Assembly (NCBI GenBank): GCA_022424955.1
Contig: JAKMGK010000069.1
Coordinates: 1-43,810, forward strand
From: Flavobacteriaceae bacterium
Lineage (GTDB): Bacteria; Bacteroidota; Bacteroidia; Flavobacteriales; Flavobacteriaceae
DNA length: 43,810 nt
Reading direction: 5' to 3'
The translations under genes were made by a program, and so were the position numbers. Below, one piece after another: positions 1-43,810 of the stretch. The notes beneath the pieces were generated by a model. It ran no database searches, was not told the DNA's origin, and worked only from the letters and a program-made list of their open reading frames with translations. Positions within the stretch are counted from its first letter, which is position 1, and the number at the start of each line of letters is the position of its first letter.

Positions 1-429
1 AAGTTTATTAGCTTCAATAATAATCAACTTATAATTTATATCTCGATTTTAGCAATACTAATTCTCTTCTCAGTTTTTTATTTCAAAAAGTTCTATAAAA
101 GGAGTAAAGAAGATTCCTATAATTATCTTTTTGTAAGAGCAGACAGACAAAATATTAAATTATTTATTAGTGATATATGGGCAGTTGAAGCTTTGAAAGA
201 CTATATCAAAATAGTTTGCAAAGACAAAAATTACATTGTCCATAATAATCTCTCTAAATTCATTCAAAAACTTCCACAGGAAGATTTTATTCAAATTCAC
301 AGGTCCTATGTGGTCAATATTGAAAAAATTACTTCTATCAAAGGAGATTTAGTTTACCTAGAAAAAAAATATTATAAAGTAGGAGGAAAATATATTGAAC
401 AATTAAAGGGTCGTTTTGACCTAAAGTAA
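1..429 (+). CDS. Membrane-anchored LytTR-domain transcriptional regulator, 5' end outside window
   Basis: The reading frame is open from base 1 and ends at TAA 427-429, so the N-terminus lies outside the window. The visible part starts with a hydrophobic helix (about residues 10-28, IIYISILAILILF) and a basic stretch. A LytTR DNA-binding domain follows: FVRADRQN, then the IWAVEALKDYIKI strand region, and the IQIHRSYVVNIEKI helix typical of the family. There is no receiver domain between the helix and LytTR, so it is not a classic response regulator. In flavobacteria such proteins often carry TPR repeats before the membrane helix, but that part cannot be seen here. It probably binds DNA from the membrane. 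The family call is secure; the target is unknown. Confidence 0.85.
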   Translation, partial: KFISFNNNQLIIYISILAILILFSVFYFKKFYKRSKEDSYNYLFVRADRQNIKLFISDIWAVEALKDYIKIVCKDKNYIVHNNLSKFIQKLPQEDFIQIHRSYVVNIEKITSIKGDLVYLEKKYYKVGGKYIEQLKGRFDLK

Positions 430-443
430 GCCACTTATTTTAT

Positions 444-632
444 ATGAAATATAACCTTTTACAGATAGAGAGGATCACGATATATAAAGACTCTTCATCG
501 AAAATCAAAAGATGGAATTTCAGGGCTTTATTCTCGTTTCTATTGAAAAAATGGGTAGCTCTTCCAGGAAGAATAGCTGGTAAGATTGAAACTGCAGTAG
601 AAGTAAAAAAGCTATCTAAGGTTTATAAATGA
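444..632 (+). pseudogene. Possible transposase C-terminal remnant (IS4/IS1380-like)
   Basis: This is a 62-codon frame 14 bp after the LytTR gene. It encodes a basic, aromatic segment (RWNFRALFSFLLKKW, then VALPGRIAGKI) that resembles the extreme C-terminus of IS4/IS1380-type transposases. No DDE catalytic part or inverted repeat is visible nearby, so if the call is right this is a relic. It lies about 110 bp from tRNA-Ser, a common landing area for mobile DNA. It could also be a chance frame; the family call is from memory of the motif only. Confidence 0.35.
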
Positions 633-744
633 TCCTCATAATGGACAAATAGCTAGGATTAGCTAAATTTTTTAGAGTTTCCGAACACCTAACCATACAC
701 CTTTTAAGAAAACCCTTGTTTAAGGGACATAGAAGCCATTTTAG

Positions 745-832
745 CAGAGAGGAAGGGATTCGAACCCTCGATACGCTTTTGGCGTATACACACTTTCCAG
801 GCGTGCGCCTTCGACCACTCGGCCACCTCTCT
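745..832 (-). tRNA. tRNA-Ser (anticodon GGA)
   Basis: On the minus strand the cloverleaf has acceptor AGAGAGG paired with CCTCTCT and discriminator G. The anticodon loop is CTGGAAA (anticodon GGA). There is a long variable arm (GTATACGCCAAAAGCGTAT) and a T-loop GGTTCGAATCC. The long variable arm and G73 are serine identity elements. CCA is not encoded. Confidence 0.97.
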
Positions 833-896
833 AATTTGCTTCGAAATAACAAAAAAAATAGGTCACCTTGAAATAATTTAAGAGAAAATAAAAGAA

Positions 897-1670
897 TTAA
901 GGCTTTGTCTTAAAAACTTCTTTTGTAGCTATGCTAGTTGCTTTGATAATTTCTTCTTCTGGGAGGGCATAAATTTCGCTTAGTCGATTCACTACTAGTG
1001 AAATATAAGCACTTTCATTTCTTTTCCCTCTATGCGGAACAGGAGCTAAATAAGGAGCGTCTGTTTCAAGCACTAAAGAAGAAAGGGGTAGTTGTGCAAG
1101 AAATTGATCTATTTTACCATTTTTAAAGGTTGCTACACCGCCTATCCCCAACTTTAAATTATAAGAAATAGCGCGTTGAGCGTCTTCTAATGTTCCCGTA
1201 AAACAGTGGAAAATCCCAAAAAGATCTTCTCCTTTATTCTCTTCTAATATTTCAAACACTTCTTCAAAAGCATCGCGGCAGTGAATTACTATGGGTAATT
1301 CTCTTTCTTGTGCCCATTTAATCTGTTGATCAAAAGCTTTTTGCTGTGCTGCTAATGTGCTTTTATCCCAGTATAAGTCAATGCCAATTTCTCCCACCGC
1401 AGTATAAAGATGTTGATCTAACATTTGCTCAACATGCTTTAATTCTTCTGCTACATTTTCTTTTACATGGGTGGGATGCAAACCCATCATCAAACGAATA
1501 TGAGCTGGATAAGCCTTTTCAAGGTCAAGCATCCGCTGGGTGTAGGCACTGTCAATAGCAGGCAAATAAAATTCGTCAACGCCTTTGGCGATAGCCCGTT
1601 GAATTACTTCGTCGCGATCGTCGTCAAAAGCTTCTACATATAAATGGGTGTGGGTGTCGATCATTTTCAT
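897..1670 (-). CDS. tatD: TatD-family metal-dependent hydrolase/DNase
   Basis: A 257-residue TIM-barrel hydrolase of usual TatD length. Metal ligands are recognisable in order: DTHTHLY (H7, H9), GEIGIDLYWD (Glu), IVIHCRDA (His), FHCFTGT (His) and LETDAPYL (Asp). Family members are Mg2+-dependent 3'-5' exonucleases or deoxyribonucleases acting in DNA repair and RNA quality control. A TATTTTTG box (1675-1682, minus strand) lies exactly 4 nt before the ATG, so the message may be leaderless. An alternative start 6 bp inside (MIDTHTH) cannot be excluded. Divergent from the retropepsin-like gene. Confidence 0.93.
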   Translation of the reverse strand: MKMIDTHTHLYVEAFDDDRDEVIQRAIAKGVDEFYLPAIDSAYTQRMLDLEKAYPAHIRLMMGLHPTHVKENVAEELKHVEQMLDQHLYTAVGEIGIDLYWDKSTLAAQQKAFDQQIKWAQERELPIVIHCRDAFEEVFEILEENKGEDLFGIFHCFTGTLEDAQRAISYNLKLGIGGVATFKNGKIDQFLAQLPLSSLVLETDAPYLAPVPHRGKRNESAYISLVVNRLSEIYALPEEEIIKATSIATKEVFKTKP

Positions 1671-1674
1671 GGGA

Positions 1675-1682
1675 CAAAAATA
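1675..1682 (-). promoter_or_regulatory. -7 box (TATTTTTG) of tatD, 4 nt from ATG
   Basis: It matches the Bacteroidota -7 consensus TAnnTTTG. With 4 nt (TCCC) to the ATG, the expected transcription start is at or next to the start codon. No -33 TTG is seen at the usual spacing. Confidence 0.5.
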
Positions 1683-1726
1683 CAGCTTTCGTTTTCTTCC
1701 TTCTTAAATAAGTATCTTTATTCCCT

Positions 1727-2173
1727 ATGAAAAATCCATTTAAGTCTTCTCCCAATAAGATTAATATTCCTTTAAGATTTTCAAAAAGTCAACATTTAAT
1801 TGGAGCATTTCTGCTTAACGAAAAGCCTGCTTCTTTTTTGATTGATACTGGAGCTTCTAATAGTTGTGTAGATAAAACACGTGCAGATTATTTTAATTTG
1901 GAAGCCGAAGGCGATAATTTACCACTTCAAGGGGCAGGGCAAGAAAAACTATTTGCCCAATCGAGTCGGAAAAGTAGTTTATACTATTTAGATCATGAAA
2001 TTTATCACCTCAACTTTATGTTGATCGATATGAATACCATTAATGCTGCCCTAGCCGAACAAGAGGAAGAAAATATTGACGGTATTATTGGTGCAGATAT
2101 TTTACACAAAAAAAAGGCAGTCATTGACTATGATCAATGCTGCCTTTATTTAAATGAGAGCAGTTGGTTTTAA
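1727..2173 (+). CDS. Retropepsin-like aspartic protease (clan AA)
   Basis: A 148-residue single-domain protein with the aspartic-protease active-site motif LIDTGASNS at residues 38-46. Near the C-terminus is the matching flap/psi-loop motif [10 protein letters not shown] followed by [10 protein letters not shown]. This is the pattern of bacterial retropepsin-like proteins, which act as dimers. There is no signal peptide, so it is probably cytoplasmic. Its substrate is unknown. The stop codon overlaps that of sucB tail to tail on TTAA at 2170-2173. A near-consensus box TATCTTTA (1713-1720) precedes the ATG by 6 nt. Confidence 0.85.
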
Positions 2174-3381
2174 AGCTCTAAAGCCTTTTTAGGGTCGTTG
2201 CCCATTAACAACTCAACTGGATTTTCTAAAGCCTCTTTCACTGCAACTAAGAATCCTACAGATTCACGACCGTCAACAATTCTGTGATCATAAGAAAGTG
2301 CGAGGTACATCATGGGATGAATTTCAACTTTCCCTTCAACAGCAATAGGACGCTCAATGATATTATGCATTCCTAAAATACCTGATTGTGGAGGATTGAT
2401 AATAGGGGTGGATAGCATAGAACCAAATACTCCCCCGTTTGAAATTGTAAAGGTTCCTCCAGTCATTTCGTCCACGGTAATTTGCCCGTCTCTTGCACGA
2501 ATGGCCAAGCGTTTGATTTCTGCTTCTACTCCTCTCAAAGAAAGGCCTTCTGCATTTCTTACAACAGGCACCATTAATCCTTTTGGTCCAGAAACAGCGA
2601 CACTAATATCACAGTAATCAAACTTGATTTGATGATCTCCATCAATCATAGAATTAACATCTGGAAATTCTTGTAAAGCGCGAACAATCGCTTTTGTAAA
2701 GAAGCTCATAAAGCCAAGACCAACTCCGTGCTTTTCTTTGAATTCTTCTTTGTATTGTTTACGTAAATTAAAAATAGGGGTCATGTTAGCCTCATTAAAG
2801 GTGGTCAACATGGCGGTTTCGTTTTTAGCACTCACTAAACGTTCTGCCACTTTACGGCGCAACAAGGACATTTTCTTACGTCCAGTTTCACGTGACCCAT
2901 GTACAGGTGGAGTTCCCATAGAGGGAACAGCATCTATGGCGTCTTGTTTCGTCACTCGACCATCTCTGCCAGTACCTTTTACAGAAGCGGCGTCGATTCC
3001 CTTTTCGTTTAAAATCTTTTTTGCTGCAGGAGAAGCAGTTCCAGAAGCATACGTTGCTGCAGCTGCTGGGGTGGGTTCTGCTTTAGGTGCTTCTTCAAAA
3101 GGTGCTGCTTCGGCAGCGGGAGCAGTTGCTCCCTCTGCGGGCTGTCCTTCTGCATCGATCAAACACACTACTTGTCCCACTTCAACAGCATCTCCTTCTT
3201 CTGCTTTAAGGGTAATGGTTCCACTCACTTCGGCTGGAAGTTCAAGGGTTGCTTTGTCAGAATCTACCTCGGCTATAGCCTGGTCTTTTTCTACATAATC
3301 CCCATCTGCAACTAGCCACTGGGCGATTTCTACTTCTGTAATTGATTCTCCTGGAGATGGGACTTTCATTTCTAAAATCAT
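2170..3381 (-). CDS. sucB: 2-oxoglutarate dehydrogenase E2, dihydrolipoyllysine succinyltransferase
   Basis: The E2 core of the 2-oxoglutarate dehydrogenase complex transfers succinyl from the E1 intermediate to CoA in the TCA cycle. Domains in order: one lipoyl domain (residues 1-75, lipoylated Lys43 in DSDKATLE), an Ala/Pro-rich linker, an E3-binding domain (about 112-150, [14 protein letters not shown]), and a catalytic acyltransferase core ending with [10 protein letters not shown] (His366, Asp370). The 403-residue length is normal for SucB. It lies 20 bp downstream of sucA on the same strand and is surely cotranscribed. Confidence 0.96.
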
Positions 3382-3401
3382 CGGGAGGGTGTTTTGGTGA
3401 A

Positions 3402-6167
3402 TTATTTTGTTTTACGGATAAAATTATCTTTTGTTTCGTCAAAGACATAGTCTATGACTCCTTTGTGTCGTTTTGCTGATCTGGCAGCACTACCTGCGGC
3501 AGGGGCTCCATAGAAACGACGGGTTGCAGGTCTAAAACTTGCAGCTTCTGGCATATGTAATAGTATATGAGACCATGCTCCCATATTACGAGGTTCTTCT
3601 TGTGCCCAAACCACATCGGTCACGGCGGTGTGTTTTTCTATCTGCGCTTTGATTTCATCAACAGGTAAAGGGAATAGTTGTTCAAGTCGTACAAGAGCGA
3701 CATCTTTAATGCCACGTTCTTCGCGTTCTTTTAAAAGGTCATAGTAGAATTTCCCTGCACAGAAAACAAGTTTCTTCGCCTTTTTTGCATCAATCAAGTT
3801 GTCTTCAATTAAAGTTTGAAAATTCCCAGAGGTAAAATCTTTTAATGCTGACACCACTTGTGGGTGACGCAAAAGACTTTTAGGTGTGAAGACTACAAGA
3901 GGCTTGCGATAATTTGACTTTACTTGACGACGTAAAAGGTGGAATAGGTTAGAGGGAGTAGTACAATTCGCAATAAACATATTGTCTTTTGCACATAATT
4001 GTAAATAGCGTTCCATTCTAGCAGAGGAGTGCTCTGCGCCCTGACCTTCGTAACCGTGGGGTAAAAGAAGGACAATTCCATTTTGAAGTTTCCATTTATC
4101 TTCTGCGGCAGAGATGTATTGATCGATCATGATCTGCGCCCCGTTTGAAAAGTCTCCAAATTGAGCTTCCCAAATGGTTAAAGCATTTGGACTTGCCATA
4201 GCATAACCATAGTCAAAACCTAGCACGCCATATTCTGATAAAAGGGAGTTGTAAATTCTTAAACGCCCCTGTTCTTCTAGGATATGATTGAGTAAAATGT
4301 TTTCTTCTTCAGATTCTTCTGCTTTGACAATGGCATGTCTGTGAGAAAAAGTTCCTCTTTCAACATCTTGCCCAGAAATACGTACATCGTGTCCCTCAAC
4401 AAGTAAACTTCCATAGGCTAATAATTCTCCCATGGCCCAGTCCATTGCATCGTTTTCAAAAAACATGCGCTTGCGGTCTCCAATGAGTTTTTCAATCTTT
4501 CTTAAGAATTTTTTATCAGAAGGTAATTTTGTAATGGCTTTAGCAACATTGGTCAAGGTTTTTTTATTGACGGCTGTTTTTACAGGCTGCATCATTTCAG
4601 ATTCATCTACTCTCACAAAGCCTTTCCACTCGTCTTGCATAAAAGGAGTGATTTCGGTTTTTTCAATTTTTCGAGAGTCTGCTAAATCAATTTCTAAAGA
4701 GTCTTTGTACTCTTTTTCCATTTGCTTGATATCGGCTTGAGTGATAATCCCTTGATCGATTAATTGAGCTGCATAAATATCTCTAGGATTTTTGTGCTTC
4801 GAAATGGCTTTGTAGAGTTTAGGTTGAGTGAAACGAGGTTCATCTCCTTCGTTATGACCATATTTACGATAACCTAATAGGTCAATAAAGACATCTCGCC
4901 CAAATTTCATTCGATAATCTAAAGCAAATAAGGTCGCGTGTACTACTGCTTCGGCATCATCTGCATTGACATGAAGCACAGGTGAAAGGGTCACTTTAGC
5001 CACATCAGTACAATAAGTAGAGGATCTTGCATCAAGATAATTGGTGGTAAATCCAATTTGATTATTAACTACAATGTGCACTGTTCCTCCCGTTCCATAG
5101 CCTTTCAAACGTGCCATTTGAACAATTTCATATGGTAAGCCTTGTCCTGCGATGGCCGCATCTCCGTGTACAATAATGGGCAGTACCTTATTTGTGTCAA
5201 AATCGTATTTATTTTCAAGCTTAGCCCGTGTAATTCCTTCAACAACAGCTCCTACTGTCTCAAGGTGAGAAGGGTTGGGCGCGATATTCATGTTGATTTT
5301 TTTACCACTGTCTGTACTGCGTTTAGAGGTCCATCCCAAGTGATATTTTACATCGCCATCAAAAACGACTTCTTCATAATCTTTTCCATCAAACTCAGAA
5401 AAAATATCACGGCTTGACTTGCCAAAGATATTGGTTAGGGTATTTAAACGCCCTCTGTGTGCCATTCCCATAACAAACTCTTCGACTCCTTGATCTGCTG
5501 CTGCTTCTACAACTGCATCTAAAGCTGGAATAAGTGATTCGCCTCCTTCTAAGGAAAATCGCTTTTGGCCCACATATTTTGTATGCAAGAAGTTTTCAAA
5601 AGAAACCGCTTGATTGAGTTTTTTAAGAATATGTTTTTTCTGTGCTACAGAAAAAGTAGGGTGATTATTGTTAATATTTAAACGTTGTTGAATCCAATTA
5701 ACTTTTTCGGGATCGCGAATATACATATACTCTACCCCTATTGAGTCACAATAGATTTGCTCTAAATGCTCAATGATTTTAGCTAAAGTCGCTGGGCCTA
5801 TTCCCATGGTTTCCCCCGCATTAAAAGTCTCGTTGAGATCTGCCTGGGTTAAACCAAAGTTTTCAAGGGCTAAATTGGGTTGATAAGTACGTCGATCCCG
5901 CACTGGATTGGTTTTAGTAAATAAATGCCCACGCTTGCGATAAGCATCAATCAATTGAACCACTTTGAATTCTCGCTGTAAGTGCTCTGGCACTTCTGGC
6001 GCAATTTCTGCAGCAGCAACATTGCCACTATTTTCTATTCCAAAATCAAAACCTTGAAAAAATGCTCGCCAACTAGGCTCTACACTATCGGGTTTTTGTA
6101 AGTACTGGTCGTACAATTGCGCAAAATAAGCCGTATGCGCTGCGTTCAAAAAAGAGTATTTATCCAT
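3402..6167 (-). CDS. sucA: 2-oxoglutarate dehydrogenase E1 component
   Basis: A thiamin-diphosphate enzyme that decarboxylates 2-oxoglutarate and reductively succinylates the E2 lipoyl group. Seen in sequence: the N-terminal E2/E3-binding helix ([19 protein letters not shown]), [24 protein letters not shown] (ThDP/Mg site), [10 protein letters not shown], and the C-terminal transketolase-like part with [19 protein letters not shown] place the start at ATG 6167 ([15 protein letters not shown]), the normal family N-terminus, giving 921 residues. An in-frame TTG 18 bp upstream is less likely. First gene of sucA-sucB. Confidence 0.96.
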
Positions 6168-6196
6168 TGCTGTTGGATCTGTCAAATCTAATTATT

Positions 6197-6204
6197 CAAA
6201 ATTA
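6197..6204 (-). promoter_or_regulatory. Putative -7 box of sucA (TAATTTTG)
   Basis: The minus strand carries TAATTTTG, matching TAnnTTTG, 29 nt before the preferred sucA ATG. No clear -33 TTG was found. Confidence 0.4.
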
Positions 6205-6260
6205 CAATATTTAATTTATCGAGTGCACCCCTATTTTACTTTATTATAAGCTTTTTTTTA

Positions 6261-6278
6261 TTGTTATAATTCTAACAA
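6261..6278. promoter_or_regulatory. Inverted repeat TTGTTA-N6-TAACAA between sucA and umuC
   Basis: A perfect 6-bp inverted repeat with a 6-bp spacer (TAATTC) sits between the divergent sucA and umuC genes. It is about 57 bp upstream of the sucA -7 box and about 90 bp upstream of the umuC box. It could be an operator for either gene; the regulator is unknown. It is AT-rich, so chance is possible. Confidence 0.3.
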
Positions 6279-6367
6279 GCTTGAACTTTTACCTCCCCCA
6301 AAAAGTAAAGGTGAAAAAGCAGTAGAATTAACCCGATAAATCTGCCTCTTTTAGTATCATAAATATG

Positions 6368-6375
6368 TATTTTTG
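6368..6375 (+). promoter_or_regulatory. -7 box (TATTTTTG) of umuC, 4 nt from ATG
   Basis: It matches TAnnTTTG and is followed by ATTG and then the umuC ATG at 6380, so the transcript is predicted to be leaderless. No -33 TTG is seen at the usual spacing. Confidence 0.5.
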
Positions 6376-6379
6376 ATTG

Positions 6380-7666
6380 ATGTTCGCACTAGTAGATTGC
6401 AATAATTTTTACGCCTCTTGTGAGCGGGTTTTTCAACCGCAATGGGAAGGGAAACCCGTGGTAATCCTATCTAATAATGACGGCTGTGTTATCGCGCGAA
6501 GTAATGAAGCTAAAGCGCTAGGCATCCCTATGGGCGCCCCTGCATTTCAATACAAAGACCTCTTCAATCGCCAAAACATCAAAGTCTTTTCTTCTAATTA
6601 TCCACTCTATGGAGATATGAGTAGTCGCGTGATGAAGATCTTAGAACGCTATACACCAGACATTGAAATCTACAGCATAGACGAAGCCTTTTTACAATTC
6701 AAAGGCTTTGAACATTTTGACCTTGACACACAAGGTCGCGCCATGAAAAAGCAAGTACAGCAATGGACGGGTATTCCCGTTTCAGTGGGTATTGCCCCCA
6801 CTAAAGGGCTGGCTAAAATCGCTAATAAGATTGCTAAAAAATACAATGACAAAACAGGCGGTGTCTATCTTATGGCGACCGACAAACAACGCGTTAAAGC
6901 TTTAAAATGGACTGGCGTAAAAGACATCTGGGGCATTGGGCGGCAACACGCTAAACGTTTAGAAAAACAAGGTGTCAAAACAGCCTATGATTTTTCTAAC
7001 CTACCCGATAGCTGGATTCGAAAGCATATGAGTGTGCTAGAGCTGAGATTGAAAAAAGATTTGTTAGGCCTGCCCTATATCCAATTAGACGATACCCAAC
7101 CCGCTAAAAAATCCATCACCACTACCCGCAGTTTTCAATCTACCTTATCCCAATATTGGGAAGTTGAAGAACGCCTTGTAACCTATGCCACAAGTTGTGC
7201 AGAAAAATTACGCCAGCAAAAAAGCAGCTGCGCTGCTTTAATGGTTTTTGTCCGTAGTAATCCCCATAAAGAAGGAAGTGAACAATACCGCAATAGCTGC
7301 GTAATCACCCTCCCCTATGCGACAGACTCTAGTATCATTCTAGCACAATATGCCATCTTTGGATTAAAAAATATTTTTAAAAAAGGAATTGACTATAAAA
7401 AAGCAGGCGTGATTTTAATGGGCTTAAGCCCTTCTAATGAACGACAACTCAACCTTTTTCATGCCAATCAAAACAAGCACGATTCCCTTATGCAAACGAT
7501 TGACCGCTTGCATCGTCGCTTTGGCCCTAACCGTATTAAACTTGCTAATCAAGATCTCAATAAGACATGGAAGATGAGACAAGAACATCTCTCCCCGCGT
7601 TTCACTACAGAACTCAACGATATAATCCGTGTTTATTCCCACAAAAAAGATGAAACAGCCCAATAA
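6380..7666 (+). CDS. umuC: Y-family DNA polymerase V catalytic subunit UmuC
   Basis: Error-prone translesion polymerase subunit, 428 residues, close to the usual 420. Visible motifs: FALVDCNNFYASCERVF (first catalytic Asp and steric gate region), the VILSNNDGCVIARS finger segment, YSIDEAFL (second acidic pair), helix-hairpin-helix DIWGIGRQHAKRLEKQG, and the UmuC C-terminal little-finger and tail. The start is ATG 6380; a TTG one codon upstream gives only an extra Met. It overlaps umuD by 17 bp, so the two are translationally coupled. Gene order is umuC then umuD, the reverse of E. coli. No LexA-type box is recognised upstream. Confidence 0.95.
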   Translation: MFALVDCNNFYASCERVFQPQWEGKPVVILSNNDGCVIARSNEAKALGIPMGAPAFQYKDLFNRQNIKVFSSNYPLYGDMSSRVMKILERYTPDIEIYSIDEAFLQFKGFEHFDLDTQGRAMKKQVQQWTGIPVSVGIAPTKGLAKIANKIAKKYNDKTGGVYLMATDKQRVKALKWTGVKDIWGIGRQHAKRLEKQGVKTAYDFSNLPDSWIRKHMSVLELRLKKDLLGLPYIQLDDTQPAKKSITTTRSFQSTLSQYWEVEERLVTYATSCAEKLRQQKSSCAALMVFVRSNPHKEGSEQYRNSCVITLPYATDSSIILAQYAIFGLKNIFKKGIDYKKAGVILMGLSPSNERQLNLFHANQNKHDSLMQTIDRLHRRFGPNRIKLANQDLNKTWKMRQEHLSPRFTTELNDIIRVYSHKKDETAQ

Positions 7667-8087
7667 AACCCTGGTTTTTTTCAAACCTAACGAAGATAAT
7701 ATTAAAGACATCCCTTTAGCCCACACGGGGGTTTCGGCAGGTTTTCCATCACCAGCAGACGATTTTAAAGAATTGCGCATTAGCATTGACCAAGAAGTTG
7801 TTAAAAACGAAGAAGCTACTTTTTATGCCAGAGTGGACGGGCAATCTATGCAAGGCGCAGGTTTAGATGATGGAGATTTACTAGTAATTGATCGTAGTAA
7901 AGAACCCGAAGACAATGCCATTGCAGTGTGCTTTATCGACGGTGAGTTCACTGTAAAAAGACTGAAAGTAGAAGCAGAATGCATCTTTCTGATGCCAGAA
8001 AATCCCAATTATAAGCCCATTAAAGTAACCGAAGATAATCAACTGATTATTTGGGGGGTAGTAACCTATGTAGTGAAAAAAGTATAA
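7650..8087 (+). CDS. umuD: UmuD-type S24 peptidase, polymerase V accessory subunit
   Basis: A LexA/UmuD-fold autoprotease of 145 residues. On self-cleavage it becomes UmuD' and binds UmuC. The cleavage site is Ala30-Gly31, followed by FPSPADDF, nearly identical to E. coli UmuD. The catalytic dyad is Ser66 (DGQSMQGAG) and Lys103 (FTVKRL). I choose ATG 7650, which overlaps the umuC stop by 17 bp; a GTG 21 bp upstream is possible but less likely. No N-terminal DNA-binding helix-turn-helix, so it is not LexA. Confidence 0.94.
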   Translation: MKQPNKTLVFFKPNEDNIKDIPLAHTGVSAGFPSPADDFKELRISIDQEVVKNEEATFYARVDGQSMQGAGLDDGDLLVIDRSKEPEDNAIAVCFIDGEFTVKRLKVEAECIFLMPENPNYKPIKVTEDNQLIIWGVVTYVVKKV

Positions 8088-8096
8088 CTTAGAAGA

Positions 8097-8762
8097 GTGC
8101 AAAGTAAGCGTGTTTTTTTTTTATTGTTCCTTCTGGCAGGTGGCTTAAACTTGATGGGGCAAGTCTTGCAAATTGATTTACTAGCCCATGGAAGTAAAAC
8201 GCTTATCATTCCAGCCTTGATGGGGTATGTGTGGAATGGTTATTCTCCCTCTCGTCTATACTTAATGGCCTTGCTTTTTTCATGGCTAGGAGATCTTTTT
8301 TTAATCCCCAGCGGAACCGCATTTTTCATCACGGGAATTGCTGCCTTTTGGGTAACACAATTACTTTATTGTCGCCTAATACTAACCCATTTGAAAGGTC
8401 AATTGTGGGAACAGCTTAAAAAGAAAAAAGCCTTACTCCCTTTACTCCTGCTAGGGGGCTATCTATTGGCTATGCTAGTGTTGATGTTTCCTCGATTGGG
8501 AGTGCTTCAAATCCCCGTAACCTTATATGCACTTACTTTATGTACAACTGGATTTTTAGGCGTTTTAATTGCACTAGAAAAAGGCAGTATAAAAGCGATT
8601 TACCTTGCGACAGGCTGCCTGTTGTTTGTCATCTCAGATAGTATGATTGCTTTTGACGCCTTCTATTTTAGACAAAAAATTTTTGGGCCCTGGGTCATGG
8701 CAACTTATATCCCAGCACAGTTTTTGATTGCCACTTTTCTAGCCAAAAAAGAGTTTATTTAA
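8097..8762 (+). CDS. YhhN/TMEM86-family membrane protein (lysoplasmalogenase-type), intact copy
   Basis: A 221-residue protein with about seven or eight hydrophobic helices, of YhhN family length. The two Asp residues I take to be conserved in the family are present: Asp66 in SWLGDLFLI and Asp181 in FVISDSMIA. Animal homologues hydrolyse the vinyl-ether bond of lysoplasmalogens; the role in this bacterium is not established. It starts at GTG 8097, 9 bp after umuD, and could be cotranscribed with umuCD. It is the only intact member of a tandem array of three. Confidence 0.8.
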   Translation: MQSKRVFFLLFLLAGGLNLMGQVLQIDLLAHGSKTLIIPALMGYVWNGYSPSRLYLMALLFSWLGDLFLIPSGTAFFITGIAAFWVTQLLYCRLILTHLKGQLWEQLKKKKALLPLLLLGGYLLAMLVLMFPRLGVLQIPVTLYALTLCTTGFLGVLIALEKGSIKAIYLATGCLLFVISDSMIAFDAFYFRQKIFGPWVMATYIPAQFLIATFLAKKEFI

Positions 8763-8790
8763 ATATTGTATATTTAAGTATGTTTTTTAG

Positions 8791-9485
8791 ATGCGAACAA
8801 AAGAAATGCTTTGCCCTTTCTATGTAGTGGATTATTTTGGATTGTGGCGCTGATGAATATCTGGGAACTTTACACACAAAACACCCTTATTGATTTAATC
8901 ACAAAACCACTTTTGATTCCACTTTTAATTCTTTATTACATTTCTCATAAAAAAAGAGATAGTGCTTATTTTTTAATTCAATTCATTTCATGGATTGGCA
9001 GCTTATTTTTAATAGGAGAAACCCCTTTAACAACAATCATAGGGATAATTTGTTTCTGGGCTGCTATTCTGCTTTACACTTATGTAATCATACAGCATCT
9101 TGATGTTCCTTTTTATAAAAATTTAAGAAACCCTAAGAGAATCATCCCCTTAATCATATATCTCATATACTTTATCCTTATCATAACACATTTAGGACCA
9201 AATTTAAAGGTTTTTTTGGGGTGATTACAACCTATGCGTTAACCATAACATTCCTTATTTTTTACTGCTACCATATATTATTTAGAAGATTCTAAAAACC
9301 AGTTTCGATTTTACCTTTTGATTGGAATTCTTTTATTGTTTTTAGATGCAAGTATTATTTGCTATCAACTATTTAATCAAGGGAATACCATTATCCCGCT
9401 AAGTGTCCGAATTATTTTTATTTTAGCACATTATCTAATTTACCTCTATTTTGTAATAGATCATCAAACCCAAAAAAACGCTTAA
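8791..9485 (+). pseudogene. Second YhhN-family copy, broken by at least three frameshifts
   Basis: Hydrophobic segments align with the intact upstream copy when read across frames. It starts MRTKEML in frame 1 at ATG 8791. It continues as LPFLCSGLFWIVALMNIW in frame 3 from about 8811 to GPNLKVFLG at 9221. It then moves to frame 2 (VITTYALTITFLIFY) and returns to frame 3 from 9282 (LEDSKNQFRFYLLIGILLLF) to TAA 9483-9485. The shift near 9211-9221 falls in a T7G4 run and is explained by loss of one T. The family GD motif reads GS (SWIGSLFLI), so one conserved Asp is also gone. It is 28 bp after the intact copy. Confidence 0.8.
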
Positions 9486-9493
9486 CCTATTCT

Positions 9494-10169
9494 ATGCTAG
9501 TTAGTCATCTTTCTACTTAACCGCGAATAATATTTTTAATCGCCACGATAATTATCATCATTTCAAGAATGTTAGGAATGGATATCGTTGCCTTAATCTT
9601 AACCCCTTTTCTTACACTCCCTTTGATATATGACTATCACATTACCGTAGGGAAAGATCAAAGCTTGTATTTCATTTTAAGCTTTTGTTTAATTGGGGAT
9701 GTAATCGTCATGAGTGATGACTTTTATTATTTCATCTCGGCATTAATGACCTATTGGGGGGCTTCCATTATATTTTGCTTTAAATAGAGAGAAAGAAGAG
9801 CCCTTAATCGAATTGTTCAAAAAATGGAAATATATTCTCCCGCTTTTAGTTTACGGGATTTACTACCTCTTATTGATGTATTTTATCGAACCCAACCTAA
9901 AAGAATTATTTATTCCCATCATTATTTATTCGGCAACTTTGAGTTTTGCTGCTGCCTTATGCATCATTGTCTACCTTAGACATAAAACAAAATCAATCGC
10001 ATATTTTACTGCAGGATTGGTTTTATTAAGCATTACCGCTTCACTCATTGGTGTTAACAGATTTTATTTAAAAAGTGACTTTTTACATGGAATCGAAACC
10101 TTGCTTTATGCCCCCACTCTTTACTTAATTTTTTTGTATTTTAAGACCAAAACTAACCATGAGTTTTAA
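9494..10169 (+). pseudogene. Third YhhN-family copy, nonsense codon plus frameshift
   Basis: Reading from ATG 9494 gives MLVSHLST, then TAA at 9518-9520. The same frame continues as PRIIFLIATIIIIISRML through FCLIGDVIVMSDD to about 9778. A one-base shift near 9779 then leads into frame 3 (LNREKEEPLIELFKKWKY) and a full hydrophobic C-terminal half to TAA 10167-10169. The GD motif is kept but the second conserved Asp is Thr (LSITASLIG). The 3' end overlaps the start of the next gene by 11 bp. It is a diverged paralogue of the two genes before it. Confidence 0.8.
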
Positions 10170-10710
10170 CTATTTGAACTTACTATTTCTATTTTGGGGA
10201 GGAATAATTTTAGCACAATCTACAGATCAAAATACAGTAAAAGAAATTGTATTTCAAGACCCTATCAATGATAATTCAATCAATGGTCAGAAAGATTTTG
10301 TCCAGGAACTTATGTCTTTAGCAGGATATAGCGTAGATGAAATTTCAGTCTATCAAAATTTACCCAATCACTCTAAGATTTTTAGGGTAATTTACAATGA
10401 AGAATCTCAAAGTGGATTTATTTTTATTCGATGGGATAAAAAGAAAAAAGAAAATTATGTAGCTAATAAAATGATAGATCAAGGGGTCTACTACAACCTT
10501 AAGGCGGCAAAAGAAATCATGCGTCAACAAACAGATAAAGCAGCCTTTAATGTTGAAGACGCTGCATTACAAGCCCCAGATCAAGAGAAAATAACCAAGG
10601 AAGATTTAGAAGGGCTAAGAGAAGAATACACCCTACAACAAGAAGAGAAAAAACTAAAAGAGCTTGAAAAAGCCAGTAACAAAAAAAGAAGGAAAAAGAA
10701 AAACGATTAA
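10159..10710 (+). CDS. Hypothetical secreted protein with charged coiled-coil tail
   Basis: 183 residues, not recognised. It has an N-terminal signal peptide (about 1-19, LLFLFWGGIILAQS), a small mixed domain (about 20-110), and a Lys/Glu-rich C-terminal helix (about 140-183) ending in KKRRKKKND, likely a coiled coil. It lies directly before the TonB-dependent receptor gene but is separated from it by an inverted repeat and that gene's own promoter, so a functional link is uncertain. The ATG lies inside the end of the broken YhhN copy. Confidence 0.65.
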   Translation: MSFNYLNLLFLFWGGIILAQSTDQNTVKEIVFQDPINDNSINGQKDFVQELMSLAGYSVDEISVYQNLPNHSKIFRVIYNEESQSGFIFIRWDKKKKENYVANKMIDQGVYYNLKAAKEIMRQQTDKAAFNVEDAALQAPDQEKITKEDLEGLREEYTLQQEEKKLKELEKASNKKRRKKKND

Positions 10711-10714
10711 ATAT

Positions 10715-10745
10715 TGTTTAACTAAAACATTAATATAGTTAAACA
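10715..10745. promoter_or_regulatory. 10-bp inverted repeat upstream of the TonB receptor promoter
   Basis: TGTTTAACTA and TAGTTAAACA form a perfect 10-bp inverted repeat with an 11-bp spacer. It ends 5 bp before the -33 TTG at 10751. The position fits an operator. A run of seven T (10746-10752) follows, so it could instead be a weak AT-rich terminator of the gene ending at 10710. Confidence 0.55.
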
Positions 10746-10750
10746 TTTTT

Positions 10751-10781
10751 TTGGGACTTAGACCATACAGGCTTACTTTTG
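10751..10781 (+). promoter_or_regulatory. Bacteroidota-type promoter of the TonB receptor gene
   Basis: The -33 TTG (10751-10753, within TTTG) and -7 TACTTTTG (10774-10781) are 20 bp apart, matching the TTG/N19-20/TAnnTTTG consensus. The ATG is 11 nt downstream of the -7 box. Confidence 0.75.
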
Positions 10782-10792
10782 CTTAAAAAAAA

Positions 10793-13150
10793 ATGCTCAA
10801 TCGTTTACTTGTTATTTTCCTTAGTTTGGGAATCTTCTCCCTTAATGCACAAAACAATGGTCGTTTAACCGGAAGGGTTATTGACAACCAAAGTCTTCTA
10901 CCGCTCGAAGGAGCTACCGTAATCATCAACGAAACTACAATAGGAGTCGTAACAGATGCAGAAGGATATTTCACTATAAATGATGTCCCCCCTCAGACCT
11001 ATAATATCGAAGCAAATTTTCTAGGCTATGGTTCACAAACAAAGTTCAATGTTATTGTCAAATCGGTTGGAACAGCAGATCTACTCTTTAAACTTGACGA
11101 GCTCTCTGAAAGTCTTGACGAAGTGGTGGTGGCCAAAAGCCCTTTTCGTACTTCAAAAGAAACCCCACTTTCTACACAATCTTTATCTGCAGTAGAAATT
11201 GAGACCTATCCAGGTGGAAATAATGATATTGCGAAAGTAGCCCAAAGTTTACCAGGTATATCTCCTTCAATTGGAGGTTTTCGCAATGATTTTATTATTC
11301 GTGGTGGAGCCCCTAACGAAACCGTTTATTATTTAGATGGGGTTGAAATCCCCAACATCAACCACTTTAGTACACAAGGGAGTGCCGGTGGACCAGTCGG
11401 GATGCTCAATGTTGATTTTGTACGAGAAGTAACCCTTTCATCTTCTGCTTTTGGGGCAGAATATGACAATCCTCTTTCTGGGGTTTTAGCGTTTGAGCAA
11501 CGCGATGGAAACGCTACAGAGATGGCAACTAAGGTTCGCATAGGGGCTAGTGAAGCGGGTGTTACGCTTAACACACCGCTTTTTAAGGGAGATAAAGAAC
11601 GCTCAAACACCACCTTGATGTTATCTGCAAGACGCAGTTATTTACAATTCGTCTTTGAATTAGTGGGACTCCCTATTCGTCCTGATTATTGGGATTATCA
11701 ATGGAAAATCAACCACACTATTGACGCCTTTAATAGTATTAGTTTTATAGGACTGGGATCTATAGATGACTTTTCTGTGGTTGCTCCAGATGAATTTGAT
11801 GCAGAACAACAATCTACCATAGAACAAGTACCCATTATAAAACAAAAGACTAACACGGTTGGACTTTCATGGAAAAGGAAATTCAAGAGTGGTAAAGGGC
11901 GTATGCAAACAACCCTTAGCACAAATCGACTGCAAAATGTATTTAGCCGTTTCTCAGATAATGAAAATCAAACTGGGCTTTTATTTGAAAACGACGCTGT
12001 TGAGCAAGAGACAAAACTGCGTCTTCATGTAACCCAATTTTCATCTGAATGGAAATTGAGTTATGGTGCTAATCTTCAATTTTCTAATTATTCTAATGAG
12101 ACCCTGGGGCTATTAGAAAACTTTAATTATGCTAGCTCGATTGATTTTATGAAATATGGATTCTTTGGAAAAGCGAGTCGCTCTTATTTAGAGGATAAGC
12201 TCTCCTTATCTTTTGGTTTAAGGCTAGATGCTGACAGCTTTACTACAGGATCTTCTTTAATTGATAATCTTTCTCCTCGCCTTGCGGCTAGCTATCAACT
12301 TAGTTCAGATCAACGATGGAAACTCAACGCTTCTGTGGGGCGTTACTATAAAATACCCCCCTACACCATGTTAGGCTTTCAAGACTTACAAGGAAATTTT
12401 ATCAATAAAAATAACCGTTATACCCAAAGTGATCACTATGTCTTTGGGGTAGAATACAACTGGACACCTACCGCTAGGATAACAGTAGAAGGTTTTATCA
12501 AAGACTACAGTCAATATCCTGTATCTGTTCTTGATCAAGTTTCCCTTGCGAACAAAGGAGGAGGTTTTGAAGTCTTAGGAAACGAACCTGTTGTAGATAC
12601 TGGAAAAGGAAAAAGTAGTGGAATCGAAGTTTTATTCCAACAAAAACTAACCAAAAACTTTTATGGAGTTTTAGCTTATACCCATTTCTTTAGTGAATTT
12701 AGTCGTGCGAACGGACCTTTACTTCCCACAGTTTGGGATAGCAGAAATTTACTCTCATTTACAGGAGGGTATAAATTAAAACGCAACTGGGAGGTGTCAC
12801 TACGGTATCGTTATGCAGGAGAAACACCTTATGTTCCCACAGATATTGCTGCAAGTTTAGTCGCTTATCCACGTATTGTAATGGATTATAACCGTCTTGG
12901 AGATGTAACGCTTGATATATTTAGCCAAGGAGACATTCGCATTGATAAAAAATGGAATTTCAAAAGGCTTTCTTTTAACTTCTATCTAGAAGTTCAAAAC
13001 TTCTTAGCAAAAGCAGTTCCGCGACCATTAGAGTACGGTATCGCACGTAATGAAGATGGAACAGAAATCAATCCTAGAAGTTTAGTCCAAATCGATACAG
13101 ACCGCACAGAAACTCCCTTACCCTCTTTTGGATTTGTCTTTGATTTTTAA
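10793..13150 (+). CDS. TonB-dependent outer membrane receptor with carboxypeptidase-like regulatory domain
   Basis: 785 residues. It has a signal peptide of about 19 residues (ending FSLNAQ) and a CarboxypepD_reg-like beta-sandwich (about 24-105, GRVIDNQSLLPLEGATVII). A plug domain (about 115-240) contains IIRGGAPNETVYYLDGVEIPNI. A 22-strand barrel ends in the aromatic tail FGFVFDF. No SusD-like partner follows, so it is not a SusCD pair, and the imported substrate cannot be read from the sequence. It has its own promoter and a likely operator. It ends convergent with trmN6, sharing TTAA at 13147-13150. Confidence 0.92.
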   Translation: MLNRLLVIFLSLGIFSLNAQNNGRLTGRVIDNQSLLPLEGATVIINETTIGVVTDAEGYFTINDVPPQTYNIEANFLGYGSQTKFNVIVKSVGTADLLFKLDELSESLDEVVVAKSPFRTSKETPLSTQSLSAVEIETYPGGNNDIAKVAQSLPGISPSIGGFRNDFIIRGGAPNETVYYLDGVEIPNINHFSTQGSAGGPVGMLNVDFVREVTLSSSAFGAEYDNPLSGVLAFEQRDGNATEMATKVRIGASEAGVTLNTPLFKGDKERSNTTLMLSARRSYLQFVFELVGLPIRPDYWDYQWKINHTIDAFNSISFIGLGSIDDFSVVAPDEFDAEQQSTIEQVPIIKQKTNTVGLSWKRKFKSGKGRMQTTLSTNRLQNVFSRFSDNENQTGLLFENDAVEQETKLRLHVTQFSSEWKLSYGANLQFSNYSNETLGLLENFNYASSIDFMKYGFFGKASRSYLEDKLSLSFGLRLDADSFTTGSSLIDNLSPRLAASYQLSSDQRWKLNASVGRYYKIPPYTMLGFQDLQGNFINKNNRYTQSDHYVFGVEYNWTPTARITVEGFIKDYSQYPVSVLDQVSLANKGGGFEVLGNEPVVDTGKGKSSGIEVLFQQKLTKNFYGVLAYTHFFSEFSRANGPLLPTVWDSRNLLSFTGGYKLKRNWEVSLRYRYAGETPYVPTDIAASLVAYPRIVMDYNRLGDVTLDIFSQGDIRIDKKWNFKRLSFNFYLEVQNFLAKAVPRPLEYGIARNEDGTEINPRSLVQIDTDRTETPLPSFGFVFDF

Positions 13151-13866
13151 GGCTTAGGTAGATAGAAGTCTTTAACTAAAGCTTGATGGGCCTGGGTACG
13201 TTGATGACGTTCTTTTTCTAAAATTAGTTCTGTTGACTCACAGCTTGAAGGCTGTCGAGAATAAGACAACAAAGCGCGTTTGAACGGAGCATAATCATTC
13301 CCTTTTACAGCGGTAAAACGCTTTAGATATAGCTGCTGTTTTTCTGCTTCTTCGCTTGCCAAATCTTTGTATGCAATAGGCAATACAATACTACAACTTC
13401 CTTGAGAAGACAAGAATTGATTTATTCCAGAGAAGAGTTCGTTCAAAGGCAAAAATGTATGATTACGGGCTTGATCTCTTGCCTTCTTCTCAATGGAATA
13501 GGTCCCTTGATAAAAAGGAGGGTTGCAAATAATATGGTCATAAATGACCGAAGAAGCTGTGCGGAAAACTTGCAGACTAATGGGAGTGCAATTTAACCGC
13601 TCTGACCACGGGCTCGCAGCAAAATTAAAATTGGCTTCTTCCGCCGCTGCTTGATCCATCTCAATAGCATCTATCTCAATAAGGGGAAAACGTTGGGCTA
13701 ACATTAATGCGATTAAACCCGTTCCAGTTCCAATGTCTAAAACTTTCTTTGCTTGAGCATCTATATTGCTCCACGCACCTAATAAGACACCATCTGTCCC
13801 TATCTTCATCGCACTATCACGCTGGCGAACAGAAAATTGTTGAAACTGAAAAAAAGGAGAGGTCAT
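13147..13866 (-). CDS. trmN6: tRNA1(Val) adenine-37 N6-methyltransferase
   Basis: A YfiC/TrmN6-type class I SAM methyltransferase of 239 residues. It has the SAM motif VLDIGTGTGLIALMLAQ (about 41-57) and the N6-adenine catalytic motif NPPFYQGTY (about 113-121). It modifies A37 next to the anticodon of tRNA1-Val in characterised homologues. The N-terminal FFQFQQFSVRQRDSAMKIGTDG is family-typical. It starts 1 bp after the rimM stop, as the last gene of rpsP-rimM-trmN6. Confidence 0.9.
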   Translation of the reverse strand: MTSPFFQFQQFSVRQRDSAMKIGTDGVLLGAWSNIDAQAKKVLDIGTGTGLIALMLAQRFPLIEIDAIEMDQAAAEEANFNFAASPWSERLNCTPISLQVFRTASSVIYDHIICNPPFYQGTYSIEKKARDQARNHTFLPLNELFSGINQFLSSQGSCSIVLPIAYKDLASEEAEKQQLYLKRFTAVKGNDYAPFKRALLSYSRQPSSCESTELILEKERHQRTQAHQALVKDFYLPKP

Positions 13867-14388
13867 CTATTGGTAAAGAGAAATAAAGCCTTCGGGAAGA
13901 TTCACACTAATATGTTTGTTGACACGATCTACTTTAACTAAAAAATCATCGTGAATAGGGATAAGAATTTCTTTTTCACCTTTTACCTCGAAGAGGGCTT
14001 GCGCGGTTTGATCAATCACTCTACTAATCGTTCCAATAGCGTCTTGACCTTCTTCCCCTATAGTAAATCCTATAACTTCGTGATAGTAAAACTTGTTTCC
14101 TTCTAGTTCTGGTAAAACGGCTAATGGAAGATAAAGCGCTTTTTTAATCAAGTGATCTGCTTCCTCTTCAGTCTCAATATCCTCAAACTTTATTCTAAGT
14201 AATTGTGATTTTTGCAATTGAGCACGCTCAATAAAAAAAGGAACCAATCTTTGTTTTTCTTCAACAAAGATTGATTCCAATTGGGTGAAATCTTCGGGAT
14301 TATCGGTGTCTAGCTTCGCTAACACTTCTCCCTTAAAACTGAATTTTGATACGATGGTTCCCAGATAGAAGCATTCTTCTTTCTTCAT
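13867..14388 (-). CDS. rimM: 16S rRNA processing/ribosome maturation factor RimM
   Basis: 173 residues of normal RimM architecture. The N-terminal RimM barrel ([20 protein letters not shown]) is followed by a C-terminal PRC-barrel ([10 protein letters not shown] to [15 protein letters not shown]). It binds S19 and assists 30S head maturation. It lies 11 bp downstream of rpsP and abuts trmN6, the conserved bacterial S16-RimM arrangement. Confidence 0.95.
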
Positions 14389-14399
14389 CGTAAAATAAT

Positions 14400-15080
14400 T
14401 TATTCTGCAGCAGGAGCGTCCTCAGCAGCGTCCTCTGTTGCTTCTTCAGCAACCTCTTCTATTGCTTCTTCAGCAGCAGGTGCTTCTTCTGTCGCTTCTT
14501 CTGTTGCTTCTTCAGCAACCTCTTCTTTTGCTTCTTCAGCAGCAGGTGCTTCTTCTGTCGCTTCTTCTGCGGCAGCTTCTTCCTCTGCTTCGGCTTTTGC
14601 AGCAGCTTCTGCAGCAATAGCTTCTTCTTCGACTGCTTTTGCGTCAGCGATACGCTTTTCGTTCACTTCTTTTTCAGCTGCTAGAGCCTTAGCACGTTCA
14701 TCGGCCTCGGCTTTTGTCAATCCTTCTACTTTCGCTTGGATTTTAGCTTCTTTTTCTGTTGCCCAAGCTTCGAATTTAGCATCAGCTTCTTCTTGCGTAT
14801 GAGCGCCTTTACGGACACCACCATTCAAATGGTGCTTTAACATTACACCTCTATAGGATAATAATGTTCTTGCAGTATCTGTGGGTTGTGCCCCATTTTC
14901 TAACCACTTTACAGCAGTGTCAACATTGATGTTAACGGTAGCTGGGTTAGTGTTGGGATTATAGGTTCCAATTTTTTCAAGGTAACGCCCATCACGCTTT
15001 GCACGTGCATCTGCAGCGACTACCCAATAAAATGGTTTTCCTTTCTTTCCGTGTCTTTGTAATCTAATTTTTACTGGCAT
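14400..15080 (-). CDS. rpsP: 30S ribosomal protein S16 with long Ala/Glu-rich C-terminal extension
   Basis: The first 85 residues or so are a normal S16 ([33 protein letters not shown]). The total is 226 residues against a usual 80-90. The rest is a Lys/Glu/Ala helix-forming segment and then a low-complexity acidic Ala/Glu tail with a 66-bp tandem duplication. Extended S16 tails are known from flavobacteria; their role is unclear. First gene of rpsP-rimM-trmN6. Its leader carries a 7-bp hairpin between the likely transcription start and the ATG. Confidence 0.95.
14437..14568 (-). repeat. 66-bp tandem duplication in the rpsP tail
   Basis: Units 14437-14502 and 14503-14568 differ at a single base (tctattgc versus tcttttgc), which is Ile versus Lys in the protein. 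Each unit encodes 22 residues rich in Glu and Ala. The near-identity points to a recent in-frame duplication. Confidence 0.9.
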
Positions 15081-15093
15081 ATCATATTAATTT

Positions 15094-15112
15094 TGAGCGT
15101 GCCCGACGCTCA
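15094..15112 (-). promoter_or_regulatory. Hairpin in the rpsP 5' leader
   Basis: On the minus strand TGAGCGT-CGGGC-ACGCTCA forms a GC-rich 7-bp stem with a 5-nt loop, 13 nt before the rpsP ATG and about 20 nt after the -7 box. It has no following T-run, so it is not a terminator. A role in translation control of the S16 operon is inference. Confidence 0.55.
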
Positions 15113-15131
15113 GGGTTATTAATTCAGGCTG

Positions 15132-15139
15132 CAAATGTA
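15132..15139 (-). promoter_or_regulatory. -7 box of rpsP (TACATTTG)
   Basis: It matches TAnnTTTG, giving a leader of about 47 nt before the rpsP ATG. A TTG occurs 25 bp upstream, longer than the usual spacing. Confidence 0.45.
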
Positions 15140-15212
15140 ACATTTTATTTTGTAAGAACCCACCCAATTCTTTGGCGAAGCATAAAAACAACGAAATCTC
15201 CTTGAATTCAGG

Positions 15213-15243
15213 TTTGTAGAACCATTTTAATGCCTTATTTTTG
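15213..15243 (+). promoter_or_regulatory. Promoter of tig-clpP-clpX
   Basis: A textbook Bacteroidota promoter: -33 TTTG (15213-15216), 19 bp, -7 TATTTTTG (15236-15243), with a 26-nt stretch to the tig ATG. Confidence 0.8.
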
Positions 15244-15269
15244 CGCCCTAATTTATTGAGAAAATATTC

Positions 15270-16601
15270 ATGCAAATTACTAGAACAGACGTCGATGCCC
15301 TAAATGCCAAAGTAGCTATTTCAATCGAACAAAATGACTTTGCCGAAAAGGTGGATAATATTTTAAAAGATTACCGAAAAAGCACAAACATCCCCGGCTT
15401 TAGAAAAGGTCATGTCCCTATGGGAATGATTAAAAAACAATATGAAACTGCCGTTACTGCAGACGAGGTGAATAAACTCTTGCAAGAAAACCTCAATAAA
15501 TACATTCAAGACGAAAAGCTTGAGTTATTAGGGAATCCTTTACCTGTAATGCAAGAAAAAATCGATTGGAAAGCAGACCAGCTGTCTTTTGAATTTGAAT
15601 TAGGCCTTGCTCCGGCTTTTGAAGTAAAAATGAAAGGAAAGAAAGCAGTCACTCAATATCAAATTGAAGCTGATAAAAAAATGGTCCAAGAGCAAGTGGA
15701 ATACTTGCAAAAACAATACGGGAAAATCGAAGCCCAAACAGCTATTGAAGAAGGACTAGAACTTAGTCTTAAAGTGACTAATGAAGAAGCTGGTATTGAC
15801 GCCACCACTACCATTGAATGGGAGCAATTAAAAGGGAAAAAGAATTTAGACGCATTAAAAGCGGCTGGATTAAACAATACAATTACTTTAAAAACCAAAG
15901 GTTTATTTAAAGAAGACCACGTATTAGCTCGTGCACTAGGGATCACAGTCGATAAATTAGAAGAAGCCCCTAAAGAAGTAACGCTTACTGTTACTGAAGC
16001 CAATAAACGCACCCTAGCTGAACTTGATCAAGAATTATTTGATAAATTATATGAGCCAGGAACTGTGAAAAATGTCACTGATCTAAAGACTAAGATTAAA
16101 GAAGGAGTTGAAAAACAATTCGAACAGCAAACAGAGCAAAAGTTACTCAATGATGTAACCGAAAGTTTAATTAACGAAACTAAATTTGACTTACCGAAAG
16201 AATTCTTAGTGCGTTGGCTACAAAACACAGGAGAAAAACCTTTAACGGAAGAAGAAGCAGCAGAAGAGTATGAGAAATCTGAAAAAGGAATTCGTTATCA
16301 ATTGATCGAAGGCGCTTTAATCAAAGCACACGATTTACAAATTCAATTTGAAGAATTACAAGACTTTGCTAAAGGAATGATCAAGCAACAAATGGCGCAA
16401 TATCGGCAAATAGATCCTTCTGAGAAAGACTTAGACGATATCGCTGCACGAATCTTTAGCAACCAAGAAGAAACAAAGCGATTATCGGACCAATTGATGA
16501 GTAAAAAATTATTAGACTTTTATAAAGAGAATGCTAACCTCAAAGTAAAAAAGGTAAACTATGATACCTTTGTTAAAGAGGCCTATGGGGATGCACAATA
16601 A
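15270..16601 (+). CDS. tig: Trigger factor chaperone
   Basis: A ribosome-bound chaperone of 443 residues. The N-terminal ribosome-binding domain carries the signature GFRKGHVP (43-50). The central PPIase-like domain is strongly diverged, as usual in Bacteroidota. The long helical C-terminal domain (about 260-440) forms the client cradle. First gene of tig-clpP-clpX, reading from a strong promoter. Confidence 0.94.
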   Translation: MQITRTDVDALNAKVAISIEQNDFAEKVDNILKDYRKSTNIPGFRKGHVPMGMIKKQYETAVTADEVNKLLQENLNKYIQDEKLELLGNPLPVMQEKIDWKADQLSFEFELGLAPAFEVKMKGKKAVTQYQIEADKKMVQEQVEYLQKQYGKIEAQTAIEEGLELSLKVTNEEAGIDATTTIEWEQLKGKKNLDALKAAGLNNTITLKTKGLFKEDHVLARALGITVDKLEEAPKEVTLTVTEANKRTLAELDQELFDKLYEPGTVKNVTDLKTKIKEGVEKQFEQQTEQKLLNDVTESLINETKFDLPKEFLVRWLQNTGEKPLTEEEAAEEYEKSEKGIRYQLIEGALIKAHDLQIQFEELQDFAKGMIKQQMAQYRQIDPSEKDLDDIAARIFSNQEETKRLSDQLMSKKLLDFYKENANLKVKKVNYDTFVKEAYGDAQ

Positions 16602-16638
16602 ATTTGTGTACATTTAGTTATATAAAAAAACATTGCAA

Positions 16639-17295
16639 ATGAATTACGGAAAAGAGTTTAAGAAGTACGCCACAAAACACCATGGTATAAGCGCCATGCA
16701 TTTTGATAAAATCACAAGCAGCATGACCCCTTATATTATAGAGGAGCGACAAATGAATGTTGCACAGATGGATGTCTTCTCAAGATTAATGATGGATCGT
16801 GTGATGTTCCTGGGAACAGCCATTGACGATCAAGTTGCCAATGTGATTCAAGCGCAATTATTGTTTTTACAAAGCGTTGATCCTAAACGCGATATACAAA
16901 TGTATATCAACTCTCCTGGTGGGAGTGTTTATGCTGGATTGGGTATTTATGACACTATGCAGTACATTTCTCCAGATGTAGCCACTATTTGTACAGGAAT
17001 GGCCGCTTCTATGGGAGCTGTTTTACTTTGCGCTGGACAAGAAGGTAAAAGAACTGCACTACCCCACTCTCGTGTAATGATTCACCAACCTTTAGGGGGA
17101 GCGCAAGGGCAAGCCTCTGATATTGAAATCACAGCAAGAGAAATTTTAAAACTCAAAGACGAGTTGTACCAAATTATCGCAAAGCACTCTGGACAAACCC
17201 TAGAAAAGGTGAACCAAGACAGTGACCGTGATTACTGGATGAAAGCAGAAGAGGCAAAAGCCTATGGCATGGTCGACGAAGTATTGACAAAATAA
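16639..17295 (+). CDS. clpP: ATP-dependent Clp protease proteolytic subunit
   Basis: A serine protease of 218 residues that forms the heptameric Clp chamber. The catalytic triad is visible: Ser124 (TGMAASMGAVLL), His149 (RVMIHQPLGG) and Asp198 (SDRDYWM). I use ATG 16639 (MNYGKEFKKYA); a TTG two codons upstream is not needed. It lies 37 bp after tig and 13 bp before clpX. Confidence 0.97.
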   Translation: MNYGKEFKKYATKHHGISAMHFDKITSSMTPYIIEERQMNVAQMDVFSRLMMDRVMFLGTAIDDQVANVIQAQLLFLQSVDPKRDIQMYINSPGGSVYAGLGIYDTMQYISPDVATICTGMAASMGAVLLCAGQEGKRTALPHSRVMIHQPLGGAQGQASDIEITAREILKLKDELYQIIAKHSGQTLEKVNQDSDRDYWMKAEEAKAYGMVDEVLTK

Positions 17296-17308
17296 AAAAT
17301 AAAGCTCC

Positions 17309-18532
17309 ATGAGTGAAGAGTTGAGTTGCTCCTTTTGCGGTCGTGCAAAACCACAAACAGATCTTTTAATTGCAGGACTAGATGCACACATTTGTGATCG
17401 ATGCATCGAACAAGCACATGGAATTGTTTCAGAAGAAGGAACAGAAGACGATCAGCTCTCTACAAGTTTTGAACTCAAACCACCCAAAGAAATAAAAAGC
17501 TTCTTAGATCAATTTGTGATTGGACAAACAGAAGCTAAAAAAGTACTTTCTGTTGCCGTCTATAATCACTACAAAAGAATCCTCAATCCAAAGGTTGAAG
17601 AAGAAATTGAAATTCAAAAGAGTAATCTGCTACTCGTAGGGCAAACAGGAACTGGGAAAACCCTTTTAGCGCAGACCATTGCGAAAATGCTGCAACTACC
17701 TTTAGCAATTGTCGATGCAACAATTTTAACAGAAGCAGGCTATGTGGGAGAAGATGTTGAAAGTATTTTAACACGCCTTTTACAAGCCGCAGACTACGAT
17801 GTTGAAAATGCTCAAAAAGGCATTGTTTTTATCGATGAAATTGATAAGATTGCCCGTAAAGGCGACAACCCCTCTATCACCCGCGATGTGTCTGGAGAAG
17901 GGGTACAACAAGCCTTACTTAAACTACTAGAAGGAACGGTTGTAAATGTTCCACCAAAAGGAGGTAGAAAACATCCCGATCAAAAATTCATTGAAGTTGA
18001 CACCTCTAATATTTTATTTATTGCCGGTGGTGCCTTTGATGGAATCGAAAGAGAAATAAATAAACGTCTCAACCTTCAAGCAATAGGTTATAAAACAGCC
18101 TCTTCTACCGAAGAAATTGACAAGGAAAATTTATTGCAATACATTAATCCTAAGGATGTAAAATCTTTTGGGTTAATCCCAGAAATTATTGGTCGTTTAC
18201 CTGTGCTTACTTTTATGCATCCCCTAGACGGAAAAACGCTACGTTCTATCTTGACAGAACCTAAAAACGCCTTGACAAAGCAATATGAAAAGCTATTTGA
18301 ACTCGATGGAATTAAATTAGAGTTTACCAGTGGAGCCCTTGATTATATTGTAGAAAAGGCATTAGAGTACAATTTAGGGGCAAGAGGTTTACGCTCTTTG
18401 TGTGAAGCCATTCTCAATCAAGCCATGTTTGAAATGCCAGGAGGAGATAAAACCACTCTTAAAGTTACTAAGGTCTATGCCGAACAACAACTTAAAAAGG
18501 CTAATCCTTCTAAACTTAAAGCGGTTTCTTAA
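17309..18532 (+). CDS. clpX: Clp protease ATPase subunit ClpX
   Basis: A AAA+ unfoldase of 407 residues that feeds substrates to ClpP. It has the N-terminal zinc-binding domain with Cys7, Cys10, Cys29 and Cys32. Walker A is GQTGTGKT, Walker B is [11 protein letters not shown], and sensor-2 GARGLRS lies near the C-terminus. Its TAA overlaps the stop of the convergent GH3 gene on TTAA at 18529-18532. Confidence 0.97.
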
Positions 18533-20034
18533 ACATTCATTTCGAGTAAACTATCCATCAATTTTCGATCATTGGACAAGCGTGAGATCTTGTGTTGTCC
18601 CCCTAGCTTTTTATTATATTCTAGCCAGCGATAAAACAGCCCCTCTTTAGCCACACTAATTTTGGGCAAAATCATGGTCATATCTTTATACCTTTTTGCT
18701 TCATAATCAGAATTCAAGCCTTTCAATTCCTGGTCTAATACAGATTGGAATTGCATTAAATCCTTTGGGGCTTTTTTGAACTCTATCATCCATTCGTGAC
18801 TTCCTTTTTTATTTCCTTCCATAAAAATGGGCGCAACCGAATAATCTATTACCTCAACATCGCAGGTTAAAGCAGCCACAGAGATGGCGCGATCGGCATT
18901 TTCAACAACTAGTTCTTCTCCAAAAGCGTTGATATAATGCTTTGTTCTTCCAGCAATTTGAATGCGATAAGGAGACAAGGAAGTAAACTGCACTACATCG
19001 CCAATTTTATAACGCCACAAGCCGCCATTTGTCGTGATTACAAGGGTATAACGCACCCCTAATTTTACCTGATCCAGGGGTATAATCGCCGCATCGTCTT
19101 CCCCTAAGGGAATAAACTCATAAAAGATCCCATAGTCTAACATCAACAACAGTTCATCAGAATCATTGCGGTCTTGTATGGCAAAAAAACCTTCGGAAGC
19201 ATTGTAAATTTCATAAAACTGCAGTGAGTGATCTTTTAAAAGTGATTCATATTGACTGCGGTATGGTCGAAAACTTACTCCCCCGTGAAAGTACACTTCT
19301 ATATTGGGCCAAATGTCTTTGAGACTTTTCCCTGGGTATTGGTCGAGTAGCTTGTGCAATAAAACCAGCATCCATGACGGCACCCCCATTAGGCCAGTTA
19401 CATTTTCTTGTGAACTCTCTGCAATAATGGCCTGCATCTTTGCTTCCCATTCTGACATTAAAGAAACCTTCAAACTTGGGGTGCAATTCAATTCTGCCCA
19501 AAAAGGAAGGTTGTCTGTCATTATCGCAGATAAGTCGCCAAAAGCATTTCGCTCATTTTGATACAACTCTTGACTCCCCCCCAGACGAAGGGTTTTCCCA
19601 TTAAACAACTGTGCCTCTGGATTGTTATTGATATAGAGGGAAAGCATATCTTTCCCCGCCTTATAATGACAATCATCTAGTGCTTCTACACTTACAGGGA
19701 TGTACTTGCTTTTTGCGTTAGTGGTGCCACTAGACTTTGCATACCACTTGATGGGCGTGGGCCAAAGAATATTATCCTCACCTTGACGACCTGCTGTGAT
19801 TTCTGAAGTAAGGTCTTCATAAGTAACTATGGGCACACGACGGGCAAACTCGCTATACTGATGTATAGAACTAAAGTCGTACTGATAGCCGATCTTTGTT
19901 TTTTTGGCGAAGCCTAATAAATCTTGTAATACCTCTTGCTGAACTTCATTGGGGTATTTGATAAACAACTCAATTTGATGAATGCGTTTCTTTAGAAACC
20001 AAGAAGCAATGGAATTAAATAATGGGATCGCCAT
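18529..20034 (-). CDS. GH3-family protein (plant GH3-like acyl-adenylate fold)
   Basis: A 501-residue GH3-type protein. Motifs: [17 protein letters not shown] (ATP/Mg P-loop-like motif), [23 protein letters not shown], and [12 protein letters not shown] in the C-terminal part. Plant members conjugate amino acids to hormone acids through an acyl-adenylate. Bacteroidota carry a copy of unknown substrate. No signal peptide. Divergent from the DUF2797 gene. Confidence 0.88.
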
Positions 20035-20076
20035 AGAATCTTTATCTTTAGCATAAATTTAATTCTTTCCGTCGAT

Positions 20077-20871
20077 ATGTTCTCTGGTGTACTTAAAAAA
20101 ATGCTTACTACTGTTGATCAAGAGGTACAATATTACCTAGATCTCCCCCAACATGTGCTCAACATGAATCAATGTATCAATAAAAGTTTGAGCCTAAGCC
20201 TAAAAGGATATGAATGTTTGAACTGTCAAAAGACCGAACCTATTTTCAGACAAGGCTTTTGTAAAAAGTGTTTTTTTGAAAGTCCACAAGCGGGGGATTG
20301 GATCATGCGACCAGAATTAAGTAAAGCACATTTAGATATTGAAGATAGAGATTTAGCCTATGAGAAAAAAATACAATTACAACCCCATATTGTTTATCTG
20401 GCTCTCTCGTCTCATCTCAAGGTGGGAATCACCCGTAAGAGTCAAGTTCCCACTCGGTGGATTGATCAAGGGGCGCATCAAGCCATGGCATTACTTGAAA
20501 TTCCTAATCGCTACCTAGCAGGGGTAGGAGAAGTCGCTTTAAAAGAATATTTCTCTGATAAAACCAACTGGAGAAAGATGCTACAGTTTAATGAAGTACC
20601 TGAAATTGACTGGACGCTCGAACGCAACAAGGCGATTGATGCTTTACCCAATGAGCTAAAGCCCTATATTATTCGGGACGAAAGTTTGACACCCCTTCCC
20701 TTTCCAGTTGAACGCTATCCAGAAAAAGTAAAAAGTCTTAATCTAGTCAAAGAAGAACAATATACTGGAGTATTAAAAGGCGTGAAAGGACAATACCTCA
20801 TCTTTGAAGACAATACTGTTTTTAATGTAAGAAGTAATGAAGGCTTAGTAGTAGAGCTGACCGTTTCTTAA
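20077..20871 (+). CDS. DUF2797 family protein with zinc ribbon
   Basis: 264 residues. It has a Cys4 zinc ribbon at about residues 48-67 (CLNC and CKKC). Next is a domain starting IVYLALSSHLKVGITRKSQ with TRWIDQGA, which looks like a GIY-YIG-type nuclease fold, although I cannot confirm catalytic residues. The function of DUF2797 is unknown. Its stop overlaps that of rluF on TTAA at 20868-20871. Confidence 0.8.
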   Translation: MFSGVLKKMLTTVDQEVQYYLDLPQHVLNMNQCINKSLSLSLKGYECLNCQKTEPIFRQGFCKKCFFESPQAGDWIMRPELSKAHLDIEDRDLAYEKKIQLQPHIVYLALSSHLKVGITRKSQVPTRWIDQGAHQAMALLEIPNRYLAGVGEVALKEYFSDKTNWRKMLQFNEVPEIDWTLERNKAIDALPNELKPYIIRDESLTPLPFPVERYPEKVKSLNLVKEEQYTGVLKGVKGQYLIFEDNTVFNVRSNEGLVVELTVS

Positions 20872-21602
20872 CCCTCAAAGGTCTTTGTCGAGTCTGCAAC
20901 AAGACAATTAATTTCGGCCATTTCTTTTTTCGTTAAATGACGCCATTTCCCTTTACCTACATCTAAAGAAACATTCATAATGCGCACTCGTTTAAGGGTA
21001 ACTACACGATAATCTAGGTATTCACACATTCGACGAATTTGACGATTCAAGCCCTGGGTCAAAATGATACGAAACTCCTTTTTGTGAGTTTGCTTGACTT
21101 TACACGGACGTGTTACTGTATCTAAGATAGGAACCCCTGCAGCCATCTTCTGAATAAACTCTTCTGTGATAGGTCGATTTACTGTGACCACATATTCTTT
21201 TTCGTGTTGATTGCGGGCACGAAGTATTTTATTGACAATATCACCATCGTTTGTCAAAAAGATTAATCCTTCGGAAGGTTTATCTAGACGTCCAATAGGA
21301 AAAATGCGAGTAGGAAAATTGATATAGTCAATGATATTGTCTTTCTCTACACGGGTATCTGTGGTACAGACAATCCCTACAGGCTTATTAAAGGCGATAT
21401 AAACAGGTTTGTCTCCCGCTTGATCAACCACAATACCATCCACAGTGATTTCATCTTTTGGAGTAACCTTCAAGCCCATCTCTACCGGCTTTCCATTCAC
21501 GGTGATGCGTTCTTCTTGAATCAATTTATCTGCAGCCCGTCTAGAACAATAGCCTATTTCGCTCAAGTATTTATTGATTCTTACAGCTTGGGTTTCTTCC
21601 AT
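20868..21602 (-). CDS. rluF: RluF-type 23S rRNA pseudouridine synthase
   Basis: 244 residues. It has an N-terminal S4 RNA-binding domain (6-50, RINKYLSEIGYCSRRAADKLI) and an RsuA-family catalytic domain with the active Asp107 in IGRLDKPSEGLIFLTND. The GLNRQIRRMCEYLDYRV motif follows. The motif set fits RluF (U2604 of 23S rRNA) better than RluB/RluE. It lies 2 bp downstream of the VUT transporter gene in a tight minus-strand cluster. Confidence 0.88.
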   Translation of the reverse strand: MEETQAVRINKYLSEIGYCSRRAADKLIQEERITVNGKPVEMGLKVTPKDEITVDGIVVDQAGDKPVYIAFNKPVGIVCTTDTRVEKDNIIDYINFPTRIFPIGRLDKPSEGLIFLTNDGDIVNKILRARNQHEKEYVVTVNRPITEEFIQKMAAGVPILDTVTRPCKVKQTHKKEFRIILTQGLNRQIRRMCEYLDYRVVTLKRVRIMNVSLDVGKGKWRHLTKKEMAEINCLVADSTKTFEG

Positions 21603-21604
21603 CG

Positions 21605-22309
21605 TTAATCTAGCTTGATTTCTTGTCCAATCTTTAGGTTAAATCGACGTCTAAAGAAATGAACAAACAAATATAAGAAAGGAGTGTCGATTGCGGCGAC
21701 TAAAACCTTAAAGACTATACTCGACAGCGTCAAGCCCCAAAAAAGCTCCCAGGGCAATACTCCAAAAAGACACAACAGCAAAATCACTGTACTGGAATCA
21801 ATAATTTGAGAAGCAAAAGTCGAAAAATTATTGCGGAGCCAAAGGTGTTTCCCTTGGGTTAAATTTTTCCAGAGATGGTAAATTCTAATATCGATAAGCT
21901 GCGCGAAAAGATAGGCTATCATAGACGCTAAAACTGCTAAGGGTGATAAAGAGAATACCTTTGTAAAAGTCGCATTATCGATGGGGGATGTAGTAATAGC
22001 TGGAGCAGCACCAGCTACTAATAAAATCCCAATCGAAAAAAAAGAAGCAAATATACCCGCAACTACGACCTGGTTAGCCCGTTTTTGTCCATAAATTTCT
22101 GAGATAAGATCTGTGATCAAAAAAGTAATGGGATAAGGTAAAATCCCTACAGAAAGTTCAAATAATGGCACGCCCATTATAGCGGTATCAAAAGGGTACC
22201 AAAAGAAGAACTTTTGAAATATTAAGTTAGACACCACTAAAGAGGTGATAAACAATGCCGCTAGATAGAGATATATTTTTTGGGCTAAGGCCTTATCTTT
22301 TACATCCAT
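21605..22309 (-). CDS. VUT-family (YhhQ-type) queuosine precursor transporter
   Basis: 234 residues with six or so membrane helices. It has the family-typical segments FPITFLITDLISEIYGQKRA and SPLAVLASMIAYLFAQLIDIRIYHLWK. Homologues import 7-cyano- or 7-aminomethyl-7-deazaguanine for queuosine in tRNA. It sits 3 bp from sppA and 2 bp from rluF, so one transcript is likely. Confidence 0.85.
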   Translation of the reverse strand: MDVKDKALAQKIYLYLAALFITSLVVSNLIFQKFFFWYPFDTAIMGVPLFELSVGILPYPITFLITDLISEIYGQKRANQVVVAGIFASFFSIGILLVAGAAPAITTSPIDNATFTKVFSLSPLAVLASMIAYLFAQLIDIRIYHLWKNLTQGKHLWLRNNFSTFASQIIDSSTVILLLCLFGVLPWELFWGLTLSSIVFKVLVAAIDTPFLYLFVHFFRRRFNLKIGQEIKLD

Positions 22310-22312
22310 GCA

Positions 22313-24082
22313 TTACTTAATTTCTAACGCATAAGGCAAGCGAAGCTGGACCTTAGCACGATTTTCTTGCCCTGACAAGCTAGTTAAAAATAGATTTATT
22401 TCTTTGGGATAATTCGCAAGTAATTCTTCTTCTATACGGCTAAATGGCCCCATAACAGAAATAAAGTCTTCAAATTCTGGTTCGATTTTAGGGTAAGAAA
22501 TAAGGTTGTATTCTTCGATTTCTGCCAGTCTAGCAGCGGCGGCTAATGCTTGATCCATCCCACCTAAACCGTCAACTAAGCCATTTTCTAAAGCTTGTTT
22601 TCCTGTCCAGACACGTCCTTGCGCAATCGCTTCAACCGCTTCAAGGCTTAGCCCTCTTCCATCTGCAACGCGTTGCTTAAAAGTGTAATAAACATACTCA
22701 ATCCCCTCTTTTATACTCGCGCGGAAGTCTCCTTCAGGGGATTGAAATACACTATACCCTAAAGCGTTTTTGTGGGTTTCTACATGTTGTACATTGATCC
22801 CTATTGAACTGGTAAATCCTTCTACATTAGGCACAGTTGCAAATACCCCTATTGACCCAGTGATGGTCATATCATTAGCATAGATTTCATCTCCTGCAAC
22901 CGCGAGGTAATATCCTCCAGACGCAGCAATATTCCCCATAGAAACAACTAGGGGCTTTTCTTTTTTCGCTTCAATTAATGCGTTCCAAATGATATCTGAA
23001 CTTAAAGCACTTCCTCCAGGAGAATCTATTCTTAAAACAATGGCTTTTACCCTACGACTTTTAACCGCTTGATCAATCGCCTTTAAAAAGACCTCTTGTC
23101 CTATAATATTTTCGCTTCCTTCTCCATACAATATAGGTCCTTGAGCATAAATAACCGCGATACGATCACGCACGCCTTTTTTATATAAACCGTTACCGCC
23201 TGTAAGTTGTTTTAGACCAACGGTTTTAAGACGTTTATCTTCTTCAATATTAACTGCGTTTTTCAATTTGCTTTCATAGACTTCTTCATAAATCAAACCG
23301 TCCACCAAACCATTTTCTTGCGCTTGCTGGGGTAGGCTTGCTTTGAGTTCGTTAGCAATATCATTCAATGCAGCTGTGGTTAATCCTCTTCCTTCTGCGA
23401 TAGTAATATTTGCTGTATCCCAAACGCTGTTTAATAAAGAAGAGATTTGAGTGCGATTAGCATCGCTCATTTCACTCTCTAGGTAAGGTTCCACGGCGCT
23501 TTTGTATTTTCCGTGGCGAACTACTTCCATTTTAAAGCCATATTCATCTTGAAAGTCTTTATAATAGAGTACTTCGGCTGCAAGACCTTTGAATTCCATT
23601 CCGCCCATAGGGTGGAGAAAAATTGAATCTGAAACAGAGGCGAGGTAATAGCCTTTTTGAGAAAAATAATCTCCATAAGCATAAATAAATTTCCCTTCGG
23701 CTTTAAACTCTTCTAGCGCTTTACGAATGCTTTGCGCTTGAGACCACCCCATACTGGGAAACATAACCTTTAAATCAATTCCTTTAATTTTATCGTCTTT
23801 AGCTGCTTTTCGAATGGCTAAAACGACCTCATAAAACTTCAATACATCGTCACCCAGACCTAATGCTTCCTCAAAATCTTGGGTAGCACCTACATTGTCA
23901 AACATGGGATGGTCTAAGTCTAGCTCTAACAAACTGTTATCACTAATTTCAACTGGGACAGACTCACTGGAAGAAACTGCGGTAGCAATCCCAGCGATAC
24001 TCATCACTAATAATAATCCTATAAAAATAAAAGCGACAACAGTTCCTAAAACTGAGGCCAAAAAGCTTTTGAAAAAATTCAT
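22313..24082 (-). CDS. sppA: Signal peptide peptidase SppA, 67K type
   Basis: 589 residues, the long two-domain form. It has one N-terminal membrane anchor (about 8-30). The catalytic Lys194 is in GKYKSAVEPY (N-terminal half) and Ser388 in GNIAASGGYY (C-terminal half), the dyad split over two repeats as in E. coli SppA. It degrades cleaved signal peptides in the membrane. First gene of sppA-VUT-rluF. Confidence 0.95.
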   Translation of the reverse strand: MNFFKSFLASVLGTVVAFIFIGLLLVMSIAGIATAVSSSESVPVEISDNSLLELDLDHPMFDNVGATQDFEEALGLGDDVLKFYEVVLAIRKAAKDDKIKGIDLKVMFPSMGWSQAQSIRKALEEFKAEGKFIYAYGDYFSQKGYYLASVSDSIFLHPMGGMEFKGLAAEVLYYKDFQDEYGFKMEVVRHGKYKSAVEPYLESEMSDANRTQISSLLNSVWDTANITIAEGRGLTTAALNDIANELKASLPQQAQENGLVDGLIYEEVYESKLKNAVNIEEDKRLKTVGLKQLTGGNGLYKKGVRDRIAVIYAQGPILYGEGSENIIGQEVFLKAIDQAVKSRRVKAIVLRIDSPGGSALSSDIIWNALIEAKKEKPLVVSMGNIAASGGYYLAVAGDEIYANDMTITGSIGVFATVPNVEGFTSSIGINVQHVETHKNALGYSVFQSPEGDFRASIKEGIEYVYYTFKQRVADGRGLSLEAVEAIAQGRVWTGKQALENGLVDGLGGMDQALAAAARLAEIEEYNLISYPKIEPEFEDFISVMGPFSRIEEELLANYPKEINLFLTSLSGQENRAKVQLRLPYALEIK

Positions 24083-24196
24083 CTTCTTACTCGTTTAAAT
24101 TTCATACTCATTAGGCGTAAATTTCCTCTTTTTGTTACAGAATATGGGTATTTTCTCATAAAAAAACTACCTTTAAATTCACCCAAATGAATTAAT

Positions 24197-24999
24197 ATGA
24201 GAAAATTAAGCCTACTTTCTTTTATAATATGCCTTTGCTTTTCTTACAAAGTCAACCAATATACTGGTAAAAAAACCTCAACTTTTTTAGCAACAAACAA
24301 GTTTTCCCGGTCGCTTTTAAAGAGTATAAAAACTTTATCACAAAAAACCCACCCCTTAAAAACAGCAAGGAAAGTAATCAGATTAAGGCCATTGGTCAAA
24401 GAATCACTGCTGCAGCACAGGCATATTTTATTCACAAAGGGAAGCCTCAATTTTTAAAAGACTATGCCTGGGAATACAATCTTATCGATAGTAAAGAAAA
24501 AAATGCCTGGTGTATGCCCGGAGGAAAAATCGTTTTCTATACTGGCACACTCCCCATTGCAAAAACCCCAGATGGAATCGCTGCTATTATGGGGCATGAA
24601 GTCGCCCATGCACTTGCCGATCACGGTGCACAACGCATGAGCGCAAACACCCTAAAAACTGGCTTAGATTTTATTGCCGCAAAAAGTACCGAAAAACAAC
24701 CCGAAGAAAAACGCAAAAAAATCCTCGCAGCCTATGGCTATGGAAGTCAACTAGGGGTTATTCTTCCCTTTAGCCGAAAACACGAAATAAAAGCCGATAA
24801 AATTGGGCTAGAATTAATGACCATCGCTGGTTTTAACCCAAAAGAAGCCGCAGAAGTCTGGCGAAGAATGCAAGCAGATGCTGGCGGAAAAGCCCCTCCA
24901 TAAATTTTAAGCACCCACCCCTCGAGTCAAAGTAGAATCAAAACGCTTGAGGCACACATCGCTTATGCAGACTCTTTAGCTAAAGTGATTCAAAAATAG
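24197..24999 (+). pseudogene. M48-family (Oma1/LoiP-like) metalloprotease pseudogene
   Basis: Reading starts at ATG 24197 in frame 2 (signal peptide, then QYTGKKTSTFLATN). It needs one extra base near 24297-24301 to continue in frame 1 as VFPVAFKEYKNFI through NAWCMPGGKIVFYTG. The zinc motif HEVAHALADHG and the third ligand region KHEIKADKIGLELM are intact. After GGKAPP comes TAA (24901-24903), where the family has Glu. The frame then runs on as ILSTHPSSQSRIKTLEAHI to TAG 24997-24999. The lipobox position is Tyr (CFSYK) where Cys is expected. Two clear lesions and one probable one make it a pseudogene rather than a single sequencing error. Confidence 0.88.
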
Positions 25000-25055
25000 T
25001 CTTATCCCTTTATTGCTATAAGAGGAATGCTTACTTTTAGCCCTCAAAATAGCGC

Positions 25056-26144
25056 ATGGTTTATCTTTCTTTAGGAAGTAATATCGGGGATCGTCAACTG
25101 TTTTTACAACTAGCAATAGGGCTTATCACTTATCGTATTGGTGAAGTCAAACAAGTTTCAAGTATTGTAGAAACTCCTGCCTGGGGTTTTGAAGGAGATG
25201 CTTTTTACAACGCCTGTCTTTCCCTAGAAACCGCTTTAAGTCCTCAAAAGGTACTCGAGGAACTCCTCACCATTGAAAAAATTTTAGGGCGAGAGAGAAA
25301 AACGACCAAAGAATACCAAGCTAGAAATATTGATTTAGACATCCTTTTATTTGGAGAAGAAATCATTCACAGCCACAATCTCTCTATTCCTCACCCCCGT
25401 ATGGAAAAGAGAAATTTTGTACTCGCTCCGCTCGCCGAAATTGCGCCAGACACCCTTCATCCCATTTTAAATAAAAGCCTAGAACAACTTTATCTTGAGA
25501 CAGAAGATACTGCTCTAATTAATCCTATTAAGAAAAATCTATTTATCCCTAAACGAAAGAAATTTATTGCTATAGAAGGCAATATAGGCGCTGGGAAAAC
25601 AACTTTAACGCATCAACTTCACAGTGCAGTAGGCGGAACATTATTGCTAGAAAATTTTTATGACAACCCTTTTTTAGCCGATTTTTATCAAGATCCAGAA
25701 GCCTTTGCACTTAAAGTCGAAACAGCTTTCCTAGAAGAGCGGGTTCAACAACTCTCTTCTTTCTTTAAGTCTAAAAACAACTTCCCCGTTTTGGCAGACT
25801 TTAGTCTGGAAAAATCCTTACTTTTTGCACAACAAAATCTTTCAGCAGCAGATTTTACAGCCTATAAAAAAGAGTATATAGAAGCAAGCGCGAACCTTCC
25901 ACAGCCTGACCTTGTCCTTTTTCTCGCCCAAAATATTCCCCAACTACAAAAGAATATTCAAAAACGCGGAAGAGAATTCGAGCAAGGTATAAGCAATCAT
26001 TACTTACAAAAAATCGAAACGGGTTATGCCCAGTGGCAAAAAAATAGCTCCTTAAATATTTGTGAGCTCAATACAATAGGAGTAGACTTTGTTCAAGACA
26101 GCAAGGCTTTCTACACTTTATTAGCCGCTTTTTTTCGTGCCTAA
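25056..26144 (+). CDS. folK: Fusion of HPPK (FolK) and deoxynucleoside kinase
   Basis: 362 residues. Residues 1-150 are 6-hydroxymethyl-dihydropterin pyrophosphokinase (SLGSNIGDR, ETPAWGF, RNIDLDILLFG, IPHPRMEKRNFVLAPL), a folate step. Residues 168-362 are a deoxynucleoside kinase with P-loop GNIGAGKTT (175-183), ADFSLEKSLLFA and an RGREFEQGI lid. The two activities sit in folate and nucleotide salvage respectively; this fusion recurs in flavobacteria. A near-consensus TACTTTTA box lies about 20 nt upstream. The 3' end overlaps the convergent methyltransferase gene by 24 bp. Confidence 0.93.
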   Translation: MVYLSLGSNIGDRQLFLQLAIGLITYRIGEVKQVSSIVETPAWGFEGDAFYNACLSLETALSPQKVLEELLTIEKILGRERKTTKEYQARNIDLDILLFGEEIIHSHNLSIPHPRMEKRNFVLAPLAEIAPDTLHPILNKSLEQLYLETEDTALINPIKKNLFIPKRKKFIAIEGNIGAGKTTLTHQLHSAVGGTLLLENFYDNPFLADFYQDPEAFALKVETAFLEERVQQLSSFFKSKNNFPVLADFSLEKSLLFAQQNLSAADFTAYKKEYIEASANLPQPDLVLFLAQNIPQLQKNIQKRGREFEQGISNHYLQKIETGYAQWQKNSSLNICELNTIGVDFVQDSKAFYTLLAAFFRA

Positions 26145-26669
26145 TTTTTGATAAAAATCCCAGCAAATAACACCCGTAGTAACCGCAATATTTAAAGAGT
26201 GTTTTGCTCCTTCTTGAGGGATTTCAATCACTTTTGCGGCTTGATCGATCACCTGCTGCTGCACGCCTTTAACTTCATTCCCTAACACAAAAGCTGTTTT
26301 TACATAGGGGTTAGGCTGGTATTGATATAAAAAAGTGGCGCCTTGAGCTTGTTCAATTGCCCAAACCTCTACCCCGTCTTCTTGCAGTTGTGTCACTAAT
26401 GCGACAGCATCTTCTTTGTATTCCCACTCAACCGAGTCTGTTGCCCCCAGTGCTGTTTTTTGAATGTCTTTATGCGGTGGTGTCGCCGTAATCCCGCAGA
26501 GGTAAATTTTTTCAATCAAAAAAGCATCTGCTGTGCGAAAGACAGAACCCACATTATTCAAACTGCGAATGTTGTCTAAAATAATAATCAAAGGAGTTTT
26601 AGCCGCTTTTTTAGCTTCTTCAACACTTTTTCGATTCAACTCACTATTTTTTAATTTCCGGTTTAGCAT
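26121..26669 (-). CDS. TrmH/SpoU-family RNA 2'-O-ribose methyltransferase
   Basis: 182 residues from ATG 26669 (MLNRKLKNSELNRK). Upstream codons in the same frame do not look protein-like. SPOUT motifs are present in order: 1, DNIRSLNNVGSVFRTADAF; 2, FVLGNEVKGV; 3, IPQEGAKHSLNIAVTTGV. It transfers methyl from SAM to a tRNA or rRNA ribose; the exact target is not readable. TATTTTTG lies exactly 4 nt before the ATG, predicting a leaderless transcript. Divergent from mutS. Confidence 0.9.
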   Translation of the reverse strand: MLNRKLKNSELNRKSVEEAKKAAKTPLIIILDNIRSLNNVGSVFRTADAFLIEKIYLCGITATPPHKDIQKTALGATDSVEWEYKEDAVALVTQLQEDGVEVWAIEQAQGATFLYQYQPNPYVKTAFVLGNEVKGVQQQVIDQAAKVIEIPQEGAKHSLNIAVTTGVICWDFYQKLGTKKSG

Positions 26670-26673
26670 GCAG

Positions 26674-26681
26674 CAAAAATA
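26674..26681 (-). promoter_or_regulatory. -7 box (TATTTTTG) of the SpoU methyltransferase gene, 4 nt from ATG
   Basis: On the minus strand TATTTTTG is followed by CTGC and then ATG. It is the same box and the same 4-nt spacing as tatD and umuC. No -33 TTG is seen. Confidence 0.5.
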
Positions 26682-26754
26682 AGGAAGTATTCGGTAGCAT
26701 TTTTTAAAAATGAAATAAGGGTTATATTCGCAATAACAGCAAATAAATTTCCCC

Positions 26755-29364
26755 TTGGCTAAGAAAGCAAAAGAAACCCCCTTAATGAAACAATACAACC
26801 AGATCAAGGCGAAATATCCTGATGCCTTGCTGTTGTTTCGTGTAGGTGATTTTTATGAAACTTTTGGTGGAGATGCTGTTAAAGCCGCCAAAATTTTAGG
26901 AATTATTCAAACTAAACGCGGCGCAGGAAGTACCAGCGAAACTGAACTGGCTGGTTTTCCACATCACTCCTTGAATACTTATTTACCTAAATTGGTGAAA
27001 GCAGGATGTCGCGTCGCCATTTGTGATCAATTAGAAGATCCTAAAATGGCCAAGAGCATTGTCAAACGCGGAGTGACAGAGTTAGTGACTCCCGGTGTCG
27101 CCTTAAACGACGATGTACTAGAACAAAAGAAAAACAACTATCTAGCGGCGATTGCGCAAGGAAAAAAAACTTGGGGCATTGCTTTTTTAGACATTTCTAC
27201 GGGTGACTTTTTAGTAAGTGAAGGAAATTTGAATCACCTAAACCAACTCATTCAAAAGTTTTCCCCCGCCGAAATCCTTGTCCCCAAGCCCCTTAAATCA
27301 ACTTTCACTGCCTTATTTGGTACAGAGCTCAATCCTTTTTTTCAAGAAGATTGGGTTTTCCAGGATACTTTTGCTCAGGAGTTATTACAACAACATTTTA
27401 ATACCAGTAGCTTAAAAGGCTTTGGCTTAGAATACTTTACTACAGGGATTATTAGTGCAGGAGCCGTTCTGCATTACCTTTCTGAAACCCAACACAACAA
27501 GCTGCAACATATAACTAGTCTACAGAAAATCGCCAGTGATGATTTTGTAGGAATTGACCGCTTTACGGCACGCAATCTAGAACTGTTATATTCTAACGCT
27601 ATGGGGGGAGTAGCCTTGATTGATGTAATCGATTATACCGCCACCGCCATGGGAGGGCGTTTATTGCGCAACTGGGTGAGTTTTCCTTTAAAATCTGTGG
27701 AGAAAATCCAGGAAAGACATGCCGTAGTAAAGGCCTATATTGAAGCAAATGAGGCCACGGTTCAACTGCGACATCATTTAAAGAAGATAGGAGACATTGA
27801 GCGATTAATGGCTAAAATTGCTACGCAAAAAATTAGCCCCAGAGAACTCAATATTCTTCAGCAATCAATTATAGAAAGTAATCGCATAAAAAACACCCTA
27901 GCAGAAAGCGGACAGAAAGAGCTCGTTCAACGTGCTGCTCAGCTTCCACCCTGTAAACGGCTCAATGAAACCATTGCAAAAACGCTAAAAGAAGAAGCAC
28001 CTGTAGCGACCTCAAAAGGAAACTTTATTGCAGAAGGTTTTTCTGCCGAGCTAGACGAATTACGCGCGCTCTTAAAAACAGGGAAATCACATCTAGACGC
28101 GATGCTAGAACGCGAGACCCAGCTAACAGGAATCCCTTCTTTAAAAATCGCATTTAACAATGTCTTTGGCTACTATATTGAAGTGCGCAATACCCATCGA
28201 GACAAAGTCCCAGAACAATGGACCCGCAAGCAAACTTTGGTCAACGCAGAGCGTTATATCACAGAAGAACTTAAGGAATATGAAAATAAAATCTTAGGAG
28301 CAGAAGATAAAATCCAAGAGCTCGAACTGCGTTTTTATCAAGAGCTACTCGATCAATTAAAAAATGATCTTAGCGAATTAAAACAAGCAGCGGTCTCTCT
28401 CTCACAAATTGATTGCCTGCAAAGTTTTGCTCATCTGGCCACAAAACACCAGTATTGCTGTCCAGAGATTGAAGAGGGAACTCATCTAGAAATTTCAGAA
28501 GGGCGACATCCAGTAATTGAACAACAACTGCCTGCTGGCGAAGCCTACATTGCCAACGACCTTTTGCTCAATCGTGAAGAACAGCAAATTATCATGATCA
28601 CTGGACCCAATATGTCTGGGAAATCTGCTCTCTTAAGACAGACTGCCTTAATTGTTTTACTCGCACAAATGGGAAGTTTTGTCCCAGCAAAAGCGGTTAA
28701 AATGGGTATAGTCGATCATGTGTTTACACGGGTGGGGGCTAGTGATAATATCTCACTGGGGGAATCCACTTTTATGGTCGAGATGAATGAGTCTGCCGCT
28801 ATCCTTAACAGTATTACCGCAAGTAGTTTAGTCTTATTAGACGAAATTGGGCGGGGTACTTCTACCTATGACGGGATTTCTATTGCCTGGGCCATTGCAG
28901 AATATTTACATCAACATCCCAGCCAACCCAAAACATTATTTGCCACCCACTACCACGAACTCAACGAAATGGAAGGGCGTTTCGATCGAATCAAAAACTA
29001 CAACGTCGCGGTAAAAGAATTAAAGGATAATGTGCTTTTCTTGAGAAAATTGACCAAAGGGGGAAGCGCGCACAGCTTTGGGATACATGTAGCCAAAATG
29101 GCCGGAATGCCTTCACAGGTCCTGTCAACTGCAGAACGCAAACTAAAAGTACTTGAAAAAAGCCATCAAGAAGACGATCGAAAGGAAGCCTTAAAAAAAG
29201 ATACAAGCGAAATGCAATTGAGTTTTATCAATCTAGACGACCCCCTTTTAGAAGAATTACGAGACGAAATCATTGATCTTGATATTGATACACTCACCCC
29301 AGTAGAAGCCCTGATGAAACTCAACAGTATTAAACGCCGCCTGGGGGGGGAAACATCAACTTAA
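26755..29364 (+). CDS. mutS: DNA mismatch repair protein MutS
   Basis: 869 residues, full-length MutS1. The mismatch-reading Phe33-Tyr-Glu35 is in VGDFYETFG. The clamp region has FNNVFGYYIEVRNTH. Walker A is TGPNMSGKSALLRQ, followed by GESTFMVEMNE and Walker B VLLDEIGRGTSTYDG. It recognises mismatches for MutL-directed repair. The start is TTG 26755: the residues after it (AKKAKETPLMKQYN) match the family N-terminus, and the next ATG would remove part of it. Confidence 0.96.
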   Translation: MAKKAKETPLMKQYNQIKAKYPDALLLFRVGDFYETFGGDAVKAAKILGIIQTKRGAGSTSETELAGFPHHSLNTYLPKLVKAGCRVAICDQLEDPKMAKSIVKRGVTELVTPGVALNDDVLEQKKNNYLAAIAQGKKTWGIAFLDISTGDFLVSEGNLNHLNQLIQKFSPAEILVPKPLKSTFTALFGTELNPFFQEDWVFQDTFAQELLQQHFNTSSLKGFGLEYFTTGIISAGAVLHYLSETQHNKLQHITSLQKIASDDFVGIDRFTARNLELLYSNAMGGVALIDVIDYTATAMGGRLLRNWVSFPLKSVEKIQERHAVVKAYIEANEATVQLRHHLKKIGDIERLMAKIATQKISPRELNILQQSIIESNRIKNTLAESGQKELVQRAAQLPPCKRLNETIAKTLKEEAPVATSKGNFIAEGFSAELDELRALLKTGKSHLDAMLERETQLTGIPSLKIAFNNVFGYYIEVRNTHRDKVPEQWTRKQTLVNAERYITEELKEYENKILGAEDKIQELELRFYQELLDQLKNDLSELKQAAVSLSQIDCLQSFAHLATKHQYCCPEIEEGTHLEISEGRHPVIEQQLPAGEAYIANDLLLNREEQQIIMITGPNMSGKSALLRQTALIVLLAQMGSFVPAKAVKMGIVDHVFTRVGASDNISLGESTFMVEMNESAAILNSITASSLVLLDEIGRGTSTYDGISIAWAIAEYLHQHPSQPKTLFATHYHELNEMEGRFDRIKNYNVAVKELKDNVLFLRKLTKGGSAHSFGIHVAKMAGMPSQVLSTAERKLKVLEKSHQEDDRKEALKKDTSEMQLSFINLDDPLLEELRDEIIDLDIDTLTPVEALMKLNSIKRRLGGETST

Positions 29365-29418
29365 AATCTTAAAAAAAGGTTTTAAAATTTAAAAATTATT
29401 TTACCTTTGCCATCCCAT

Positions 29419-29493
29419 GCGAAAGTAGCTCAGGGGTAGAGCATCACCTTGCCAAGGTGAGGGTCGCGGGTTCAAATCCCGTCTTTCGCTCCA
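29419..29493 (+). tRNA. tRNA-Gly (anticodon GCC)
   Basis: Acceptor GCGAAAG pairs with CTTTCGC; discriminator T; CCA is encoded (29491-29493). The anticodon loop is TTGCCAA in the stem CACCT/AGGTG. T-arm GCGGGTTCAAATCCCGT. Confidence 0.97.
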
Positions 29494-29506
29494 CACAAAA
29501 AGCTTT

Positions 29507-29591
29507 GCTCGAGTGGTGGAATTGGTAGACACGTTGGACTTAAAATCCAATGACCATTGCGGTCGTGCGGGTTCAAGTCCCGCCTCGAGTA
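29507..29591 (+). tRNA. tRNA-Leu (anticodon TAA)
   Basis: Acceptor GCTCGAG pairs with CTCGAGT (G1-U72 wobble), discriminator A. The anticodon loop is CTTAAAA (TAA), with a long variable arm and T-arm GCGGGTTCAAGTCCCGC. CCA is not encoded. It lies 13 bp after tRNA-Gly, so one transcript is likely. Its last three bases and the following terminator are repeated at 32888-32927. Confidence 0.97.
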
Positions 29592-29626
29592 CAAAACCCC
29601 TCCTTTTTAGGAGGGTTTTTTTATGC
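29589..29626 (+). repeat. Direct repeat copy 1: tRNA-Leu 3' end plus terminator
   Basis: The 38 bp beginning GTACAAAACCCCTCC at the tRNA-Leu 3' end recur at 32888-32927 with one mismatch and two extra G. This is a candidate attachment-site repeat. Confidence 0.6.
29593..29622 (+). terminator. Rho-independent terminator after tRNA-Leu
   Basis: CCCTCC-TTTTTA-GGAGGG followed by seven T, directly after the tRNA. It ends the tRNA-Gly/tRNA-Leu transcript. Confidence 0.85.
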
Positions 29627-29663
29627 AAAGAATTTTAGATTATTAAAACGGATATACCTAAAT

Positions 29664-29687
29664 AAAAAAGCCACTTTATAAAGTGGC
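29664..29687 (-). terminator. Terminator of the S9 peptidase gene
   Basis: The palindrome GCCACTTTATAAAGTGGC (29670-29687) is followed on the minus strand by six T (29664-29669). It lies 43 bp after the S9 peptidase stop. Confidence 0.85.
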
Positions 29688-29729
29688 TTCCCTGAATTAT
29701 AAATAAACTCTTTGATGGATAATGAAATT

Positions 29730-32186
29730 TTAACCCTTAGGCTTGATATCCTGTTTAATTAGGTCTTTCTTCTTGTTTTTAACATGTCTTTCAAGCCACT
29801 GATCTTGTTCCCATATTAAATGGAGAATTGTTTCTTTTGCTCTGTAGCCGTGGCTCTCCTTTGGAAACATTACTAATCGTGTTGTTGCTCCTAAACCCTT
29901 AAGTGCATTATAATATCTCTCACTCTGGAGCGGATATGTACCAGAATTATTATCTGCTTTTCCGTGAACAAGTAATAGTGGAGTTTTCATCTTCTCAGCA
30001 TGCATAAAAGGGGACATTGTGTAATAAACCTCTGGAGCTTCCCAATATGACCTAGACTCACTTTGAAAACCAAAGGGTGTTAAGGTTCTGTTGTAGGCTC
30101 CACTTCTAGCGATACCAGCAGCAAATAAATTGGAATGACTTAATAAGTTAGCAACCATAAAAGCACCGTAACTATGTCCACCAACAGCAACTCGCTCCCT
30201 ATCCGCAAGACCCTTATCAACTACTGCATCAATTGCTGCTTCAGCATTTGCGATCAATTGTGTTCTAAAGCTATCATTTGGTTCTTTATCTCCCTCACCA
30301 ATAATAGGGAAAGCCGCACGATCTAAAACTATATACCCTTGATTTACCCAATAAATTGGTGAACCCCAATTCGGTGATACAAAACGATTTGGATTATTGG
30401 TCTTTTGCGAAGCACTAGACTTATCTTTAAACTCTCTAGGGTAGGCCCACAATATCATGGGTAAGGGCTCTGATCGGTTAGGCTTATACCCACCAGGAAC
30501 ATAAAGTATTCCGCTTAATTCTATACCATCATTTCGCTTATAAGTAATCAGCTCCTTTTTGACGCTTTCTAGAGATTTAAAAGGGTTCTCAAAGAAAGTC
30601 AGTTGCTCTAATGAGTTTTTGCTAAACAAATCTCTAACAAAATAATTAGGATACTCACTTTTTGATTCAATACGAACCCGCAACTTATTTTCTTGATAAT
30701 CAAAATCATTAATCTGCTCGTACTTATCAGTGTATATTGATTGATAAATTCTATTAGTACTTTTTTCTACTAAATTAATTTCATCTAGAAAAGGGAATTG
30801 ACCTGATTTTGAAAAGCCTGCTCCAATAAGAAAAGCTGAATTGTTTTTTAAGGCCAAAACCCGCTCACCATACTTTCCTTTTGTAGTAACAAATCTACCG
30901 GGATCACTGTACCGGTCTTGATAGTTACGGTCATATAATAGTTGTGCGCTTTTTTGGGGGTTAGAAGGATTAAAGACATATATTTTGGTATTTCTATTAT
31001 TCCACCATCTGTCAAGGACAATAGCCAAAGAATCATCTCCCCAGATTACCTGAGAAAATCTATTTTTTATTTGGGTTAATTGTTCTGGCTCATTTCTAAA
31101 TGGTGCTTCCCATTGGTATAATGCGTCTCTGTAAACTACCTCAACTTCAGGGTCTCCATTATCAAGGGCTTTTACATAGAAAATTGTTGAGGGTTGATCG
31201 TTTCGCCAGGAGATTCGTCTTTTTTCTGTGCTTGCAGACATAAATCCTTTCGGTAATACTTCCTGAAGAGGGCTATCTGAAATTACTTTAATCCTTTTAG
31301 AATTCAAGTCATAAACATGTGTTTCAGTAGGAAAACGATTATATGGGACTATATATGAAAAAGGGGGTTTAACAAAAGAGATCAAAACATAGGCTCCATT
31401 AGGAGAAACTTGAACGTCACGATACATTTTAGAGGATAAAAATGGTGTTCTATTCCCTTTTAAGTCTACGAAGTCAATTTCAGACCGACTTAACTGTTCA
31501 AAGTTCTTTACATCTACTGGATTTTTAATAAGGTCTTGATAGGTTCTATTCTGAGCTTTTTCACCATTATTTTCGGTAACCTTTGGCCCTGTTGGAATAA
31601 TTTCAGCCTGGTCTAGAATGGGCTTCCGGTCTTTCGGAAGAAACTTAACTAACATTCTCTTACTATCCTTTAGCCAATTTATGCTTTTTCCCATGCTCGC
31701 ATTTAATGGAGAGGAAACTAATCTTTTTGCAAATTTAGTCTCTATATCTAAGACCCAAAGTTCAACTCCATTCTCAGAAGTATGGGTCATCGCAATTTTT
31801 TTCTCATCTGGTGACCAAGTAAAATTACTAAGTTTGGGATTTTCTGGGAGTCCTTCTACTAGGATCCTCTCTTTCCCTTGATTTAGAGATACAATTTCAA
31901 CCTTATTATAATAAGTTGTTCTACTACCTATATAACGCTTGGGATCAACCCTTAGACCTGCAAGACGTAATTCCTTTTTTGATAAATCTGCAATGTTTTT
32001 ATAGGTCGGGCGAGAAACTAGAACTAATACTGTATTTTCTGAATTGCTTAGAACTGCTGGTGCTAAGTTTACATCAATCAATTCAAGTAATTCTTTCTTT
32101 GGAGTTTGATACCCTAGTTCTTCTTGTGCAAAAATATGGGTCGTAAGGATAAGGCTAGCTAGTATTACAAATTTTTTTGTGCTCAT
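29730..32186 (-). CDS. Secreted S9 (prolyl oligopeptidase clan) serine peptidase, glutamyl-endopeptidase-like
   Basis: 818 residues from ATG 32186. The signal peptide (MSTKKFVILASLILTT to FAQ) predicts export. An N-terminal beta-propeller part covers about residues 30-570, and the alpha/beta-hydrolase domain carries the triad: Ser672 in GGHSYGAF, Asp745 in HGKADNNSG, and His779 in KESHGYR. The layout fits the S9D group related to the chloroplast glutamyl endopeptidase. A TTG 18 bp upstream would spoil the signal peptide. It lies in the segment bounded by tRNA-Leu repeats and has its own terminator. Confidence 0.9.
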   Translation of the reverse strand: MSTKKFVILASLILTTHIFAQEELGYQTPKKELLELIDVNLAPAVLSNSENTVLVLVSRPTYKNIADLSKKELRLAGLRVDPKRYIGSRTTYYNKVEIVSLNQGKERILVEGLPENPKLSNFTWSPDEKKIAMTHTSENGVELWVLDIETKFAKRLVSSPLNASMGKSINWLKDSKRMLVKFLPKDRKPILDQAEIIPTGPKVTENNGEKAQNRTYQDLIKNPVDVKNFEQLSRSEIDFVDLKGNRTPFLSSKMYRDVQVSPNGAYVLISFVKPPFSYIVPYNRFPTETHVYDLNSKRIKVISDSPLQEVLPKGFMSASTEKRRISWRNDQPSTIFYVKALDNGDPEVEVVYRDALYQWEAPFRNEPEQLTQIKNRFSQVIWGDDSLAIVLDRWWNNRNTKIYVFNPSNPQKSAQLLYDRNYQDRYSDPGRFVTTKGKYGERVLALKNNSAFLIGAGFSKSGQFPFLDEINLVEKSTNRIYQSIYTDKYEQINDFDYQENKLRVRIESKSEYPNYFVRDLFSKNSLEQLTFFENPFKSLESVKKELITYKRNDGIELSGILYVPGGYKPNRSEPLPMILWAYPREFKDKSSASQKTNNPNRFVSPNWGSPIYWVNQGYIVLDRAAFPIIGEGDKEPNDSFRTQLIANAEAAIDAVVDKGLADRERVAVGGHSYGAFMVANLLSHSNLFAAGIARSGAYNRTLTPFGFQSESRSYWEAPEVYYTMSPFMHAEKMKTPLLLVHGKADNNSGTYPLQSERYYNALKGLGATTRLVMFPKESHGYRAKETILHLIWEQDQWLERHVKNKKKDLIKQDIKPKG

Positions 32187-32289
32187 TGGATAATTTTTAC
32201 TCAAATTATAACTTTTTCCTGGTTCTGTTTATTCTAGACTTAATTTATTGCTTGGATAGTATTTTCATTCCTTAAAACTAAGCCTTGTT

Positions 32290-32424
32290 TTATTCCCCTT
32301 GTTTACCCTCTTGAGATGCAGGTGATGCAATGTTACACGGAATAGGAGCAGGAAATGATGGAGGCGGCTTTAACGGTGTAGATGCCGGTGGTGGTGGAGA
32401 TGCTGGCGTCGGTGGAGAATCCAT
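32290..32424 (-). CDS. Proline-rich 44-residue mini-ORF
   Basis: ATG 32424 to TAA 32290. The product starts MDSPPTPASPPPPAS and is about one third proline, with no hydrophobic helix. It sits 23 bp after the end of the DUF5681-like pseudogene and before the S9 gene, all on the same strand. The opposite strand reads as a Gly-rich 36-residue frame, so coding is not certain. No family recognised. Confidence 0.35.
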   Translation of the reverse strand: MDSPPTPASPPPPASTPLKPPPSFPAPIPCNIASPASQEGKQGE

Positions 32425-32447
32425 AATAAGTAAAACATAACCTAATT

Positions 32448-32700
32448 TTAAACAAATTCAGAATTAAACCCATAATCCAAAGACTCATTATTAGTCGAAT
32501 GCGAAATACGATCTACTTTTGGCAACATATAGGGAATCATTTTAATAATAAGTTCTATCCTTTGCTTTGATTTTAAAGAATCTAAGCATTTTCGAATTTC
32601 ATCCAGTTCCTTTTAAATCATATCTTTTAAAATTGTTCTAATTTCTCTAGTTATTCTATTTGTTGTTCTTTGTCTTCCAACATGTTTCTTTGCTGTATTA
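32448..32700 (-). pseudogene. Broken DUF5681-like gene
   Basis: On the minus strand one frame reads KKHVGRQRTTNRITREIR, then TILKDMI, a TAA at 32613-32615, then KELDEIRKCLDSLKSKQR, IELIIKMIPYMLPKVDRISH, and a stop at 32448. The N-terminal part resembles the GRPKGxxNKxTxEIR signature of DUF5681-like proteins found near phage and mobile genes, and IIKMIPYMLPKV fits their C-terminus. CAA to TAA would explain the stop. No start codon is obvious upstream. Confidence 0.5.
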
Positions 32701-32887
32701 TTAGCTATAACTATTATTATCTATTATAATTTAATTCCTTGTATGTAGTAATGAATTATCCCTTATCCCAAGTGAATTTGGTGAACTAAGAGGATATTTG
32801 TCGATTCCCTCGTGTTCAAAGGTTTCCTTTCAATCGTAGAGTTGATAAAGGTCTTTGTAAAAAAGTTCAAGAATTGAATCGTCTTGG
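32701..32887. other. Intergenic stretch, no gene supported
   Basis: AT-rich. On the plus strand a frame ending in KKVQELNRLGYKTPAF runs into the repeat and stops in the terminator. It faintly resembles a transposase C-terminus but is too short to call. No promoter box was recognised. Confidence 0.4.
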
Positions 32888-32927
32888 GTACAAAACCCCT
32901 GCTTTTTAGGAGGGGGTTTTTTTATGC
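32888..32927 (+). repeat. Direct repeat copy 2 of tRNA-Leu tail plus terminator
   Basis: It reads GTACAAAACCCCTGC through TTTTTTTATGC. It differs from 29589-29626 by one C-to-G change and two extra G. It still can form an AAAACCCCT/AGGGGTTTT stem and lies against the stop of the membrane protein gene that follows. Confidence 0.6.
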
Positions 32928-33701
32928 CTCATTAAGAGATTCCCATTGATTGACCTCCATCTCATCGATTTTTAAATCATCCAGCCCTTTTTGGTCAAAT
33001 GGGTTTTCGATATAGTCTTGTACATTGTATAAAGCCATTAAAACAAAACTCACTACCAAAGAGAAAAGCAAGGAGATAATTATTTCGAGATCAGCGCCCA
33101 CGGTAGTTCTAGCTACAATTAACTGGGAATTATACAATAATGGAGAGAGATAAATAAAAATCAAACAGTATTTACGTAATGAAATAGGAGTACCGTGAAT
33201 CTTTATCCCCCGAATCTTTTCTGCTGTAAGAAATAATTCATTTTTAACCCTAATCAAACTGTCTTTTTCCCGCTCGTTAAATAAATCTTTGTAGTTATCG
33301 ATCAAAATCAAAATACTCTTGCGCTTTTGTCTTAATGCATGAAACTCTTTTGTTGTATTGGTTTTTTTTAAATAGTCAATTAAAATCTCTTGTGCTTCCA
33401 TTAAAACACGGTATAGTTTATCGTAATCGTCTTTTTCGATTTTTTCTACCGCATAAAAGATATTGGTTAAATCAATGATCTTATTTCTAAACTCAGCAAA
33501 GATGTTAATGGCCTCTTGTCGCCTTTGATAGGCACTGGTAATGGAAAAAACCAGTGGAAAAACAATCGCAATACTCATAATGGTAAAGTCAATTTTCAAA
33601 TTGATTTGATAATAGTCATATAAAAAATAGATAATCACTGTTTCTATTAAAATCAACACAACCCTAAAATTAAAGACAGATGATAATGCGTTACTCGTCA
33701 T
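32922..33701 (-). CDS. Bestrophin/DUF4239-like membrane protein
   Basis: 259 residues with two hydrophobic hairpins: about 10-55 (VVLILIETVIIYFLYDYY and IMSIAIVFPLVFSITSAYQRR) and about 180-230. A long helical cytoplasmic stretch lies between them. The C-terminal NVQDYIENPFDQKGLDDLKID resembles the segment after the last helix in bestrophin-type anion channels and DUF4239 proteins. The family assignment is tentative and the transported ion, if any, is unknown. It is 9 bp downstream of the 74-residue gene on the same strand. Confidence 0.6.
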   Translation of the reverse strand: MTSNALSSVFNFRVVLILIETVIIYFLYDYYQINLKIDFTIMSIAIVFPLVFSITSAYQRRQEAINIFAEFRNKIIDLTNIFYAVEKIEKDDYDKLYRVLMEAQEILIDYLKKTNTTKEFHALRQKRKSILILIDNYKDLFNEREKDSLIRVKNELFLTAEKIRGIKIHGTPISLRKYCLIFIYLSPLLYNSQLIVARTTVGADLEIIISLLFSLVVSFVLMALYNVQDYIENPFDQKGLDDLKIDEMEVNQWESLNEA

Positions 33702-33710
33702 AGTATAAAT

Positions 33711-33935
33711 TTAAAATGTGGTAAAACTAAAAAGATAGCCTATCACTATACCTAGCAAAAGGATAATCAAATTCTTCAGTTTAAAAACAATAGCATATTT
33801 TTCCCATGAATCTGGAATATTGTTTTCATTCTCATCTGTAGCAAAGCCAGATTTAGTGGAATAATTTGCGTACCAATAAAAAAACAAAAGGGCCGTCGAA
33901 AGACCTAAAGCAATAAAAAATAGTGTATTAATCAT
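33711..33935 (-). CDS. Small membrane protein with DxNxNxIPDxxE calcium-loop-like motif
   Basis: 74 residues from ATG 33935 (MINTLFFIALGLSTALLFFYW); upstream codons in frame look non-coding. It has two hydrophobic helices (about 3-21 and 52-72) flanking a polar loop with DENENNIPDSWE, which matches the thrombospondin type 3/EF-like Ca2+ loop spacing. It is likely cotranscribed with the downstream bestrophin-like gene. Function unknown. Confidence 0.65.
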   Translation of the reverse strand: MINTLFFIALGLSTALLFFYWYANYSTKSGFATDENENNIPDSWEKYAIVFKLKNLIILLLGIVIGYLFSFTTF

Positions 33936-34166
33936 TTGTTTTGGTTTATGATTCTTATACTTTAACGCAAAAGCGCACAATCTTATTACAATTTGCAAAA
34001 AAAATCCAGTTTTTTTAATTTACTGAAGTATAATTGCAGTAGAATCAAGCTAAATTTAATATGCTTTAAATAAAGGAATAAGCTTAGTAGTATTCAAAAT
34101 AAAAATCTCCTAATTGCCACAATAATAGTGCTTTACTCAAAAATATTTTAGCCACTTTATTCATTT

Positions 34167-34185
34167 TTTGCTATATTGTAGCAAA
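34167..34185. promoter_or_regulatory. Inverted repeat TTTGCTA-N5-TAGCAAA upstream of the 59-residue gene
   Basis: A perfect 7-bp inverted repeat with a TATTG spacer, 11 bp before the ATG at 34197. It could be an operator or a leader hairpin. No standard -7 box is seen. Confidence 0.45.
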
Positions 34186-34196
34186 GAAACTATAAT

Positions 34197-34376
34197 ATGA
34201 ATGAAGTTGTAATCGTAATAATCGCTATCGTTTCCCTTATAGCGGCAGTGATTATTTATGGCATTGTAAGCACTACCATGGGTTACGAAGAAGACGTTAA
34301 TAAAAATTATATTCCAGACCGTCTCGAACGTATGTTAGGTGCAGATCCTAAACCAAAAGAAGACAAAGAAGCCTAA
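34197..34376 (+). CDS. Small single-helix membrane protein with IPD calcium-loop-like motif
   Basis: 59 residues. The N-terminal membrane helix (MNEVVIVIIAIVSLIAAVII, about 3-24) is followed by a polar tail with EDVNKNYIPDRLE, the same DxNxNxIPDxxE spacing as in the divergent 74-residue protein. Acidic/Lys-rich C-terminus. It is too short for many gene callers. Function unknown; shared motif and adjacency suggest the two are related in function. Confidence 0.6.
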   Translation: MNEVVIVIIAIVSLIAAVIIYGIVSTTMGYEEDVNKNYIPDRLERMLGADPKPKEDKEA

Positions 34377-34521
34377 TCTCTTTTGCTTCTTCTTTTCTAC
34401 CCTTGATGACTCTCCAAAAAGAATGTTTGGATAATCAGTCATTTAGCACTAGTTTTACATCCCTAATTTAATTGAAATGCAATTAAATTAATTGGTACAA
34501 ATAACGCATTAATACTATATC

Positions 34522-35724
34522 ATGGAAGCATATATTTATGACGCTATCCGAACCGTCCGTGGAAAGGGTAACAAAAAAGGGGCACTTATAGGAGTAACCC
34601 CAACAGAATTAGCCCGACAATCTCTCGTTGCTTTACAGAGCAAACATCAGTTAGACACTAGTTTAGTGAACGATGTTATTTTAGGCTGTGTAGGACAAGT
34701 AATGGATCAAGGAGCTAATATTGCAAAATCTGCTGCACAAGCCTCTGGTTATGGTGATCACCTTTGCGGAGTAACCTTAAACCGTTTTTGTGGCTCAGGT
34801 TTAGAGTCTATGAATCAAGCCGCTGCCTATATTAAATCTGGCTACCGTGATTTAATTGTCGCAGGAGGTGTTGAAAGCATGTCACGTGTTGCTATGGGAT
34901 CAGACGGCGCCGGGATGTTTATCGACCCAACTTTAGCGATTCCAGGAAACCTTGTTCCACAAGGAATTTCTGCCGATTTAATTGCCTCTAAATACGGCTA
35001 CACTCGCGAAGCAACAGATGAATTTGCCGCCGAGTCACAGCGCCGTGCAGCAGAAGCTAACGCAAAAGGTTACTTCAAATCTCGTATCGCTATTAAAGAT
35101 CAAAACGGAACTGATATTTTAACCACAGACGAAAACATTCGTCCTGGAACAACCGCAGCATCGCTGGCTAGCCTTCAACCAGCCTTCCAAATGATGGGCG
35201 CTATGGCTGGATTTGACGATGTCGCGCTTGACAAATACCCAGAAGTAGAAACTTTACACCACGTTCACCACGCAGGAAACTCTTCTGCCATTGTAGATGG
35301 AGCTGCGATCTCTTTAATTGGTAGCGAAGAAGCTGGGAAACAAATGGGCTTAAAGCCTCGTTTTAAAATCCGCACGGCAGCCATTGATGGAACCGATCCA
35401 ACCATAATGTTGACTGGACCAGCACCTGCCACACGAAAAGCGCTAAAACAAGGAGGAATGAACATTGGAGACATCGATTTAATCGAAGTAAATGAAGCTT
35501 TCTCTGCCATCCCTATGTTATTTATGGATGAAATGGGCATCGATAGTAGCAATGTCAATGTAAATGGAGGAGCGATCGCCATGGGGCACCCTCTTGGTGC
35601 CACGGGATGCATGCTCGCCGGAACCTTGATGGACGAATTAGAACGCCGTGATTTAAATACGGGATTAGTCACTTTATGTATCGCAGGAGGAATGGGAATT
35701 GCCACCATTATCGAACGCGTATAA
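34522..35724 (+). CDS. fadA: Acetyl-CoA C-acyltransferase (thiolase)
   Basis: 400 residues, full-length thiolase. The nucleophile is Cys90 in LNRFCGSGLES. His is in GGAIAMGHPLGATG. The second active Cys386 is in LCIAGGMG. It cleaves 3-ketoacyl-CoA in beta-oxidation or condenses acetyl-CoA. It lies 21 bp before fadJ, the beta-subunit/alpha-subunit pairing of the trifunctional complex, which favours degradation over biosynthesis. Confidence 0.93.
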   Translation: MEAYIYDAIRTVRGKGNKKGALIGVTPTELARQSLVALQSKHQLDTSLVNDVILGCVGQVMDQGANIAKSAAQASGYGDHLCGVTLNRFCGSGLESMNQAAAYIKSGYRDLIVAGGVESMSRVAMGSDGAGMFIDPTLAIPGNLVPQGISADLIASKYGYTREATDEFAAESQRRAAEANAKGYFKSRIAIKDQNGTDILTTDENIRPGTTAASLASLQPAFQMMGAMAGFDDVALDKYPEVETLHHVHHAGNSSAIVDGAAISLIGSEEAGKQMGLKPRFKIRTAAIDGTDPTIMLTGPAPATRKALKQGGMNIGDIDLIEVNEAFSAIPMLFMDEMGIDSSNVNVNGGAIAMGHPLGATGCMLAGTLMDELERRDLNTGLVTLCIAGGMGIATIIERV

Positions 35725-35745
35725 TTTTTAAGATTTACTATAAAA

Positions 35746-37896
35746 ATGGAAAATATTCAAGATAAATTATTATCGTTTAGTGTTGATGCCGATGGGATTG
35801 GGACTTTAGTTATCAATCAAACCGAAAACTCAGCTAATCTCTTTTCAGAAGACTTTATCAAACGCTATGTTGAAGTAGCACACGCTGCTATTGCAGATGA
35901 TAGTATTAAAGGAGTCATTGTAACTTCTGGCAAACCTATCTTTATGGCTGGCGCAGATCTACGTGCTTTGCTAGAAGAAATCCCTGATAAAGGCGCTTTT
36001 ACTCAAACCATCCTAGAGATGCACAAGGGAATGCGCGAAATTGAAACAGGTGGTAAACCATTTGTTGCTGCCATTAATGGAACTGCTCTTGGAGGAGGAT
36101 TAGAGCTTTGTTTAGCCTGTCACCACAGGATCGCTCTTAACTCAACAAAAATCAAAATCGGTTTCCCCGAAATCAAGGTAGGTCTATTCCCAGGTGGTGG
36201 CGGAACAGTTAAAGCCCCCTATTTAATGGGGATTCAAACGGCATTAATGTACTTACTTCAAGGGATTGAAGCACGCCCACCAAAAGCCTTAAAAGACGGA
36301 TTAATTGATGCTGTTGCAGAAACAGAAGAAGAGATGATTGCTGCGGCTAAAGCTTATATTTTAGCTACCCCTAATCCTGTTCAACCATGGGATAACAAGA
36401 AACACAGAATTCCTGGTGGAAACATCTGGACACCCAATGGAGTACAAACCATGGTGGGTGCTTCTGGAAACGTAGGGAAATTGACCCACGGAAATTATCC
36501 TTCTGCCCAAAAAATCATCAAAGTAATTCACGACGGAATTCAAATCCCCGTGGATCGCGCCCTAGAAATTGAAGCCCGTAACTTTACCGCTGCTGCTTCT
36601 ACCCCAGAGGCTAAAAATATGATTCGCACTGGCTTTTTTGCCATACAAGATGCGGCTAAAGGTAAAGCTCGTCCAAAGGACCAACCTAAATACGAAATCG
36701 AAAAACTTGGAGTATTAGGAGCTGGTATGATGGGTGCTGGTATTGCTTATGTCTCGGCTAAAGCCGGAATGCAGGTCGTTCTAAAAGACGTTAGTCAAGA
36801 AGGCGCTGAAAAAGGTAAGGCTTATTCTACCATGCTGCTAGATAAAGCCATCGCTAAAAAGCGTTCTACTCCAGAAAAGAAAGAAGCTTTACTCGCGAAC
36901 ATCATCCCCACAGATGATCCTAACGCAGTAGAAGGAAGTGACTTGATTATAGAGGCGGTATTTGAAAACGTTGACTTAAAAGATAAAGTTACTAAAGAAA
37001 CAGAGGCGGTATTAGGAGAAGATAAGATCTATGGATCTAACACCTCAACTATACCGATTTCATTATTAGCAAAATCTTCAGCTAGACCAGAAAATTTTAT
37101 TGGAATTCACTTTTTCTCTCCCGTTGATAAAATGCCCTTGGTAGAAATTATCGTTGGTGAAAAGACTGAAGATAAAGCCATTGCAGCAGCTGTAGATTAT
37201 ACTGTTGCTATTAAAAAAGTCCCTATTGTTGTAAACGATAGCCGCGGATTCTTTACATCGCGTTGTTTTGGAACTTATGTTTCAGAAGGAATGTTCTTAT
37301 TAGAAGAAGGGGTACCCGCACCAATGATAGAACGTGTTGCGACAAAAATAGGTTTACCTGTAGGGCCACTCGCCGTTCACGACGAAGTATCTCTTACCCT
37401 TTCGGTTCATATTTTTGAAAGTGACCCAGCAGAAAAGAGTGCAAGTGAAAAACGCTCTTATGCTATGGTAAAAAACCTAGTAGAAAATCACAATAGAACA
37501 GGAAAACGCGATGGCGCTGGTTTCTATGATTATCCTAAAGGAGGTCAAAAGAAATTATGGCCTGGCTTAAAAGAAATTTATACGCCAGATGTCAACGCTG
37601 TTTCAGAAGAAGACGTGAAGAAACGCATGCTACACCGTCAAGTATTAGAAAGCTACCGTTGTTTAGACGAGGGGGTTTTACGCTCTACTACCGATGGAGA
37701 TATTGGGTCTATTCTAGGGTGGGGATTCCCTATTTTCACGGGGGGAGCACTCTCTTATATTGACTATGTAGGAATGGATAATTTTATCGCCGATTGTGAT
37801 GCTTTTAAAGCACTACACGGGGATCACTGGGAAGTACCACAAAGCTTGCGCGATTTAGCTGCAGCAGGAAAATCCATCCACGATTTTGGAAAATAA
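35746..37896 (+). CDS. fadJ: Enoyl-CoA hydratase/3-hydroxyacyl-CoA dehydrogenase bifunctional protein
   Basis: 716 residues. The N-terminal hydratase/isomerase (about 1-190) has MAGADLRALLEE, NGTALGGGLELCLACHH and FPEIKVGLFPGGGG. The NAD-binding dehydrogenase domain (about 320-500) has GVLGAGMMGAGIAY and SNTSTIPISLLA. The C-terminal 3HCDH domain follows. It performs the two middle steps of beta-oxidation and probably assembles with FadA. FadB and FadJ are not cleanly separable from sequence alone. Confidence 0.92.
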   Translation: MENIQDKLLSFSVDADGIGTLVINQTENSANLFSEDFIKRYVEVAHAAIADDSIKGVIVTSGKPIFMAGADLRALLEEIPDKGAFTQTILEMHKGMREIETGGKPFVAAINGTALGGGLELCLACHHRIALNSTKIKIGFPEIKVGLFPGGGGTVKAPYLMGIQTALMYLLQGIEARPPKALKDGLIDAVAETEEEMIAAAKAYILATPNPVQPWDNKKHRIPGGNIWTPNGVQTMVGASGNVGKLTHGNYPSAQKIIKVIHDGIQIPVDRALEIEARNFTAAASTPEAKNMIRTGFFAIQDAAKGKARPKDQPKYEIEKLGVLGAGMMGAGIAYVSAKAGMQVVLKDVSQEGAEKGKAYSTMLLDKAIAKKRSTPEKKEALLANIIPTDDPNAVEGSDLIIEAVFENVDLKDKVTKETEAVLGEDKIYGSNTSTIPISLLAKSSARPENFIGIHFFSPVDKMPLVEIIVGEKTEDKAIAAAVDYTVAIKKVPIVVNDSRGFFTSRCFGTYVSEGMFLLEEGVPAPMIERVATKIGLPVGPLAVHDEVSLTLSVHIFESDPAEKSASEKRSYAMVKNLVENHNRTGKRDGAGFYDYPKGGQKKLWPGLKEIYTPDVNAVSEEDVKKRMLHRQVLESYRCLDEGVLRSTTDGDIGSILGWGFPIFTGGALSYIDYVGMDNFIADCDAFKALHGDHWEVPQSLRDLAAAGKSIHDFGK

Positions 37897-37911
37897 ATCC
37901 TTATTTCTTTT

Positions 37912-37940
37912 AAAAAAAGCGCCTAAAAGGCGCTTTTTTT
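37912..37940. terminator. Bidirectional terminator between fadJ and the TetR gene
   Basis: A perfect 12-bp palindromic arm (AAAAAAAGCGCC and GGCGCTTTTTTT) around a TAAAA loop. It has a T-run on each strand, so it can end both convergent transcripts; the TetR stop lies within its right edge. Confidence 0.92.
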
Positions 37941-38592
37941 ATTCCTCAAATTGCTTGAAAATAATGTTATTGACAAGCTCGGCATGTTGCTCGATCTGTT
38001 CTTGAGAAAAGACTTCTGTACCGTATTGATTTTTCATTAAGTGTGCCAGCATAAAAAAGCTGCTAGAAGCTCCCATAATAATAGAAATAAAGTTGGCGCG
38101 TGGAATAGTTTTAAATTCTTTTAAGCCATCAAGAGGGGCTTCAATACTTTTCTCACCAAACCATATCACTGGGGTAAATAACTGTTCAATCAAAAAAGTA
38201 GAACGCCAGTTTTCCTGGCCCATTTCTTGAAAAATAATTTTGTAAAGCGCAGGATTTTCTGCTAAAAAATAAATGTATTGCCGAGTATAAGCTCTCAAGG
38301 CCGTTGTTCCAGATAAATCTACATAATAGGATTTAATGTGCTCGAAACGAGCCACAAGCTTGTCCCCAAGAAAACTCATGGACTTTTTCCATAAATCCTC
38401 TTTATTCTCAAAACGATAGCTAATCAAAGGGTTAGTGACTCCAACTTTCTGAGCGACATCTTTTAACTGCGCACCATCATATCCTTTTTCAGAAAACACT
38501 TCTAAAGCAGCTACTAAAATATCATTCAAGTCAAGTGTCTGGGATAAACTGGGCCTACCGCGTTTTCTTTTTGGCAGTTCACTCTTCGGCAT
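37939..38592 (-). CDS. TetR/AcrR-family transcriptional regulator
   Basis: 217 residues. A basic N-terminus (PKRKRGRPS) precedes the TetR helix-turn-helix (about 25-70, ALEVFSEKGYDGAQLKDVAQKVGVTNPLISYRF). A variable ligand domain follows. It sits convergent with fadA-fadJ, so control of fatty acid degradation is plausible but not shown by any shared operator I could see. Confidence 0.88.
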   Translation of the reverse strand: MPKSELPKRKRGRPSLSQTLDLNDILVAALEVFSEKGYDGAQLKDVAQKVGVTNPLISYRFENKEDLWKKSMSFLGDKLVARFEHIKSYYVDLSGTTALRAYTRQYIYFLAENPALYKIIFQEMGQENWRSTFLIEQLFTPVIWFGEKSIEAPLDGLKEFKTIPRANFISIIMGASSSFFMLAHLMKNQYGTEVFSQEQIEQHAELVNNIIFKQFEE

Positions 38593-38785
38593 AAATCAAA
38601 TATTAGTTTTTGAAAAATACAGCTTTTTTTGGAATCAATTTTATTTAGGAGGACTAATTAAAAAACAAGAGTCCTTTAATATCGGTAATTTATCTAATAC
38701 CAAAGATGTAAAATTAACTATAACTAGGCTTGTCCCAATTCCCCACTTTCAGATTGTTTTACCGTGGTCAACTTTGACTTACTAA

Positions 38786-40099
38786 TTAACCTGCTTGCTG
38801 AAGTTCCTTGGCTACAGCTTCGACTTTTTCCATTACACGTAAAAGATTCCCACCCCAAATTTTTTCGATTTCTTCTTCAGTATAGCCACGCTTGACCAGT
38901 TCTTTTGTCACATTTAAGGTTTCAGAAGCGTCTTGCCAGCCTTCAATTCCACCGCCTCCGTCAAAGTCTGAACTAATTCCCACGTGATCAATGCCAATTT
39001 TGTTCTTGATATAATCTATGTGATCGACAAAATCACTCACAGAAACAGGAGGATAAATTGCCTTAATGGCTTCTAAATCTTGCTCTGCTAAGCTTAATAA
39101 TTCTTTTCTTTTTGCGAGATAGGCTTGAAGGGCTTCAAAATCCAGGGCACGCATTTCGTATTTATCTAAAACAGGAATATCGTGTTTAGCTCCAACGACT
39201 TTTAAAACAGAGTCCTTTGCTTTATTGTAAGCGTTGTGCTTCTCTGTGTGTAAATAAGAGCTAAAGGCTACCGTTTGTAAGACTCCCCCGCTTTCTTTTA
39301 CCCATTCCAATTGTTCGTCATCTAAATTTCTTGAGTGATCGCACAAGGCTCTTGCAGAAGAGTGCGATGCCATAATAGGAGCTTTAGAACGTTCTGCCAT
39401 TTGACGAATCGCTTCCTTAGAAGGATGTGAAATATCGACCATAATGCCATAGTAATTCATTTGATCAATAACTTGTTTCCCTAATTCACTTAAACCGTTA
39501 TGAAGGAAAAAACCATCTCTTTCTCCAGTATTTGAATCTGATAATTGGCTATGACCATTGTGCGCTAAAGAGATATAACGAGCCCCTTGATCATAGAATT
39601 TTTTAACATTATTGGGATCTGTCCCTAAGGGATAACCGTTCTCTACCCCAATCATTGCGACTTTTTTCCCGCTTTTCCATATTCTTCTCACATCTGCCGC
39701 AGTAAGGGCTAATTCTATTTGATCTGGCGCATAGTCTTCTACTAAACGATGAATCGCGCTAAACTTAGCCTCTGCATTTGCTGCAGCCTTTTCAAAACCA
39801 CTTTTCGTTAAGCTATCTTGTCCTGTATAAACAATAAACCAAGAAACATCTAAGCCCCCCGCATTCATATTGGGAAGGTTGACCTGCGAATTAGTCTTTT
39901 GAGTATAATTTATCGAATCTGTGAAATTCCCCACATTGATGTCATCGTGAGTATCGATGGTAATTACTGCTTTGTGAATACGTTCTGCTTCAGTTACAGG
40001 AGTAGACTTGGATTCTTTTGTTTGGCAACTTACATGAGTGATCGCTGCTAAAAGAATTAAAAATTGAGATAAATGTTTCATGAAATATGTTTTGTTCAT
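38786..40099 (-). CDS. Membrane dipeptidase (M19 family) lipoprotein
   Basis: 437 residues. A lipoprotein signal with lipobox THVSC places it in the envelope. M19 metal ligands and motifs: TIDTHDDIN, MVDISHPSKEA, MASHSSARALCDHSRN, GISSDFDGGGG. Homologues are zinc dipeptidases releasing amino acids from (often D-containing) dipeptides. A second ATG at 40081 gives a shorter and equally good signal peptide. Divergent from the sugar porter. Confidence 0.9.
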   Translation of the reverse strand: MNKTYFMKHLSQFLILLAAITHVSCQTKESKSTPVTEAERIHKAVITIDTHDDINVGNFTDSINYTQKTNSQVNLPNMNAGGLDVSWFIVYTGQDSLTKSGFEKAAANAEAKFSAIHRLVEDYAPDQIELALTAADVRRIWKSGKKVAMIGVENGYPLGTDPNNVKKFYDQGARYISLAHNGHSQLSDSNTGERDGFFLHNGLSELGKQVIDQMNYYGIMVDISHPSKEAIRQMAERSKAPIMASHSSARALCDHSRNLDDEQLEWVKESGGVLQTVAFSSYLHTEKHNAYNKAKDSVLKVVGAKHDIPVLDKYEMRALDFEALQAYLAKRKELLSLAEQDLEAIKAIYPPVSVSDFVDHIDYIKNKIGIDHVGISSDFDGGGGIEGWQDASETLNVTKELVKRGYTEEEIEKIWGGNLLRVMEKVEAVAKELQQAG

Positions 40100-40168
40100 C
40101 TGTACTAAAGTAAGGAGAATTTCCTTTCCACAGAAAATCCTATCTTCGAAAAGGATTAAACTACACTT

Positions 40169-41488
40169 ATGAATAAATTATTGCAATGGTCTCTAACGGC
40201 CGCTCTTGCAGGTTTCCTATTTGGCTTTGATACGGTTGTTATTTCTGGAGCAGATCAAAAACTACAAAGTTTATGGAATTCTAGCGACGCCTTTCATGGT
40301 TTTGTGGTCATGGCCATGGCACTCTGGGGAACGGTGATAGGCTCGCTCTTTGGAAGTATTCCCACGCTACGACTGGGGAGAAAAAAAACCTTAATATGGA
40401 TTGGTGCTTTTTACACTATTTCTGCCTTGGGATCGGCATTAGCCCCCACCCCTTATCTCTTTGCCTTTTTTAGATTTTTAGGTGGCCTGGGGGTAGGTGT
40501 TTCTACCATTTCGGCTCCTGCTTATATTTCTGAAATTGCTCCTGCTAAAAATCGAGGGCGTTTAGTAGGTCTTTACCAATTCAATATTGTTTTTGGGATT
40601 CTTATCGCTTTTTTATCTAATTATCTTTTAAGTGATTTAGGGGAAAATGCCTGGCGTTATATGATGGGAGTAGAAGCCATCCCAGCCGTGATTTACACCT
40701 TGATGACCTTTGGTATTCCTAAAAGTCCTCGCTGGTTGTTTTTGCAAAACAAAACGGAAGAAGCAAAAGCCATTATTCATCAAGCTTATACAAAAGAAGA
40801 CGCCGATTCACTTATACAGGATATTAGTCAAGAACAAAATGTGATAGTAGAAAACGAAAGTATCTTTAAACCTAAATACCGCTTTATCCTTAAACTGGCT
40901 TTCTTGATTGCTTTTTTCAATCAATTTTCTGGTATTAACGCTTTCTTATATTATGCTCCTCGAATATTTGAAGAAGGAGGATTAGGAGAAAGTACGGCTT
41001 TGCTAAGCAGTATAGGTATTGGTTTGATCAACTTAATTTTTACATTGATAGGAATTAATTTGATTGATCGTCTAGGGAGAAAAACCCTACTGTATATTGG
41101 CTCTGTGGGTTATATTATTTCTCTTAGTTTAATTGCCGCATCATTCTTACTGTCTTGGGAGGGGCTTGCTTTGCCTATCTTCCTCTTTGTATTTATTGCT
41201 TCACATGCTATAGGTCAAGGGGCGGTCATCTGGGTATTTATTTCAGAAATTTACCCCAATCATTTACGCAGTGCGGGACAGTCTTTTGGCACCTCAACTC
41301 ACTGGGTACTTGCTGCCATAATCCCCTCTTTGGTCCCCATATTATTTGCCAGTATAGGCGCAGGTGTTGTTTTTGCCATTTTTGCTTTTATGATGGTATT
41401 ACAACTCTTATTTGTTTATTTTTGGATGCCCGAAACAAAGGGAGTATCCCTAGAATCTTTATCACAAAAACTCATTAAAGAAAAATGA
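40169..41488 (+). CDS. MFS sugar porter
   Basis: 439 residues with 12 membrane helices. Sugar-porter signatures: AGFLFGFDTVVISGA, RLGRKKTL, RFLGGLGVGVST, PKSPRWLF, NQFSGINAFLYYAPRIF, DRLGRKTLL. Inner-membrane proton symporter. The next two genes (GH32, fructokinase) point to fructose, sucrose or short fructans as substrate. It overlaps GH32 by ATGA. A weak -7-like TATCTTCG lies at 40141-40148. Confidence 0.93.
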   Translation: MNKLLQWSLTAALAGFLFGFDTVVISGADQKLQSLWNSSDAFHGFVVMAMALWGTVIGSLFGSIPTLRLGRKKTLIWIGAFYTISALGSALAPTPYLFAFFRFLGGLGVGVSTISAPAYISEIAPAKNRGRLVGLYQFNIVFGILIAFLSNYLLSDLGENAWRYMMGVEAIPAVIYTLMTFGIPKSPRWLFLQNKTEEAKAIIHQAYTKEDADSLIQDISQEQNVIVENESIFKPKYRFILKLAFLIAFFNQFSGINAFLYYAPRIFEEGGLGESTALLSSIGIGLINLIFTLIGINLIDRLGRKTLLYIGSVGYIISLSLIAASFLLSWEGLALPIFLFVFIASHAIGQGAVIWVFISEIYPNHLRSAGQSFGTSTHWVLAAIIPSLVPILFASIGAGVVFAIFAFMMVLQLLFVYFWMPETKGVSLESLSQKLIKEK

Positions 41489-42951
41489 AAAAGTTTTTCC
41501 TTTTTAGCTTAATTATTCTTGTGATTGCCTGCCAAGAAAACCCAGAAAAAAAACCGCAAATGAGCGAAGAAAAATTATACCGTCCAGCCTTTCACTTTAC
41601 CCCTAAAAAAAGTTGGATGAATGATCCCAATGGGATGTTTTATTACAAGGGTACCTATCATTTATATTTCCAATATTACCCAGACGATAATGTTTGGGGA
41701 CCCATGCACTGGGGACATGCTTCAAGTAAGGACATGGTCAATTGGGAAGAATACCCCATCGCACTCTACCCCGATGAAATGGGTTATATTTTTTCTGGAA
41801 GTGCCGTAGTAGATCACAATAATACTTCAGGCTTTGGACAAAACGGGAAAACACCCACAGTAGCTATCTTTACCCATCATAATATGGAGAAAGAAAAAGC
41901 AGCACAAGTCGATGTAGAGACGCAAAGTATTGCCTATTCTTTAGATGAAGGGATGACCTGGACAAAATATGCCGGTAACCCTGTAATTGAAAATCCAGAA
42001 ATTAGAGATTTTAGAGATCCAAAAGTCATTTGGGACGACAACAGCAATCAATGGATTATGGCCCTAGCGGCACACGACAATGTGCGTTTTTATGCTTCGC
42101 CTAATTTAAAAGATTGGTCTTACTTATCTAATTTTGGTTTTGATAAAGGACACTATGGAGGGGTTTGGGAATGTCCAGATTTATTCCCGCTAAAAGTCGC
42201 TGGAAGTGATGAAATCAAATGGGTCCTTTTTGTGAGTATTAATCCCGGTGGTCCTAACGGGGGAAGTGCAACCCAGTATTTTGTAGGAGATTTTGATGGT
42301 ACAAATTTTGTTCTAGACCAGGACTTTGCTAAAGACTTAGAAAATCGAAATGATTTTTGGGTGGACTTTGGTCGAGACAATTATGCAGGAGTCACCTGGC
42401 AGAATATACAGCGTGACAATGGTAATAGATTGTTTATTGGCTGGATGTCCAACTGGGATTATGCCCAGGAAGTCCCTACACATGCTTGGCGCTCTGCCAT
42501 GACCATTGCAAGGGAAATTGGATTGATCAAAACAACACAAGGCTATCGCCTTACTAATATTCCTGTGGAAGAAGCGAAGCAAACGCTTGATTCCTTAACA
42601 CTTGATAGTGAAACGCTTTTAGGAAACATGAAACTGGAATTGGCAGTAGACTCAATGAAAAAGGTAGGCTATATATTGTCAAATAAACTAGGAGAAAAAC
42701 TTGAATTTGGTTTTGATCCAGTAAAGCAAAACTTCTATATTGACCGTACTGTAGCAGGAAAAAATGACTTTTCAGAAAAATTTGCCCCTCAGCTTTCTTA
42801 TGCACCTAGGTTTACAGAGGAAAAAAACATTCAAGGAAGCATGATCCTAGACAAAACCTCCATTGAATTATTTTGGGATGACGGACGAACTGTAATGACA
42901 GAAATTTTCTTTCCCAATGCTCCATTTAATCAAATAACCAAAATAGAATAA
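41485..42951 (+). CDS. GH32 beta-fructosidase (levanase/invertase type) lipoprotein
   Basis: 488 residues. The lipobox is LVIAC (Cys16), so it is surface or periplasmic membrane-anchored. The nucleophile is Asp47 in WMNDPNG, the transition-state residue Asp178 in FRDPK, and the acid/base Glu229 in WECPD. It hydrolyses beta-fructosyl bonds in sucrose, inulin or levan; the linkage is not readable. It is coupled to the sugar porter by a 4-bp overlap and followed by fructokinase after 11 bp. Confidence 0.94.
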   Translation: MKKFFLFSLIILVIACQENPEKKPQMSEEKLYRPAFHFTPKKSWMNDPNGMFYYKGTYHLYFQYYPDDNVWGPMHWGHASSKDMVNWEEYPIALYPDEMGYIFSGSAVVDHNNTSGFGQNGKTPTVAIFTHHNMEKEKAAQVDVETQSIAYSLDEGMTWTKYAGNPVIENPEIRDFRDPKVIWDDNSNQWIMALAAHDNVRFYASPNLKDWSYLSNFGFDKGHYGGVWECPDLFPLKVAGSDEIKWVLFVSINPGGPNGGSATQYFVGDFDGTNFVLDQDFAKDLENRNDFWVDFGRDNYAGVTWQNIQRDNGNRLFIGWMSNWDYAQEVPTHAWRSAMTIAREIGLIKTTQGYRLTNIPVEEAKQTLDSLTLDSETLLGNMKLELAVDSMKKVGYILSNKLGEKLEFGFDPVKQNFYIDRTVAGKNDFSEKFAPQLSYAPRFTEEKNIQGSMILDKTSIELFWDDGRTVMTEIFFPNAPFNQITKIE

Positions 42952-42962
42952 GCTCTATAGTC

Positions 42963-43810
42963 ATGTCAAAAAAAGTGATTTGTTTTGGTGAAGTGCTTTG
43001 GGATATTTTCCCCGAGGGAGAAAAAATAGGGGGAGCCCCTCTAAATGTCGCCTTACGGCTAAAAGCGCTAGGTATTTCTTCAGTCATAGTAAGTAAAGTA
43101 GGTCAAGATACATTAGGGAAACGACTAATCGAATTTATCAAGGAACAGGGATTAATAACAAAACACATTCAACAAGACCCTCAATTTGAAACGGGAAAAG
43201 TAAATGTAAGCCTAGATCAAACTGGATCGGCATCCTATGAAATTGCTTATCCAGCTGGCTGGGATAAAATCACTTTACAACCTACTCTTGAAGAAGAAGT
43301 CTCTCAGGCTGATTTATTCCTTTTTGGAAGTTTGGTAACACGGGATAGTATTTCAAAAGAATCTCTTATGGCTTTACTAAAAAAGGCTAGATTTAAGGTA
43401 TTTGATGTTAACTTAAGAGCTCCACATTACACCCAAAGTTTATTAGAAGAACTAATGCAAATTGCAGATTTCATCAAATTCAATGACGAAGAATTAGTAG
43501 AAATTTCGACTGCCATGGGTTGTGATGAAAAAACACTTGAACAACGACTCAACTTTATAGCAAAACAGACCAATACAAAACAAATTTGTGTCACAAGAGG
43601 TGGGGATGGTGCCCTTCTTTTGTTAAATAACCAACTGTATGATCAAAAAGGGTTTGCTGTAAAAGTAGCAGATACCGTGGGAGCAGGAGATTCTTTCTTA
43701 GCTACTCTATTAGAAGGACTACTTACTGGAAAACACCCCGAGGTAGCATTAGAAAACGCCTGTGCCATGGGAGCGATGGTTGCATCAAGTGCTGGAGCCA
43801 ATCCTAAAAT
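42963..43810 (+). CDS. PfkB-family fructokinase, 3' end outside window
   Basis: The frame from ATG 42963 is open to the window edge (282 codons visible). It starts KKVICFGEVLWDIFPEG and contains the GGAPLNVA substrate motif. Near the end is the PfkB signature DTVGAGDSFLA with the catalytic Asp. It phosphorylates fructose to fructose-6-phosphate in the cytoplasm. Last visible gene of the porter-GH32-kinase set. Confidence 0.93.
   Translation, partial: MSKKVICFGEVLWDIFPEGEKIGGAPLNVALRLKALGISSVIVSKVGQDTLGKRLIEFIKEQGLITKHIQQDPQFETGKVNVSLDQTGSASYEIAYPAGWDKITLQPTLEEEVSQADLFLFGSLVTRDSISKESLMALLKKARFKVFDVNLRAPHYTQSLLEELMQIADFIKFNDEELVEISTAMGCDEKTLEQRLNFIAKQTNTKQICVTRGGDGALLLLNNQLYDQKGFAVKVADTVGAGDSFLATLLEGLLTGKHPEVALENACAMGAMVASSAGANPK

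Follow-up and report, generated by a model that had tools for sequence, protein, structure and literature searches.

The YhhN-family genes of the window probably belong to a genus-level array that combines one catalytic-like copy (copy 1) with constrained paralogues lacking essential aspartates, both paralogues being lost in this species. The window, i.e., the whole analysed stretch of 43,810 nucleotides (contig 52 of a 114-contig, 1.8 Mb assembly, genome G000), held one intact and two disabled yhhN copies (Table 1), while the main fact lies in its relatives: among them, Asp-less copies are the genus norm, many of them open and apparently constrained. We infer that the genus, represented by 19 genomes, is Ca. 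Arcticimaribacter.

A preliminary description, made from the letters of the window, had reported three tandem yhhN genes next to umuCD with copy 1 intact, and both points held. Matches to the YhhN family (Pfam PF07947, cut-off 25.6 bits) covered positions 8187-8732 in copy 1 without stops, 8895-9446 in copy 2 (37.5 bits, three internal stops) and 9822-10133 in copy 3 (31.2 bits, the C-terminal part). Since all three exceeded the Pfam cut-off, their homology, on which that description depended, is not due to chance. Copy 1 started about 10 bases past the end of umuD, and the umuC-umuD-yhhN linkage was found in all 18 genus genomes where it could be seen; yhhN may be co-transcribed with umuD and umuC. 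On the other side of the array, orf5 had no Pfam or NCBIfam match above cut-off, and the gene beyond it is presumably a TonB-dependent receptor-like gene.

Table 1. Features of the yhhN locus in the window, with coordinates, strand and supporting evidence
Feature	Coordinates	Strand	Evidence and remarks
umuC-like translesion polymerase	6377..7666	+	Pfam PF00817, PF11799, PF13438; conserved upstream neighbour
umuD/LexA-like S24 peptidase	7629..8087	+	Pfam PF00717; stops just ahead of copy 1
YhhN copy 1, intact	8097..8762	+	Pfam PF07947, 114.9 bits
YhhN copy 2 (type B), disabled	8780..9485	+	PF07947, frame changes, tree
YhhN copy 3 (type C), disabled	9492..10169	+	PF07947, TAA 9518, frame change ~9779, tree
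orf5, conserved downstream neighbour	10159..10710	+	Seen in 17/17 genus genomes where the position was covered
TonB-dependent receptor-like gene (presumed), conserved downstream neighbour	10793..13150	+	Synteny

Disablements were called by frame-aware alignment of raw DNA to relatives. In copy 2, for which at least three frameshifts had been claimed, two frame changes were firm (about 9211 and about 9257), while a third, N-terminal one (about 8820-8846) appeared against one of two references only, so that a count of at least three is likely but not firm. The nonsense codon and frameshift described for copy 3 were both recovered: a TAA lies in frame close to the N-terminus, and the reading frame shifts within 9767-9785, at a point that varied with the reference. 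The breaks of both copies lie where they had been described. Against the nearest relative, this frame change corresponded to a small deletion outside the neighbouring G6 run. An extra shift at 10057 appeared in one alignment, in which the reference was itself shifted at that place. The GC content of copy 2 was 0.295 vs 0.399 for copy 1, and this AT-richer copy may have been decaying for longer.

These disablements could in principle be sequencing or assembly errors, copies 2 and 3 being really open, which we regard as improbable. The assembly is fragmented (114 contigs), homopolymers (T7 at 9211, T6 at 9258) coincide with the two firm frame changes of copy 2, and breaks at or near homopolymers were also seen in relatives (G005 and G004, with short runs in G003), so that sequencing error could account for part of the breakage in G004, G005 and copy 2 of the window. 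However, copy 1 was open despite its denser homopolymers (10.5 vs 7.1 per kb in copies 2 and 3), copy 3 combined a nonsense codon with a frame change that is most readily explained by a deletion outside homopolymers, the downstream copies of G006 and G013 carried in-frame nonsense codons, which are not homopolymer errors, and the adjoining genes formed long open frames. The preliminary description would have taken intact copies in relatives as a sign of such errors. Relatives of this kind do exist, but they do not demonstrate an assembly error in the window: breakage among the genes examined was restricted to downstream copies.

The array is a feature of the genus. YhhN was found in 19/19 genomes, in 18 of them over the Pfam cut-off, and wherever contigs allowed, the gene order was umuC, umuD, one to four yhhN, orf5 and the TonB-like gene. 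Four open copies were found in G018, and three copies each in G013 and G003, one of them broken in each genome; G010 is a single contig of 2,034,069 bases. Of eight open downstream proteins scored together against PF07947, seven gave 41.6-69 bits, while G018_4, judged open by frame alone, gave 24.1 bits in this run and 27.8 in another. Scores of G010_2 and G008_2 were 32.2 and 43.9, and the broken copies of G004 (21.2) and G002 (20.0) fell below the cut-off.

Among the genes examined, breakage occurred in downstream copies only. Nine of 19 downstream copies were broken (both in G000, those of G002 and G004, G003_3, G005_2, G006_2, G012_2 and G013_2) and ten were open. Copy 1 was undamaged in all 16 genomes where it was whole (frame-aware; the copies of G001 and G007, cut by contig ends, are outside this count). 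By frame length only, one long open frame was found for umuC (18/18), umuD (18/18) and orf5 (17/17, that of G015 containing Ns), i.e., 0/53 broken. Downstream copies differed in breakage from copy 1 (Fisher p 0.0015) and from the pooled copy-1 and neighbour genes (0/69; Fisher p 1.6e-7), both values being indicative only given the shared ancestry of the genomes. The 19 copies leave out a fragment in G001 and G014_2 (contig ends), G007 (contig end within copy 1), G015 (100-base N gap directly after copy 1) and G016 (fused, no downstream copy). The copy of G002, preceded by a short copy-2-like remnant, was counted once, and terminal events were not counted (start of G010_2 and end of G003_2, both taken as open, and both ends of G013_2).

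Catalytic residues separated copy 1 from all downstream copies. In PMC11994398, eight positions of TMEM86A/B were changed to Ala, and most mutants, including those of both Asps, kept less than 10% activity, the first Gly being an exception; requirements were looser for His in TMEM86A and TMEM86B alike, for Gly182 in TMEM86A and for Ser182 in TMEM86B, and the His mutants retained more activity than the Asp mutants. Copy 1 displayed K-G-D-Q-G-S-D-Y in 17/17 genus rows, matching the set K, G, D, H, G, S, D, Y at seven of eight positions, and thus kept both Asps as had been described. The canonical His was Gln in all 17 rows, and Gln was also found at this position in two outgroups with the same gene order.

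None of the 20 downstream genus rows kept both essential Asps, open copies included. Type B (window copy 2, G003_2 and G013_2) displayed GS or GN, with an Asp one residue early; in G013_2 the second Asp was in register by profile and not by MAFFT, the first being absent either way. Type C, which comprises copy 3 of the window and seven relatives, kept the first Asp, whereas the second was Ala or Gly and the Lys was gone. The nine remaining downstream rows all came from the second branch of the genus; six of them were without both Asps and three without the second only. For the window, the change from GD to GS in copy 2 was as described, while two details had to be corrected. The other Asp of copy 2, thought to be retained, lies one residue early (S-D to D-A), so that in register both are lost, and the second Asp of copy 3, thought to be Thr, is Ala, the Thr occupying the adjacent position and the GD being kept. 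With these corrections the original observation was partly confirmed.

Loss of Asp as a product of decay was ruled out, as open orthologues in other species were also without them. Asp loss would rather have preceded decay, because 0/20 downstream copies keep both residues and the open pairs are constrained like copy 1, and it would mark retained YhhN-fold paralogues that were repeatedly broken, fused or deleted. Judged from their residues, the downstream paralogues are probably not lysoplasmalogenases.

Open downstream copies appear to be kept by purifying selection. Where both members of a downstream pair were open (six pairs, 44-66% identity), pN/pS ranged from 0.27 to 0.50, with a top bootstrap limit of 0.60, and copy-1 pairs from the same genomes gave 0.27-0.51. 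As pS was saturated in the downstream pairs (0.72-0.85), pN/pS overstates omega, and the true omega is lower. Pairwise NG86 omega, with dS near saturation, was 0.05-0.25 for closer downstream pairs, nearly all including a broken copy (the sole both-open downstream pair being G013_3-G009_2), 0.29-0.30 for distant copy-2 pairs, 0.10-0.39 for copy-1 pairs and 0.03-0.07 for umuC. Bootstrap ranges of five downstream pairs lay within 0.05-0.30, although for two of these pairs the usable draws numbered 251 and 397 out of 500. YN00 estimates, obtained for part of the pairs, were higher (downstream pairs up to 0.33, a distant copy-2 pair 0.50, copy 1 0.21-0.37).

That the downstream copies might be relics, functionless since duplication and slowly eroding, is unlikely on these values. 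Such erosion would agree with nine of 19 copies broken, with loss of essential Asps in 20/20, with the downstream copy gone from G016 and with G008-G018, the pair in which downstream copies clearly changed faster than copy 1 (pN/pS 0.47 vs 0.27). Yet more than half of the copies (10/19) were open after deep divergence, and pN/pS was well under 1 in all six both-open pairs, saturated pS notwithstanding. Window copy 3 was probably under constraint during the greater part of its past and broke late, because its pN/pS against G005_2 (0.21, a yardstick itself broken near its end) was close to that of copy 1 against G005_1 (0.22), and its branch in the tree was 0.23 vs 0.20. Window copy 2 had no close open orthologue for dating. 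A third possibility, that homopolymer frame changes are phase-variation switches or are read through, so that broken copies are sometimes used, fits the frame changes at T6-T7, G5 and A8 runs but is very hard to reconcile with the nonsense codons of copy 3, G006 and G013, with sites that vary from species to species and with the several breaks of copy 2.

Downstream copies of the genus formed one clade (98/89) beside two copy-1 clades, and the same clade was recovered with a support of 96 in a wider tree (quick search, SH-aLRT only). Within it, window copy 2 grouped with G003_2 and G013_2 (100/99), and window copy 3 with G005_2 (100/99). The single downstream clade, along with open orthologues that are already Asp-less, supports the order of amplification, divergence and decay that had been proposed; overall, the original interpretation is partly supported.

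Two relatives carried fused genes, which fit deletion by recombination between adjacent copies. The second gene of G004 (locus L045) joined a G018_2-like N-terminal half to a G018_4-like C-terminal half. The single copy of G016 (L057) had a copy-1 body with a copy-2-like tail and flank: 160/183 columns of the body were like G006_1 vs 99/185 like G006_2, while the tail (35/43 copy-2-like vs 29/46 copy-1-like) and the flank (45/60 vs 33/64) were closer to copy 2.

Confident AlphaFold2 models of copy 1 (mean pLDDT 94.3) and of an open type C protein (L040, 91.5) displayed helical bundles consistent with eight spans, the type C alignment including copy-1 rows that may have aided its model. Top structural matches were GPCR-type folds and the alkaline ceramidase ACER3 (Z about 9-11), values that any helical bundle may reach, and they are in line with the GPCR-like models of the family in PMC4602095 and PMC9052158. 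Sequence search retrieved no solved structure, and no Foldseek match reached an E value of 0.001. The probable substrate of copy 1 is a lyso-ether lipid, lysoplasmalogen-like or other, which it would cleave. A search for CarF/PEDS1-type plasmalogen synthesis (PF10520), run without a positive control, found it in 0/19 genus genomes and in 0/148 genomes of a phylum sample. No relatives of copy 1 were found in viral contigs.

The downstream copies of the genus-level array would thus stem from duplication in the ancestor of the genus or close to it, with copy 1 as the conserved member bearing a nearly whole set of catalytic residues. One or both of the essential Asps are gone from the downstream copies, whereas the predicted fold and traces of purifying selection persist; because fold and constraint are kept without these residues, the role of these copies is most likely one other than lysoplasmalogenase chemistry, possibly that of lipid-binding or partner subunits. 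Turnover would then proceed through frameshifts, nonsense codons and the deletion or fusing of adjacent copies, as was observed in relatives. The present species would have lost its two downstream copies, the loss of copy 3 being probably recent, so that only copy 1 is left. More tentatively, and with somewhat less than even confidence, the open downstream copies could represent a new class of YhhN-fold pseudoenzymes, selected beside an active copy across the genus and binding lyso-lipids or pairing with copy 1 rather than cleaving, this species illustrating shrinkage to one enzyme.

The case is mostly one of ordinary birth-and-death of a small family, and a clear small example of such turnover through recombination between neighbouring genes. 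YhhN/TMEM86 proteins act on lysoplasmalogens by hydrolysing their vinyl ether, through a mechanism that PMC9052158 described in 2022 as not yet known. Natural variants that have retained fold and constraint without the essential Asps would help to tell the residues needed for chemistry from those that serve another purpose. No report of such Flavobacteriaceae YhhN arrays was found in the titles and abstract openings searched, which mostly did not extend to subscription papers.

Compared with the YhhN/TMEM86 lysoplasmalogenases (Legionella, M. tuberculosis, human TMEM86A/B), copy 1 is alike in score and in predicted helical fold, shares the Lys, Gly-Asp, Gly, Ser-Asp and Tyr and differs by Gln in place of His, whereas the downstream copies of the genus are without one or both essential Asps and often without the Lys. 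Three related genera (G218, G179, G225) displayed the same YhhN-orf5-TonB-like order by homology to window genes, followed by a gene which we take to be rimM-like (the TonB-like name being likewise assumed), but unlike the genus they had a single YhhN. No umuC or umuD match was found in the retrieved DNA around their YhhN genes, which in G225 reached only some 2.7 kb upstream. As the umuC-umuD-yhhN link was constant within the genus and no such match adjoined YhhN in these three genera, umuDC may have arrived at the base of the genus. The position of orf5 beside YhhN was thus common to the genus and to these three others.

In a wider Flavobacteriaceae sample, YhhN was found in 82/199 genomes, and outside the genus neighbouring copies occurred in 13 of 80 matching genomes (counted by eye). 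Acidic residues stood at both Asp positions in 69/76 non-genus rows and not in the other seven (fetched loci, a subset of the hits), which suggests that Asp loss outside the genus occurs but rarely. A single Flavobacteriaceae-wide array event was rejected on the wide tree (quick search, SH-aLRT only), which placed other arrays in other clades. Arrays of up to seven genes were found at L060, L061, L064, L065 and other loci (G137, G178, G235, G109); members of these arrays had mostly Lys, and some Asn, for the catalytic His and often Glu for the second Asp, and 33 Lys-type rows formed one clade (SH-aLRT 99). These other arrays resemble that of the genus in that YhhN paralogues follow one another head to tail, in runs of two to seven, and differ from it in belonging to other clades and in the many Lys or Asn residues at the His position.
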